Positions 1 through 50,053 of a stretch of DNA of 50,053 nt are shown one piece after another. How positions within the stretch are numbered: position 1 is the stretch's first letter; the number at the start of each line of letters is the position of its first letter. The stretch lies in assembly GCA_035063765.1 (NCBI GenBank), contig JAPSFT010000026.1, positions 1-50,053 of the forward strand, in the 5' to 3' direction. The position numbers and the translations under genes are program-made. The DNA is from Deltaproteobacteria bacterium (GTDB lineage: Bacteria; Myxococcota_A; UBA9160; PR03). Under the pieces are notes generated by a model. The model had not been told where the DNA came from and did no database searches. It worked only from the letters and a program-made list of their open reading frames with translations.

Positions 1-111
1 CTCCACCTCGAGAAGCTCGGCGTGAAGCTCACCCGCCTCACCGCCCGCCAGGCCGACTACATCGGCGTCCCGATCGACGGTCCCTACAAGCCGGACCATT
101 ATCGCTACTGA
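1..111 (+). CDS. ahcY: Adenosylhomocysteinase, C-terminal end (partial)
   Basis: The window opens inside this gene; only the last 36 codons and the TGA stop are present. The peptide ends [19 protein letters not shown], the highly conserved C-terminus of S-adenosyl-L-homocysteine hydrolase, whose terminal Lys and Tyr contact the NAD cofactor of the neighbouring subunit in known structures. The enzyme splits S-adenosylhomocysteine to adenosine and homocysteine, relieving product inhibition of methyltransferases in the cytoplasm. The gene runs toward the minus-strand oxidoreductase at 127-1050 with only 15 bases between the two stop codons. The start and the rest of the protein lie outside the window. 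Confidence 0.95.
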
Positions 112-114
112 GCC

Positions 115-127
115 GGGGACTGTCCCC
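115..127. terminator. Small inverted repeat between convergent stops
   Basis: GGGGAC, one T, GTCCCC lies between the ahcY stop and the stop of the oxidoreductase gene, reaching the first base of the latter's stop codon. As an RNA hairpin it would have four G:C pairs and a five-base loop. There is no T-tract on either side, so a terminator role is only an inference from its position. Confidence 0.35.
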
Positions 128-1050
128 TAGAGCTTTGCAACGATGCGGTCGGCGTAGGCGCGCAGGGCGTCGATCTTCTGGGGGAGCGGGAGGGTGTCGG
201 GCTCGTAGGCGTTGCGGAAGCCGACGATCACGTCGGTGACGCCCTGGTCCTCGAGCCGGCGCACCCCGTCGAGCGTGTAGGCTTCGAGCGCGATCACGTG
301 GACCTCGAAGGGCTCGTGCTCGCGGCCGGCTTCGCGGCGCAGCGCGCGCAGGCGTGCCAGGAGGCGGCTCAGGTCTCCGGCTTCGCCGCCGGCGTGCATC
401 CAGCCGTCGCCGAGCCGCGCGGCGCGCCGCAACGCCGGCTCGGCATGACCTCCGATCAGGATCGGGATCGGGGCCGCGGGCACGGGGCAGATCGCGATGC
501 TCGGCACCTGGTAGTGCTCGCCCTCGTAGGCGAAGAAGCCGCCTGGCCCGAACCGGCTCCGCTCGCTGGCCGCTCGCTGCGCGGCCGGGCTGCCCGGCCT
601 TGTGGTGAGTCCGCGCACGATCTCGATCATCTCGTCCATGCGCGCCCCGCGCGTCTTCCAGTCGGTCCCGGTGACGGCGAAGTCCTCGGGCCAGGGCGAG
701 AGCCCGACCCCGAATGCGAAACGCCCGCCCGTCAGCACCGCCACCGACGCCGCTTGCTTCGCCACCAGCACCGGGTGCCGGATCGGAAGCTTCACGACGA
801 AGGTGGTGAAGCGCAGCCGCTCGGTCACCGCGCCCATCGCCGCGATCAGGCAGAACGGGTCGAGGAAGGGCCGGCCGCGCAGGAACTCGCGCTGCCCGTC
901 GGGCGTGTACGGGTACTTCGAATCCGAGACCTCCGGGTAGCAGAGGCTGTCCGGCACCGTGAAGGAGTGGAAGCCTGCCCGCTCGGCCTCGACCGCGAGG
1001 GGCAGGTACTGGGCGGGGTCGCACATCGACTCGGCGAAGGTGAAGCGCAC
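127..1050 (-). CDS. Luciferase-like (LLM class) flavin/F420-dependent oxidoreductase
   Basis: 307 residues with the (beta/alpha)8 bacterial-luciferase-like fold signature. The N-terminus MRFTFAESMCDP is followed by YLPLAVEAERAGFHSFTVPD, the first strand/helix of the family; then a conserved LRFTTFVVKLPIRHPVLVAKQ segment near residue 80-100, the family motif GRFAFGVGLSPWPEDF near 110-125, and a C-terminal IPILIGGHAEPALRRAARLGDGW block. Members use FMNH2 or coenzyme F420 as hydride donor; which one applies cannot be read from the sequence. The start is a GTG preceded four bases upstream by a clear GGAGG (1055-1059). A candidate -10 (TACCAT, 1080-1085) lies just ahead of it. It is probably its own transcription unit, separated by 40 bases from the MATE gene upstream. 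Substrate unknown. Confidence 0.85.
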   Translation of the reverse strand: MRFTFAESMCDPAQYLPLAVEAERAGFHSFTVPDSLCYPEVSDSKYPYTPDGQREFLRGRPFLDPFCLIAAMGAVTERLRFTTFVVKLPIRHPVLVAKQAASVAVLTGGRFAFGVGLSPWPEDFAVTGTDWKTRGARMDEMIEIVRGLTTRPGSPAAQRAASERSRFGPGGFFAYEGEHYQVPSIAICPVPAAPIPILIGGHAEPALRRAARLGDGWMHAGGEAGDLSRLLARLRALRREAGREHEPFEVHVIALEAYTLDGVRRLEDQGVTDVIVGFRNAYEPDTLPLPQKIDALRAYADRIVAKL

Positions 1051-1079
1051 GGGACCTCCTGGGGCGCCAGCGGGGCGCG

Positions 1080-1085
1080 ATGGTA
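1080..1085 (-). promoter_or_regulatory. Candidate -10 element for the LLM oxidoreductase gene
   Basis: TACCAT on the minus strand, 29 bases before the GTG start, leaves room for a short leader carrying the GGAGG site. No convincing -35 is visible at the expected distance, so this is a weak call. Confidence 0.3.
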
Positions 1086-1090
1086 GCTGG

Positions 1091-2443
1091 CTAGGCGAGC
1101 TGGACCGCCGCGTGCGCGGGCCCCCGATGCCGGATCCAACCGAGAAGCAGCGACGCCACCACCGCGAGCCCGATGCACAGGCCCCACCAGATGCCGGCGA
1201 GCCCCCAGCCCGCGTGGAGCCCGAGCCACCAGCCGAGGGGGATCCCGAGCAGCCAGTAGCTCACGGCGTTGAACACCGCCGCGGGCCGCGTGCGCCCCAT
1301 CCCGCGCAGCACCCCGCACGCCACCACCTGCACGCCGTCGAAGATCTGGAAGGCCGCAGCGATCGGCAGGATGGTGGCCGCCAGCGCCACGACCGCGGCA
1401 TCGGTGGTGTAGAGCCGGGGCAGCTCGAAGCGGAAGCCGAGGAAGACCAGCGCCGAGGCCGCCATCACCGCTGCGCCGAGACCGAGCGCCACCCACGCCG
1501 CACGCTGCGCCTCCTCGAGCCGCTGCGCGCCGATCAGGTTGCCGACCCGCGTCACCGCCGCGAGCGCGATCCCGAGCGGCATCATGAACGAGAGCGCCGC
1601 CATGTTCAGCACGATCGTGTGGGCCGCGAGCGCCTCGGTGCCGATCCGGCCTGCCAGCAGCGCAGCTCCGGAGAAGGCCCAGGCCTCGAGCGAGATCTGG
1701 AGTCCGACCGGCAGGCCGAGCGCGAGGATCTCGGCGATGCCGCGCGGCGAGAGGGCCCGCCGCGACCAGGGCACCCAGGCGCCCTCGTGCAGCCCCGCGC
1801 GCAGCACGAGCGCGGCCAGGCCGACGAGGCACGCCGCGCGGCTCAGGCTCGTGGCGATCGCCGAGCCTTCGAGGCCGAGGCGAGGCATCCCGAGGTGGCC
1901 GTAGACGAAGGCCCAGTTCCCGGCCAGGTTGACGAGGTTCGCGCCCACCATCACCCAGAGCGCGGGGCGCACGATCTCGCGCCCCTGCAGGTACTGGCGC
2001 AGCGCCCAGAACCCCAGGAAGAAGGGCACGCTCGGGATCTGGAGCCGCGTGAAGCGCTCCGCGGCCGCCGCCAGCGCGGGGTCCTGCCCCATCGCGCGCA
2101 GGAACTCCTCGGTGAGCAGCCACGCGAGCCCGAGCGGGACGCTGAGCCCGAGCGCCAGCACGAGGCCGCGCTGGAGCGCGAGCGCGACGCGCTCGCCGTC
2201 GCGTGCGCCGTGCGCCTGGGCCACGATCGGGTCCATCCCGAAGACGACCCCCATCGCGACGTGGAGCGTTCCCCAGACCCAGACGTTCGCGAGTGCCGCA
2301 GCCGACAGCGCCTCCACCGAGAAGCGGCCGAGCATCAGCGTGTCCACCACGCCGAGCAGCATGTTGCCGACCTGGGTGGCGGCGACGGGCCAGGCCAGGG
2401 CCGCGAGCCGCCGTACCTCGACACGGACGGGTGTCTCCGACAC
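1091..2443 (-). CDS. MATE family multidrug/Na+-driven efflux transporter
   Basis: 450 residues, the usual MatE length, with about twelve hydrophobic segments in two repeated MatE halves. The opening LAALAWPVAATQVGNMLLGVVDTLMLGR matches the first MatE helix (motif A...Q.....vDt...G.lG). A second-half counterpart is seen around residues 235-260 (GLPVGLQISLEAWAFSGAAL). It should act in the inner membrane, exporting cationic or organic substrates in exchange for Na+ or H+. The start is GTG, three bases after the stop of the CobW GTPase gene, so the two are probably translated from one message. Substrate not predictable. Confidence 0.9.
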   Translation of the reverse strand: MSETPVRVEVRRLAALAWPVAATQVGNMLLGVVDTLMLGRFSVEALSAAALANVWVWGTLHVAMGVVFGMDPIVAQAHGARDGERVALALQRGLVLALGLSVPLGLAWLLTEEFLRAMGQDPALAAAAERFTRLQIPSVPFFLGFWALRQYLQGREIVRPALWVMVGANLVNLAGNWAFVYGHLGMPRLGLEGSAIATSLSRAACLVGLAALVLRAGLHEGAWVPWSRRALSPRGIAEILALGLPVGLQISLEAWAFSGAALLAGRIGTEALAAHTIVLNMAALSFMMPLGIALAAVTRVGNLIGAQRLEEAQRAAWVALGLGAAVMAASALVFLGFRFELPRLYTTDAAVVALAATILPIAAAFQIFDGVQVVACGVLRGMGRTRPAAVFNAVSYWLLGIPLGWWLGLHAGWGLAGIWWGLCIGLAVVASLLLGWIRHRGPAHAAVQLA

Positions 2444-2446
2444 CGA

Positions 2447-3397
2447 TCAGCCGCCGCTGCGGCGGATCACCACCACCCGGCCCCGCCACGCCGGCCCCGG
2501 CGGCGCCCCCGGCGAGAGCTCGATGCGCCGCCCGACGCCCTGGACCAGGCGCGGGCCCGCCTCGGTCTCGACCCAGCCCTTCGCGCGCAGCGCGCCGAGC
2601 GCCCGCAGCCGCTCGACCAGCGCGCGCTCCGCGACGCCGGCCTCCACCTCGATCGTCTCGTGCGTGAAGGCCTCGTGGGCGTGGGGGTGGGGATGCCCGC
2701 GCGGGGGCGGAGGGCCGGGCGCGTCGGTCGCCGGGGGCTCGAGCAGGGCCGGCGCCAGCCGGCCGTGGACGGCGCGCACGATCCGGGCCTCGGGCTCGAG
2801 CGCCCGCAGGCGCGCCTCGAGCGCCGGGAGCTGCGCCTCCGGCACCCGGTCGACCTGGTTCAGGACGAGCAGGTCGGCGGCGCTCACCTGCTGCTCGAAG
2901 GTCTCGCCGAGCTCGCGGCCCTCCGCGAGCTGCTCGGCGTTGACGAGCACGATCCCGAGGTCGTCCGCGATCCAGTCGGCGACCGGCGGCCGCCAGAGCG
3001 AGAGCTGCACGTCGTAGGGCAGCGCCACGCCCGAGGTCTCGATCGCGATCCGGTCGGGCGCGACCTCGCGGCGCAGCGCTTCGAGGGTGCGCACGAGGTC
3101 GTCGCTCAGCTCGCAGCAGACGCAGCCGCCGTCGAGCTCGCGGATCGCCGGCGCGCCCGCGGCGGCGGCCCCGCCGAGCAGCGCGCGGTCGATCCCGAGC
3201 GCGCCGAACTCGTTCGACACGACGGCCAGGCGCTCGCCCCGGCGCCGGGCCTCGTCGAGCAGGTGGCGCACGAGCGAGGTCTTGCCCGAGCCGAGGAAGC
3301 CCGAGACCACGAGCACGGGGATGCGGTCGGCGCGTGCCAGGCGGGGCCCTCGGGTCGTTCGCGGTGGGGCCGGGAACGATACCCTGCGCCCCCGCAT
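2447..3397 (-). CDS. CobW/G3E-family metallochaperone GTPase
   Basis: 316 residues from the ATG at 3397. Visible features are a Walker A P-loop (GFLGSGKTS, residues 33-41), the signature metal-binding CxCC motif (GGCVCCELS, Cys92, Cys94, Cys95), a G-domain NQVD motif, and a His-rich stretch (GHPHPHAHEAFTHE) before the C-terminal CobW_C domain. Family members (CobW, ZNG1, YeiR, YjiA) use GTP hydrolysis to hand Zn2+ or Co2+ to client enzymes; the His-rich loop favours zinc or cobalt handling. The MATE exporter follows after three bases. Its ATG shares a CATG palindrome with the start of the divergent CoA-transferase, and no clear Shine-Dalgarno precedes it. No later in-frame ATG, GTG or TTG lies ahead of the P-loop except within it. 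The client metalloenzyme is unknown. Confidence 0.88.
   Translation of the reverse strand: MRGRRVSFPAPPRTTRGPRLARADRIPVLVVSGFLGSGKTSLVRHLLDEARRRGERLAVVSNEFGALGIDRALLGGAAAAGAPAIRELDGGCVCCELSDDLVRTLEALRREVAPDRIAIETSGVALPYDVQLSLWRPPVADWIADDLGIVLVNAEQLAEGRELGETFEQQVSAADLLVLNQVDRVPEAQLPALEARLRALEPEARIVRAVHGRLAPALLEPPATDAPGPPPPRGHPHPHAHEAFTHETIEVEAGVAERALVERLRALGALRAKGWVETEAGPRLVQGVGRRIELSPGAPPGPAWRGRVVVIRRSGG
3380..3385 (+). promoter_or_regulatory. Leaderless-type -10 (TACCCT) for the CoA-transferase gene
   Basis: TACCCT ends 10 bases before the ATG at 3396, and no Shine-Dalgarno intervenes. Transcription would start at or next to the start codon. It lies inside the N-terminal coding part of the divergent CobW gene. 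The 13-base string GATACCCTGCGCC around it recurs just before plsX (46007-46019). Confidence 0.5.
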
Positions 3398-4583
3398 GTG
3401 CCCGCTCACGACGCCCCCGCCCGCCTCCGCCCCGCTCGCGGGCACCCTCGTCGTCGACCTGACGCGCGTGCTCGCCGGCCCCTTCTGCACGCTCCAGCTC
3501 CAGGAGCTCGGCGCGCGCGTGATCAAGGTGGAGCGGCCCGGCGTGGGCGACGAGGCGCGCCACATCGGGCCGTTCGTGGCGGGCACCTCGGCCTACTTCC
3601 TGTCGCTCAACCGCGGCAAGGAGAGCCTCGCCCTCGACCTGCGCGAGCCGGCCGACCGCGCGCTCTTCGAGCGCCTGCTCGCGCGCGCCGACGTGCTCGT
3701 CGAGAACTACCGTCCGGGCGTGCTCGAGCGGCTCGGCTACGGCTGGGAGGGGCTCCACGAGCGCTACCCGCGCCTCGTCGTCGCCTCGGTGTCGGGCTTC
3801 GGCCAGACCGGGCCGTGGGCGCAGCGCCCGGCCTACGACCTCGTCGCCCAGGCGCTCGGCGGGATCCTCTCGATCACGGGCCCGATCGGGGGGCCGCCCG
3901 TGCGCGTCGGCACTTCCATCGGCGACCTGGCGGCGGGGCTCTTCGCGGCGCTCGGGGTGGCCGCGGCGCTGGCCGAGCGCGCGGCGAGCGGCCGCGGCCG
4001 GCGCGTGGACGTGGCGATGCTCGACTGCCAGGTGGCGCTGCTCGAGAACGCGCTCGCCCGCTTCGCCGCGACCGGCCGGGTGCCCGCCCCGCTCGGGACG
4101 CGCCATCCCTCGATCGCGCCCTTCGAGGCCTATCCCACCGCCGACGGGCCGCTCGTGATCGCCTGCGGCACCGATGCGCTCTTCCGCGTGCTCGCCGCCG
4201 CGATCGGGCGCCCTGCCCTGGCCGATGACCCCCGCTTCGCCACCGCCCCCGCGCGCAGCACCCACGCCGACGCCCTGCGCGACGCGCTCGCCGAAGCGCT
4301 CGCCGCCCGTCCGCGCGCCGCGTGGGTGGCCCTGCTCGAGCCGCTCGGGGTTCCCTGCGCGCCGATCCAGGACGTCGCCGAGGTGGCGGCCACGCCCCAG
4401 GTGCGCGCGCGGCGGATGATCGTCGAGGTCGAGCAGCCGGGACTCGGCCCCTTTCCGGTGCCGGGCAATCCGATCAAGCTCGACGGTGCGCCCGATCCCC
4501 CGACCCGGCCGGCGGCGCCGGCTCTCGACGGCGACCGCGCGCGGATCCTGGCCTGGCTCGAAGAGACGGAGGAGCGACCATGA
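3396..4583 (+). CDS. CaiB/BaiF family CoA-transferase (class III)
   Basis: 395 residues, the normal length for this family. The N-terminus LAGTLVVDLTRVLAGPFCTL is the family hallmark, followed by GARVIKVERP, an NRGKESLALDLR block near residue 72, VLVENYRPGVLERLGYG near 100, and SVSGFGQTGP near 131. Asp177 in IGDLAAG sits where formyl-CoA transferase has its catalytic aspartate. Class III enzymes move CoA between carboxylic acids (succinyl-, formyl- or bile-acid type) in the cytoplasm. The ATG at 3396 lies in the CATG shared with the divergent CobW gene and has no Shine-Dalgarno. The stop overlaps the start of the enoyl-CoA hydratase gene (ATGA), so the pair likely acts on one acyl-CoA route. 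Substrate unknown. Confidence 0.92.
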   Translation: MCPLTTPPPASAPLAGTLVVDLTRVLAGPFCTLQLQELGARVIKVERPGVGDEARHIGPFVAGTSAYFLSLNRGKESLALDLREPADRALFERLLARADVLVENYRPGVLERLGYGWEGLHERYPRLVVASVSGFGQTGPWAQRPAYDLVAQALGGILSITGPIGGPPVRVGTSIGDLAAGLFAALGVAAALAERAASGRGRRVDVAMLDCQVALLENALARFAATGRVPAPLGTRHPSIAPFEAYPTADGPLVIACGTDALFRVLAAAIGRPALADDPRFATAPARSTHADALRDALAEALAARPRAAWVALLEPLGVPCAPIQDVAEVAATPQVRARRMIVEVEQPGLGPFPVPGNPIKLDGAPDPPTRPAAPALDGDRARILAWLEETEERP

Positions 4584-5392
4584 GCAATGCGGGCAACGGC
4601 GGGCCCTCGCCCGCGCAACGGTGGCAGACCCTCGAGACCGAGCGGGACGGCGCGATCCTGCGCGTCTGGCTCGCGCGTCCCGCGCGGCGCAACGCGCTCG
4701 ACACCACGGCGCTCGAGGAGATCGCGGCGCTCTTCGCCGGCCTCCAGCGCGACTACGCGACCCGCGTCGTCGTGCTCGGTGGGCGCGGGGTCTCCTTCTG
4801 CGCCGGTGCCGACCGGCGCAGCCCGCCGGGCCGCGAGCGGATGGCCGTGGCCTCCGGGGCGGGCGGGCGCGAGCGTCGCCAGGCCGCCCAGATCGGCCTG
4901 CGCGCCTGCCGGGCGATCGAGGAGTGCGAGGTGGTCACGATCGCGCGCATCCACGGCCACGCGGTCGGCGGCGGCCTCGCGCTCGCGCTCGCCTGCGACT
5001 TCCGGATCGCCGCCGAGGACACGGTCTTCTCGATCCCGGAGGTGGACCTCGGCATCCCGCTCGGCTGGGGCGCGAGCGCGCGCCTCGTCCACGAGATCGG
5101 TGCCGCCCGCGCCCGCGAGGCGATCCTGCTCTGCGAGCGCTTCGACGCCCGGCGCGCCGAGGCCTGGGGCGCCCTGCACCGGGCGGTGCCCGCCGCCGAG
5201 CTCGACGCCGTGGTCGAGGACTGGGCACGCCGGCTCGCGGCGAAGCCGGAGCTTGCGGTCCACATGACCAAGACCCAGCTCCGCGCCTACGCGCTCGCGG
5301 CGCGCCTCGGCGACGTCACCGAGAACGACGGCGACCTGCTGGCCGCCGCCTCCCGCGAGGAGCCGGCGCGGCGCGCCTTCCCGAGCGAGTGA
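4580..5392 (+). CDS. Enoyl-CoA hydratase/isomerase (crotonase) family protein
   Basis: 270 residues, a single crotonase domain. The oxyanion-hole segments are present: SFCAGAD (residues 72-78) and GHAVGGGL (126-133). The position of the first catalytic glutamate of true hydratases (rat Glu144) is Ala134 here (GGGLALALACD), while the second (Glu164) is kept as Glu154 in FSIPEVDLG. One conserved Glu is enough for crotonase-fold isomerases but unusual for a hydratase, so the reaction may be isomerisation or another acyl-CoA chemistry. Start ATG 4580 overlaps the CoA-transferase stop, with GGAGG at 4568-4572 seven bases upstream. Operon partner of the CoA-transferase. Confidence 0.9.
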   Translation: MSNAGNGGPSPAQRWQTLETERDGAILRVWLARPARRNALDTTALEEIAALFAGLQRDYATRVVVLGGRGVSFCAGADRRSPPGRERMAVASGAGGRERRQAAQIGLRACRAIEECEVVTIARIHGHAVGGGLALALACDFRIAAEDTVFSIPEVDLGIPLGWGASARLVHEIGAARAREAILLCERFDARRAEAWGALHRAVPAAELDAVVEDWARRLAAKPELAVHMTKTQLRAYALAARLGDVTENDGDLLAAASREEPARRAFPSE

Positions 5393-5437
5393 AGGCGCGA
5401 TCGCACACGGGCGGGCGCCCGGCGCTCGCGCGGGTCC

Positions 5438-6619
5438 TCAGATCGCGGAAAGCGGCCGGAAGATCCCGAAGGCGCTCGTGTAGCCGTGGAGGAAGCTGCG
5501 CACCCCCACCGGCCCGATCTCCCCGTTGCAGAAGAAGCCACCGAGCGGCAGCGCCCCCAGGTGGCGGCGGAAGGCGTCGCTGTCGTGGTCGGGCACCCCG
5601 TAGAGGCCGGCGCCCCGGCCCAGGCAGGAGAAGAGCAGCGCGCCGCTCGGCGCCCCGCCCGGGCGCGGGGTGCTCCGGTAGCGCTCGAGGCGCTCCTCGA
5701 GATCGAGGGCCGAGGTCTGTGCGTCGCGCAGGTGGAACTGCACGACGAGGCCGTCGCGCAGGGGCGCCGCCACCGCCAGCGCACCGTCGTCGGGGTCGGC
5801 GCCGACCAGGTTGCGGATCAGGAAGTCGCCGCGGCGGTACTCGTGGAGCTCGGGGTGCATCTCGATGCCGAGGAAGAGGGAGCTCTGCATCAGGGCCTGG
5901 TCGCGTGCCCCCGATGATTCGTAGAGCGCGCGCAGCACCTGCATCGGGGGGCGCCCGTCGAGCTCCGTCAGCAGGTGGTCGCGCGCGCGCGTCACGAAGT
6001 GGGGGTGGCCGATCGGCCGGCAACCCTGCGCGACCACCCCGTCCACGACCAGGTCGCCCCAGAGCGCCACCCCGACGAGGCCGTCGGCGTGCACGCGGTC
6101 CTCGAGCACGAGCGCGTTCTCGCCGGGCCGCTCCGCGCCGCTCGCGAGCCCGCCGATCGAGACCGCGCCCGGAAAGTCGCGGTCGAGCTGCTGCACGAGC
6201 GCCTCGGCGTCGCAGCTCCAGGGATCCGCGAGCAGCACGAAGTGCGGGTGCGCGGCGGGATCGATGTCGAAGGCCTCGCACCAGGCGTCGGTGCCGCGCG
6301 GGAAGCCCTCTCCCGCCACCCGCAGCGGGCGCACGGCCACGTGCGGAAGGCGCGCGGCGGTGAGCGCGACGGCGGGCCGCCCCTCGATCTCGCGCCCGGC
6401 CCCGATCACGCTCCGGCCGCTGCACCCGACGAGCAGACCGCCCCCGAGCCGGCCGCGCAGCCGCTCCGCGAGCCGCGCGGCGGCGGGCGCGAAGGCCGCG
6501 CCGAAGAAGAGGAAGGCGGCGTCGGGAGGACTGCCGAGGGCGTCGCGCACCGCCGCAGCGACCTCGTCGGCGGCGGCGTCGGGGTCGGGCAGCTCGGACG
6601 CGGCGGACGCCCAGCGCAT
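5438..6619 (-). CDS. FIST N- and C-domain sensory protein
   Basis: 393 residues. The N-terminal half has the FIST_N pattern: AFLFFGAAFAPAAARLAERL, the GGLLVGCSGRSVIGAGREIE block near residues 65-85, and an FVLLADPWSCDAEALVQQL segment. The C-terminal half has FIST_C features: GDFLIRNLVGADPDDGALAV and a final LGGFFCNGEIGPVG. FIST proteins are proposed small-ligand (possibly amino acid) sensors usually fused to or next to signalling domains. This one stands alone with no kinase or GGDEF domain attached. No membrane segment is evident, so it is probably cytoplasmic. The ATG at 6619 has TACGCT seven bases upstream, a leaderless-type arrangement. It is divergent from the MFS transporter, and a shared ligand is conceivable but unproven. 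Confidence 0.85.
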   Translation of the reverse strand: MRWASAASELPDPDAAADEVAAAVRDALGSPPDAAFLFFGAAFAPAAARLAERLRGRLGGGLLVGCSGRSVIGAGREIEGRPAVALTAARLPHVAVRPLRVAGEGFPRGTDAWCEAFDIDPAAHPHFVLLADPWSCDAEALVQQLDRDFPGAVSIGGLASGAERPGENALVLEDRVHADGLVGVALWGDLVVDGVVAQGCRPIGHPHFVTRARDHLLTELDGRPPMQVLRALYESSGARDQALMQSSLFLGIEMHPELHEYRRGDFLIRNLVGADPDDGALAVAAPLRDGLVVQFHLRDAQTSALDLEERLERYRSTPRPGGAPSGALLFSCLGRGAGLYGVPDHDSDAFRRHLGALPLGGFFCNGEIGPVGVRSFLHGYTSAFGIFRPLSAI

Positions 6620-6626
6620 CGCTCCG

Positions 6627-6632
6627 AGCGTA
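6627..6632 (-). promoter_or_regulatory. Leaderless-type -10 (TACGCT) for the FIST gene
   Basis: TACGCT on the minus strand ends seven bases before the FIST ATG. It faces away from the matching plus-strand element of the MFS gene at 6742-6747, making a back-to-back promoter region. Confidence 0.5.
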
Positions 6633-6741
6633 GGGCCCCTCCCGGGAGGCCGCTTCCGTCTCGCCGGCCGCTTCCGCCGCTCGGGGTCCGCGCCCGCACG
6701 CCGACGCCCGCTCGCGGCCGGCCCGGGGGCCTCCGCCCGGC

Positions 6742-6747
6742 TACCGT
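6742..6747 (+). promoter_or_regulatory. Leaderless-type -10 (TACCGT) for the MFS gene
   Basis: TACCGT ends eight bases before the in-frame GTG at 6756. No Shine-Dalgarno is present before either this GTG or the later ATG at 6807, which favours GTG 6756 as a leaderless start. Confidence 0.5.
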
Positions 6748-6755
6748 CGCGCGCC

Positions 6756-8081
6756 GTGAGGGATCCCCTTTCGCGCGCGCCGGCGCCGGCTCCGGAGCCG
6801 GCCCGGATGCGCACCCGCAACCCGTGGTGGATCCCGCCCTTCCTGGGTCGCGTGCCCGCGCTCGAGGACCGGCACCTGCGGATCCTCGGCATCGTCGCGC
6901 TCGGGCTCTTCTTCGAGAACTACGACCTCTCGCTCCTCACCTCCGCGCTCAAGCACATCGCCGGGGATCTCGGCATCGCGCAGGAGCGGCTCGGCTTCTA
7001 CCTCGGCGCGGTGCGCCTCGGCGGGCTCGCCGCCTTCTTCCTGCTGCCGCTCGCCGACCGCCTGGGACGCCGCCGCGTCTTCCTGCTCTCGGTGCTCGGC
7101 ATGAGCGTGTTCACGCTGGCGACCGCGCTCGCGCAGACGCCCGTGCAGTTCGTCGCCTTCCAGCTCCTCTCGCGTGCCTTCCTCTCGACGCTCGCCGCCG
7201 TCGGCGTGGTGATGCTGGCCGAGGAGCTCCCGGCCGAGCACCGCGGCTGGGGTGTCGGGATCCTGGGAGCGCTCTCGGCCTGCGGGCACGGGGCCGGCGC
7301 ACTCCTGTTCGCGACGATCGAGCTGCTGCCCGGGGGCTGGCGCTCGCTCTACGCGATCGGTGCGATCCCGCTCCTGCTGCTCCCGATGTTCCGGCGCCGG
7401 ATCGCGGAGACGGCGCGCTTCCGCCGCCACCAGGCGGAGCAGGCCGGGCTCGCGTCCTCCGCCGCCCCGCTGCGCTCGCTGCTCGCGCTCGCGCGCGCCA
7501 ACCCGGGCCGTGCCTCGCTGCTCGGCGCCGCCGGCATGATCCAGGCGCTCGGAGCGATCTCGCTCTTCCAGTTCGCCTCGCTCTTCGTGCAGGAGCAGCA
7601 CGGCTGGGAGCCCTGGCGCTACGCCGCGATGCTGATGACGAGCGGCGCGGTCGGCATCGTCGGCAACGTCGTCGCGGGCCGGCTCGGCGACCGGATCGGG
7701 CGGCGCCAGGTGGGGCTCTTCGCCTTCGTCCTCTTCCCGGTCGCGGGCATCCTCTTCTACAACGGTCCCGGCTGGGTGCTGCCGCTCGCCTTCGTCGCGG
7801 TGGTCTTCGCCAGCTCCGCGGGCGACGTGATCATCCGCGTCTTCGCGACCGAGCTCTTCCCGACCGCCCAGCGCGGTGCCGCGGCGGCCTGGCTGACGCT
7901 GCTCCAGACGATCGGCTGGATCCTCGGCCTGTGGGTGGTCGGCGCCGGCACCGTCCTCGGGCTCGACCTGCCGGCGATGGTGAGCCTCGTGGCGGCGTCG
8001 CTCTTCGTGCCCGGGATCCTGCTCGTCCGGCTGCCCGAGACCCGGCAGCGCGAGCTCGAGGAGACGAGCGGCGAGACCTGA
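6756..8081 (+). CDS. Major facilitator superfamily transporter
   Basis: 441 residues from GTG 6756 (424 from ATG 6807). About twelve transmembrane segments are visible. The cytoplasmic loop between helices 2 and 3 reads LADRLGRRRVF, the MFS motif A, and a matching LGDRIGRRQVG loop occurs between helices 8 and 9. The segment FFENYDLSLLTSALKHIAGDLG in helix 1 resembles the sugar/aromatic-acid porter branch (the DXXD-type helix 1 of the AAHS and SP families). It should be a secondary transporter in the inner membrane for a small organic solute. The gene is divergent from the FIST sensor with about 136 bases between start codons and convergent with the small six-cysteine protein gene. Start choice rests on the TACCGT element. 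Confidence 0.88.
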   Translation: MRDPLSRAPAPAPEPARMRTRNPWWIPPFLGRVPALEDRHLRILGIVALGLFFENYDLSLLTSALKHIAGDLGIAQERLGFYLGAVRLGGLAAFFLLPLADRLGRRRVFLLSVLGMSVFTLATALAQTPVQFVAFQLLSRAFLSTLAAVGVVMLAEELPAEHRGWGVGILGALSACGHGAGALLFATIELLPGGWRSLYAIGAIPLLLLPMFRRRIAETARFRRHQAEQAGLASSAAPLRSLLALARANPGRASLLGAAGMIQALGAISLFQFASLFVQEQHGWEPWRYAAMLMTSGAVGIVGNVVAGRLGDRIGRRQVGLFAFVLFPVAGILFYNGPGWVLPLAFVAVVFASSAGDVIIRVFATELFPTAQRGAAAAWLTLLQTIGWILGLWVVGAGTVLGLDLPAMVSLVAASLFVPGILLVRLPETRQRELEETSGET

Positions 8082-8082
8082 A

Positions 8083-8097
8083 CGCCCCGTTCGGGCG
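8083..8097. terminator. Short hairpin between convergent genes
   Basis: CGCCC, a five-base loop, GGGCG lies between the MFS stop and the stop of the minus-strand small protein gene. The stem is only five pairs and there is no T-tract, so this is a weak bidirectional terminator candidate. Confidence 0.3.
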
Positions 8098-8105
8098 CCG
8101 CTTGC

Positions 8106-8372
8106 TCAACGCGCGTGGCAGGTCCGCGAGAAGGGCACCGTCGCCTGGCAGCCGATCGCGCCCGTCACGCCCCCGGCGAGGACGCCGCAGGCGGTCGTCG
8201 TGGCCGCCTGCTCGGCCTCGCGCTCGGTGGGGGCGGCAGCGCTCGCACAGCGCTCGCGGCCCTCGTAGCGGATGCAGACCTCGCAGGTGACGCCCGCGTG
8301 GGACAGCGTGGTCCAGTAGAGCGCGGCGCCCGCGGTGGCGAGCAGCGCGAGCGTGACGAGGACGCCCTTCAC
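8106..8372 (-). CDS. Small N-terminally anchored or secreted protein with six cysteines
   Basis: 88 residues starting at GTG 8372, whose GTGA overlaps the stop of the SRAP gene. Residues 3-20 are hydrophobic (GVLVTLALLATAGAALYW), fitting a membrane anchor or uncleaved signal. The rest carries six cysteines at 30, 33, 42, 62, 75 and 85, beginning with TCEVCIRYEGRERC. This could form three disulfides in the periplasm or bind a metal. I do not recognise a named family; a similar CEVC...C...C pattern exists, as far as I recall, in uncharacterised deltaproteobacterial proteins. Translational coupling to the SRAP gene makes it real despite its size. Function unknown. Confidence 0.7.
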   Translation of the reverse strand: MKGVLVTLALLATAGAALYWTTLSHAGVTCEVCIRYEGRERCASAAAPTEREAEQAATTTACGVLAGGVTGAIGCQATVPFSRTCHAR

Positions 8373-9058
8373 GCGGCCCCCCCGGCCGTGAAGAGATCGC
8401 GCTCCGGCTCGAGGAGGCGCGCGTCGTCCTCGCGCACGTCGTTCACGCGGCGGTCGACGGGATGCGCCACGAGCCCCTCCGCGCCGCGCCCCGCGAGCAG
8501 CGGCGCGAGCGCCGCGGGGTCGTCGAGGGCGGGGTCGAGCCAGCGCTCGTAGTCGGCGGGCGCGAGCAGGAGCGGCATGCGGTCGTGGAGCGGGCGCACC
8601 GCTCCGGCCGCGGGCACGGTCAGGATCGCGCAGCTCTCGAGCGCCTCGGCGCCCCGCTGCCAGCGCTCGAAGAGCGCGCCCATCGCGAGCAGGCCGCCCG
8701 CGCCCGGGCGGATCGCGAAGGGCCGCGCGCTGCGGCCCGCGTGCTGCCACTCGTAGAAGCCGTCGGCGGGCACGAGGCCGCGCCGGCGGGCGAGCGCTGC
8801 GCGGAAGAGCGGCGACCCCGCGGCCGTCTCGGCGCGCGCATTGATCGGGCGGCGGCCGGAGGCGGGATCCGCGGCCCAGGCCGGTACGAGGCCCCAGCGC
8901 GGCGCGGCGAGCACCCGCCGCTCCCCTTCGACGCGGACCAGGGGGACGGGCTGGCCGGGCGCCACGTTGAAGCGCGGCGGGACGTCGGGCACGGCCGCGA
9001 GCCCGAAGTGGCGGGCCAGCTCCGGGCCCGGCGTCGCGAGGAAGAAGCGCCCGCACAT
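8369..9058 (-). CDS. yedK: SOS response-associated peptidase (SRAP, YedK/HMCES family)
   Basis: 229 residues beginning MCGRF. Cys2, exposed after Met removal, forms the thiazolidine crosslink with abasic sites in single-stranded DNA in characterised members. The other conserved positions are present: Asn73 in PINARAE, Glu103 in FYEW and His158 in LHDRMP. The protein shields abasic sites from nucleases and error-prone repair. The ATG at 9058 has no Shine-Dalgarno but has TAGCCT nine bases upstream, a leaderless pattern. No LexA-type box was noticed in the 221-base intergenic region. The six-cysteine small protein gene is coupled downstream. Confidence 0.93.
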   Translation of the reverse strand: MCGRFFLATPGPELARHFGLAAVPDVPPRFNVAPGQPVPLVRVEGERRVLAAPRWGLVPAWAADPASGRRPINARAETAAGSPLFRAALARRRGLVPADGFYEWQHAGRSARPFAIRPGAGGLLAMGALFERWQRGAEALESCAILTVPAAGAVRPLHDRMPLLLAPADYERWLDPALDDPAALAPLLAGRGAEGLVAHPVDRRVNDVREDDARLLEPERDLFTAGGAA

Positions 9059-9067
9059 CCGGGGGCG

Positions 9068-9073
9068 AGGCTA
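9068..9073 (-). promoter_or_regulatory. Leaderless-type -10 (TAGCCT) for the SRAP gene
   Basis: TAGCCT on the minus strand ends nine bases before the ATG of the SRAP gene, with only CGCCCCCGG between. There is no Shine-Dalgarno, so transcription probably starts at the start codon. Confidence 0.5.
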
Positions 9074-9235
9074 GCATCGCAGGCATCGAGGGAAATCCGC
9101 GTGCGGGAAAGGGAAGCGGGCTTCCCATCCGGGCCGGTGCAGGGGGCTCGCAGGCGGAGCGCAGACGGGGGGACCAGGCGTGCGCGGGCCCGCGCGGATC
9201 GGCTCCCCTCGCATCCGGAGCACGCTTCTTGCAGC

Positions 9236-9252
9236 ATCGCCCGCCGGGCGAT
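9236..9252. promoter_or_regulatory. Inverted repeat upstream of the DxDGDG lipoprotein gene
   Basis: ATCGCCC-GCC-GGGCGAT, seven-base arms around three bases, ends 27 bases before the ATG at 9280, in the 221-base region between the divergent SRAP and lipoprotein genes. It could be an operator or a hairpin in the 5' leader. Nothing else in the intergenic region stands out. Confidence 0.35.
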
Positions 9253-9279
9253 TCCGCCCGCCCCGTCCGAGGTGTACCC

Positions 9280-10650
9280 ATGCGTTCCCGCCTCGTGCTC
9301 GCCGCGCTGCTGCTCTCGGTGCCCTTCGGGCACGCCGGCTGTGCCGCGCGCAGCACCGGCCTCCCCAATGCACCGATCTTCAACACCGGCGCCACGGCGA
9401 CGATCATCCCGCCGGGCGCCGCGGCACCCGCCATGCCGGGCTACGGCCAGCAGAGCCAGACCATGGGCGGCCCCGGGCAGGCGAGCGGGAGCACCTCGAG
9501 CAGCGGTGTCCCCGGCATGGGCGGCTATCCGCAAGCGCAGGGCTACCCGCCGGCGCAGGGCTACCCGCAGCAGGTGACGCCCTCGGCGGCGATGCAGTCG
9601 CTCGGCGGTGCCGTCACGATCGACACGCGCCAGATCCGGCGCCGCGAGGATCCGCTCTGGAGCAACCCCCTCTTCTGGCCCTTCGCCGTCGTCGCCTGGC
9701 CGTTCGTGGCCCTCGACCGCAAGGTGAGCGCCGGCAAGGACGAGGCCTTCCGCCGCCGCGCCTACCAGCGCATCCAGGAGCAGACGGGGGTGCCCTTCCC
9801 CGACGACTCGCCCTACGGCACGCACGAGCAATCCCAGATGGCGGCCGAGCAGGCGCAGCAGCAGGCGATCGAGCAGCAGCTCCTCGAGCAGCGCGGCGGC
9901 GCTCCCGGCCACCCGGCGGCGGGTGGCAGCGGCAGCCCCGCCGCCGGCTACGCGAGCGCGCGCCCCTCGCTCTCGATCGCCGATGAGCTCGCGGCGCTCC
10001 GGGCCGGCCGGGCACCCGGGGCAGCACCCGCGGCCGAGCCCACGCCGGCCGAGGCGCCGAGCGGGGCCGCCCCGAGCCCGGGCGCCGCGGCCGCCGACGA
10101 GGTCGAGGACCGCGACGGCGACGGGCGCGCGGACCGCTGGGTCTACGAGTCGGACGGCCGGCGGCGCGAGCTGCTCGACGAGGATCACGACGGGCGGCCC
10201 GAGCGCACCACCTGGTACGAGCAGGACGGCGAGACGATCGCGCGCCGGGACGAGGACACCGACGGCGACGGCGAGGTCGACTCCTGGAGCACGTACCAGG
10301 GCGGCGAGCTCGCCCGCCGCCGCACCGACGGCGACCACGACGGCGAGCCCGACACCTGGACGACCTACGACGCGAAGGGCCGGATCGCGCGCCACGAGCA
10401 GGACGCGAACGGCGACGGCGTGCGCGACACGGTCGACTACTTCAGCGCCGGCAAGATCGTCCGCCGCTCCGAGGACGCCGACGGCGACGGCCGCCCCGAG
10501 AAGATCACGCACTTCGACGAGAAGGGGCGCCCCAGCACGCTCGAGGAGGACACCGACGGCGACGGCCTGGTCGACACGCGCTCGCACTATGCCGGTGGCA
10601 AGCTCGTCCGGCGCGAGCTGCTCGACGAAGCCAAGGCAGCGACGCCCTGA
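9280..10650 (+). CDS. Putative lipoprotein with seven DxDGDG calcium-binding-like repeats
   Basis: 456 residues. An Arg-containing hydrophobic N-terminus ends in FGHAGC, so Cys21 may be lipidated, although His at -3 is not ideal for a lipobox. Residues 50-100 are Gly/Pro/Gln/Tyr-rich (GYPQAQGYPPAQGYPQQ). Residues 126-146 are hydrophobic (WSNPLFWPFAVVAWPF), and 183-205 are Gln-rich and helical. From 277 to 450 seven units repeat every 23-26 residues around DxDGDG or DxDHDG (starts at 277, 300, 326, 350, 375, 399 and 424), each followed by D.W..Y...G...RR. The Asp spacing is like EF-hand or thrombospondin type-3 calcium loops. It is likely a surface or periplasmic protein binding calcium. The CAP-domain gene follows after ten bases. 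No enzymatic motif seen. Confidence 0.75.
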   Translation: MRSRLVLAALLLSVPFGHAGCAARSTGLPNAPIFNTGATATIIPPGAAAPAMPGYGQQSQTMGGPGQASGSTSSSGVPGMGGYPQAQGYPPAQGYPQQVTPSAAMQSLGGAVTIDTRQIRRREDPLWSNPLFWPFAVVAWPFVALDRKVSAGKDEAFRRRAYQRIQEQTGVPFPDDSPYGTHEQSQMAAEQAQQQAIEQQLLEQRGGAPGHPAAGGSGSPAAGYASARPSLSIADELAALRAGRAPGAAPAAEPTPAEAPSGAAPSPGAAAADEVEDRDGDGRADRWVYESDGRRRELLDEDHDGRPERTTWYEQDGETIARRDEDTDGDGEVDSWSTYQGGELARRRTDGDHDGEPDTWTTYDAKGRIARHEQDANGDGVRDTVDYFSAGKIVRRSEDADGDGRPEKITHFDEKGRPSTLEEDTDGDGLVDTRSHYAGGKLVRRELLDEAKAATP

Positions 10651-10660
10651 GGCCCCTTCC

Positions 10661-11167
10661 ATGCCCCGGACGCCCTTCCAGGCCGTCGTCTTCCTGGTTG
10701 CCCTGTGGGCCACGCTCGCCGTCCTCGCACCGCTTGCGCGGGCTGCGGACGGCGCCGATCCCGAGCTCGCCCGCCTCGAGGCCGCCTTCCACGAGCTCGT
10801 CAATCAGGTGCGCGAGCGCGAGGGCCTGATCGCCCTCCGGCGCGATCCGCGCGTCGATCGGGTGGCGCGCGCCCACAGCCGCGACATGATCGCGCGCGGC
10901 TACTTCGCCCACGAGACGCCGGAGGGGCTGACACCGCCCGACCGGCTGGCCCGCGGCGGTGTCACCGGCATCTCGCTGGCGGGGGAGAACGTGGGCCTCA
11001 CGAACCGCGGCGACCCCAACCGCGAGATCGTCACCGGCTGGCTCGCGTCCCCGCTGCACCGCCAGAACCTGCTGGCCCCGATGTTCAACGTGACCGGGAT
11101 CGGCATCGCCCGCGCGCCCGACGGCCGGTTCTTCTACACCCAGCTCTACGTCACCGTCCCCCGCTGA
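10661..11167 (+). CDS. Secreted CAP (SCP/PR1-like) domain protein
   Basis: 168 residues with a signal peptide (hydrophobic 8-26, likely cleavage after ARA at 27-29). The CAP domain covers about 38-166: AHSRDM with His72, the GYFAHETPEG loop, LAGENV at 107-111, and W..SPLHRQNLLAPMFNVTGIGIA from 127. This matches the bacterial CAP family (YkwD-like). Conserved His and Glu residues form the cavity, but most bacterial members have no defined activity. It lies ten bases after the calcium-repeat lipoprotein gene, and the spacing implies one transcript. CAP folds can bind divalent metals, which would fit that neighbour. It converges on the secreted hypothetical gene at 11202. Confidence 0.85.
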   Translation: MPRTPFQAVVFLVALWATLAVLAPLARAADGADPELARLEAAFHELVNQVREREGLIALRRDPRVDRVARAHSRDMIARGYFAHETPEGLTPPDRLARGGVTGISLAGENVGLTNRGDPNREIVTGWLASPLHRQNLLAPMFNVTGIGIARAPDGRFFYTQLYVTVPR

Positions 11168-11201
11168 GCGGGAGCCTGCGGACCGTTCCGGCCGCCGCCG
11201 T

Positions 11202-12086
11202 TCAGCGGAAGGTGGTGGCGAGCTGGCGGTCGTCCCAGTAGACGTCGAGCGGGCGCCCGAGGTCGAAGCTGGCGGGCAGGATCACGTAGCCGAGCACCAG
11301 CTCGTCGGCGGCGAGATCCCCGAGGCTGCCCGAGAGGACGCCGAGCTGGCGCGGGTCGTCGCGCTGCGGCGAGAAGGTGAGATGGCCCTGCACGAAGCTG
11401 AAGTTCGGCAGGAAGCGCTCGGCGTCGCGCGGCTGCACGCTGAAGAGCAGGACGGGCCCTCCCTCGGCGCCGGCGCTGCGCAGCCGCTCCTCGAAGGCCT
11501 GCGAGTGCGCGATCGAGACGCGCAGGCTGTCGTCGCCCGCCTTGCCCGCGCGCAGGAAGGTCGCGGGCGTGCGCTTCTGGGACAGCTCGACCAGGTAGAA
11601 GAGGTCCCGCAGCTCACCGTCGGTGAGGGCGAGATCGCTCGGGCGGGGAGCGGCGGGCGCCGGCGGCGGGACGGGCGGCGCGGCGGAGACCTGGGGCAGT
11701 GCGGCCGCGGGCGCCGCACCCGGAGTGGCGCTGCCGGCCCCGGCCCCTGCGCCGCCGAGATCGGCGTTGCCGAGCGTGCGCACCTTCTCGGCGCGCTCGA
11801 TCAGGTTGTAGGGGTTGTTCTCGTCGATCTTCTGGCGGTGCAGCTCCCAGAGATACGCCCGCGGCAGGTTCTCGGGCCGCAGCGGCGGCACGCGCGACGG
11901 CTCGACCCGCTTCGCCTCGCGGCAGGGCACGTCCGCCTGCCGCTTCACGACGAAGACGCTCCCGTCGGGACACACGCCGGTGATGCCGGCGGCGCTGAGC
12001 GGCCAGGCGAGGGCCAGCGCGGCGAGGCCACGGGAAACCCGCGGCGCAACCCGCGAGGGGAGGGATCGGGGCGGCTGCTGCGACAT
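11202..12086 (-). CDS. Secreted hypothetical protein
   Basis: 294 residues; not a family I recognise. Residues 1-33 look like a signal sequence (Arg-rich, then LAALALAWPLSAAG). Next comes a short two-cysteine module, GVCPDGSVFVVKRQADVPC, reminiscent of small secreted deltaproteobacterial proteins; then a helical YLWELHRQKIDENNPYN segment, an Ala/Pro/Gly-rich linker (about 105-145), and a C-terminal domain. That domain contains LTDGELRDLFYLVELSQ, VLLFSVQPRDAERFLPNFSF and DVYWDDRQLATTFR. No enzyme motif is visible. The ATG at 12086 has GAGAGG eight bases upstream and a promoter-like TTGATT-18-TACGAT. It converges on the CAP gene, and both reading frames end CGC-TGA. Confidence 0.65.
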   Translation of the reverse strand: MSQQPPRSLPSRVAPRVSRGLAALALAWPLSAAGITGVCPDGSVFVVKRQADVPCREAKRVEPSRVPPLRPENLPRAYLWELHRQKIDENNPYNLIERAEKVRTLGNADLGGAGAGAGSATPGAAPAAALPQVSAAPPVPPPAPAAPRPSDLALTDGELRDLFYLVELSQKRTPATFLRAGKAGDDSLRVSIAHSQAFEERLRSAGAEGGPVLLFSVQPRDAERFLPNFSFVQGHLTFSPQRDDPRQLGVLSGSLGDLAADELVLGYVILPASFDLGRPLDVYWDDRQLATTFR

Positions 12087-12110
12087 CGTCCAAGCCTCTC
12101 GGAGTGCCCG

Positions 12111-12140
12111 ATCGTAGACCGAAAACCCTTGCGGAATCAA
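12111..12140 (-). promoter_or_regulatory. Promoter-like TTGATT-N18-TACGAT for the secreted hypothetical
   Basis: On the minus strand the -35 is TTGATT (12140-12135) and the -10 is TACGAT (12116-12111), 18 bases apart and 24 bases before the ATG. The -35 overlaps the end of the rluB-type gene. Five-base arms ATCAA/TTGAT (12136-12150) surround it. AT-rich bases are rare here, which helps the element stand out. Confidence 0.5.
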
Positions 12141-12979
12141 GGATTTTGATCGGGTCCGCGAGGTTGCGCGCGAGCTGCACGCCGGGCTTCGTGCGGCCGC
12201 TCCGGCCCTTGCGCCGCCGGCCTGCCGCCGGCCTGCTGCCCACGCTGCCGCGCGAGGGCGGCCGCGTGGCGCTCGAGGGCCCGCACCTCGCCCCCGGTGA
12301 GCGGCCGCGCGCCCCCCGCCGGCAGCCGCCCGAGCCGCTGCGGCCCCATCCGGGTGCGCACGAGCCGCACGACCGGGTGCCCGAGCGCCGCGAGTGCGCG
12401 GCGGATCTGGCGCTTGCGGCCCTCGCGCACGGCCAGCACGAAGCGCGTCGCGCCCGCGCGCGCGGCGAAGCGCGCGGGGCCGACCCGCGCGGGCGCTGTC
12501 GGCCCGTCGTCGAGCTCGACCCCCGCCGCCAGTCGGCGCAGGGAAGCGTCGCTCATGCGGCCGCGGGCGGTCACCTGGTACTCGCGCTCGCTGCCGAGCG
12601 AGGGATGGAGCAGCGCGTGGGCGACGGTGCCGTCGTTGGTGAGCAGGACGAGCCCCTCGGTGTCGAAGTCGAGGCGGCCGACCGGGAAGAGCCGCGGCAG
12701 CCCGGGAGGGAGCAGGTCCATCACCGTGCGCCGGCCCTCGCGGTCACGCACCGTGGTCAGGACGCCGCGCGGCTTGTGCACGATCCACCAGGCGTGGCGC
12801 GCGAGCGCGACGCGCCGGCCGTCGACCGTGACCGTCTGGCTGGCCGGGTCGGCACGGTCGCCGAGCCGGGCGACCGTGCCGTCGATCCGCACCCGGCCCG
12901 CGCGGATCCACGCCTCCGCTGCACGGCGCGAGGCGAGTCCGGCGCCGGCTAGGAGCTTCTGCACGCGCTCGGCGGACAT
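12137..12979 (-). CDS. rluB: 23S rRNA pseudouridine synthase, RluB/RsuA family
   Basis: 280 residues. An N-terminal S4 RNA-binding domain (about 1-60, VQKLLAGAGLASRRAAEAWI) precedes the pseudouridine synthase domain with the catalytic motif VGRLDFDTEGLVLLTND (Asp104). Further family blocks are VHKPRGVLTTVRD near 68 and REGRKRQIRRALAALGHPV near 195, typical of RluB. After about residue 240 there is an Arg/Ala/Gln-rich tail of low complexity. It isomerises one uridine of 23S rRNA (2605 in E. coli RluB). The gene lies downstream of scpB, as scpA-scpB-rluB clusters usually do. No clear Shine-Dalgarno is present before the ATG; a GGCCGG/CCGGCC hairpin (12988-13007) sits upstream. RluE or RsuA specificity cannot be excluded. 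Confidence 0.9.
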   Translation of the reverse strand: MSAERVQKLLAGAGLASRRAAEAWIRAGRVRIDGTVARLGDRADPASQTVTVDGRRVALARHAWWIVHKPRGVLTTVRDREGRRTVMDLLPPGLPRLFPVGRLDFDTEGLVLLTNDGTVAHALLHPSLGSEREYQVTARGRMSDASLRRLAAGVELDDGPTAPARVGPARFAARAGATRFVLAVREGRKRQIRRALAALGHPVVRLVRTRMGPQRLGRLPAGGARPLTGGEVRALERHAAALARQRGQQAGGRPAAQGPERPHEARRAARAQPRGPDQNP

Positions 12980-12987
12980 GCCTAGAA

Positions 12988-13007
12988 GGCCGGCTCGCGA
13001 ACCGGCC
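12988..13007. other. Hairpin between scpB and the pseudouridine synthase gene
   Basis: GGCCGG, eight bases, CCGGCC lies in the 56-base gap between the scpB stop and the start of the pseudouridine synthase gene. It has no T-tract. It might tune expression of the last gene of the block; this is inference from position. Confidence 0.3.
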
Positions 13008-13035
13008 GGCGCCGCGGGCGGGCGACGTCCATCGG

Positions 13036-13707
13036 CTAGTGGGTGGTGACGGGCGGCTCGAGCTCGGGCTCTGCGTCCGGATCGAAGTCGCCCTCCTCCT
13101 CGTCGCCGTCACACGGGGAGGTCGCGGCCGCCGCGCCGGCCGGCAGCTCGCCAGCCTCGCTGGCCGCCGCCGCGCGGTCGCGCAGGAGCTCCTCGATCTC
13201 GCGCAGCGTCGGCAGGTCCGAGAGCGAGGCCAGCCCGAAGACCTCGAGGAAGCGCCGGGTGGTCGCGTAGAGCATCGGGCGTCCGGGCACCTCGCGGTGT
13301 CCCGCGATCCGCACGAGCCGCCGCTCGAGCAGGCTCGTCACCACGGCGCCGACGTCGACCCCGCGCACCAGCTCGAGCTCCGCCCGCGTGATCGGCTGCT
13401 TGTAGGCGACGATGGCGAGGGTCTCGAGCGCGGCGCGCGAGAGGCGCAGCGGCGGCTGCGGGCGCAGCCGTTGCAGCCACGGCGCGAGCTCGGGGAGCGT
13501 ACGGAGCTGGAAGCCGCCGGCGACCTCCTCGATCCGGAAGCCGCGCCCCGCCTCGGCGTACTCGGCCTCGAGCGCGGCGAGCAGCCCGCGCACCTCCGTC
13601 GGTGTCGTCTCCTCGCCGAGCACCCCTGCGAGCTTCTGGGCCGAGACCGGCTCGGCCGCCGCCAGCAGCAGCGCTTCGAGCACCTGGCGCTTCTCGCGAG
13701 CCTCCAT
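13036..13707 (-). CDS. scpB: Segregation and condensation protein B (SMC kleisin partner)
   Basis: 223 residues. Two winged-helix domains are recognisable: REKRQVLEALLLAAAEPVS at the start, and LSRAALETLAIVAYKQPITR, the most conserved ScpB block, near 88-107. This is followed by RGVDVGAVVTSLLERRLVRIAG and MLYATTRRFLEVFGL. The last 30 residues are an acidic tail (DGDEEEGDFDPDAEPELEP). ScpB dimerises on ScpA and joins the SMC complex that compacts and segregates chromosomes. The ATG at 13707 lies ten bases after the scpA stop with a GGAGG eight bases upstream. The order scpA-scpB-rluB is classic. Confidence 0.94.
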   Translation of the reverse strand: MEAREKRQVLEALLLAAAEPVSAQKLAGVLGEETTPTEVRGLLAALEAEYAEAGRGFRIEEVAGGFQLRTLPELAPWLQRLRPQPPLRLSRAALETLAIVAYKQPITRAELELVRGVDVGAVVTSLLERRLVRIAGHREVPGRPMLYATTRRFLEVFGLASLSDLPTLREIEELLRDRAAAASEAGELPAGAAAATSPCDGDEEEGDFDPDAEPELEPPVTTH

Positions 13708-13717
13708 CGGGCCTCCT

Positions 13718-14584
13718 TCAGACCGCCTCGGCGAGGCGTTCGCGCAGATCCCCCTCGCCCGCCCGGCGCAGCCGGATCGGACCCTCGGGCGCGCCCGCGT
13801 CGTCGAGGCTCTGGAAGATCCGCAGCGCCGTGATCCGCGCGAGCTCGAGGATCGCCAGGAAGGTGGCGACCAGGACCGCACGCGAGGCGTAGCGGCCGTC
13901 GGGGCCGCGCAGGAGCGCCTCGAACTCGACCACCTCGGCGGCCTCGAGCGCGTCGATCACGGTCACCATGCGCTCGCGCACCGTGACGGCCTCGGTGACC
14001 ACCTCGTGCGCATGCCCGGCCGCCTGGGTCTGGCGCATCGCGCGCCGGAAGGCCTCGAGCAGCGGCAGCAAGCCGACCTCGATCTCGCGCTCGGCCTCGG
14101 GCAGGGGCGGCGGCGCCTCGCCGGGCGGCGCCCAGATCTCGCGGCCGAGCAGCGGCCGCTGGCCGAGCTCGGCGGCCGCCTCCTGGAAGCGCTGGTACTC
14201 GAGCAGCCGCGCGACCAGCTCGGCCCGCGGGTCGAGGCCGTCCTCCTCGGCCTCGTCGTCGGCCGGGGGCAGCAGCATCCGCGACTTGATCCAGGCCAGG
14301 GTCGCGGCCATCACCAGGTACTCGGCGGCGACGTCGAGGTGGAGCTCGCGCATCAGCTCGAGGTACTCGAGATACTGGCGCGCGACCTGCGCGATCGGCA
14401 GGTCCGTGATCTCGAGCTCGTCCTCGCGGATCAGATGGAGAAGGAGGTCGAGCGGCCCGTCGAAGACCGGGAGGCGGATCGAGCAGGCCGCGCTGCCCTC
14501 GGCGAGCGGCTCGAAGAGCAGGCTCTCGGACGTCGCTCCGGCGAGCGTGCTCCGCTCGGTGGAAGGGCTGTCGGCGGCGGACAT
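13718..14584 (-). CDS. scpA: Segregation and condensation protein A (kleisin)
   Basis: 288 residues. The N-terminal block VFDGPLDLLLHLIREDELEITDLPIA (residues about 42-67) is the kleisin helix-turn-helix that binds the SMC neck. It is followed by AAEYLVMAATLAWIKSRMLLPP, also diagnostic. The middle is a charged, Pro-rich linker, and the C-terminal winged helix contains FLAILELARITALRIFQ. ScpA bridges the SMC dimer and recruits ScpB. The start is ATG 14584, about 70 bases after the cca stop; upstream in-frame ATGs near 14660 would overlap cca and lack family similarity. Confidence 0.93.
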   Translation of the reverse strand: MSAADSPSTERSTLAGATSESLLFEPLAEGSAACSIRLPVFDGPLDLLLHLIREDELEITDLPIAQVARQYLEYLELMRELHLDVAAEYLVMAATLAWIKSRMLLPPADDEAEEDGLDPRAELVARLLEYQRFQEAAAELGQRPLLGREIWAPPGEAPPPLPEAEREIEVGLLPLLEAFRRAMRQTQAAGHAHEVVTEAVTVRERMVTVIDALEAAEVVEFEALLRGPDGRYASRAVLVATFLAILELARITALRIFQSLDDAGAPEGPIRLRRAGEGDLRERLAEAV

Positions 14585-14655
14585 CGAGGCGGCTCCCGGA
14601 GGAGGAACGGGCCTGGCGTGCCGGCGGCGCGCCGTCTGGGGGGAGCTGGCGCGCA

Positions 14656-16032
14656 TCATGGCAGATCGGGGTCGGGCGGGCAACCGGCGTCCGGCGCTGC
14701 GCCGGCGCCGCGCCGTGCGTGCCGCCGGGCCCGCCGCGCCTCGCGCGCGGCGACCTCGCGCGCGAGCGCGAGCGCCGCCTCGCGCTCGCGCACGGCGCCG
14801 TCGAGGAACGCCGCGCGGATCCGCGCGAGGGCCACCCCGACCACCGGGCCCGCGAGCCCGGCCGCCACCAGGTCCGCACCGGTCACCGGCGCGCGCCGCC
14901 CCCGATCCTCGCTCGCCCAGCGCGCGATGCGCCGGCGATCCGCGGGCGTGGCGAGGCTCCAGAGCGCCAGCAGGCTCTCGTCGTCGATCGGCGCAAGCGC
15001 GGCGTCGATCGCGCCGCGCCCGCGCGCACGCGCGAGCTCGCGCTGCCAGCGCACGCGTGCACGCGGCAGGGCCGTGATCCGCGCAGCCCCCTCGCCGCGC
15101 ACGGCGAGCCGCCGCAGGGTGCGGCGGCGCAGCGTGGGATCGACCGCCGCGAGCCAGACCGCGAAGCCGGTGACCCAGGGGCGCGCGCGCTGGGGCGGCC
15201 AGGGCGGCCCGGCGAGCGCCCGGCCGACGCGCCGCAGCGCCGGTGCCGCCGCGGCCGGGAGGCCGAGACCCGGCTCGAGCGCACCGAGGACGTGCCACTC
15301 GTCGAGCAGGCGCAGCGCTGCTGCCGGATCGAGCCCGAGCGCCGCGTCGGAGAACACCTGCTCGAGCTCGCGCCGGAAGCGCTCGCCCGACACCGCCGCG
15401 AAGGCGCCGTCGCGCAGCGCATCGCGCAGCGCCGAGCGGGTGCCGCGCGCGAGCCGGAAGCCGAGCCGCGCCGCGAGCCGCGCGGCGCGCAGCGCGCGCG
15501 TCGGGTCGTCGTGGAAGCTGCGGGCGTGGAAGACGCGCAGCACCCGCGCCTCCAGGTCCTCGCGCGCACCACCGGGATCGAGCAGCGCCGGCCGCCCCCG
15601 CCGGGCGGCCCGGGTGAGCGCGAGCGCCAGCGCGTTCACCGTGAAGTCGCGCCGGCGCAGGTCGTCCTCGACCGGTCCGGGCTCGACGGCCGGCAGCGCA
15701 CCCGGCCGCGCGTAGTGCTCGCGGCGCGCGACGGCGAGATCGATCGCGGCGTTGCCGTCCGCGACCCGCACGGTTCCGAAGCGGTCGTGGCCGGCCACCC
15801 GCGCGCCGGGGAGCGCGGCACGCGCCAGCGCCTCGGCCCCGCCCTCGCCGTGCGGCTCGAGGAGCAGGTCGAGGTCGCGCAGCGGGCGGCGCAGGAGGAG
15901 ATCGCGCACCGGCCCGCCGACCAGCCAGAGCGCGATGCCGCGCCGCTCCGCCTCCGCCCTCACCGCCGCCAGCAGGCCGCCCGCCGCCGGCGGCAGCGCG
16001 CGCGCGAGGGCCTCGGGATCCAGCGCGCTCAC
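14656..16032 (-). CDS. cca: CCA tRNA nucleotidyltransferase / poly(A) polymerase family
   Basis: 458 residues, class II nucleotidyltransferase. The head domain has LVGGPVRDLLL (residues 37-47), the two metal-binding aspartates in RDLDLL (Asp53, Asp55), RRDFTVNALAL near 137 and the DPTRALRAARLAARLGF block near 185. The enzyme builds or repairs the 3' CCA of tRNA; some relatives add only A or C, or act as poly(A) polymerase, which cannot be settled by eye. The start is GTG 16032, overlapping the xerD stop (GTGA). The C-terminus after about 400 is Arg/Ala-rich and ends with Pro/Asp-rich residues. Confidence 0.9.
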   Translation of the reverse strand: MSALDPEALARALPPAAGGLLAAVRAEAERRGIALWLVGGPVRDLLLRRPLRDLDLLLEPHGEGGAEALARAALPGARVAGHDRFGTVRVADGNAAIDLAVARREHYARPGALPAVEPGPVEDDLRRRDFTVNALALALTRAARRGRPALLDPGGAREDLEARVLRVFHARSFHDDPTRALRAARLAARLGFRLARGTRSALRDALRDGAFAAVSGERFRRELEQVFSDAALGLDPAAALRLLDEWHVLGALEPGLGLPAAAAPALRRVGRALAGPPWPPQRARPWVTGFAVWLAAVDPTLRRRTLRRLAVRGEGAARITALPRARVRWQRELARARGRGAIDAALAPIDDESLLALWSLATPADRRRIARWASEDRGRRAPVTGADLVAAGLAGPVVGVALARIRAAFLDGAVREREAALALAREVAAREARRARRHARRGAGAAPDAGCPPDPDLP

Positions 16033-16997
16033 CGGCGGCCAGGCTCCGCCGGGGCGCGCCGGGCGCCGCGCGGGTGATGCCGCTCCACGGTCTCGCGCAG
16101 CCGCCTCCGACTCACGTGCGTGTAGATCTGGGTGGTCGCGAGATCGGCGTGCCCGAGCATCGCCTGGACCGCGCGCAGGTCGGCGCCGCCCTCGAGCAGG
16201 TCGGTGGCGAAGGAGTGGCGCAGGACGTGGGGCGAGACGCGCTCGGCGGGCAGGTTCGCGCGCCGCGCGAGCCCGCGCAGGCGCACGAAGAAATTCTGGC
16301 GGGTCATGGCCGTGCCCCGGCTCGACAGGAACACCGCGTCGGCGGCGCGCCGCCCGCGGTGGGCCAGACGCGGGCGTCCCTCGGCGAGCCAGGCGTCGAG
16401 GGCCGCGAGCGCCGGCTCGCCGAGCGGGACGATCCGCTCGCGCCCGCCCTTGCCCCGCACGCGCACGAAGCCGGCGCGGCGGTCTAGACCCGCGAGCGGC
16501 AGCTCGACCAGCTCCGAGACACGCAGGCCCGCGCCGTAGAGGACCTCGAGCATCGCACGGTCACGCAGGGCGAGGGCGCCCTCCCCCGCGGCGGCCGCCA
16601 GCAGCGCCTCCGTTTCGGGCTCGCGCAGCACGCGCGGGAGCCGGCGCGCCTGGCGCGGCGCGAGGAGCCCCTCGGCGGGATCGCGCGCGAGCACGCCCCG
16701 CGCGAGCAGGTGGCGGGCGAAGCGCCGCGCGGCGACCAGCGCGCGGGCGCGGCTCGCCGGCGCCAGGCCCGCGGCGTCGAGCGCCTCGGCGAAGCGGCGC
16801 AGGTGCTCGGGGCGGATCGCTGCCGGCTCGGCCACGCCGGCGCGCTCGAGATGTGTGGCCAGCCGCGCGAGGTCGCGCGCGTAGGCGGCGAGCGTGTTGC
16901 GCGCGAGCCCGCGCTCGGCGGCCAGGTGCGTGAGGAAGCCGTCCACCGCCCGGGCCAGCTCGAGGCCGGCGGGGCCGCCCGCGCGCGCGCTAGCCAT
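16029..16997 (-). CDS. xerD: Tyrosine recombinase XerD/XerC-type
   Basis: 322 residues. The N-terminal SAM-like core-binding domain (about 15-100) is followed by the catalytic domain with the full set of active residues: Arg159 (GAGLRVSELVEL), Lys183 (GKGGRERIVPL), His257 and Arg260 (HVLRHSFAT), His283 (LGHADLATTQ) and the nucleophile Tyr292 (IYTHVS). This is the chromosome-dimer resolution type acting at dif with a partner recombinase and FtsK. The ATG at 16997 overlaps the glnD end by eight bases, and the stop overlaps the cca start. Whether it pairs with a separate XerC or works alone cannot be told from this window. Confidence 0.92.
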   Translation of the reverse strand: MASARAGGPAGLELARAVDGFLTHLAAERGLARNTLAAYARDLARLATHLERAGVAEPAAIRPEHLRRFAEALDAAGLAPASRARALVAARRFARHLLARGVLARDPAEGLLAPRQARRLPRVLREPETEALLAAAAGEGALALRDRAMLEVLYGAGLRVSELVELPLAGLDRRAGFVRVRGKGGRERIVPLGEPALAALDAWLAEGRPRLAHRGRRAADAVFLSSRGTAMTRQNFFVRLRGLARRANLPAERVSPHVLRHSFATDLLEGGADLRAVQAMLGHADLATTQIYTHVSRRRLRETVERHHPRGARRAPAEPGRR

Positions 16998-19716
16998 GCG
17001 CGGCCTCGTCGAGCTGCACGGCGTCGAGCAGCGCGCGGCGCAGCGCCTCGACCCGCCCCGGGTCCACGAGCTTGCGGCCCGCCGCATCCTTCACGTAGAA
17101 GGTGTCGGCGACCTGGTCGAGCACGGTGGTCGCCTTCGAGACGTAGATCTCGAGTCCGTGTCCGGCCAGCGTGCGGGTCAGGTCGTAGAGGAGCCCGAGC
17201 CGGTCGTTCGCCGCGACGTCGACGATCGTGTAGAAGTCGGATTCGTCGTTCGAGACTTCGACGCTCGGCGGCAGCCGCGAAGGGCTCGCGGGCAGTCCGA
17301 CCGGGCGCCGCCGCCGCTGCACGAGATCCTCGACCTGCAGCTCGCCCGCCAGCACCCGCTCGAGGCTCTGCTCGAAGCCGCTCCAGGTCCGCGCGCGCTC
17401 CGCCGCATCGCCGGCCGGCGTCGCCACCCGGTAGACCTCGAGCGCGAGCCCCGTGCGCGTCGTGTAGACGTTCGAGGACAGGATGTTGATCCCACGCGCG
17501 GTGAGCGTCCCGGCGATCCGCCAGTAGAGCCCGTGGACGTCGCGCGTGCACACGATCAGCTCCGAGAAGCCTCCGCGCATCTCGCGCACCGCCGTCACCA
17601 CCTGCTTGGCGTCGGAGAACGAGAGCCGCAGCTTGGCGTGGCGTGCGATCTGCCGCGGCGTGTGCGACACGAAGTAGCGGCGCGGCATCTCCTCGAAGAA
17701 GCCGTCGATCTTCGCCTCGGCGACGCCGAGCGCCTGGAGCTCTTCGCGCGCCGCCTGGCGGCGCTTCTCGACCCGCGCCTCGATCGTCGCGAGAGCGGCC
17801 GCCTCGTCGGGCCGGCCCGTCTCGAGGACCTCGGCGGTGCGCTCGTAGAGCTCGCGCAGGAGCGCGCCGCGCCACTCGGTCCAGCCCGACTTCGAGGAGG
17901 CACGCATGTCGGCAAAGGTGAGCAGGTAGAGGTTCTTCAGGTTGGTGCGGTCGCCCACCAGCTTGGCGAACTCGAGGATCATGCGCGGGTCCGCGAGATC
18001 CCGCCGCTGGCCGACGTGTGACATCGAGAGGTGGTGGGCGACCAGGAACACGACCCGCTCGATCCGCTCGGGCGCGAGGCCGAGCCGCTCGAGGCAGGCC
18101 CGCGCGCGTGGGACGCCCCGGGCCGAGTGCTCCCCGCCGAAGCCCTTGCCGATGTCGTGGAGCAGCGAGCCCAGGAACAACGCGGGCCGGTCCTCGCAGG
18201 AGCGCATCAGCTCCGTGAGCTCGGGCAGTGCGCGCTCGTACTTGCCCCGCCACAGACGGCGCAGCTCCTCGACCAGGAAGATCGAGTGTACGTCGACCGT
18301 GTAGGTGTGGTAGACGACGTGCTGCCAGCGGCAGACGATGTGCTCCCACTCGGGCAGGAAGCGCGCGAGCAGGCCGAGCTCGTTCATCACCATCAGCGAG
18401 CGCATCACGCGCCGTTCGCTCTCGAGGATGCGCAGGAAGCACGCGCTGGCCTCCGGGTCGCGGCGCAGGCGCTCGTCGACGAGGTGCAGGTTCTCGCGCA
18501 CCAGCCGCTGGGCGGTGCGCGAGAGCGGCACGTCGTGGTCCTGTGCCACGGCGAAGGCAGTGAGCAGGCGCAGGGGCCGCTCGCGCAGGTGCGCGGCGTG
18601 GGGGATCTCGAGATGACCGCCCACCAGCCGGAAGCCGTCCTCGACGCTCACGGGTGCAGCGGCCGGCAGCGGGGCCCGCCGCACGCGGGCGCGGCACTGC
18701 TCGATCGCGATCTCCGACCAGGTCCGGATCGCACGCGCGCCGCGGTAGTAGTCGCTCATGAAGAGCTCGACGGGCAACGGCTCCTCGGGCCCACGGTCGG
18801 GGTAGCCGAAGGCCGCCGCGATCTGCTCCTGCGCGTCGAAGCTCATCTGGTCCTGGCGGCGCCGGGCCGAGAGGTGCAGCTCGTTGCGCACGCGCCACAG
18901 GAAGTCGAGGCCGTCGCGATAGGCCTCCATCTCGGACTCGCTGAGCAGCCCGTAGTGGAGCAGGTCCTCGAGCCCGCGCGCGGTCGGCAGCACGGCGCGC
19001 ATCGCCCAGATGGCCGCGTGGTAGTCGCGCAGCCCGCCGGCACCCTCCTTGACGTTGGGCTGGAGCAGGTAGAGCGACTCGCCGTAGGCGGCGTGGCGCT
19101 CGTGCATCGCAGCGACCTGCCGGGCCAGGAAGTGCTCGACGTCGAGGAGCAGCTCGCGCCGGATCGCCTCCAGGAACTCGTGGTAGAAGACCGGGTCGCC
19201 CGACAGGAAGCGCGTGTCGAGGACACCGGTGAAGACGGTGGCATCGCGGCGCGCGAGCTCGATCGTGTCGGCGATCGTGCGCGTCGCGCAGCCCACCGTG
19301 AGCCCGGCGTCCCACAGCCAGAGCTGGATCCGCTCGGCGATGCGCGCCACGTAGGGTGTCACCGCCCCCGCGTGCAGGAGCAGGAGGTCCACGTCCGAGT
19401 GGATCGCCATCTCGCGCCGCGCGTAGCCTCCGACCGCGAGCACCGCGATGCGCTCTTCGGTCTCGGGCTGCGCGGCGAAGTGTTCCGCCTCCGCGATCTG
19501 GAACAGGCGCCGCACGAGCCGGTCCATCAGGTCGGAGTGCAGCGCGTTGACGCGCGAGCCCGAGCGGGAGCTGCGATGGACCTCCGCCAGGTGCGCGCGG
19601 GCGGCCGCCACGTAGCCCCGGACGGCGCGCAGCACGTCGCCGGCGCTCTCGCCGCCCGGCGCGCCCCGCTCGCCGAGCTCGGCGAGCCAGGGACGGACCG
19701 GCTCGGGAACGCTCAC
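16990..19716 (-). CDS. glnD: [Protein-PII] uridylyltransferase / uridylyl-removing enzyme
   Basis: 908 residues, the normal GlnD length. Domains in order are: a nucleotidyltransferase with GGYARREMAIHSDVDLLLLH (residues about 96-115, metal-binding Asp108/Asp110); a PII-uridylyltransferase helical region with NVKEGAGGLRDYH; an HD phosphohydrolase domain (about 460-560, SLLHDIGKGFGGEHSARG); and two C-terminal ACT domains (near 724 and 835). It uridylylates PII at low glutamine and removes UMP at high glutamine, setting nitrogen-assimilation state. The NT, HD and ACT parts all look intact. The start is GTG with GGAGG upstream, 20 bases after the amidase stop. No glnB or glnA is in the window. 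Confidence 0.95.
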   Translation of the reverse strand: MSVPEPVRPWLAELGERGAPGGESAGDVLRAVRGYVAAARAHLAEVHRSSRSGSRVNALHSDLMDRLVRRLFQIAEAEHFAAQPETEERIAVLAVGGYARREMAIHSDVDLLLLHAGAVTPYVARIAERIQLWLWDAGLTVGCATRTIADTIELARRDATVFTGVLDTRFLSGDPVFYHEFLEAIRRELLLDVEHFLARQVAAMHERHAAYGESLYLLQPNVKEGAGGLRDYHAAIWAMRAVLPTARGLEDLLHYGLLSESEMEAYRDGLDFLWRVRNELHLSARRRQDQMSFDAQEQIAAAFGYPDRGPEEPLPVELFMSDYYRGARAIRTWSEIAIEQCRARVRRAPLPAAAPVSVEDGFRLVGGHLEIPHAAHLRERPLRLLTAFAVAQDHDVPLSRTAQRLVRENLHLVDERLRRDPEASACFLRILESERRVMRSLMVMNELGLLARFLPEWEHIVCRWQHVVYHTYTVDVHSIFLVEELRRLWRGKYERALPELTELMRSCEDRPALFLGSLLHDIGKGFGGEHSARGVPRARACLERLGLAPERIERVVFLVAHHLSMSHVGQRRDLADPRMILEFAKLVGDRTNLKNLYLLTFADMRASSKSGWTEWRGALLRELYERTAEVLETGRPDEAAALATIEARVEKRRQAAREELQALGVAEAKIDGFFEEMPRRYFVSHTPRQIARHAKLRLSFSDAKQVVTAVREMRGGFSELIVCTRDVHGLYWRIAGTLTARGINILSSNVYTTRTGLALEVYRVATPAGDAAERARTWSGFEQSLERVLAGELQVEDLVQRRRRPVGLPASPSRLPPSVEVSNDESDFYTIVDVAANDRLGLLYDLTRTLAGHGLEIYVSKATTVLDQVADTFYVKDAAGRKLVDPGRVEALRRALLDAVQLDEAAHG

Positions 19717-19735
19717 GGGCGAGCCTCCGGCGCGC

Positions 19736-20947
19736 TCACGGCTGGTGCTCCGCCACGAGCGGTCCGCTCTGCTCGCGGAAGCGCTCGATCCCGCGCGCGA
19801 TCCGGCGCGCCATCGCGTCGAGGTAGTCCGGGTCGCGGAGCCGGCGGGCGTCGCCCTTGTGGGTCACGAAGCCGGTCTCGACCAGGATCGCCGGCATGTC
19901 GGAGAGGTAGAGCACGTAGAAGGGCCCGCGCAGCCGGCCGCGCCCGGCCGCCACCGAAGGCCAGCGCCGGCCCATGCCGCGCACGATCTCCTCGTGCACC
20001 AGGTCCGCGAGCAGGTCGGCGCGGTCCGAGGCCTCCGAGACGCGCAGCCGGGTGAGCAGGCCCTGGAGCGCGTCGACCTCGCCGGGCGCCACCCCGTTCT
20101 CGCGGGCCGCGAGCCGCCGGGTCTGGCGGAGCGCGTTCTCGTCGAGCGTGTAGACCTCGATGCCCGCGGCCGCGCGGTTACGGGCGGAGTTCGCGTGCAG
20201 CGAGACGAACACATCCGCCTCCGCCCCTTCCGCAAGCGCCGTGCGCTCGAGCAGCGAGAGCGTGCGGTCGCCGTCGCGCGTGAGGACGACGTCGAATCCG
20301 CGCGCCAGGAGCTCCCGGCGCAGCGCGCGCGCCAGACGCAGCGTCACGTCCTTCTCGCGCAGCCGCCCGTGGCCGATCGCGCCCGGGTCGCTGCCGCCGT
20401 GCCCGGCATCCACGACGACGCGCTCGACCGGGCGCAGCTCCATCGAGGGACGCGCCGTCGAGCTGGCGGCGGGCGCACCCTGGCGCGCGCCGAAGACGTC
20501 GATCACGACCCGCTCGGGACCGGTGAGCCGGAGCAGCCGGTGCCGCTCCCAGTGGTCGAGGTCGAGCACCACGCGGGTGGTCCCGACGGTGAACTGGCCG
20601 AGCCGGATCCGGCGCAGCAGGCCGTCGTCGACCCGGATCGGCTCCTCGCGCGTGCGGCCGACGTGGATCCCGGGCAGGTCGAGGTAGAGGCGGGCCGGGG
20701 CACCGGTGGCCGGATCGGCAGGCGCCTGGCGCAGCGCCATCCCCGGCGCACCCGCGGAGGCCGCACCGCTGCTCGCGGGCTGCGAGAGCTCGACCACGAC
20801 GCGCGTGTAGCCCGCGTACGACCAGTGGCGGACGTCGAGCACGCGACCCGGCGCCGCATCGGCGGCGGGAGCGAGCAGCAGCACCGCGGCGAGCGCGAGC
20901 GCGGGCCTCCGGACCCGCGAGGGGGCCGACGTGCGGGCCCGCGTCAT
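19736..20947 (-). CDS. N-acetylmuramoyl-L-alanine amidase with AMIN domain (AmiC-like)
   Basis: 403 residues. There is a signal sequence (hydrophobic about 16-30, Arg-rich start), a single AMIN domain (about 35-150) for envelope or septum targeting, and an Amidase_3 catalytic domain (about 175-395). Zinc ligands are visible: His183 (DAGHGGSDPGA), Glu198 (LREKDVTL) and His251 (VSLHANS), with catalytic Glu357 (ILVETGF). It should cleave peptide from glycan strands in the periplasm during cell separation. The insertion around 285-345 is in the place where AmiB/AmiC carry the autoinhibitory helix regulated by EnvC/NlpD-type activators. The ATG at 20947 overlaps the mutS stop (ATGA). Confidence 0.92.
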   Translation of the reverse strand: MTRARTSAPSRVRRPALALAAVLLLAPAADAAPGRVLDVRHWSYAGYTRVVVELSQPASSGAASAGAPGMALRQAPADPATGAPARLYLDLPGIHVGRTREEPIRVDDGLLRRIRLGQFTVGTTRVVLDLDHWERHRLLRLTGPERVVIDVFGARQGAPAASSTARPSMELRPVERVVVDAGHGGSDPGAIGHGRLREKDVTLRLARALRRELLARGFDVVLTRDGDRTLSLLERTALAEGAEADVFVSLHANSARNRAAAGIEVYTLDENALRQTRRLAARENGVAPGEVDALQGLLTRLRVSEASDRADLLADLVHEEIVRGMGRRWPSVAAGRGRLRGPFYVLYLSDMPAILVETGFVTHKGDARRLRDPDYLDAMARRIARGIERFREQSGPLVAEHQP

Positions 20948-23643
20948 CCGCGCCCTCCCCCGCCGAGCCGCTCGCGCCAGCGCTGGAGCAGGAGCAGCGC
21001 GTCGAGCGGCGCGGTACGGTCGAGGACGAGCCCGCGCAGCTCCTCGAGGACGCTGCGCTCGCCCGGGCGCAGCGGCGGCTCGGAGGGCTCGAAGAGCGGA
21101 AGCTGCGGGGCGGCGGGCGCGGGGCGGGCACGCGGCGTGGCGGGTGCGGCGACGGGGTCCGCGGCGTGCGCCTCGAGCGTGGCCAGCACCTCGCGGGCAC
21201 GCGCGATCACGGTGTCGGGCAGGCCCGCGAGCCGCGCCACCTGGATCCCGTAGGAGCGGCTCGCGCCCCCCGGCACCAGCCGCCGCAGGAACACCACGTC
21301 GTGTCCCCACTCGCGGACCTCGAAGTGCGCGTTGCGGAGCTGGGGCCGGCTGGCGGCCAGCTCGACGAGCTCGTGGTAGTGCGTCGCGAAGAGCGTCCGG
21401 CAGCGCAGCCCCGGCGCGTCGTGCAGGTGCTCCGCGACCGCCCACGCGATCGAGAGGCCGTCGAAGGTGCTGGTGCCGCGTCCGATCTCGTCCAGGATGA
21501 CGAGGCTCCGTCGCGTGGCCTGGGCGAGGATCTCCGCGGTCTCGCGCATCTCGACCAGGAAGGTGGACTCGCCCCGCGCGAGCCGGTCCGACGCTCCGAC
21601 CCGGGTGAAGATGCGGTCCACCACCCCGATCCGTGCCGACTCCGCGGGCACGAAGCTCCCGACCTGGGCCAGGAGCGCGATCAGCGCCACCTGCCGCAGG
21701 TAGGTGCTCTTGCCCGACATGTTGGGGCCGGTGAGGAGCAGGATGCGCGCGTCCGCGGGGTCGAGGCAGGTGTCGTTCGGGACGAAGGCCTCCCCCGTCC
21801 GCGACGCCCGCATGGCCTCCACCACCGGGTGCCGGCCCGCGTGGATCTCGAGCCGTTCCCCGCCGTCCACCACGGGGCGCACCCAGCCGTCGCGGCGCGC
21901 CACCTCGGCAAGGCTCTGGAGGGCGTCGAGCGCGGCCACCGCCTCGGCGGCCGCGCGGATCGCGGCGCCGTGCTCGAGCAGCTCCGCGCGCACCTCCTCG
22001 AACAGCTCGCGCTCGAGCGCGGCGGCGCGCTCGTGCGCGCCGAGCACGCGCGCCTCCATCTCGCGCAGCTCCGGCGTGGTGAAGCGCTCGGCGCCGGCCA
22101 GGGTCTGCTTGCGCTCGTAGTCGCCGGGCACGCGGCCCAGGTTCGACTTCGTCACCTCGAGCCCGTAGCCGTGGACCGGGTGGAAGCGGACCTTCAGGCT
22201 CGCCACGCCGGTCCGCTCGCGCTCGCGCGCCTCGAGCCCGGCGATCCACTCGCGGCCCTTGCGGGCCGCGTCGCGCAGGGCATCGAGTTCGGGCCGGTAG
22301 CCGTCGCGCACGAAGCCGGTCTCCCCGGCGCCGCGCGAGCCACGCAGGAGGACGGGCGGCTCGTCGACGAGCGCGTCCTCGAGCAGGCGCCAGGCCGCCT
22401 CGACCGGCCGCGGCCGGGGCAGCGCGGGCGGGGGCGCGCCCTCGGCGCCCGGAAGCCAGTCGTCGCCGCCCGGGGCGAAGGCCTCCGCCAGGGCCGGCAG
22501 CGCGGCCAGCGACGCGCGCAGCGCGGCGAGATCGCGGGGCGTCGCGCTCGGGCGCGCGGCCTTCGCGAGCCCGCGCTCGAGGTCGCGCACCGGGCGCAGC
22601 CGCTCGCGGATCGCGGCGCGCCGGCGGTCGCGCTCGGCGAGCCACGCGACGGCGTCCTGGCGGGCGCCGATCGCGGCCGGATCGAGCAGCGGGTAGCCGA
22701 GCCAGCGGGCGAGGCGCCGCGCGCCCATCGGGGTCAGCGTCGCATCGAGGCGCTCGACCAGGGTGCCGCGCCGGCTGCCGTCCTCGGCGCTCGTGAAGAG
22801 CTCGAGGTGGGTGCGGGTCGCGGCGTCGAGCACCATCGCGTCACCGAGCGCGTAGCGGCGCAGGACGGCGGCGTGGCGCAGCGCGAAGGGCTGGAGCGCG
22901 CCGAGGTAGGCCAGCACCGCGGCGGCGGCGCGCGTGGCCGCGTCGGCGGCCTGGGGGTCGAAGCCGTCGGGGTGCGCGGGCGCCTCGCGCGGGGCGAAGC
23001 TTGCGGGGTCGACCGGGGTCAGGACCACACCGGGGAGCGCCGCGCCGAGCGAGGCGGCGAGCGTCGCTTCGATCGGCGCCGCCAGCAGCAGCTCGCGTGG
23101 CGCGATCCGGCGCAGCTCCTCGACGAGCGGTCCGGGAGCCAGGCCGGTGGTGTCTGCCGCCGTGGCGGTGGCCCGGAACTCGCCGGTCGACGCCTCGAGC
23201 GCGGCGAGGCCGGCCTCCTCGCCCGGTGCGCCGAGGGCGAGCGCGGCCAGCGCCACCTCGCGCGCGGCGTCGAGGCCCTCCGGGTCCCCGAGCAGGCCGG
23301 GCGTCACCACCTCGACCACCTCGCGCCGCACGAGCCGCCGGCCGCCGGTCGCCCGCGGATCCTCGACCTGCTCGCAGATCGCGACCCGCAGCCCGAGCTC
23401 GGCGAGCCGCTTCAGATAGGGGTCGACGCCGTGGACCGGCACGCCGCACATCGGCACCGCATCGGGCTTGCCCTTGTCGCGGGTCGTGAGCGTGATGTCG
23501 AGCAGCGGCGCCGCACGCTCGGCGTCGGCGAGGAAGAGCTCGTAGAAGTCGCCCATCCGGTAGAAGAGCAGCGCGTCCGGATGGCGTGCCTTGAGCGCGA
23601 GGTACTGGCGCATCATCGGCGTGTCGAGTGCACTGCGCGTCAT
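20944..23643 (-). CDS. mutS: DNA mismatch repair protein MutS
   Basis: 899 residues. The mismatch-reading motif GDFYELF (31-37, Phe33 and Glu35) is intact. The core and clamp domains follow, and the ATPase has Walker A GPNMSGKST (639-647) and Walker B LVILDE (714-719) followed by GRGTSTFDG and the THYHELVELA block. The C-terminal tail after about 825 is Pro/Ala-rich and ends with a short helical region like the E. coli tetramerisation tail. MutS scans DNA for mispairs and recruits MutL; mutL is not in the window. It overlaps lapB by ATGA upstream and the amidase gene downstream. Confidence 0.97.
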   Translation of the reverse strand: MTRSALDTPMMRQYLALKARHPDALLFYRMGDFYELFLADAERAAPLLDITLTTRDKGKPDAVPMCGVPVHGVDPYLKRLAELGLRVAICEQVEDPRATGGRRLVRREVVEVVTPGLLGDPEGLDAAREVALAALALGAPGEEAGLAALEASTGEFRATATAADTTGLAPGPLVEELRRIAPRELLLAAPIEATLAASLGAALPGVVLTPVDPASFAPREAPAHPDGFDPQAADAATRAAAAVLAYLGALQPFALRHAAVLRRYALGDAMVLDAATRTHLELFTSAEDGSRRGTLVERLDATLTPMGARRLARWLGYPLLDPAAIGARQDAVAWLAERDRRRAAIRERLRPVRDLERGLAKAARPSATPRDLAALRASLAALPALAEAFAPGGDDWLPGAEGAPPPALPRPRPVEAAWRLLEDALVDEPPVLLRGSRGAGETGFVRDGYRPELDALRDAARKGREWIAGLEARERERTGVASLKVRFHPVHGYGLEVTKSNLGRVPGDYERKQTLAGAERFTTPELREMEARVLGAHERAAALERELFEEVRAELLEHGAAIRAAAEAVAALDALQSLAEVARRDGWVRPVVDGGERLEIHAGRHPVVEAMRASRTGEAFVPNDTCLDPADARILLLTGPNMSGKSTYLRQVALIALLAQVGSFVPAESARIGVVDRIFTRVGASDRLARGESTFLVEMRETAEILAQATRRSLVILDEIGRGTSTFDGLSIAWAVAEHLHDAPGLRCRTLFATHYHELVELAASRPQLRNAHFEVREWGHDVVFLRRLVPGGASRSYGIQVARLAGLPDTVIARAREVLATLEAHAADPVAAPATPRARPAPAAPQLPLFEPSEPPLRPGERSVLEELRGLVLDRTAPLDALLLLQRWRERLGGGGRG

Positions 23644-24686
23644 GCGAAGGCGTCCACTTCGAAGCCGTCGCGGAGGATGCCGGCGTCGGCGCGGCGCTCG
23701 AGGACGCCGAGCAGCTCCTCGTGCGCCTTGGCGGCTGCGTCGGTGCGGCCTTCGGCGAGCAGCAGGCGACCCAGCGCCAGGTGCGGCGCGAGCGCGTCGG
23801 GGTCGCGCTCGAGCGCGGCGCGCAGGGCTGCTTCGGCCTCGTCGGCGGCGCCGCGCGCCGCGAGCACCTGCGCCAGGGCGAGGCGCGCCTCGAGGTCATC
23901 GGGCTGCTCGTCGGTGAGTCCGCGCAGCCAGGCCTCGTGGTCACCGCTGCGACCGAGCGCGGCGGCGGTCGCCGCCAGGCGCGGGTACGCGCGCGGCCCC
24001 GCGCGGCGATCGAGCGACACCGCGCGGCGCCAGGCGGCGAGCGCCTTGCGCGGCCGGCCCAGCTCGGATTCGACCTCGCCGAGCGCCAGCCACGCCCTCG
24101 TGCAGTCCGCGTCCCGGCGCAGCGCGCGGCGCAGCGCCTTGCGCGCCGCGTCGCCGCGGCCCTGCGCGCGCTCGAGCTCGGCGAGCTCCGCCCAGAGCGG
24201 CGCCTCGGCGGTGCCCGGCTCGCGGCCCTCGACCCGCGCCAGCCGGCGCGCCAGCGGGATCGCGCGGCGCGGCTCGTGCGCACCGGCCAGCAGGCGCACC
24301 AGGGCGCGCAGCGCGCGGGGATGATCCGGGCGCTCGCGCAGCACCTCCTCGTAGCCGCTGATCGCGCGGCGCAGGAAGCCGCCGGCGCGGAAGTCGTCGG
24401 CGAGCCCGACCAGCGCCGCGAAGCGGGCGGCTTCGCCGACGTCCCGGCGCAGCAGCAGGTTCTGGTGCACGTGGATCGCGCGCCCGACCTCGCCGCGCTC
24501 CCGGAACAGCCGCGCGAGCGCCAGGTAGACGTCGAGCTCGCCGGAGTCCTGCTGCACGACGCCGGTCAGCAGGCCCTCGGCGCGCTCGAGGTCGCGGTCG
24601 AGCACCGCGACGAGGGCCCGGCGCACGGCCGCCCCGGCGTCCTGCGGGGCCTCCTCCCGCCAGCGCCCTCGCCACCAGCCCGGCAC
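23640..24686 (-). CDS. lapB: LapB/YciM-like TPR protein (without C-terminal rubredoxin)
   Basis: 348 residues of tandem TPR helices. The segment YLALARLFRERGEVGRAIHVHQNLLLRRDV (about 54-83) is the LapB signature, followed by ADDFRAGGFLRRAISGYEEVL. In E. coli LapB (389 residues) brings LpxC to FtsH to limit LPS synthesis and needs a C-terminal rubredoxin-type CxxC pair. This protein ends at GILRDGFEVDAFA with only one cysteine (near 230), so the metal domain is missing. The typical N-terminal membrane anchor is also not obvious. Identity rests on the LapA-LapB pairing downstream of rpsA-ihfB, the same order as in E. coli. The start is GTG, six bases after the lapA stop. Confidence 0.82.
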   Translation of the reverse strand: MPGWWRGRWREEAPQDAGAAVRRALVAVLDRDLERAEGLLTGVVQQDSGELDVYLALARLFRERGEVGRAIHVHQNLLLRRDVGEAARFAALVGLADDFRAGGFLRRAISGYEEVLRERPDHPRALRALVRLLAGAHEPRRAIPLARRLARVEGREPGTAEAPLWAELAELERAQGRGDAARKALRRALRRDADCTRAWLALGEVESELGRPRKALAAWRRAVSLDRRAGPRAYPRLAATAAALGRSGDHEAWLRGLTDEQPDDLEARLALAQVLAARGAADEAEAALRAALERDPDALAPHLALGRLLLAEGRTDAAAKAHEELLGVLERRADAGILRDGFEVDAFA

Positions 24687-24692
24687 GACGCC

Positions 24693-25067
24693 TCAGCGGC
24701 CCCGGGGCGCGGGGTCGAGGGTGCCGGGCGCCGGCGCGCCGGCCGAGCCGCGCAGCGCGGCATCCGAGGGGGCGGCGAGGGGAAGATTGCGGAGCTGGTG
24801 CAGCTCCGCCTCGAGCCCCTGTGCGACCTTGCGCCAGCGGCGGGCGGTCAGCCCGAGGCGCGCCATCTGGTAGAGGCCGGCCAGCCCGGCCAGGGCGAAG
24901 CCCACGGCGAAGGCCGCCAGCAGGGCCAGCCAGATCGGTAGACCCTCGGCCGCACCGAACAGGTAGTCGACGCTCACGGGCGCGAGGTTCGCGCCGGCGA
25001 AACGCCAGCCGAGGACCAGCGCGGCGACGAAGGCCACGAGCGCGAGCAGGCGGCGGAACGTCCGCAT
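24693..25067 (-). CDS. lapA: LapA-domain (DUF1049) inner-membrane protein
   Basis: 124 residues. Two transmembrane segments lie at about 6-24 and 44-66, with a short periplasmic loop containing NLAPVSVDYLFG, the LapA signature (N..pV.....g). A cytoplasmic coiled stretch (TARRWRKVAQGLEAELHQLR) and a Pro/Gly-rich tail follow. In E. coli LapA acts with LapB at the FtsH-LpxC checkpoint of LPS synthesis. The ATG at 25067 has GGGAG upstream. Its position between ihfB and lapB supports the call. Confidence 0.88.
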   Translation of the reverse strand: MRTFRRLLALVAFVAALVLGWRFAGANLAPVSVDYLFGAAEGLPIWLALLAAFAVGFALAGLAGLYQMARLGLTARRWRKVAQGLEAELHQLRNLPLAAPSDAALRGSAGAPAPGTLDPAPRGR

Positions 25068-25099
25068 CGAGAAGCTCCCGGGGGGCGCTGGCGGGGGAA

Positions 25100-25429
25100 T
25101 CAGGCCCGGAGCCGCTCTCCGGAGTCACCGGTGGCGCCGCCGCCGGCGGGCGCGCGGTCCACCATCTCCTTCAGCTCCTTGCCCACCTTGAAGAACGGCG
25201 TGCGCTTGGCCGGGATGTTCACCATCTCCCCCGTCTTCGGGTTCCGGCCGTCGCGCGCCTCGCGGACCTTCACCTGGAAGCTCCCGAAGCCGCGGATCTC
25301 GATGCGCTCGCCGCGGCGCAAGGCATCGGTCATCGCATCGAAGATCGTGTTCACCACGACCTCGGTGTCCTTCTTCGAGATGTGCGGCGTGCGCTCCGCG
25401 ACCTGTTCGATGAGACCGCTCTTCGTCAT
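25100..25429 (-). CDS. ihfB: Integration host factor beta-type HU/IHF DNA-binding protein
   Basis: 109 residues. MTKSGLIEQVAERTPHISKKDTEVVVNTIF begins the HU/IHF fold. The DNA-binding arm region reads IEIRGFGSFQVKVREARDGRNPKTGE, and the NPKTGE with the following proline (NIPAKRTPFFKVGK) supplies the DNA-kinking residue. It resembles the IHF beta subunit more than HU, and its place directly after rpsA is the standard ihfB position. The C-terminus carries a 15-residue Gly/Ala extension beyond the E. coli length of 94. A strong GGGGGGAGG precedes the ATG. It bends DNA and organises nucleoprotein complexes with an alpha partner encoded elsewhere. Confidence 0.93.
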   Translation of the reverse strand: MTKSGLIEQVAERTPHISKKDTEVVVNTIFDAMTDALRRGERIEIRGFGSFQVKVREARDGRNPKTGEMVNIPAKRTPFFKVGKELKEMVDRAPAGGGATGDSGERLRA

Positions 25430-25465
25430 CGCCTCCCCCCGAGCCGTCGGCCCGGCAGCCGCCTC

Positions 25466-27154
25466 CTACTCCTCGCTCTTGCGCCCGAGCTTCTCGGCCA
25501 GCAGGTCGCCCAGCGTCGAGCGCTGGCTCTTCGACTGCTGCGCCGCCTGCTCGGCCAGCGCCTGCCGGGTGTGCTGGTCGTGGATCGCCTTGATCGACAA
25601 GGAGATCTTCTGCTCGTTCGGGTCGACGCGGGTGACGATCGCCTTGACGCGGTCGCCCTCCTTCACGACGTCCGAGGGCTTCGCCACCGGCTCCGCCGCC
25701 AGCTCGCCGGTGTAGATCAGGCCCTCGATGCCCTCCGACAGGCGCACGAAGGCGCCGAAGTCGGCCACGCTCGCCACCTCGCCCTCGACCTCGGAGCCGA
25801 GGGGGTAGCGCCGCTGGATGTCGTCCCAGGGGTTCGCCTGGAGCTGCTTGATGCCGAGCGAGAACTTCTCGTTCTCCTTGTCGATCTTGAGAACGACCGC
25901 CTCGACCTCGTCGCCCTTCTTGAACTTCTCGCTCGGGTGCTTGATCTGCTCCGTCCACGAGACGTCCGAGACGTGCACGAGGCCGTCGATGCCCTCCTCG
26001 AGCCCGACGAAGACCCCGAAGTTGGTGATGTTTCGGACCGTCCCGCGCACGTGGGTGCCGACCGGGTACTTCTCCTCGATCAAGCTCCACGGGTTCGGCT
26101 CGATCTGCTTCATGCCGAGCGAGATCTTCCGGTTGCCCTCGTCGATGTCGAGCACGACGGCGTCCACGGCGTCGCCCACCGAGACCACCTTCGACGGGTG
26201 CTTGACCCGCTTCGTCCACGACATCTCCGACACGTGCACGAGGCCCTCGATGCCCGGCTCGAGCTCGAGGAACGCGCCGTAGTCGGTGAGCGACACGACC
26301 TTGCCCTGGATGCGCTTGCCGATCGGGTACTTGTGCGCGGCGTCCACCCACGGGTCGGGCTGGATCTGCTTCAGGCCGAGCGACACGCGCTCGGTCTCCG
26401 GGTCGAACTTGAGAACCTTGACCTTCAGCTGGTCGCCGACCTGGAAGATCTCGCTCGGGTGGTTGACCCGGCCCCACGACATGTCGGTCACGTGGAGCAG
26501 GCCGTCGATCCCGCCGAGGTCGATGAACGCGCCGTAGTCCGTGATGTTCTTGATCACGCCGTCGACGATCTGGCCGACCTCGAGGGTCTGCAGCGTCTCC
26601 CGGCGCTGGCGCTCGCGCTCCTTCTCGAGCAGCGCCCGGCGCGAGAGCACGATGTTGCCGCGCCGCTTGTTGAACTTGATGATCTTGAACTGGGTGCGCT
26701 CGCCCATCAGCGCCTCGAGGTTCCGCACCGGGCGCAGGTCCACCTGCGAGCCGGGCAGGAACGCCTTCACGCCGATGTCGACCGAGAGGCCGCCCTTCAC
26801 GCGCGCCACGATCACGCCGTCCACGGCCTCGTCGGCCTCGTAGGCGCGGCTGATCTCGTCCCAGATCTTGAGACGGTCCGCCTTCTCCTTGGAGAGCGCG
26901 ATACGCCCGTCGGCGTCCTCGGTCTCCTCGATCAACACGTCCACCCGGTCGCCCGGCTTCACGAGCACGCGGCCGTCGTCGGCCATCAGCTCCCAGAGCG
27001 GGATCAGGCCCTCGGACTTGAAGCCGACGTCGACGTGCACGTGCTCGTTGTCGATGCCGAGCACGGTGCCCTGGACGACCTCGCCCTCCTTGATGGTGCG
27101 GGCCGCCTTCTCGAACAGCTCCGCAAAGCTCTCGGTCGAATGCGAATCAGTCAT
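25466..27154 (-). CDS. rpsA: 30S ribosomal protein S1
   Basis: 562 residues, close to the E. coli 557. Six S1 domains repeat about every 87 residues from residue 20 on. The last four are the strongly RNA-binding type (GVIKNITDYGAFIDLGGIDG, GKVVSLTDYGAFLELEPGIE and so on), while the first two are the divergent ribosome-binding ones. S1 unfolds and recruits mRNAs, especially those with weak Shine-Dalgarno sites. The start MTDSHSTESFAELFEKA at ATG 27154 matches the family N-terminus; an upstream extension would run into low-quality sequence and tyrA. The nearest purine stretch (GGGAG) is about 15 bases away, so the site is weak, and a stem-loop lies at 27179-27198. Confidence 0.97.
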   Translation of the reverse strand: MTDSHSTESFAELFEKAARTIKEGEVVQGTVLGIDNEHVHVDVGFKSEGLIPLWELMADDGRVLVKPGDRVDVLIEETEDADGRIALSKEKADRLKIWDEISRAYEADEAVDGVIVARVKGGLSVDIGVKAFLPGSQVDLRPVRNLEALMGERTQFKIIKFNKRRGNIVLSRRALLEKERERQRRETLQTLEVGQIVDGVIKNITDYGAFIDLGGIDGLLHVTDMSWGRVNHPSEIFQVGDQLKVKVLKFDPETERVSLGLKQIQPDPWVDAAHKYPIGKRIQGKVVSLTDYGAFLELEPGIEGLVHVSEMSWTKRVKHPSKVVSVGDAVDAVVLDIDEGNRKISLGMKQIEPNPWSLIEEKYPVGTHVRGTVRNITNFGVFVGLEEGIDGLVHVSDVSWTEQIKHPSEKFKKGDEVEAVVLKIDKENEKFSLGIKQLQANPWDDIQRRYPLGSEVEGEVASVADFGAFVRLSEGIEGLIYTGELAAEPVAKPSDVVKEGDRVKAIVTRVDPNEQKISLSIKAIHDQHTRQALAEQAAQQSKSQRSTLGDLLAEKLGRKSEE

Positions 27155-27178
27155 GCGGTTGGTGTGAACTCCCTTCGG

Positions 27179-27198
27179 GGCCACGCCCCTGCGTGGCC
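27179..27198 (-). promoter_or_regulatory. Stem-loop in the rpsA leader with a purine AGGG loop
   Basis: On the minus strand GGCCACGC-AGGG-GCGTGGCC makes eight perfect pairs around a four-base AGGG loop, 24-43 bases before the rpsA ATG. No T-tract follows, so it is not an ordinary terminator. E. coli rpsA has leader hairpins with purine-rich loops that replace a normal Shine-Dalgarno and mediate S1 autoregulation; a similar role here is inference. Confidence 0.55.
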
Positions 27199-27243
27199 TG
27201 GATTTCCGGGTTTGCGCCCCCGGTTCGGGCGAGATGCCTGCCT

Positions 27244-28140
27244 CTATTCCTCGCGGCCGTCGTCGGCGAGCCGCGCGCGAGCCTCCGTGATCCATCGCTC
27301 GAGTGCGTCGGAGTCGCCCGCTTCGAGCCTTCGGGCGACCTCGGCGAGCTCGCGGGCCACCCGGGCCAGCGGGCCGCCCACCGCCTTCGCGTTGGCAACC
27401 AGGATGTCGGCCCACAACTCCGCGTCGCTCCGCGCGATGCGGGTGAAGTCTCGGAACCCGGGCCCGGCCACGGCACGCGCACCCGCCGGGGCTTCCCCGA
27501 GCGCCCGGGCGTACGCGAAGGCGAGAACATGGGGAAGGTGGCTCATCCATGCCACCTCGCGGTCGTGCCCGGCCGGGTCCCGGCGGACCACCCGGGCGCC
27601 GACCGCCCGCCACAGGGCCTCGATCCGCTCGACCGCCTCCGGGGCATCGCCCGGGACGGGGGTCACGACGCAGACGGCGCCCTCGAAGAGATCGGGCCGG
27701 GCGTGGTCGGGCCCCTTCTCGTGGCTCCCGGCCATGGGGTGCGAGCCGACGAAGCGGGCGGCGGGGGGAAGCAGCCCCGGGAGGGTGTCCGCGAGCAGCG
27801 CCTTCACGCTGCCGACGTCGGTGACGAGCACCCCCGGCGCGAGGGCCGGCGCCACCTGCGCGAGCAGGGGCGCCATCGCGCCCACCGGCGTCGCGAGCAC
27901 GACCAGGTCGGCGCCTGCCACGGCCGCGACCGGGTCGGCGGTGGTGCGGTCGACGAGGCCCCGCTCGCGGGCGCGGCGGAGCGGCTCCGCGCGCCGCCCG
28001 CAGCCCACCACCTCCGCCGCCAGCGCCCGCTCGCGCGCTGCCCAGGCCAGCGAGCCGCCGAGCAGCCCGAGGCCCAGGACGGCGATCCGCTCGAAGCGCA
28101 GCGGTGCGGGCGTCGCGTCTCCGGGCCGGCCGGCGCTCAT
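27244..28140 (-). CDS. tyrA: Prephenate dehydrogenase
   Basis: 298 residues. The N-terminal Rossmann motif is IAVLGLGLLGGSLAWAARE (residues about 18-36), followed by LVVLATPV and VTDVGSVKA, with the conserved SHPMAGSHEKGP segment (about 135) and the helical dimerisation domain with HDREVAWMSHLPHVLAFA. It converts prephenate to 4-hydroxyphenylpyruvate with NAD(P)+, or arogenate to tyrosine in some relatives; the preference cannot be read safely. There is no chorismate mutase or ACT domain in this chain. The ATG overlaps the hisC stop (ATGA), placing it third in the pheA-hisC-tyrA unit. Confidence 0.93.
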   Translation of the reverse strand: MSAGRPGDATPAPLRFERIAVLGLGLLGGSLAWAARERALAAEVVGCGRRAEPLRRARERGLVDRTTADPVAAVAGADLVVLATPVGAMAPLLAQVAPALAPGVLVTDVGSVKALLADTLPGLLPPAARFVGSHPMAGSHEKGPDHARPDLFEGAVCVVTPVPGDAPEAVERIEALWRAVGARVVRRDPAGHDREVAWMSHLPHVLAFAYARALGEAPAGARAVAGPGFRDFTRIARSDAELWADILVANAKAVGGPLARVARELAEVARRLEAGDSDALERWITEARARLADDGREE

Positions 28141-29234
28141 GCGCGCTCCTCCGCGATCCGGCGCAGCGCCTTCACGAGCCGCTCGTTCTCCTCGGGCAGC
28201 CCGATCGTGATGCGCACGTGGTCGGGCATCCCGAAGCCCGCGAGCGGCCGCACGATCACGCCCTCGCGCAGGAGGCGCTCGTAGGCGCCGGGGCCCGGCC
28301 GGGCCAGCAGGAAGTTGGCCTCGCTCGGCCAGACCTCGATGCCGAGCGCGCCGAGCTCCCGGCTCAGGAAGTCGAGGCCCTCGGCGTTGAGCTGCAGCGT
28401 ACGCTCGAGGTGCTCGCGGTCGTCGAGTGCCGCCACCGCCGCGGCCTCGGCGAGCAGGTTCACGTTGAAGGGGTGGCGCGCGCGCTCGAGGTACCCGGCC
28501 AGCTCGGGATCGGCCACGCCGAAGCCGACGCGCAGCCCGGCGAGCCCGACGCTCTTCGAGAAGGTGCGCACGACCAGGGTGCCGGGCCGCCGCCGCACCC
28601 AGGCGAGCGCGTCCGGGAAGTCGGGGCGGCGCGCGAAGTCGACGTAGGCCTCGTCGACGAGGAGCAGCACGTCGGCGGGCAGCGCGGCCGCGAAGCGGTC
28701 GAAGCCGGCGGCGCCGACACTCGTTCCGGTCGGGTTGTTCGGGTTGCACACCACGACGACGCGCGTGCGCGCGCCCACCGCGCTTGCGAGCGCAGCGAGG
28801 TCGTGGACGAGGTCCGCGTCGAGCGGCACCGCCACCGGCGTCGCGCCCATGCCCTTCGTCACGATCGGGTACATCGCGAAGGAGGGCCACGCGAACACGC
28901 ACTCGTCGCCCGGCCCGAGGAAGGCCTTCGCGACGAGCTCGAGGATCTCGTCGGCGCCACAGCCGAAGACGAGTTGCCCGGGCGCGACGTCGAGGCGTCG
29001 CGAGAGCTTCTCGCGCAGCCGGAAGCTCGCGCCGTCCGGGTAGCGGTGCAGCCCGCCGAGCGCCTCGCGGACCGCCGCGACGGCCTTCGGCGAGGGACCG
29101 AGCGGGTTCTCGTTGGAGGCGAGCTTCACGACGTCGCTCACGCCGAGCTCGCGCTCGAGCTCCTCGATGGGCTTGCCCGGGACGTAGGGCGCGAGGTCCC
29201 GGATCCACGGCTTCACGCGTTCCGCGAGACTCAC
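28137..29234 (-). CDS. hisC: HisC-type aminotransferase (histidinol-phosphate / aromatic)
   Basis: 365 residues of PLP fold-type I aminotransferase. Diagnostic pieces are KLASNENPLGPSPKAV near 37-52, CNPNNPTGTSVG near 160, LLLVDEAYVDFA near 190, and the Schiff-base lysine in RTFSKSVGLAGLRVGFG (Lys about 226). The family makes histidinol phosphate or transaminates aromatic keto acids. Lying between pheA and tyrA, this copy most likely supplies the last step of phenylalanine and tyrosine synthesis (HisH2-type). GTG start, overlapping the pheA stop (GTGA). Confidence 0.92.
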   Translation of the reverse strand: MSLAERVKPWIRDLAPYVPGKPIEELERELGVSDVVKLASNENPLGPSPKAVAAVREALGGLHRYPDGASFRLREKLSRRLDVAPGQLVFGCGADEILELVAKAFLGPGDECVFAWPSFAMYPIVTKGMGATPVAVPLDADLVHDLAALASAVGARTRVVVVCNPNNPTGTSVGAAGFDRFAAALPADVLLLVDEAYVDFARRPDFPDALAWVRRRPGTLVVRTFSKSVGLAGLRVGFGVADPELAGYLERARHPFNVNLLAEAAAVAALDDREHLERTLQLNAEGLDFLSRELGALGIEVWPSEANFLLARPGPGAYERLLREGVIVRPLAGFGMPDHVRITIGLPEENERLVKALRRIAEERA

Positions 29235-30391
29235 GGCGCGGCTCCCTCGCCGATGCCGGCGCGCGGGAAGGAGCCGAGCACGCGGTGCGAGTGCGCGTGG
29301 GCGGCTGCCTCCGCGAGCGCCGCCTCGACGGCCGCGTCCTCGCGGTGGCCTTCGAGGTCGAGGAAGAACAGGTACTCGAAGGGCTTGCCGGGCATCGGCC
29401 GCGACTGGATCGCGGTCAGGTTCACGCCGTGGCGGGCGAAGGGCTCGAGCAGCCGGTGCAGGGCGCCGGGCTGCGCCTTGCGCACGGTGAAGAGCACCGA
29501 GGTGAGGTCGGCGCCGCTGCGCGCGGGCGGCTTGCGCCCGAGCAGCAGGAAGCGCGTCGTGTTGTCGCGCCGGTCCTCGATCGCGCGCGCCGCGGGGAGC
29601 AGGCCGTAGGTCTCGCCGGCAACCGCGCTCGCCACCGCCGCGACGTCGCCGTCGCCGGCCGCGAGCCGCGCGGCCGCCGCGGTGCTCGAGGTCTCGACGC
29701 GTTCGGCCTCCGGGAGCTGGCGGTCGAGCCAGCTCCGGCACTGCGCGAGGCCCTGCGGATGCGACGCCACGCGCCGGACCTCCTCGAGCCGGCCGCTGCG
29801 CGAGAGGAGCTGATACGACACGCGCAGCAGCGCCTCGCCGCACAGCGCCACCTCCGCCGTCGCCAGCGTGTCGTAGGTCTCGGTGACGACGCCCTGGGTG
29901 GTGTTCTCGATCGGCGCGATCCCGTGGTCGGCGGCGCCCCGCTCGACGGCCGCGAAGATCTCGGCGATCGGGCTCACCGCGACCAGCTCGACCGACGCGC
30001 CGAAGGTCCGGCGCGCGGCCTCGTGGGCAAAGGTGCCGGCGGGGCCGAGGTAGGCGATCCGCAGCGGGCGTTCGAGCGCGCGCGTGGCCGAGATGATCTC
30101 GCGGAACACGGGCTCGATCGCGGCGTCCGGGAACGGGCCCGGGTTCGCGGCGCGCAGGGCCGCCACGAGATCGCGCTCGCGCGCCGCGGACAGGACCTCG
30201 GTCCCCAGGCGCGCCTTCACCCGCCCCACCTGCTCGCCGAGCGCGGCACGCTCGTTGAGCCGGGTCAGGATCTCGCGGTCCACCCGGTCGATCTCGGCAC
30301 GCAGGTGCCCGAGCTCGCCGGTGGCGGCGGCGGCGTCACCGGCCGGGCCGGCGCTCGGCGGCGGAGCCTGGGCTTCGGGGCTGCGAGTCAT
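29231..30391 (-). CDS. pheA: Bifunctional chorismate mutase / prephenate dehydratase
   Basis: 386 residues. A chorismate mutase AroQ helix domain (about 27-105, LRAEIDRVDREILTRLNERA) is followed by a prephenate dehydratase domain (about 108-285) with IAYLGPAGTFAHEAA, the PIENTTQGVVTETYD motif, and the catalytic Thr region DNTTRFLLLG. A C-terminal ACT domain (about 295-375, TSVLFTVRKAQPGALHRLLEPFARHGVNLTAIQSRP) contains the ESRP-like phenylalanine-binding stretch as QSRP. It makes phenylpyruvate and should be feedback-inhibited by phenylalanine. It is the first gene of the long minus-strand block, with a promoter at 30509-30537 and a leader of about 110 bases. Confidence 0.95.
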   Translation of the reverse strand: MTRSPEAQAPPPSAGPAGDAAAATGELGHLRAEIDRVDREILTRLNERAALGEQVGRVKARLGTEVLSAARERDLVAALRAANPGPFPDAAIEPVFREIISATRALERPLRIAYLGPAGTFAHEAARRTFGASVELVAVSPIAEIFAAVERGAADHGIAPIENTTQGVVTETYDTLATAEVALCGEALLRVSYQLLSRSGRLEEVRRVASHPQGLAQCRSWLDRQLPEAERVETSSTAAAARLAAGDGDVAAVASAVAGETYGLLPAARAIEDRRDNTTRFLLLGRKPPARSGADLTSVLFTVRKAQPGALHRLLEPFARHGVNLTAIQSRPMPGKPFEYLFFLDLEGHREDAAVEAALAEAAAHAHSHRVLGSFPRAGIGEGAAP

Positions 30392-30508
30392 CCGGTGATC
30401 CCGGTGCTCCGGCGGGCCCGGGGGCGGCAGCCGGCCCCGAAGGGCGCCGGCGCCGGGCGGGCGCAGTGAGGTTCGGAAGGCGGGCCAACCCCGCGAAAAA
30501 GCGCGCGC

Positions 30509-30537
30509 ATTCTACTCGAGGCGGTCGCGGGTCGCAA
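30509..30537 (-). promoter_or_regulatory. Sigma-70 type promoter for pheA: TTGCGA-N17-TAGAAT
   Basis: On the minus strand TTGCGA (30537-30532) and TAGAAT (30514-30509) are 17 bases apart, the best consensus match I found in the window. It lies about 118 bases before the pheA ATG. The 267-base divergent region between pheA and the diguanylate cyclase gene otherwise holds only GC-rich inverted repeats such as GGCGCCGGCGCC; no Phe-rich leader peptide is seen. Confidence 0.65.
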
Positions 30538-30658
30538 AGATTCGCTCGGCTTTCCGATGGGTTGGCGCCGGGACCCGCCGGGGGGGTGAAGCCCCGTCCG
30601 GCCATCAAGCGCGCCGGCGCGAGCGCCGATGCTGCGAGGACGCGGGGAGCTCCTTCCG

Positions 30659-32278
30659 ATGCCCGATCCCTGGCTCGCCGATCGCCGGCAGCCGCGCGAC
30701 AGCCTTGCGACGAAGATCATCTTCTTCGTCTTCCTGTCGACCTTCCTCACTGCGGTCGTGGTGAGCTGGGTGGCGGTGCACTCGAGCTACTCCTTCCTGC
30801 GCTCGCATCTCGAGCACGAGCTTCCCGCCGCCCTGCAAGCCGCCGGGGAGGCACTCGGACACGAGCAGGCGGAGCTCGCGCACGAGCTCGCGAGGCTCGC
30901 GGAGGCGCCCGCCGTGCGCGCCGCCGCCGGCGGCGACGCCGGGGCGCGGGCGGGGGCGGAGAGCCTCCTGCGCGGGCACCGCGGGCGCTCGAAGCTGGCA
31001 GGCCTCGCCCTGCGCGACACCGCCGGTGTCCTGTGCGCCGGGACCCCGAGCCCTCCTCCGCGCGAGCCGGGCCTCCCTGCCGACGCCCTCCTGCGTCCCG
31101 CCGGCGATCGGTTCGTGATGGGCGTGCCCGTGCTCGACGACCGCGGCCAGGCGATCGGGCGGCTCGATGCCTCGCTCGAGCCCTCCGAGGCGCTGCGGGG
31201 CGCCGGCGGCTCCGCGCCCGCCGCCTGGCTCCACCTGGTCGATCCGCGCGGCCGGATCCTCGCGCGCGGCGGCGCGACCGGCGAGCCCACCTTCGCGAGC
31301 TTCCCGGCCGCGCTCCTCGCCGGCCCGGCGGGCCCGGGGCTCCGCGAGTTCCGCGCCGCCGGCGAGCGCCGCGCGATCGCCGTCGTCCAGCCCCTCGCGA
31401 GCGGCGGCGCCAGCCTCGTGGTCGCACAGCTCCTCGAGACGGCCTACGCGCCGCTCTTCACGGTAGTGACGCGCATCTTCGTGATCGACCTCGCCGTCGT
31501 GCTCCTCTTCAGCTTCCTCGCCTACGAGATCACCTCCGCGATCGTGCGCCCGCTCGAGCAGCTCTCGGAGGCCGCGCGGCGCATCTCGCAGGGCGAGCTC
31601 GAGGTGGAGATCGCCGAGCAGCCGCGCCGCGACGAGATCGGACTGCTCACGCGCACCTTCAACGACATGGCGCGGCGCCTGCGCCGCAACCGCGCCGAGA
31701 TCGAGCAGCACCACCGCCAGCTCCGCGAGCAGAACGAGCAGCTCCAGCAGGCCAACGAGGTGCTCGAGCAGCTCTCGATCACCGACGGGCTCACCAAGCT
31801 CCACAACCACCGCTACTTCCAGGAGACGCTCACCCGCGAGATCAAGCGCGTCTCGCGCACCGGCGAGACGCTGGCGCTGCTGCTCATCGACATCGACGAC
31901 TTCAAGGCGCTCAACGACCGCCTGGGCCACGCCGCGGGCGACGCGGTGCTGGTGCGGATCGCGCGGATCCTGAACGAGTCCGTGCGCGAGTCCGACGTGC
32001 TGGCCCGCTACGGCGGCGAGGAGTTCGTGGTGCTGGCGCCCGGGACCGACCTGGAGGGCGTCGCCTACCTGGCCGAGAAGGTGCGCACCGCGGTCGCCGA
32101 GGCCTTGTTCGGCCTCGACCCCGCGGGCGAGCCGATGCGGGTCACGGTCTCGATCGGCGTGGCCGAGTACGCGGGCGACCGGCGCGCCTTCTTCGACGTC
32201 GCGGACCGCGCGCTCTACCGCGCCAAGGCCGCCGGCAAGAACTGCGTCGCGGGCCTGGAGGAGCTCGGGCGCTCGTAG
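30659..32278 (+). CDS. Membrane diguanylate cyclase with periplasmic sensor, HAMP and GGDEF
   Basis: 539 residues from ATG 30659, chosen because GGGGAG (30644-30649) lies nine bases upstream; ATG 30629 would add ten residues and has no such site. Transmembrane helix 1 spans about 19-40, a periplasmic sensor about 41-265, helix 2 about 268-291, then HAMP (PLEQLSEAARRISQGELEVEI), a coiled coil with repeated Gln/Glu (about 345-375), and GGDEF. The active site is GGEEF (452-456) with RYGGEEF, and an inhibitory RxxD site (RESD, 443-446) lies exactly five residues before it. It should therefore make cyclic di-GMP under product control in response to an unknown signal. It is divergent from the pheA block; coaE follows. 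Confidence 0.92.
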   Translation: MPDPWLADRRQPRDSLATKIIFFVFLSTFLTAVVVSWVAVHSSYSFLRSHLEHELPAALQAAGEALGHEQAELAHELARLAEAPAVRAAAGGDAGARAGAESLLRGHRGRSKLAGLALRDTAGVLCAGTPSPPPREPGLPADALLRPAGDRFVMGVPVLDDRGQAIGRLDASLEPSEALRGAGGSAPAAWLHLVDPRGRILARGGATGEPTFASFPAALLAGPAGPGLREFRAAGERRAIAVVQPLASGGASLVVAQLLETAYAPLFTVVTRIFVIDLAVVLLFSFLAYEITSAIVRPLEQLSEAARRISQGELEVEIAEQPRRDEIGLLTRTFNDMARRLRRNRAEIEQHHRQLREQNEQLQQANEVLEQLSITDGLTKLHNHRYFQETLTREIKRVSRTGETLALLLIDIDDFKALNDRLGHAAGDAVLVRIARILNESVRESDVLARYGGEEFVVLAPGTDLEGVAYLAEKVRTAVAEALFGLDPAGEPMRVTVSIGVAEYAGDRRAFFDVADRALYRAKAAGKNCVAGLEELGRS

Positions 32279-32301
32279 TCGCGCGCGCGGCCCGCGCACC
32301 G

Positions 32302-32307
32302 TACGCT
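32302..32307 (+). promoter_or_regulatory. Leaderless-type -10 (TACGCT) for coaE
   Basis: TACGCT ends eight bases before the GTG of coaE, with GCCGGCCC between and no Shine-Dalgarno. Confidence 0.45.
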
Positions 32308-32315
32308 GCCGGCCC

Positions 32316-32936
32316 GTGACCCGCGTCCTCGCGCTGAGCGGCGGCATCGGCACCGGCAAGAGCACGGTGGCGGCGATGCTGCGCGCGCGCGGTGCCGTGG
32401 TGATCGACGCCGACGAGATCGTGCACCGGCTCCAGGCGCGCGGCGCGCCGATGCTCGCGGAGCTCGTGGCCGCGTTTGGGCCCGGGATCCTCGACACCGA
32501 GGGTGCGCTCGACCGCAAGCGCCTGGGCGAGCGCGTCTTCGGCGACCCCGAGGCGCGCCGGCGGCTCGAGGCGATCGTGCACCCGAAGGTGGGGCTCGAG
32601 ATGGCGCGCCAGCTCGACGCGGCGCGCCGCGCGAAGGCACCGCTCGTGGTGCTCGACATCCCGCTGCTCTTCGAGAGCCGCGCCGCCGGGGCGCGGGGCG
32701 GCGCCTCGGCGCTGCCCTTCGAGGCCACCGTGCTCGTCTACGCACCGCGCGCGCTCCAACTCGCGCGCACGATCGCGCGCGACGGCTGCAGCGCCGAGCA
32801 GGCCGAGGCGCGCCTGGCCGCCCAGCTCCCGATCGACGAGAAGCGCGCGCTCGCCGATCACGTGATCGACAACGGGGGCAGCCTCGCGGAGACCGAGCGC
32901 CAGGTGGACGCGCTCTGGGAGCAGCTCGCCGGCTGA
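32316..32936 (+). CDS. coaE: Dephospho-CoA kinase
   Basis: 206 residues. The P-loop SGGIGTGKSTVA (residues 8-19) is followed by ARGAVVIDADEIVHRL, the CoaE DAD motif, then LEAIVHPKVG, VVLDIPLLFE and the LID region with its Arg (LQLARTIARDGCSAEQAEARLAAQLP). It phosphorylates the ribose 3'-hydroxyl of dephospho-CoA, the last step of CoA synthesis. GTG start with no Shine-Dalgarno; TACGCT eight bases upstream suggests leaderless expression. No other CoA genes are nearby. Confidence 0.95.
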   Translation: MTRVLALSGGIGTGKSTVAAMLRARGAVVIDADEIVHRLQARGAPMLAELVAAFGPGILDTEGALDRKRLGERVFGDPEARRRLEAIVHPKVGLEMARQLDAARRAKAPLVVLDIPLLFESRAAGARGGASALPFEATVLVYAPRALQLARTIARDGCSAEQAEARLAAQLPIDEKRALADHVIDNGGSLAETERQVDALWEQLAG

Positions 32937-32965
32937 TCGCCTTGGCCGGCCCGCGGGCCCTGGGA

Positions 32966-32971
32966 TAGCGT
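32966..32971 (+). promoter_or_regulatory. Leaderless-type -10 (TAGCGT) with TTGGCC -35 for the phosphotransferase gene
   Basis: TAGCGT ends ten bases before the in-frame GTG at 32982. TTGGCC (32942-32947) lies 18 bases upstream as a plausible -35. If transcription starts near 32979, the GTG at 32970 could not be the start. Confidence 0.5.
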
Positions 32972-32981
32972 GCCGCGCGTC

Positions 32982-34028
32982 GTGGACGACCTCGCCGGAC
33001 GCCTCGGCCGCTTCCTCGCCGCACGGATGGCTGGCGCTCGCGCGCTGCGCGTGCGGGAGCTGGAGGCCCGGACCGAAGGCTTCTCGCAGGAGACGCTGAC
33101 CTTCACCCTCGAGACCGAGGACGGCGCCGGTGCGAAGCGGGAGAGCGCGTGGGTGCTCAAGCGCGAGCCGCCGGCCGGCCTGCTCGAGCCCTACGACCTC
33201 GAGCCCGAGTTCCGGGTCCTCCACGCGCTCTCCGGCGATCCCCTGCCCTCGCCGCGCACGCCCTGGTTCGAGCGCGACCCCGCGGTCCTCGATCGGCCCT
33301 TCTACGTGATGGAGCGCCTCCCGGGCGAGGTGCCGATCCCCGCGCCCGGCCCGCGTGGCGAAGGCCCCTTCGACGAGGTCGAGCGCGCAGCGCTGGCGCC
33401 CCAGGTGATGGCGGCCCTCGCCGGCCTCCACGCCGTCGACTGGCGCGCGCGGGGCCTGGACTTCCTGGGCGACCCGGAGCGGCATGCGGCCGCGACCGAG
33501 GTCGAGCGCTGGGCGGCGCGGATCGAGCGAAGCGGCACGGCGCCCGCGCCCGTCGTGGCGGAGGCGCTGGTCTGGCTGCGCCGCCACGCGCCCGCCGCGA
33601 GCGAGGTGGCGCTCCTCCACGGCGACTACCGGCTCGGCAACTGGCTGGTGTCACGCGCGGGCGCGGACACCCGGCTCACCGGCATCCTCGACTGGGAGAT
33701 GGTGCACCTCGGCGACCCGGCCGAGGACCTGGCCTGGTGCTTCTCGCACCTCTGGCGCGCCCAGACGCCGCGCGCCGCCTGCCTCGCGCCGCCCGCCGAG
33801 CTCCTCGCGCTCTACGAGCAGGCCGCGCAGTGCCGTATCGACCCCGAGCGGCTGCGCTACTACGAGGTGCTCGCGATCGTGAAGATGATCGCGATCATGG
33901 GGACCGGCGTGCGCGCGCTCCGGGAGGGCCGCACCGGCGACCTGCGGATGGCGATCTTCGACCATCAGCTCGCGTTCCTCCACGCGCTGCTGGCCGCCCT
34001 GCGCGGCTGGCTGCCCCTGCCCGGCTAG
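32982..34028 (+). CDS. Phosphotransferase family protein (aminoglycoside phosphotransferase-like kinase fold)
   Basis: 348 residues from GTG 32982; GTG 32970 would add four residues but overlaps the TAGCGT element. The kinase-like fold shows WVLKREP (ATP-binding lysine), FYVMERLPGE, and the Brenner-type catalytic motif LLHGDYRLGNWLV followed by ILDWEMVHLGDPAEDLAW, the metal-binding DWE. The closest described relatives are the ACAD10/ACAD11-type kinases, which phosphorylate 4-hydroxyacyl-CoAs, rather than drug-resistance enzymes; small-molecule kinase activity is inferred. It is followed at 17 and then 8 bases by two genes of unknown function that probably work with it. Confidence 0.85.
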   Translation: MDDLAGRLGRFLAARMAGARALRVRELEARTEGFSQETLTFTLETEDGAGAKRESAWVLKREPPAGLLEPYDLEPEFRVLHALSGDPLPSPRTPWFERDPAVLDRPFYVMERLPGEVPIPAPGPRGEGPFDEVERAALAPQVMAALAGLHAVDWRARGLDFLGDPERHAAATEVERWAARIERSGTAPAPVVAEALVWLRRHAPAASEVALLHGDYRLGNWLVSRAGADTRLTGILDWEMVHLGDPAEDLAWCFSHLWRAQTPRAACLAPPAELLALYEQAAQCRIDPERLRYYEVLAIVKMIAIMGTGVRALREGRTGDLRMAIFDHQLAFLHALLAALRGWLPLPG

Positions 34029-34044
34029 GAGAGGAGCCCTTCTC

Positions 34045-34512
34045 TTGCGGATCCCCGCCGAGCGCATGCTGGCCGCCGTCTCGCAGGCGCTCCTCGAGCA
34101 GGTGCTGCCGCACGTCGAGGCGCGCGCCGCGCGGAGCCAGCTCTACGCGGCGGTGGAGGTGCTGCGCAACCTCGAGCGCCGGCTCGAGTGGGCGCGCGCG
34201 CCCCTCGCGGCGGAGGCGGCGTCGATCGAGGCGGTGCTGCGCGACGCCGCGGAGGCGCTGCGCGAGGCGGGCGAGGCCGGGCTCGCGGCGCGGCTCGCCG
34301 ATCCGATCGCCGGCTGGCCCGAGGCGCCCGAGGCGCGGGTCGAGGCCGCGCGCGCCGCCCTCACGGCCGCCTTCGTCGCGCTCGACGCGGCCTCCCCGCC
34401 GGCCGCCGGCGCGGTGTGCGCGCTCCTCGGCGGCCACCTCGCCGCCCAGGCGATCCGCGATCTGGCGCCGCTCGCGCAGGGATCGTTGCTCGAAGAGATC
34501 TCACGAGGCTGA
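34045..34512 (+). CDS. Small helical protein, DUF6285-like
   Basis: 155 residues, starting at TTG 34045 with GGAGAGGAG (34028-34036) at a good distance. The sequence is almost entirely Ala/Glu/Leu/Arg helix. It opens ERMLAAVSQALLEQVLPHVEARAARSQLYAAVEVLRNLERRLEW, which resembles, from memory, the DUF6285 family often encoded beside a phosphotransferase and acyl-CoA dehydrogenase. No cysteine pair, signal or membrane segment is present. It sits between the phosphotransferase and the 369-residue unknown, so it may be a partner or regulatory subunit of the kinase. The family assignment should be checked by profile search. Confidence 0.6.
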   Translation: MRIPAERMLAAVSQALLEQVLPHVEARAARSQLYAAVEVLRNLERRLEWARAPLAAEAASIEAVLRDAAEALREAGEAGLAARLADPIAGWPEAPEARVEAARAALTAAFVALDAASPPAAGAVCALLGGHLAAQAIRDLAPLAQGSLLEEISRG

Positions 34513-34519
34513 GGGCCCC

Positions 34520-35629
34520 ATGCTGCACCGGCTCGACGACCATCCGATCCACCAGACCCCCGAGCCGCTGCTCCATCCTGCGAGCGGCGATCGCAACGCC
34601 TACGACCGCTTCTTCTTCAACGGCTACGCGCGCGACGGATCGCTCTACTTCGCGGCGGCCTTCGGGCTCTACCCGAACCGCGGGATCCGGGACGCCGCCT
34701 TCAGCGTCGTGCGCGGCGGCCGCCAGCACGCGCTCCACGCCTCGCGCGAAGCCGCACCCGGCGGCGCGCTCCAGGTGGGCCCGATCACGGTCGAGATCGA
34801 GGAGCCGATGCGCACGCTGCGCCTGCGCGTGGCGCCCAACGAGTGGGGCCTCGGCGCGGACCTCCGCTTCGCCGCGCGCACCGCCGCGGTGGAGGAACCC
34901 CGCTTCGTGCGCCGCGAGCAGGGCCGGCTCCTGATGGACGTGACGCGCTTCACCCAGTTCGGCACCTGGCAGGGCGCGCTCGAGGTGGCCGGCGAGCGCG
35001 TGGCCGTCGAGCCCACGGCGGTGCTCGGCACCCGCGACCGCTCCTGGGGCATCCGCCCGATCGGCGAGCGCGCGCCCGGGCCCGTCGCGGGTGCGCCGCA
35101 GTTCTTCTGGCTGTGGGCGCCCGTCTGGTTCGACGACTGCTGTACGCATTTCGACGTCAACGAGGACGCGACCGGCGGGCGCTGGCACCAGTACGGCGCG
35201 GTGGTTCCGCTGCTCGGGCCGGAGGGCGACCCCACCGACCCGGCCGGTCTCGCCCCGGCCCGGGACGTCGCGCACCGGGTGCGCTGGGAGCCCGGCACGC
35301 GGCGCGCGGCACGCGCCGAGATCGACCTGATCGCGCCCGGCGGCGGCCGGCGCACGCTCGTCCTCGAGCCGATCCTGCACTTCCAGATGCTCGGGATCGG
35401 CTACCTCCACCCCGAGTGGGGCCACGGGATGTGGAAGGGCCCCGAGGCCGTGGCCGGCGAGTCCTGGAGCCTCGCCGGGTGCGCGCCCCTCGACCCGCGC
35501 CACCTCCACGTCCAGACGCTCTGCCACGCCCGCCTCGAGGGCCGCGCGGGGATCGGTGTCCTCGAGCAGCTCGTGATCGGCCCCCACGCCCCGAGCGGCT
35601 TCGCCTCCCTCCTCGACGGCGCCCGCTGA
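34520..35629 (+). CDS. Conserved protein of unknown function, AttH/CrtC-like beta fold suspected
   Basis: 369 residues starting at ATG 34520. No signal peptide. Aromatic and His-rich patches include RNAYDRFFFNGYARDGSLYFAAAFGLYPN (about 27-55), a TAVLGTRDRSWGIRP motif near 170, QFFWLWAPVWFDDCC near 193, ILHFQMLGIGYLHPEWGHG near 285 and a terminal VLEQLVIGPH. The GxRDrSWGxR-type motif and beta-rich pattern recall the lipocalin-like AttH/hydroxyneurosporene-synthase (CrtC) superfamily and the DUF7064/7065 proteins, which often accompany the same phosphotransferase. Function is unknown; a lipid- or terpenoid-binding hydratase-type role is conceivable. It lies eight bases after the DUF6285-like gene. 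Confidence 0.7.
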   Translation: MLHRLDDHPIHQTPEPLLHPASGDRNAYDRFFFNGYARDGSLYFAAAFGLYPNRGIRDAAFSVVRGGRQHALHASREAAPGGALQVGPITVEIEEPMRTLRLRVAPNEWGLGADLRFAARTAAVEEPRFVRREQGRLLMDVTRFTQFGTWQGALEVAGERVAVEPTAVLGTRDRSWGIRPIGERAPGPVAGAPQFFWLWAPVWFDDCCTHFDVNEDATGGRWHQYGAVVPLLGPEGDPTDPAGLAPARDVAHRVRWEPGTRRAARAEIDLIAPGGGRRTLVLEPILHFQMLGIGYLHPEWGHGMWKGPEAVAGESWSLAGCAPLDPRHLHVQTLCHARLEGRAGIGVLEQLVIGPHAPSGFASLLDGAR

Positions 35630-35679
35630 GGATCCGCCGGGGCCACGCGAGGATCCGCCGGGGCGGCGCCCCGCGTGGC
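35628..35679. repeat. 15-base direct repeat and nested inverted repeat after the 34520 gene
   Basis: GAGGATCCGCCGGGG occurs at 35628-35642 and again at 35649-35663, 21 bases apart, the first copy starting in the stop codon. An inverted repeat GCCACGCG (35642-35649) / CGCGTGGC (35672-35679) encloses a smaller GGGC-GGC-GCCC hairpin. Without a T-tract it is an atypical terminator or processing site. Confidence 0.45.
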
Positions 35680-35825
35680 GTGACATGACAGGCCCGGGTG
35701 CGAAGCGCTGGCTACCGACCCCCGAACAGACGCCCAGACAGGGGTGCGCGGCCGCGATCACGAAGGCCGCGCCACCGCTGGCATGGGCCCCACGGTGCTT
35801 CGGATCGGACCGAAGAGGAGGATCG

Positions 35826-37223
35826 ATGCGTCTTGCCATGCCCTTCGTCGCTCTCGGGCTCGTGCTGCTCGGGGCGGCGTCCCCTGCCGCTGCGCTCACC
35901 CCGGCCGAAGCCACTGCGCTCGGTACCGAGGCCTACGTCTACGGCTACCCGCTCGTCACGATGGAGATGACCCGGCGGGTGATGACGAACGTCGAACAGC
36001 CGGGCGGCACGCGGGCGCCGATGGGGCACCTGATCCGCATGCGCGCCTATCCGACCGCGAAGTTCCGCGACGTGACGGCGCCCAACGCGGACACGCTCTA
36101 CACCACCGCCTGGCTCGACGTCGGGGCCGAGCCCTGGATCCTGTCCCTTCCCGACGCCCACGACCGCTACTACCTGATGCCGATGCTCGACGGCTGGACC
36201 GAGGTGTTCGAGGTGCCCGGCAAGCGCACGACCGGCACCCGGGCGCAGGTCTACGCGATCACCGGGCCCGGCTGGAAGGGCACCCTGCCTCCCGGCGTGG
36301 TCCAGTACGAGTCGCCGACCTCGCTGGTCTGGCTGCTCGGGCGCATCTACTGCACCGGCACCCCCGAGGACTACGAGGCCGTGCACGCCATGCAGGACGC
36401 GATCTCGCTCGTCCCGCTCTCCTCGTACGGGAAGCCCTACACGCCGCCGCCCGGCAAGGTCGACCCGGCGATCGACATGAAGACCCCCGTCCGGGACCAG
36501 GTGAACGCCCTCGACGCGGCCGCCTACTTCGGGATGCTGGCCGCGCTGATGGAGGCGAATCCCCCGGCCGCCGCCGACGCACCGATGGTGGCGAAGCTCG
36601 CGAAGCTCGGGATCGTGCCCGGGCAGCCCTTCGACATCACGAAGCTCGACCCGGCCGCGGCCGACGCGCTGCGCGCCGTCCCGAAGCCCACCTTCGCGAA
36701 GATCCTGGCCTACTTCGACGAGGCGGGGCGGAACGAGAACGGCTGGGTGTTCACGACCCGCACGGGGATCTACGGCACGGACTACCTGAACCGCGCGATG
36801 ATCACCGCGATCGGCCTCGGTGCGAACCGGCCCGAGGACGCCGTCTACCCGGCGAGCGAGCGCGATGCGCAGGGGCAGCCCTACGACGGCAACAAGCGCT
36901 ACGTGATCCACTTCGCGAAGGGCGAGCTGCCGCCGGTGAAGGGCTTCTGGTCGCTCACGATGTACGACGAGCAGATGTTCTTCGTGGACAACCCGCTCGA
37001 CCGCTACACGCTGAGCGCGCGTGACGCGCTGCAGGCGAACGCGGACGGCTCCGTGGACCTCTACCTCCAGCACGAACACCCGGGCCCGGAGAAGGAGGCG
37101 AACTGGCTCCCCGCGCCGGCCGGCCGCTTCGTCCCGATGCTGCGCCTGTACTGGCCCAAGGACACGCCGCCCTCGATCCTCGACGGCTCGTGGCGGGTCC
37201 CGGCGGTGAAGGCGGCGCCGTAG
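35826..37223 (+). CDS. Secreted DUF1254/DUF1214 domain protein
   Basis: 465 residues with a cleavable signal peptide (VALGLVLLGAASPAAA, cut near residue 24). The DUF1254 domain (about 30-160) has EAYVYGYPLVTMEMTRR and the FRDVTAPNADTLYTTAWLD motif followed by PDAHDRYYLMPMLDGWTEVF. The DUF1214 domain (about 330-450) has VFTTRTGIYGTDYLNRAMI, GFWSLTMYDEQMFFVDNPLDRYTLS and YLQHEHPG. Members are periplasmic proteins of unclear function, widespread in Proteobacteria. AGGAGG (35816-35821) sits four bases before the ATG, a strong site. The 196-base upstream region holds the repeat at 35628-35679 but no clear promoter. Confidence 0.9.
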   Translation: MRLAMPFVALGLVLLGAASPAAALTPAEATALGTEAYVYGYPLVTMEMTRRVMTNVEQPGGTRAPMGHLIRMRAYPTAKFRDVTAPNADTLYTTAWLDVGAEPWILSLPDAHDRYYLMPMLDGWTEVFEVPGKRTTGTRAQVYAITGPGWKGTLPPGVVQYESPTSLVWLLGRIYCTGTPEDYEAVHAMQDAISLVPLSSYGKPYTPPPGKVDPAIDMKTPVRDQVNALDAAAYFGMLAALMEANPPAAADAPMVAKLAKLGIVPGQPFDITKLDPAAADALRAVPKPTFAKILAYFDEAGRNENGWVFTTRTGIYGTDYLNRAMITAIGLGANRPEDAVYPASERDAQGQPYDGNKRYVIHFAKGELPPVKGFWSLTMYDEQMFFVDNPLDRYTLSARDALQANADGSVDLYLQHEHPGPEKEANWLPAPAGRFVPMLRLYWPKDTPPSILDGSWRVPAVKAAP

Positions 37224-37228
37224 CAGGC

Positions 37229-37258
37229 CTGCCGGGCGCGTGGCTACGCGCCCGGCAG
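37229..37258. terminator. 13-bp perfect hairpin between convergent genes
   Basis: CTGCCGGGCGCGT, loop GGCT, ACGCGCCCGGCAG: thirteen uninterrupted pairs. It begins six bases after the DUF1254 stop and contains the last codons and the stop of the minus-strand deaminase gene (CTA at 37244-37246 spans loop and stem). No T-tract on either side. By position and strength it is a likely bidirectional transcription barrier. Confidence 0.65.
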
Positions 37259-38251
37259 CGCCGCCTGGCGCACCGTCACGCCGGCCTCGGCGAGCAGCGC
37301 CTCGGCGCGGGCGTCGAGGTGGTAGCTCGCGTTGTAGACCACCTCGGCGAGGCCCGCGTTGATGACGAGCTTCGTGCAGAGCAGGCACGGGAAGAAGGTG
37401 GTGTAGAGCGAGCCGCCCCGGACCGACACACCGTGGTAGGCGGCCTGGATGATCGCGTTCTCCTCGCCGTGCGAGCACAGGCACTCGTCGAGCCGGCTGC
37501 CGGACTCGGCGAGGGAGTTGCAGCGCGGGCAGCCGCCCTCGTTGCAGTTGCGCACCCCGCGCGGGGTGCCGTTGTAGCCGGTGGAGACGATCCGGCGGTC
37601 GCGGGCGATGACCGCGCCGACGTGGCGCTTCACGCAGTTGCTGCGCGAGGCCACCACCTGCGCGATCGAGAGGAAGTAGGCGTCCCAGCTCGGGCGCTCG
37701 AATCCGAGCGACGCGGCCAGCACCTCCTGCACCCGGGCGTGGAGGGCCTCGAGCGTGCCGTCGTTGCGCAGCCGCAGGTCCGCCAGGCGCTCGACGGCGT
37801 CGAGCTGCTGCATGGCGGGGTCGGCGCTGCCGCGCTCGCGTCCCTCGAGGACGAGCAGGCGCTCGAGCGTCTCGGGGTCGCCCGGGCGGGCGCGGGCGCG
37901 CAGGCGCTCGAAGCGGCGCGCCGGCTCGGCGTCCACCCAGAGCAGCCGGAAGCGCGCGCCGAGCCCGCGCAGCGCCTCCACCTCGGCGGGATGGCGGATC
38001 GAGTCGATCACGTAGTGGCGGTCGGGCTGGAGCTTCGCGCGCAGGCGCTCGGCCAGGACCGCGGGCCCGTGCGCCGCGCGCAGCGCACGCCCGGCCTCGA
38101 TCATCGCCTCGCGCGTCTCGGCGACGGCGCGCGCGCGCAGCTCGTCGCGCAGCACGTCCGAGAGCGAGAGCGGCGTGAAGCTGCGCTTCTCGAGCCAGGC
38201 CACCACCTCGCCCTTGCCAGCCCCGTTGGGCCCCGCGACTCCGAGGATCAA
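37244..38251 (-). CDS. P-loop kinase-like / deoxycytidylate deaminase fusion
   Basis: 335 residues from TTG 38251, supported by a GGGGGGAGG seven bases upstream and by the TTGA overlap with the HAD stop. Residues 1-175 form a P-loop NTPase resembling nucleotide or dephospho-CoA kinases, with Walker A GPNGAGKGE (7-15), YVIDSIRHPAEVEAL (80-94) and RLLWVDAEPARRFERL. Residues 187-330 are a dCMP-deaminase domain: SWDAYFLSIAQVVASRSNC, TGYNGTPRG, zinc-site His261 with catalytic Glu263 (SHGEENA), and Cys289/Cys292 in FFPCLLC. A second Cys cluster (236, 241, 244, 257, 259) matches the structural zinc site of eukaryotic-type dCMP deaminases. It would convert dCMP or dCTP to the uracil form. The architecture parallels fungal Dcd1 and anti-phage AvcD/DCD proteins. 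HGE instead of the usual HAE is a small oddity. Confidence 0.9.
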   Translation of the reverse strand: MILGVAGPNGAGKGEVVAWLEKRSFTPLSLSDVLRDELRARAVAETREAMIEAGRALRAAHGPAVLAERLRAKLQPDRHYVIDSIRHPAEVEALRGLGARFRLLWVDAEPARRFERLRARARPGDPETLERLLVLEGRERGSADPAMQQLDAVERLADLRLRNDGTLEALHARVQEVLAASLGFERPSWDAYFLSIAQVVASRSNCVKRHVGAVIARDRRIVSTGYNGTPRGVRNCNEGGCPRCNSLAESGSRLDECLCSHGEENAIIQAAYHGVSVRGGSLYTTFFPCLLCTKLVINAGLAEVVYNASYHLDARAEALLAEAGVTVRQAALPGA

Positions 38252-38952
38252 AGGCGCGCCTCCCCCCGCCCGAGCCCGAGCCGCTCGCCCAGCTCGCGAA
38301 GCCCTGCGATCCGCTCGCAATCCCGATCGGCGTAGCCCCCGGTCACGTCCACCAGGATCGGCCGCAAGCCCGCCGCGCGCGAGCCCTCGACGTCGATCGA
38401 CCAGATGTCGCCCACGAACACCGCCTGCGCCGGGCCGACCCCGAGCCGCACGAGGGCGCGCCGGAAGATCTCGGGATCCGGCTTCTCGACCCCCTCGAGG
38501 TGGGAGTCCAGGATCACGTCGAAGGAGGCCGCGAGGCCCGCCTGCTCGAGGAGCAGCCGGGCCCGGCCGTCGGCGTTCGAGACGACACCCGTCCGCAGCC
38601 CGGCCCCGCGCAGGGCCGCGAGCGTCTCGTGCGCGCCCTCGCAGGGGACCCGCCAGAGCCCCGCCTCGCGGTTGTCCGCCCGCAGCCGGCCCACGAGCGG
38701 CGGCCGCACCGCCTCCGGCACGCCGGCCGCTGCCAGCAGGTCGTCGAAGTAGTCGGGCACGCGCGTGGCGTCGGTGCCGGGCACCGCGCCGTGGCGGGCC
38801 GCGCGCGCGTCGATCGCGCGGCGCGCGTGGGCCTCGGCGCGCGCCAGCGCCTCGTCGTCGAGCGCGAAGCCGAGCTCGCCGGCGCGGCGAGCGATCGCCG
38901 CATAGTCGAGTCGCAGGAGCACGCCCCCTGCGTCGAAGAGCACGGCGGTCAC
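38248..38952 (-). CDS. HAD-superfamily hydrolase (subfamily IA-like)
   Basis: 234 residues from GTG 38952; TTG 38967 (five residues longer) is equally possible. Motif I is FDAGGVLL with nucleophile Asp7. The usual second Asp is Gly9, as in DxG-type HADs, which weakens a phosphatase call because that Asp is the general acid. Motif II is GVVSNADGRA, motif III the Lys in EGVEKPDPEIFRRAL, and motif IV GDIWSIDVEGSRAAGL. A helical cap lies between motif I and II. The stop overlaps the start of the dCMP-deaminase fusion (TTGA), so the two are co-expressed; a nucleotide-related substrate is inferred only from that. Divergent from the reductase gene at 39017. Confidence 0.85.
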   Translation of the reverse strand: MTAVLFDAGGVLLRLDYAAIARRAGELGFALDDEALARAEAHARRAIDARAARHGAVPGTDATRVPDYFDDLLAAAGVPEAVRPPLVGRLRADNREAGLWRVPCEGAHETLAALRGAGLRTGVVSNADGRARLLLEQAGLAASFDVILDSHLEGVEKPDPEIFRRALVRLGVGPAQAVFVGDIWSIDVEGSRAAGLRPILVDVTGGYADRDCERIAGLRELGERLGLGRGEARL

Positions 38953-39016
38953 GGGCGGCGCGGACAAGACGTCCGGCGTGTAGCACAGCGCCGCGGGCTC
39001 TGGCAGCTTGCCCCGC

Positions 39017-39910
39017 GTGCGGATCTGGGTGAGCGGCGCGTGCGGCTTCGTCGGCTCCTGGCTCGTGCCCCGCCTGGAGGCCGCCGGCCACGCCGTGCGG
39101 GGCGTCGACCGCGAGGTCGACGTCCGGGATCCCGCGGCCGTCACGGACTCGATCGCCACGGCGCGCCCCGACGCGATCGTGCACCTCGCGGCGCTGGCGT
39201 CGGTGACGGCGTCGCTCGCGGACCCGGCGGCGGCGGCGCGGGTCAACGCGCTCGGCACGCTGCACGTGCTGCGGGCTGCCGCGCAGCGGGCGCCGGCCGC
39301 GCGCGTGCTCGTGGTCAGCTCGGGCGAGATCTACGGCGGGGGCGGCGGTGCCCCCTTCGACGAAGCCTCGCCGCTGCTCCCGGCCACGCCCTACGCGCGC
39401 GCCAAGGCGGTGGCCGACCGGCTCGGCGCCGCGTTCGCGGCGCGCGGCCTCGACGTCGTGCGGGCGCGCCCCTTCAACCACACGGGGCCGGGCCAGGCCG
39501 ACGTCTTCGTCGCGTCGAGCTTCGCGCGCCAGCTCGCCGAGATCGAGGCCGGGCGGCGCGCGCCGCGGCTCGCGGTCGGCAACCTCGCCTCGCTGCGCGA
39601 CTTCCTCGACGTGGCCGACGTGGTCGAGGCCTACCGGCTCCTGCTCGACCGCCGGGTGCCGGCGGGCGCGTACAACGTGGCGAGCGGCGTGGCCCTCCCG
39701 ATCGGCGAGCTCCTGCGCCGGCTCCTCGCGGCCTGCCGCGCCGCGCCCGAGGTGCGCGAGGACCCGGCGCGCTGGCGGCCCACCAACGCGGCGGTGGGCG
39801 ACGCGGGGCGCCTGCGCCGCGCCACCGGCTGGGCCCCGCGCATCCCGCTCGACGACACGCTCGCGCGCCTGCTCGACGACTGGCGCGCGCGGGTCAGCGC
39901 GTCGCCGTGA
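39017..39910 (+). CDS. NAD-dependent epimerase/dehydratase, GDP-6-deoxy-mannose reductase-like
   Basis: 297 residues from GTG 39017, giving the typical MRIWVSGACGFVGSWL start; TTG 39008 would add three residues. This is an extended SDR: the glycine motif GACGFVG (7-13), DAIVHLAAL near 52-60, and the catalytic triad Ser102, Tyr126 and Lys130 (SSGEIYG, PYARAK). The substrate-loop motif RPFNHTGPGQ is shared with GDP-mannose 4,6-dehydratase and Rmd. It probably makes a deoxyhexose nucleotide such as GDP-rhamnose for surface polysaccharide. The 3' end overlaps the convergent prmA by 17 bases. Confidence 0.86.
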   Translation: MRIWVSGACGFVGSWLVPRLEAAGHAVRGVDREVDVRDPAAVTDSIATARPDAIVHLAALASVTASLADPAAAARVNALGTLHVLRAAAQRAPAARVLVVSSGEIYGGGGGAPFDEASPLLPATPYARAKAVADRLGAAFAARGLDVVRARPFNHTGPGQADVFVASSFARQLAEIEAGRRAPRLAVGNLASLRDFLDVADVVEAYRLLLDRRVPAGAYNVASGVALPIGELLRRLLAACRAAPEVREDPARWRPTNAAVGDAGRLRRATGWAPRIPLDDTLARLLDDWRARVSASP

Positions 39911-40766
39911 GCGCGAGCCAGGCGTCACCGCCGGCGTCCTCGCGCACGCGCGCGGCGCCGACCCGCGCGCCCCGCGCGGCGAGCGACGCCTCGATCGGCG
40001 CGCGCTCGCCGGCGAGCAGGCCCGAGAGCACGAGCGCGCCGCCGGCCGCGGTGCGCGCGACGAGCCCGGCGAGCAGCGGCTCGAGCTCGCGGCGGATCAG
40101 GTTCGCGGCCACCAGCTCGAAGCGCGCGGGCGCCAGCGCGTCGAGCGAGCCCGCGAAGGCCGCGAGCGGCGCGAGCGCGTTGCGCGCCGCGTTCTCGCGG
40201 GTCTCGCGCGCGGCGATCGGGTCGAGGTCGCAGGCCACCGCGCGCGCCGCGCCGAGGGCGAGCGCGGCGAGCGCCAGCACCCCGCTCCCGCAGCCGACGT
40301 CGAGGACGCGCGCGCCCCGGCGCTCCGCGAGCGCCTCGTCGAGCGCCTCGAGCGCGAGCGCGGTGGTCGCGTGCGCGCCGGTGCCGAAGGCCTGGCGCGG
40401 CTCGATCACCACCTCGCGCTGGCCGGGCGCGAGCGGGTGCGGCGCGAAGGGCGGCCGCACGACGAGCCGCTCCGACACCACGAGCGGACGGAGGCCCTGC
40501 TTCCAGGTCTCGGGCCAGTCCGCTGCCGGCTCGGGCTCGACCCCCCCGACCGCGCCGGCTCCGAGCGCCGCGACGAGCGCCGCGCGCACGGCCCCGGCGC
40601 GCGCGGCCGGCGCCCACACGAGGAGCGTGCCGTCGTCGCGCTCCTCGATGCCGGCCGCGCCCGCCTCCCAGGCCTCCGCCGCCGCGAGCTCCGCGCGCGC
40701 GCCGGCCGCGCGCGCGCGGATGCGTGCGAAGGCGGGGGCGCTGGCGGCACTCGGGCTCGCGATCAC
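39894..40766 (-). CDS. prmA: Ribosomal protein L11 methyltransferase (PrmA-like)
   Basis: 290 residues from GTG 40766. The PrmA hallmark IEPRQAFGTGAHATTALALEAL (about 121-142) precedes a class I SAM-binding motif VLDVGCGSGVLALAALALGA and the substrate-site VAANLIRRELEPLL. The N-terminal domain, which in Thermus positions the enzyme on L11, is short and Ala-rich (ARIRARAAGARAELAAAEAWEAGAAGIEE). The start is uncertain: no other plausible start codon lies downstream, and GTG 40766 overlaps the start of the divergent aminopeptidase gene by 47 bases, with GGGGAGG seven bases upstream. It would trimethylate L11 in the cytoplasm. Confidence 0.88.
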   Translation of the reverse strand: MIASPSAASAPAFARIRARAAGARAELAAAEAWEAGAAGIEERDDGTLLVWAPAARAGAVRAALVAALGAGAVGGVEPEPAADWPETWKQGLRPLVVSERLVVRPPFAPHPLAPGQREVVIEPRQAFGTGAHATTALALEALDEALAERRGARVLDVGCGSGVLALAALALGAARAVACDLDPIAARETRENAARNALAPLAAFAGSLDALAPARFELVAANLIRRELEPLLAGLVARTAAGGALVLSGLLAGERAPIEASLAARGARVGAARVREDAGGDAWLALTATR

Positions 40767-41772
40767 GGTCCTCCCCGGCTGCTACGTCGGCCACCTCGCC
40801 GAGGGCCAGCTCCGGCTCCTGCGCGCGGCCCGCCCGATCGAGGAGGTGGTCGCCGATCCCGCCGCGCCGCCCGAGGTGCGCCGCGCGCTCGCCGAGGTCG
40901 CGCCCGTGCTCGACTACGCGCGCGCGCTCGGCCTCGAGGTCGGCGACCAGTATAGGACCTACGCGGCCTGGCCCGGCGACCGGGTCGTGACCGCGCTCGT
41001 GGCGACCCGCCCGGGCGAGGTGGAGCCCGCGGGCTTCTGGTTCCCGATCGTCGGCATCGTTCCCTACAAGGGCTTCTTCGCGCTCGCGCGCGCCGAGCAC
41101 GAGGCCGCACGCCTGCGCGCGGGGGGGCTCGACACCTGCCTCGTCCCGGTGCCGGCCTACTCGACGCTCGGCTGGTTCGACGACCCGGTTGCGACGCCGC
41201 TCGTGCGCCGCGGCCCCGGGGCGCTCGCCGAGACGCTGCTCCACGAGCTCGTCCACGCGACGGTGTTCGTCGCCGGGGACGCCGACTGGAACGAGGGGGT
41301 TGCGACCTTCGTCGGCCAGGAGGGAGCCGTGCGTTTCTTCGCGGCCCGCGCCGGGGAGGACGCCGCGCAGGCGGAGCGGCGCCGGATCGCCGACGAGCGG
41401 GCGGTGGCGCGCACCCTGCGCGCGCTGCGCGAGCAGGTCGCCGCGCTCTATCGCGAGCCGGCCTCGCCCGCGCGCGAGGCCGCGCGCACCGCCGCCGCGG
41501 AAGCCACCCGCACCGCCCTCGCCGCGCTCCCGCTCGAGACCCTCGATCCCGCCGCGGTGGCCGCCACCGCCCGGCTCGGCGACGCCTGCCTCGCCCTCGC
41601 CGCCACCTACGAGGCCGATCTCGACGCGTTCGCCCGCCACCTCGCCACCCACGGCGGCGACCTGGCGGCCTTCGTCGCGGCGCTGCGCGAGGCGGCCCGG
41701 GCGGACGACCCCCGCCGCGCGCTCGGCCTCCCGCCGCGGGCCGACCCTGCCCCGACCGCCGCCCGCCCCTGA
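40720..41772 (+). CDS. Putative lipoprotein aminopeptidase (COG4324 type)
   Basis: 350 residues. The N-terminus is a lipoprotein signal: ALAALGLAITVLPGC with lipobox LPGC and Cys21. Then GHLAEGQLRLLRAARPIEEVVADP matches the COG4324/Aminopep family start. The metalloprotease motif HELVH (175-179), with a third-ligand candidate Glu192 in WNEGVATFVG, supports zinc peptidase activity. YKGFFALARAEHEAARLRAGG near 108 is also typical. It should sit on the outer or inner membrane facing the periplasm. The ATG at 40720 overlaps prmA head-to-head and has no obvious Shine-Dalgarno. The C-terminal third is helical, with Ala/Arg repeats. Confidence 0.88.
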   Translation: MRAKAGALAALGLAITVLPGCYVGHLAEGQLRLLRAARPIEEVVADPAAPPEVRRALAEVAPVLDYARALGLEVGDQYRTYAAWPGDRVVTALVATRPGEVEPAGFWFPIVGIVPYKGFFALARAEHEAARLRAGGLDTCLVPVPAYSTLGWFDDPVATPLVRRGPGALAETLLHELVHATVFVAGDADWNEGVATFVGQEGAVRFFAARAGEDAAQAERRRIADERAVARTLRALREQVAALYREPASPAREAARTAAAEATRTALAALPLETLDPAAVAATARLGDACLALAATYEADLDAFARHLATHGGDLAAFVAALREAARADDPRRALGLPPRADPAPTAARP

Positions 41773-41871
41773 CAGGGCGGCCGGGAATCGTCGTCCGCGG
41801 CGCGCGCGAGGCACGCTTCCCGGCCCGGACCGCCCTCCAGCGCCCGCCCCGACGCGCCGATCAGGAGCGCC

Positions 41872-42912
41872 ATGGCCCTCGACCCGCGCGGCGCCCCGCT
41901 GGACCCGTCCGCCCTCGATCCGATCCGCGCTGCCGAGCAGGCCCGCCGGCTGCGCGCGAACGTGGAGCGCGCGGTGCGCGGCAAGAGCGAGGTGGTACGC
42001 CAGACCGTCGAGGCCTGGGTGGCCGGCGGCCACATCCTGCTCGAGGACGTGCCGGGGGTCGGCAAGACCACCCTCGCCCACGCCCTCGCCCGCTCGCTCG
42101 CCGCGAGCTTCAAGCGCATCCAGTTCACGAGCGACCTCCTGCCCGGGGACCTGGTCGGCTCGGCCGTGCCCGAGCTGCTCGAGGGCCGGCCGAGCGGGCG
42201 CTTCGTCTTCCAGCCGGGGCCCCTCTTCGCCCAGGTCGTGCTCGCCGACGAGATCAACCGCGCCAGCCCGAAGACCCAGTCGGCGCTGCTCGAGGCGATG
42301 GCCGAGGGCTCGGTCTCGGTGGACGGCACGGTCCACCGCCTGCCCGAGCCCTTCCTGGTCGTGGCGACCCAGAACCCGCTCGAGCACCACGGGGTGCATC
42401 CGCTCCCCGAGTCGCAGCTCGACCGCTTCCTGCTGCGGCTGCGGATCGGCTACCCGGCCCCCGAGGACGAGGCGGCCGTGCTGCGCGACGATCCCGCGGC
42501 GACCGAGCTGCCGCGCCTCGAGCCGGTCCTCACGGGCGCGGACCTGCTCGCCATGCGTGCGGCCGCCGGACGGGTGAAGTTCGACGACGGGCTCGTGGCC
42601 TATCTGCTCGAGATCGTGCGCGCGACCCGCGCGCACGCCGCGATCCGGCTCGGCGCCTCGCCCCGCGGCGCCGTCGCGCTGCGCCGCGCCGCCCAGGCGC
42701 GCGCGCTCGTCGACGGCCGCGACTACTGCATCCCCGAGGACGTGCGCGATCTCGCGGTGGCGGTGCTGGCCCATCGCCTCGCGCTCGACCCCCATCACGG
42801 CCTCGCGGATGGCGCGATGGCCTCCTCGGCGGCGGAGTGGAGCGGGCGCGGGCCCGAGGAGGCGGAGTGGCTGGTGCGCGAGATCCTGGACGGCGTCGCG
42901 GTCCCGCTCTGA
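41872..42912 (+). CDS. MoxR-family AAA+ ATPase
   Basis: 346 residues. AAA_3 domain: Walker A LLEDVPGVGKTTLAHAL (about 57-73), FKRIQFTSDLLPGDLVGS, Walker B VVLADEINRASPKTQSALLEAM, sensor 1 FLVVATQNPLEHHGVHPLPE and the AAA lid with RASPRG-type GASPRGAVAL. MoxR proteins act as chaperones for maturation of enzyme complexes, usually with DUF58 and von Willebrand proteins. Here it heads a run with DUF58 and a transglutaminase but no VWA gene. AGGAG (41863-41867) precedes the ATG at 41872. The 99 bases upstream hold no clear promoter. Confidence 0.94.
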   Translation: MALDPRGAPLDPSALDPIRAAEQARRLRANVERAVRGKSEVVRQTVEAWVAGGHILLEDVPGVGKTTLAHALARSLAASFKRIQFTSDLLPGDLVGSAVPELLEGRPSGRFVFQPGPLFAQVVLADEINRASPKTQSALLEAMAEGSVSVDGTVHRLPEPFLVVATQNPLEHHGVHPLPESQLDRFLLRLRIGYPAPEDEAAVLRDDPAATELPRLEPVLTGADLLAMRAAAGRVKFDDGLVAYLLEIVRATRAHAAIRLGASPRGAVALRRAAQARALVDGRDYCIPEDVRDLAVAVLAHRLALDPHHGLADGAMASSAAEWSGRGPEEAEWLVREILDGVAVPL

Positions 42913-42935
42913 GCGGCGCCCGGGAGGGCGCCCCC

Positions 42936-43919
42936 TTGCTCCCGCGCCTGCGCTCCTTCGCGCGCCGCCACCTGCGCCCGCCCCGGACCCTCGTCCCGAC
43001 CCGGGCCGGCTGGATCTTCTTCGCGCTCGCCTTCGGGGTCGGCTTCGCCGCTCTCAACACCGGCAACAACCTGCTCTACCTGATCCTGTCCGGGATGCTC
43101 GCCTTCCTGGTCCTCTCCGGGGTGCTCTCGGAGACGGCGCTGCGCGGGATCGACGTCCTGCGCCAGCTTCCCCCCGAGTGGCTCGCCGGCCAGCCGGGCC
43201 GCGTCGTGCTCGAGGTCGCCAACACCCAGCGCTTCTGGGCCCACGCAATCGTCGTCGAGGACTGCGCCGGGGCGGGGACCCAGCGCCCGGCGCCGCTCGG
43301 GCGCGTGCTCGCGCTGCGCATCGCGCCGGGCGGACGCGAGCGGCGCAGCTATACCTACACCCCCGGGAGTCGGGGGGAGCTCGGCTTCGCGGGCCTGCGC
43401 GTCACGACGCGCTTTCCCTTCGGGCTGTTCGCGAAGTCGCTCTGGATCGAGCGGCCGGCGCGCGCCCTCGTCTACCCCTCGCTCGTGCCGGCGGCGGCGC
43501 CCGCCGTGCTCGGCGAGCCGCGGCGGGAGGGCTTCGCCCGCCGCGGGCGCAGCGCCGCGCCGAGCGAGGTGAGCAGCCTGCGCGCGTTCGCGCGTGGCGA
43601 CGCCCCGCGCCGCGTCCACTGGCCCGCTTCGCTCCGCCGCGGCCTCCTGCTCGTGCGCGACGCCGAAGGCGAGACGGCCGGCGAGACGGAGGTGCGGCTG
43701 CGCACCGCAGGCATGGCCGACGGCACCGCCTTCGAGAGCGCCGTGTCGCGGGCCGCGTCCCAGGCCGAGGCCGGCCTGCGCGCCGGCCTGCGCGTCGGCC
43801 TGCGCACCGACAGCGCGCGCTTCGCCGCGGACACGGGGCCGCTCCACCGCGCCCGCCTGCTGGGGATCCTGGCCCGCGTCGCGCCCGAGGCGCCCGACGG
43901 CCGGGGAGGCCCGCCGTGA
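42936..43919 (+). CDS. DUF58 domain membrane protein
   Basis: 327 residues from TTG 42936, chosen for GGGAGG (42922-42927) eight bases upstream and for family length. The N-terminus TRAGWIFFALAFGVGFAALNTGNNLLYLILSGMLAFLVLSGVLSE gives the two transmembrane helices typical of DUF58. A beta-rich domain follows, and the signature REGFARRGRSAAPSEVSSLRAFARGDAPRRVHWPASLRRGLLLVRD (about 195-240) corresponds to the G.e...lR.Y..GD..r.IhW family core. Known as a MoxR-operon companion of unclear biochemistry, often beside transglutaminases. It follows moxR by 23 bases and overlaps the transglutaminase start (GTGA). Confidence 0.88.
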   Translation: MLPRLRSFARRHLRPPRTLVPTRAGWIFFALAFGVGFAALNTGNNLLYLILSGMLAFLVLSGVLSETALRGIDVLRQLPPEWLAGQPGRVVLEVANTQRFWAHAIVVEDCAGAGTQRPAPLGRVLALRIAPGGRERRSYTYTPGSRGELGFAGLRVTTRFPFGLFAKSLWIERPARALVYPSLVPAAAPAVLGEPRREGFARRGRSAAPSEVSSLRAFARGDAPRRVHWPASLRRGLLLVRDAEGETAGETEVRLRTAGMADGTAFESAVSRAASQAEAGLRAGLRVGLRTDSARFAADTGPLHRARLLGILARVAPEAPDGRGGPP

Positions 43920-46027
43920 GCGCGCGAGCGGAGCGCTCGCTGCCGCCGCGCCCGCGCTCCTCCTACGTGCTGGCGGGGGTCTCGAGCCTCGCGCTGGTCG
44001 TGACGGGCGAGCTCCTCGCCCCGGCGGTCGTGCTGCAGGGCGCGGCGCTCCTCGCGAGCCTTCGCCTGCGCGACCACCCGCGCGCCTGGCAGCGCAGCGC
44101 CCTCGTCCTCAACGGTGCGCTCGGCGCGGTCGTGGCGCTCGCGATCGGGCTCTGGCTGCACGGCGCCCTCGCGCTCGTGGCGCTCGCCCACTTCGCGCAC
44201 CTCGCCCTGGGCCTCCAGCTCCTCGACGCGCGCCCGCGCCGCTCCGACTTCCTGCTGGTGGCGCTCGCGCTCTTCCAGGTGCTGCTCGCGGCGAACCTGA
44301 CCGACAGCCTGCTCTTCCCGCCCCTGCTCGTGGTCTTCGTGCTCGCGATGACCTGGACCCTGGTCGTGCACACGCTCTGGGCGGAGGCGCTCGCGCACGG
44401 CGAGCCCTGGCGCGCCGAGCGCGCGATCGCGCCCGGCCTCGCGCGCACGACGATCGTCGCGACCGGCCTCTCGCTCGTGCTCGCGGTCGCGATCTTCCTC
44501 GTGCTGCCGCGCGTGCGCAGCGGCGCGCTCGCCGCGCCCGGGCTGCTCGCGGCGCCGCAGGCCGGCTTCTCGGACCGGATCGCGCTCGGCGACCTGGGCC
44601 GGATCCGCCAGGATCCGACCGTCGTGCTGCGCGTCGAGACGCTGCGCGGTGAGGTCCCGCCCCGCGCCGAGGCGTACTGGCGCGGGCTCGCCTTCGACCA
44701 CTTCGACGGCCGTCATTGGTCGGTGACGCCGCCCGCGCGCCGGCTGCTCGCGCGGGCCGCCGATCTCGGCGTGGGCGTGCCGGGAGGTCCGAAGCGCGCG
44801 GACCTGGTCCAGCGCGTCCTGCGCCAGCCGGTCGCGGCGGGCGTGCTCTTCGCCGCCGGCGCAGCGGCTCGGGTCGAGGGCAGCTTCGGGCGCCTCGAGG
44901 CGGACCCGAACGGCGGCCTCTACGCCCCCGAGAGCGAGCTCGACCGGATCCAGTACGAGGTCGCGATCGAGGCAAGGCCCGCCGATCCCGCACGGCTCGG
45001 CGAGGAGCGCGCGCTTCCGCCCGCGGAGGGCGGGGAGCGCTTCCTCGCGCTTCCTCCGCTCTCGGAGGCCGTGACGGCGCTCGCGCTCCGCATCGTGGCC
45101 GGCGCCGCGACCGATGCCGAGCGCGCCGCCGCGCTCGAGCGCCACCTGCGCCGTACCGGCCGCTACGCGGACCGCCCCCCGCCCGAGCGCCCCGGCGACC
45201 CGCGCTCGCCCGTCGAGGCCTTCCTCCTCGAGAACACCGCCGGCCACTGCGAGTACTTCGCCAGCGGGATGGTCGTGCTGGCGCGCGCGATCGGGCTCCC
45301 GGCGCGGCTCGTGAACGGCTTCGCGGGTGGCAGCGAGAACGCGATCGGCGGCTTCGTCGAGCTGAGCCGGTCCGATGCCCACGCCTGGGTGGAGGTGCAC
45401 TTCGAGCGCGCGGGCTGGGTCCGCTACGACCCGACCCCGGTCGACGCGCGCCTGCACGCCGAAGGGTCCGGCCTCCTCCGGGGGCTGCGTGAGCTCGGCA
45501 GCGCCGCCGAGCACTGGTGGTTCCAGCACGTGGTCGAGTTCGATCGCTCGCACCAGATGCGCGCGCTGCGGAGCGGCTGGCTCGCCTGGCGGCGCTGGCG
45601 CGACGCGCAGCGCGCCCCCGGAGCCGGCCCCGCACCGCGCGCGCCCGCCCGCGAGCGCCTCGACCCGCGCGCGGCCGCCCCGTACGCGATCGCGCTGGTC
45701 GGGGCCACGGCGCTCGCGTGGACGGTGTGGCGCTGGCGCCGCCGCCGCGGCCGCAGCGCCCGCCCGAGCGGCTCGCTCGGCCAGCGCGCGACCCGGCTCT
45801 ACGCCGAGGCGTTGCGCCTGCTCGAGCAGCGCCGCGGCCTCGTCCGTGCGCGCGCCGTGCCGGCGCGGGAGTTCGCGCGCGAGGCGGGGCGCGCCGTCCC
45901 GCCCGCCGCCGCCGCCGCGCTCTGGTCGCTCACCGAGGCCTATCTCGCCGAGCGTTTCGGCGGCCAGCATCCAGAGGCGCCGCGCGCCGCGCTGCGCACC
46001 CTGCGTGATACCCTGCGCCGCCGATGA
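43916..46027 (+). CDS. TgpA-like membrane transglutaminase / DUF3488
   Basis: 703 residues from GTG 43916 (GGGGAGG at 43903-43908). The first about 190 residues carry five or six transmembrane helices (DUF3488/TgpA_N). The periplasmic part contains a transglutaminase-like core with all three catalytic residues: Cys445 (TAGHCEYFASGM), His489 (DAHAWVEV) and Asp505 (VRYDPTP). A final transmembrane helix lies near 588-605, followed by a DUF4129-type cytoplasmic tail. TgpA is essential in Pseudomonas aeruginosa and acts at the cell envelope; the target is unclear. It is coupled to DUF58 upstream and to plsX downstream (ATGA). Confidence 0.92.
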   Translation: MSARAERSLPPRPRSSYVLAGVSSLALVVTGELLAPAVVLQGAALLASLRLRDHPRAWQRSALVLNGALGAVVALAIGLWLHGALALVALAHFAHLALGLQLLDARPRRSDFLLVALALFQVLLAANLTDSLLFPPLLVVFVLAMTWTLVVHTLWAEALAHGEPWRAERAIAPGLARTTIVATGLSLVLAVAIFLVLPRVRSGALAAPGLLAAPQAGFSDRIALGDLGRIRQDPTVVLRVETLRGEVPPRAEAYWRGLAFDHFDGRHWSVTPPARRLLARAADLGVGVPGGPKRADLVQRVLRQPVAAGVLFAAGAAARVEGSFGRLEADPNGGLYAPESELDRIQYEVAIEARPADPARLGEERALPPAEGGERFLALPPLSEAVTALALRIVAGAATDAERAAALERHLRRTGRYADRPPPERPGDPRSPVEAFLLENTAGHCEYFASGMVVLARAIGLPARLVNGFAGGSENAIGGFVELSRSDAHAWVEVHFERAGWVRYDPTPVDARLHAEGSGLLRGLRELGSAAEHWWFQHVVEFDRSHQMRALRSGWLAWRRWRDAQRAPGAGPAPRAPARERLDPRAAAPYAIALVGATALAWTVWRWRRRRGRSARPSGSLGQRATRLYAEALRLLEQRRGLVRARAVPAREFAREAGRAVPPAAAAALWSLTEAYLAERFGGQHPEAPRAALRTLRDTLRRR
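46009..46014 (+). promoter_or_regulatory. Leaderless-type -10 (TACCCT) before plsX, inside the transglutaminase 3' end
   Basis: TACCCT ends nine bases before the plsX ATG, within GATACCCTGCGCC, identical over 13 bases to the sequence before the CoA-transferase gene at 3378-3390. It also encodes Asp-Thr-Leu-Arg of the upstream protein, so chance is possible. If real it gives plsX its own leaderless promoter. Confidence 0.4.
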
Positions 46028-47121
46028 CGGACGCCGCCCGAAGGCCTCGAGGACGCCGGCCACGCGAGGAGCAGCGGGCGGAGCCTGCGCCGCCGCGCAC
46101 CGTGGCGCTCGACGCCATGGGGGGCGACCACGCGCCCGGGGCACCGCTGCGCGCCGCCGTCGCGCTCGCGCGCGAGAGCGACATCGGGCTGCTGCTGGTG
46201 GGCGACGCCGAGCGCCTGGCTCCCGCGCTCGCCCGCGCCGGCCTCGCTCCCGGGCGCGTCGAGCTCCTCCACGCGCCCGACGCCGTGCCGATGGACGAGT
46301 CGCCCCAGGCGGCGGCGCGGCGCGAGGCCTCCTCGCTGGCGCTCGCGGCGCGCGCGGTGGCGGACGGCCGCGCCCAGGCGCTGGTCTCGGCGGGCAACAC
46401 CGGGGCGCTCCTGCTCCACGCCGTGCGCGCGATCCCGCGCCTGCCCGGCGTGCGGCGGGCGGCGCTGGCGGCCGTCCACCCGACCCTGCCGCGCCCGCAC
46501 AACCCCGACCCCTTCGCGCTGCTCCTCGACGTCGGCGCCAACGTCCACAGCGAGCCCGAGGACCTGCTCCAGTTCGCGCTGATGGGCGCCGCCTATGCCT
46601 CCTGCATCTCGAAGGTCGAGCGCCCGAGCGTCGGCCTGCTCAACATCGGCGAGGAGGCCGGCAAGGGCGACGAGCTCCTGCGCGCCGCCCACACCCTGCT
46701 CGCCGCCGCCCCCGGGCTCGCCTTCCGGGGCAACGTCGAGGGCCGCGACGTGCCGCTCGGGGCGGCCGACGTGGTGGTGTGTCCGGGCATCCTCGGCAAC
46801 GTGGTCCTGAAGCTGCTCGAGAGCATGGGCGAAGTGATGACGCGGATGGGGGACGGCGTGTACCGCCAGCGCCTGCGCTGGCGCGCCGGCCGCTTCCTGC
46901 TCCGCGACGGCCTGGCGCGGGTCTCGAACCTCCTCGACTACGCCGCCTATGGCGGCGCGCCGATCCTCGGCTTCGAGCGCATCGTGATCAAGGCCCACGG
47001 CCGCTCGCAGGCCCGTGCGCTCGAGAACGCGGTGAAGGTCGCCGCCAAGGCCGTGCGCGACGACGTCTGCGGTGCGATTGCCGCGCGCCTCGCGCCGCCG
47101 CGCCCGCCGGCGGGACCGTGA
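46024..47121 (+). CDS. plsX: Phosphate acyltransferase PlsX
   Basis: 365 residues. After an unusual 26-residue Arg/Glu/Pro-rich N-terminal extension, the family starts with TVALDAMGGDHAPGAPLRAA. Further blocks are ALVSAGNTGALL near 119, LLDVGANVHSEPEDLLQFALMG near 160, VGLLNIGEEAGKGDEL near 200, FRGNVEGRDVPLG near 235 and GGAPILGFERIVIKAHGRS near 310. PlsX converts acyl-ACP to acyl-phosphate for PlsY, starting phospholipid synthesis. It normally sits by rpmF-fabH; here it lies after the MoxR-DUF58-transglutaminase genes, overlapping the latter by ATGA and gmhB by GTGA. Confidence 0.95.
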   Translation: MTDAARRPRGRRPREEQRAEPAPPRTVALDAMGGDHAPGAPLRAAVALARESDIGLLLVGDAERLAPALARAGLAPGRVELLHAPDAVPMDESPQAAARREASSLALAARAVADGRAQALVSAGNTGALLLHAVRAIPRLPGVRRAALAAVHPTLPRPHNPDPFALLLDVGANVHSEPEDLLQFALMGAAYASCISKVERPSVGLLNIGEEAGKGDELLRAAHTLLAAAPGLAFRGNVEGRDVPLGAADVVVCPGILGNVVLKLLESMGEVMTRMGDGVYRQRLRWRAGRFLLRDGLARVSNLLDYAAYGGAPILGFERIVIKAHGRSQARALENAVKVAAKAVRDDVCGAIAARLAPPRPPAGP

Positions 47122-47687
47122 CCGGCCCGCGCCCCGGGCCGCGCGCGCGGCCCTTCGTGTTCCTCGACCGCGACGGCACGCTGGTGCGCGACACGGGCTA
47201 CCCGCACCGCCCGGAGGACTACGCGCTCCTGCCCGGCGCGGTGGCCGGCGCCCTCGCGCTGGCCCGCGCCGGCTACGTGCTCGCGATCGCCACCAACCAG
47301 AGCGGGATCGGGCGCGGTCGCTTCGGGCTCGCGGACTTCGAGCGCTTCCAGGGCCGGCTGGCGGCCGACCTGGCCGCCGGCGGCGTCGTGCTCGGCGCCA
47401 CGCTCCTGTGTCCCCATGCCCCCGCCGACGGCTGCGCGTGCCGCAAGCCGGCGCCCGGCCTGCTGCTGCGCGCGCGCGACGAGCTCGGCGCGGATCTCGC
47501 GGCGAGCTGGATGGTGGGCGACGGGTCGCGCGACGTGGAGGCCGCCCGCCGCGCCGGCTGTCGCGGCGCGGTGCGGGTGGGGATCGCGGCGCCCGCGCGC
47601 GCGCGTGCGGGCGAGGACCCCTTCGCGCTCGAGGCCCGCGATCTCGCGGAGGCCGCGCGCCGCATCCTCGGCTACGGCGCGCCGTAG
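47118..47687 (+). CDS. gmhB: D-glycero-D-manno-heptose-1,7-bisphosphate 7-phosphatase
   Basis: 189 residues from GTG 47118, overlapping the plsX stop. HAD phosphatase motif FLDRDGTLVRDTGY (Asp17, Asp19), IATNQSGIGRG (54-66), and the GmhB-specific zinc site CPHAPADGCACRKPAPG (Cys98, His100, Cys106, Cys108) followed by the Lys of motif III; GDGSRDVEAARRAGC is motif IV. It removes the C7 phosphate in ADP-heptose synthesis, so LPS with heptose core is implied; anomer preference is not evident. The stop lies in a 16-base palindrome shared with the convergent queE stop. Confidence 0.92.
   Translation: MTGPRPGPRARPFVFLDRDGTLVRDTGYPHRPEDYALLPGAVAGALALARAGYVLAIATNQSGIGRGRFGLADFERFQGRLAADLAAGGVVLGATLLCPHAPADGCACRKPAPGLLLRARDELGADLAASWMVGDGSRDVEAARRAGCRGAVRVGIAAPARARAGEDPFALEARDLAEAARRILGYGAP
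47672..47687. terminator. 16-base perfect palindrome holding both convergent stop codons
   Basis: CTACGGCGCGCCGTAG is identical on both strands. On each strand it encodes Tyr-Gly-Ala-Pro-stop, ending gmhB on plus and queE on minus. RNA from either strand could form a six-pair stem with a CGCG loop. No T-tract, so the terminator role is inferred from position. Confidence 0.45.
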
Positions 47688-48457
47688 AGGGGGTGCGTCT
47701 GCGGGATCAGCCGCACGTCCTCGAGGGTGCGGGCCGCCTCGCGCTGGAGCGCGAGCAGGCGCTCCGCCGGGGGCCGGAGCGCCCCGGCACGCGGCGTCAC
47801 CGGCTGGAGCACCACCGGCGTGGCCGGGTCGACGCGTGCAATCGCCTCCCACGCGGCGCGCAGCTCCTCGTCGCGGCTCGTCTCGCTCACGACGAGCTTC
47901 ACGTAGGACTCGGGCGCGCCGCGCGCGACCATGAGGAAGCGCTCGTGGAGGGCCGTGAACGAGCGGCCCGGCTGCGCGAGCACCGCGCTCGGCTCGCCCT
48001 CCCGGCGCACCTCGCTCGCGAGCTTCCAGTCCATCGACACGACGTCGACGGCCTCGCGCACCGCCGCCAGCGCATCGGGCAGATGGCCAGCGGTCTCGAG
48101 CAGGAGGCGCGGGCCGCGGCCGCGCAGCGCGGCGCCGAGCGCGGCCACCACCTCCGGCTGGAGCAACGGCTCCCCTCCGGTCAGCGACACGAAGCGATGG
48201 CGCTCGACCTCGAGCGCCTCGGCGGCCGCCACGATCTCGTCGATCGCGACCGGATTCGGTACCACGCGGAAGGCCCCGCTCCCGCGCCGGGTCTCGAGCC
48301 GGCAGGTGTCGGTCGGGCGCCAGGTATGGGGGGAGTCGCACCAGCGGCAGCGCAGATCGCAGCCCCCGAGCCGGACGAAGAGCGTGCTCGCGCCCACGTG
48401 CGGCCCTTCGCCCTGGGCCGACGAGAAGACCTCGACGAAGCGGCCCCGCAAGGGCAC
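47672..48457 (-). CDS. queE: 7-carboxy-7-deazaguanine synthase (radical SAM)
   Basis: 261 residues. The N-terminus VEVFSSAQGEGPHVGASTLFVRLGGCDLRCRWCD shows the QueE start (E.F.S.QGEG...G....F.R..GC.L.C..CD), with the radical SAM cluster cysteines 33, 37 and 40 in the usual CX3CX2C pattern. It is followed by FVSLTGGEPLLQP and LLLETAGHLP. It turns 6-carboxytetrahydropterin into 7-carboxy-7-deazaguanine for queuosine. No queC, queD or queF is in the window. The start is GTG, six bases after the stop of the DHH-like gene, and the 3' end overlaps gmhB by 16 bases. Confidence 0.93.
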   Translation of the reverse strand: MPLRGRFVEVFSSAQGEGPHVGASTLFVRLGGCDLRCRWCDSPHTWRPTDTCRLETRRGSGAFRVVPNPVAIDEIVAAAEALEVERHRFVSLTGGEPLLQPEVVAALGAALRGRGPRLLLETAGHLPDALAAVREAVDVVSMDWKLASEVRREGEPSAVLAQPGRSFTALHERFLMVARGAPESYVKLVVSETSRDEELRAAWEAIARVDPATPVVLQPVTPRAGALRPPAERLLALQREAARTLEDVRLIPQTHPLYGAP

Positions 48458-48463
48458 GGAGTG

Positions 48464-50053
48464 CTAGCCCTCCAGGATCGAGCGTCCCATCGCGATCTCG
48501 GCTGCGATCTCGTCGATCCGCGACGGCTCCGCCACGGCGCCCTCGACCCGGAAGCGCGCCACGTGATCCCCGTCGGCCAGGGGCTTCACCCACGCGAACT
48601 TCTCGGCAAGGTGCTCGACCATCGCGGCCAGGTCGAAGGAGCGGCGGCTCGCGCCCTCGTCCGAGCCGAGCGCGAAGACCTCGCCGCCCTCGCTCCAGGC
48701 CACCGACAGCGCCGCGGCGTAGCGCTCGCGCACGATGCGCGCGGCAAGCTGCAGATCGAGCTCGGGCGGCACCGGTACGCGCACCATGGCGTAGCCGCCG
48801 AAGTGCGCGAGCCGGAAGTCGCGCGTCGCCGCCCACTCGGCCTCGGCCGGGAGCGGCGGCTCCGTCGCGCGCGAGGCCTCGCGCGTCAGGTCCGACGGCC
48901 GCCCGCCGACCAGGGCCTCGAGCTCGGCGCGCCGCTCGCCGCTCTTGCCGGCGAGCTCGCCGAGCCGCCACCACCACAGCCGCCCCCAGCGCTCCCAGTC
49001 GTGGCGCGTGAAGCGGCCCGCCAGCAGGTCCACGAGCTTGTCCGAGAAGCGGCTGCGCCGCTCGCAGGTGGCGAGCACGAGCGGCAGCACGCTGCCCGCC
49101 CCGGGTTCCACGTGCACCGCCTCGGTCCCGATCGCCGCGCGCAGCCGCTCGAGATCCTCGGGCGGCCAGGCATGGTGATCGAACCAGGTGAGGCGGTCCC
49201 GGTAGAGCGACGCGGCCTGGAGGGTGTCGCGAGCCGGCGAGGCCGTGAAGCCGATCACACAGATCGGCGTGTCCTCGCGCAGATCGGTCGCCACACCGCG
49301 GAAGAAGGTCATCAGGTCGGCCTGCGGGTAGACCCAGATCCCCTCGACCAGCCGCGTCTCGCGCGCCAGCAGCACGGCCGCGCCGATCGACTCGCGGTCG
49401 GCGTGGGCGAGGAAGGCGGCGCGCCGGCGCGGCGGGCGCGGGGGCGCCACCACCTCGGGCTCGACCTTGGCGATGCGCGCGCGCCGGCGAGCCTCGCGCT
49501 CCTGGCGCAGGCGGGCGTCCTCGGGCGATTCCTCCTCGTCCTCCTCGTCCTCGAAGCCCGGCTCGGGAGGCGTCTCCTCGACCTCCGCCACCTCGGGTAC
49601 CTCGGCGAGGGTGACGAGCTCCTCGTCCTCGAGGTCCTCGTCGTCGTCGCTCTCGGGCTCCGGGCGCGCGGGCTCGGGCGCCGGGCCGGCCCGCCTCTCG
49701 CGCGGCCGCTCCGGCTCGCGGTCACGCTCGCGACCGCGCCCGCGCCGCCGCCGCCGGCCGCCCCGCTCGTCGCGTTCCTCGCGTTCGTCGCGTTCGCTGG
49801 CGCCTGGCTCCACCGCGTCCCGACTCCCGGCGAGCGCGGGCTCGGACTCGGCGTCCTCGCGCTCGTCGGCCTCCGGCCCGGGTGCACCCTCGCCCGCCCG
49901 GCCGCCGCGCCCGCGCCCGCGCCGGCGCCCGCGCCGGCGCCCCCGGCGCGGGCCGCTGCGGTCGCCGGCCTCCTCGCCTTCGCCGGCGAGGTCGAAGAGC
50001 GACACCTCCTCGAAGCGGCGGCGCGGGCCGATCTCCTCGTCCCCGGCGGCCGC
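48464..50053 (-). CDS. Long charged low-complexity protein with DHH-like phosphoesterase domain (partial)
   Basis: The reading frame is open to the window edge. A GTG at 50005 exists, but the codons before it continue as protein-like sequence (GDEEIGPRRRFEE), so the gene probably starts outside. The N-terminal about 180 residues are blocks of Arg/Gly and Asp/Glu repeats, of the kind seen in RNA-binding RG/RE regions. The following about 330 residues contain FLAHADRESIGAAVLLAR, resembling DHH motif I (H.D.D.igaa) with changed acids, VIGFTASPARD, and TWFDHHAWPPEDL, a DHH motif. An NrnA/RecJ-like single-strand nuclease or 3'-phosphatase ancestry is suggested; loss of some acidic ligands leaves activity open. 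Six bases upstream of queE. Confidence 0.65.
   Translation of the reverse strand, partial: AAAGDEEIGPRRRFEEVSLFDLAGEGEEAGDRSGPRRGRRRGRRRGRGRGGRAGEGAPGPEADEREDAESEPALAGSRDAVEPGASERDEREERDERGGRRRRRGRGRERDREPERPRERRAGPAPEPARPEPESDDDEDLEDEELVTLAEVPEVAEVEETPPEPGFEDEEDEEESPEDARLRQEREARRRARIAKVEPEVVAPPRPPRRRAAFLAHADRESIGAAVLLARETRLVEGIWVYPQADLMTFFRGVATDLREDTPICVIGFTASPARDTLQAASLYRDRLTWFDHHAWPPEDLERLRAAIGTEAVHVEPGAGSVLPLVLATCERRSRFSDKLVDLLAGRFTRHDWERWGRLWWWRLGELAGKSGERRAELEALVGGRPSDLTREASRATEPPLPAEAEWAATRDFRLAHFGGYAMVRVPVPPELDLQLAARIVRERYAAALSVAWSEGGEVFALGSDEGASRRSFDLAAMVEHLAEKFAWVKPLADGDHVARFRVEGAVAEPSRIDEIAAEIAMGRSILEG

Follow-up and report, generated by a model that had tools for sequence, protein, structure and literature searches.

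The DNA analysed here, referred to as the window, is a single stretch of 50,053 nucleotides. An earlier, sequence-only reading had picked out a 335-residue frame at 37244-38251; the frame is real and lies on the minus strand, with a TTG start at 38251 and a stop codon at 37244-37246, and a plus-strand frame over the same interval was rejected as spurious. The product, called the fusion below, joins an N-terminal P-loop domain resembling NMP kinases to a C-terminal dCMP deaminase domain (Table 1). Pfam profiles AAA_33 and AAA_17 scored above their cut-offs over residues 6-131, and dCMP_cyt_deam_1 matched residues 188-306 (E=1.4e-20). Throughout, "the class" is the Myxococcota class that includes UBA9160 (91 genomes), and "the order" comprises 80 genomes. 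Since Pfam matches were obtained and homologues were found in 72 of the 80 genomes of the order, the frame is not a chance one. The stop codon of the HAD-superfamily hydrolase gene overlaps the start codon of the fusion gene, and translational coupling of the two is therefore probable; the hydrolase is kept beside the fusion mainly within the family of the source organism.

Table 1. Features of the fusion gene and its surroundings (positions in the window; residues of the fusion protein).
Feature	Position	Strand	Residues	Remark
Fusion gene, P-loop NMP-kinase-like domain plus dCMP deaminase	37244-38251	-	335 aa	TTG start at 38251
P-loop kinase-like domain	37710-38251	-	~1-180	UPF0200/AdkA-related fold
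dCMP deaminase domain	37247-37696	-	~186-335	
Walker A, GPNGAGKGE	38207-38233	-	7-15	
SLSDxxR			29-35	P-loop domain
DSIRHPAE			83-90	P-loop domain
LID-type Arg			113, 116, 120, 122	P-loop domain
TGYNG, allosteric-type motif			224-228	deaminase domain
Extra Cys cluster			236, 241, 244, 257, 259	deaminase domain
HxE			H261, E263	deaminase domain
PCxxC			C289, C292	deaminase domain
HAD-superfamily hydrolase	38248-39021	-		upstream of fusion; TGA stop overlaps fusion TTG
NAD-dependent epimerase	39008-39910	+		stays beside the P-loop gene, fused or standalone, throughout the class; indicates that the loci are orthologous
PrmA-like methyltransferase (named from sequence, not profile-checked)	39894-40766	-		second conserved syntenic neighbour, fused and standalone
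rpsA (ribosomal protein S1)	25466-27154	-		directly downstream of tyrA

The residues named in the earlier reading, namely the Walker A motif, the DSIRHPAEVEAL block at residues 83-94, His261, Glu263, Cys289, Cys292 and the extra cysteine cluster, are all present as it described them. Structural comparisons were made with an alignment-based AlphaFold2 model of the full fusion (pLDDT 87), which was used instead of a fold of the P-loop domain from a single sequence (pLDDT 51). This structure prediction, which had been proposed as a check, places the P-loop half in the NMP-kinase fold and the deaminase half in the CDA fold. In the model, the closest relative of the deaminase half is the S. mutans dCMP deaminase 2hvw (Z 20.6, rmsd 2.5 over 140). 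H261, E263, C289 and C292 were invariant in 37 fusions, and the HxE motif, the PCxxC motif and the CDA fold are those of a dCMP deaminase. The protein falls outside the ComEB family (TIGR02571), scoring 109.2 bits against a curated cut-off of 219.45. The two-domain layout, intact P-loop and dCMP-deaminase identity put forward from the sequence are thus upheld, with Pfam matches, residues and model folds in agreement.

Among solved folds, the nearest to the modelled P-loop half is SSO1041 (UPF0200) with AMP bound (Z 22.8; 167 residues at rmsd 1.8), followed by adenylate kinases and UMP/CMP kinase (Z ~15). A profile search gave a concordant picture. The deoxynucleoside monophosphate kinases of PHROG 139 matched residues 1-181 (E=1.2e-9). 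Aligned with adenylate kinase, the SLSDxxR and DSxR blocks of the P-loop half correspond to its STGDxLR and DGxPR blocks. Kinase residues G7, G12, K13, SLSD29-32, R35, R86, E90, R116 and R120 were invariant in 55 fusions and in nine standalone P-loop proteins of the class, and the same set was nearly invariant in 24 standalone proteins of Acidobacteriota; S84, P88, R113 and R122 were nearly invariant across the fusions and standalone proteins examined. Two apparent standalone P-loops, L035 and L115, are contig-end or fragment artefacts and were left out of these counts (L035 also of the P-loop tree). The P-loop half belongs to no characterised CMP-kinase family, and it has the P-loop, the NMP-binding Arg, the DxxR motif, the LID Arg and the fold of an NMP kinase. 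Judged by its sequence, it is a working kinase, more than a relic.

Most of the homologues in the order are full length, with 59-81% identity, and the P-loop half was found in 79 of the 91 genomes of the class. Full-length fusions with 52-60% identity are also present in Acidobacteriota, Nitrospinota, Nitrospirota, Omnitrophota and DPANN archaea, and at least 587 relatives of the fusion were confirmed. Among 72,556 plasmid records (59 matching) and 50,697 phage records (2,554 matching), none covered 80% of the fusion, and the matches listed correspond to its deaminase half. The fusion is a chromosomal core gene, vertically inherited and syntenic across the class, so the metabolic rather than defensive setting favoured by the sequence-only reading holds. 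The DPANN archaea with a full fusion are represented by loci L138, L141, L151, L153, L155, L156, L160, L161, L165 and L166. In the P-loop tree most DPANN fusions group with Nitrospinota and Nitrospirota copies, which suggests that the fusion has moved between archaea and bacteria.

To our knowledge, the cytidylate kinase Cmk (PF02224) has been treated as near-universal in bacteria; E. coli K-12 deleted for cmk is cold-sensitive and has little dCTP. A PF02224 match over the cut-off was obtained in only one of the 91 genomes of the class (G056); in a control, the profile found Cmk in 14 of 14 genomes, 13 of them over the cut-off. No PF02224 match was found in the window's own genome, the fusion itself not qualifying as a Cmk. 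In E. coli, cmk adjoins rpsA; in the window this slot is empty, with no cmk between tyrA and rpsA. The rpsA gene closes a minus-strand run of pheA, a hisC-type aminotransferase gene, tyrA and rpsA (25466-30391), and the tyrA-rpsA junction was also seen in L053, from genome G011. The Cmk of G056, an assembly with 9% contamination, adjoins an rpsA that is only 47% identical to that of the window, while the rpsA of G011, from the same genus, is 93% identical; for this reason the G056 Cmk is taken as foreign and is probably contamination.

Acidobacteriota and Myxococcota were searched with a query joining the fusion to Cmk; among the matches listed, and apart from G056, an intact P-loop and Cmk were mutually exclusive. 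In Acidobacteriota (149 genomes), the matches listed comprised 19 genomes with the fusion, 30 with the P-loop alone and 88 with Cmk, 12 genomes being unclassified; one genome entered as having a fusion (G340) carries an adjacent gene pair. Among these matches, none of the 49 P-loop genomes had Cmk and none of the 88 Cmk genomes had the P-loop (Fisher p=3e-28, relatedness ignored). In Myxococcota (220 genomes), again among the matches listed, the class and families f20 and f37 have the P-loop without Cmk, G056 excepted, and the other families contribute over 90 genomes that have Cmk without an intact P-loop. Among 31 fusion genomes outside the class, none of the bacterial ones (about 21) had Cmk, and three DPANN archaea carried the fusion plus weak Cmk-type matches. 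About 12 of the 91 class genomes lacked both the P-loop and Cmk; most of these are incomplete assemblies. One of 98% completeness, G040, yielded no match to Cmk, the P-loop domain or PF13189, and is a possible true exception. The P-loop half thus occurs almost exactly where Cmk has been lost, and it therefore probably does the job of that essential enzyme.

About nine members of the class have lost the deaminase half but keep the kinase half, as a 180-aa gene that retains every kinase residue. Most of these genes lie at the syntenic locus of the fusion, beside the same epimerase, and they nest with the class fusions in the P-loop tree; most of the genomes concerned encode other dCMP deaminases elsewhere. 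Survival of the kinase half with its residues intact after loss of the deaminase argues that it has a function of its own. In several Acidobacteriota a standalone kinase gene overlaps or abuts, in an operon-like manner, the gene of a dCMP deaminase of another subfamily, which has GYVG and is without the GGCPRC insert. The pairs are found at L205, L208, L211, L212, L216, L221, L227, L232 and L233 (GYVG where read), in the last of which the gene order is reversed. Since the kinase lies beside a second deaminase subfamily, its partnership with dCMP deamination has originated, or been maintained, in more than one way. No rpsA was found near the standalone Acidobacteriota P-loops within the stretches read. 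Degenerate copies also exist. Genome G195 (Myxococcota) has Cmk and a fusion-type deaminase whose P-loop half is without Walker A, SLSDxxR and DSIR; the kinase site has decayed where Cmk is available. The P-loop half of G217 is similarly degenerate, Cmk being absent among the matches listed. An IMG/VR contig (L167, positions 453-1310) encodes a fusion-type dCMP deaminase with a degenerate N-terminal P-loop; the contig may come from a virus, or from a chromosome and have been misfiled.

We consider it likely that the fusion is a housekeeping bifunctional (d)CMP kinase-dCMP deaminase and that its kinase domain displaced Cmk. From the fold, the conserved residues and the exclusivity with Cmk, the P-loop half is most likely an active kinase with (d)CMP as its substrate. 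An alternative that we regard as unlikely is that it phosphorylates another substrate (dUMP, an AMP-like nucleotide, or dNMPs generally, as T4 gp1 does), Cmk having been lost for an unrelated reason or replaced otherwise. Such a specificity would suit the AMP bound in the closest structure and the match to phage dNMP kinases; yet it is Cmk in particular that is missing alongside the P-loop, a pattern found again in separate phyla. The presence of tmk in 75 of the 80 genomes of the order also speaks against it, and the P-loop half was rejected as a tmk replacement on the same count; dUTPase-family genes were found in 77 of the 80. Other sources of CMP kinase activity were considered. Of 17 genomes examined, 15 have a single ADK-family gene, one has three and one has none; a UMP-CMP kinase paralogue is thus generally missing, and a hidden CMP kinase of this kind was rejected. 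Two Cytidylate_kin2 (PF13189) genes are present in the window's genome (G000:C5:222988-223497, L194, and G000:C1:90954-91460) and could supply CMP kinase in that organism, which would favour a different substrate for the P-loop half. However, PF13189 is patchy, scoring over the cut-off in only seven of 26 genomes of the P-loop lineage (the window's genome and six others), with most of the rest lacking it; it cannot explain the loss of Cmk generally and was rejected as a general substitute.

P-loop domains of the Dcd1 and AvcD type are often supposed to be regulatory nucleotide sensors. That the P-loop half serves only as an ATP/dNTP-sensing regulator of the deaminase is nevertheless quite improbable. 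Its fusion to, and operon-like association with, dCMP deaminases would fit such a role, as would the persistence of the degenerate P-loops in G195, G217 and the viral-collection contig; however, the domain is kept alone where the deaminase is an unlinked and different protein, its NMP-binding and LID residues are invariant beyond the Walker A motif, and regulation leaves the exclusivity with Cmk unexplained. Of the regulated nucleotide-pool enzyme envisaged at the outset, the metabolic role is retained, and the P-loop seems to be more than a regulatory domain, namely a catalytic NMP kinase that replaces Cmk. The other possibility raised from the sequence, an AvcD/DCD-type anti-phage dCTP/dCMP deaminase that depletes dCTP on infection, is hardly credible: the P-loop is homologous and the PADLOC dCTPase profile scored 177 bits, but the NF041025 score of 129 bits is far below the cut-off of 400, the gene is core and syntenic, and the plasmid and phage collections contain no fusion.

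If the fusion is a bifunctional (d)CMP kinase-dCMP deaminase, its N-terminal kinase would convert CMP, released by RNA and phospholipid turnover, to CDP, and would direct dCMP towards dCDP and dCTP. By homology, the C-terminal zinc domain, with its GYNG-type allosteric motif, would deaminate dCMP to dUMP and so feed thymidylate synthesis. dCMP would then stand at a branch point between the kinase, leading to dCDP/dCTP, and the deaminase, leading to dUMP/dTTP, and the two activities together could balance dCTP against dTTP; coupling between the halves is conjecture. On balance we favour a broader picture, in which several bacterial phyla, and perhaps some archaea, have exchanged Cmk for a kinase domain from a different family, joined to a dCMP deaminase or sharing an operon with one, so that one enzyme would both consume and divert dCMP at the dCTP/dTTP branch, AvcD-type proteins and fungal Dcd1 being relatives with altered or decayed kinase sites. 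No paper proposing that a P-loop/deaminase protein replaces Cmk was found in the open literature searched. If true, the proposal would fill a gap in the metabolic models of entire lineages and assign a role to the uncharacterised UPF0200-like/PRK08356 kinase family. It would also account for the presence of a P-loop domain in Dcd1- and AvcD-type deaminases, and provide a test case for dCTP/dTTP balance with both branch-point activities in one polypeptide.

Several known systems resemble the fusion in part. Its P-loop-plus-deaminase architecture is homologous to that of AvcD/DCD proteins (NF041025, PADLOC dCTPase). The kinship with AvcD that had been noticed earlier is real but distant, the P-loop half by itself matching NF041025; unlike AvcD/DCD, the fusion is core and syntenic, the collections searched showed it on no mobile element, and it has no accessory, mobile or defence-island location. 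A Roseibium match was rejected as an AvcD reference, being only a 158-aa deaminase. Fungal Dcd1 has the same domain order as the fusion and similar deaminase motifs; in yeast its Walker A motif is degenerate, whereas the kinase site of the fusion is intact, and fungi have the UMP/CMP kinase Ura6, whereas the window's genome is without Cmk. The job proposed for the kinase half, CMP/dCMP to CDP/dCDP, is that of Cmk, a protein of a different family found in a mutually exclusive set of genomes. SSO1041 (PDB 3lw7, 3h0k) is 26-27% identical to the P-loop half and has the DxxR and Arg motifs in common with it, but is a standalone, uncharacterised archaeal protein. The T4-type deoxynucleoside monophosphate kinase of PHROG 139 matches the P-loop half over its whole length and is a phage enzyme without a deaminase fused to it. 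Finally, the zinc motifs, fold and GYNG motif are common to the fusion and to the ComEB, T4 and human dCMP deaminases; these have no kinase domain, and the fusion adds to their common plan a conserved NCNEGGCPRC cysteine insert.
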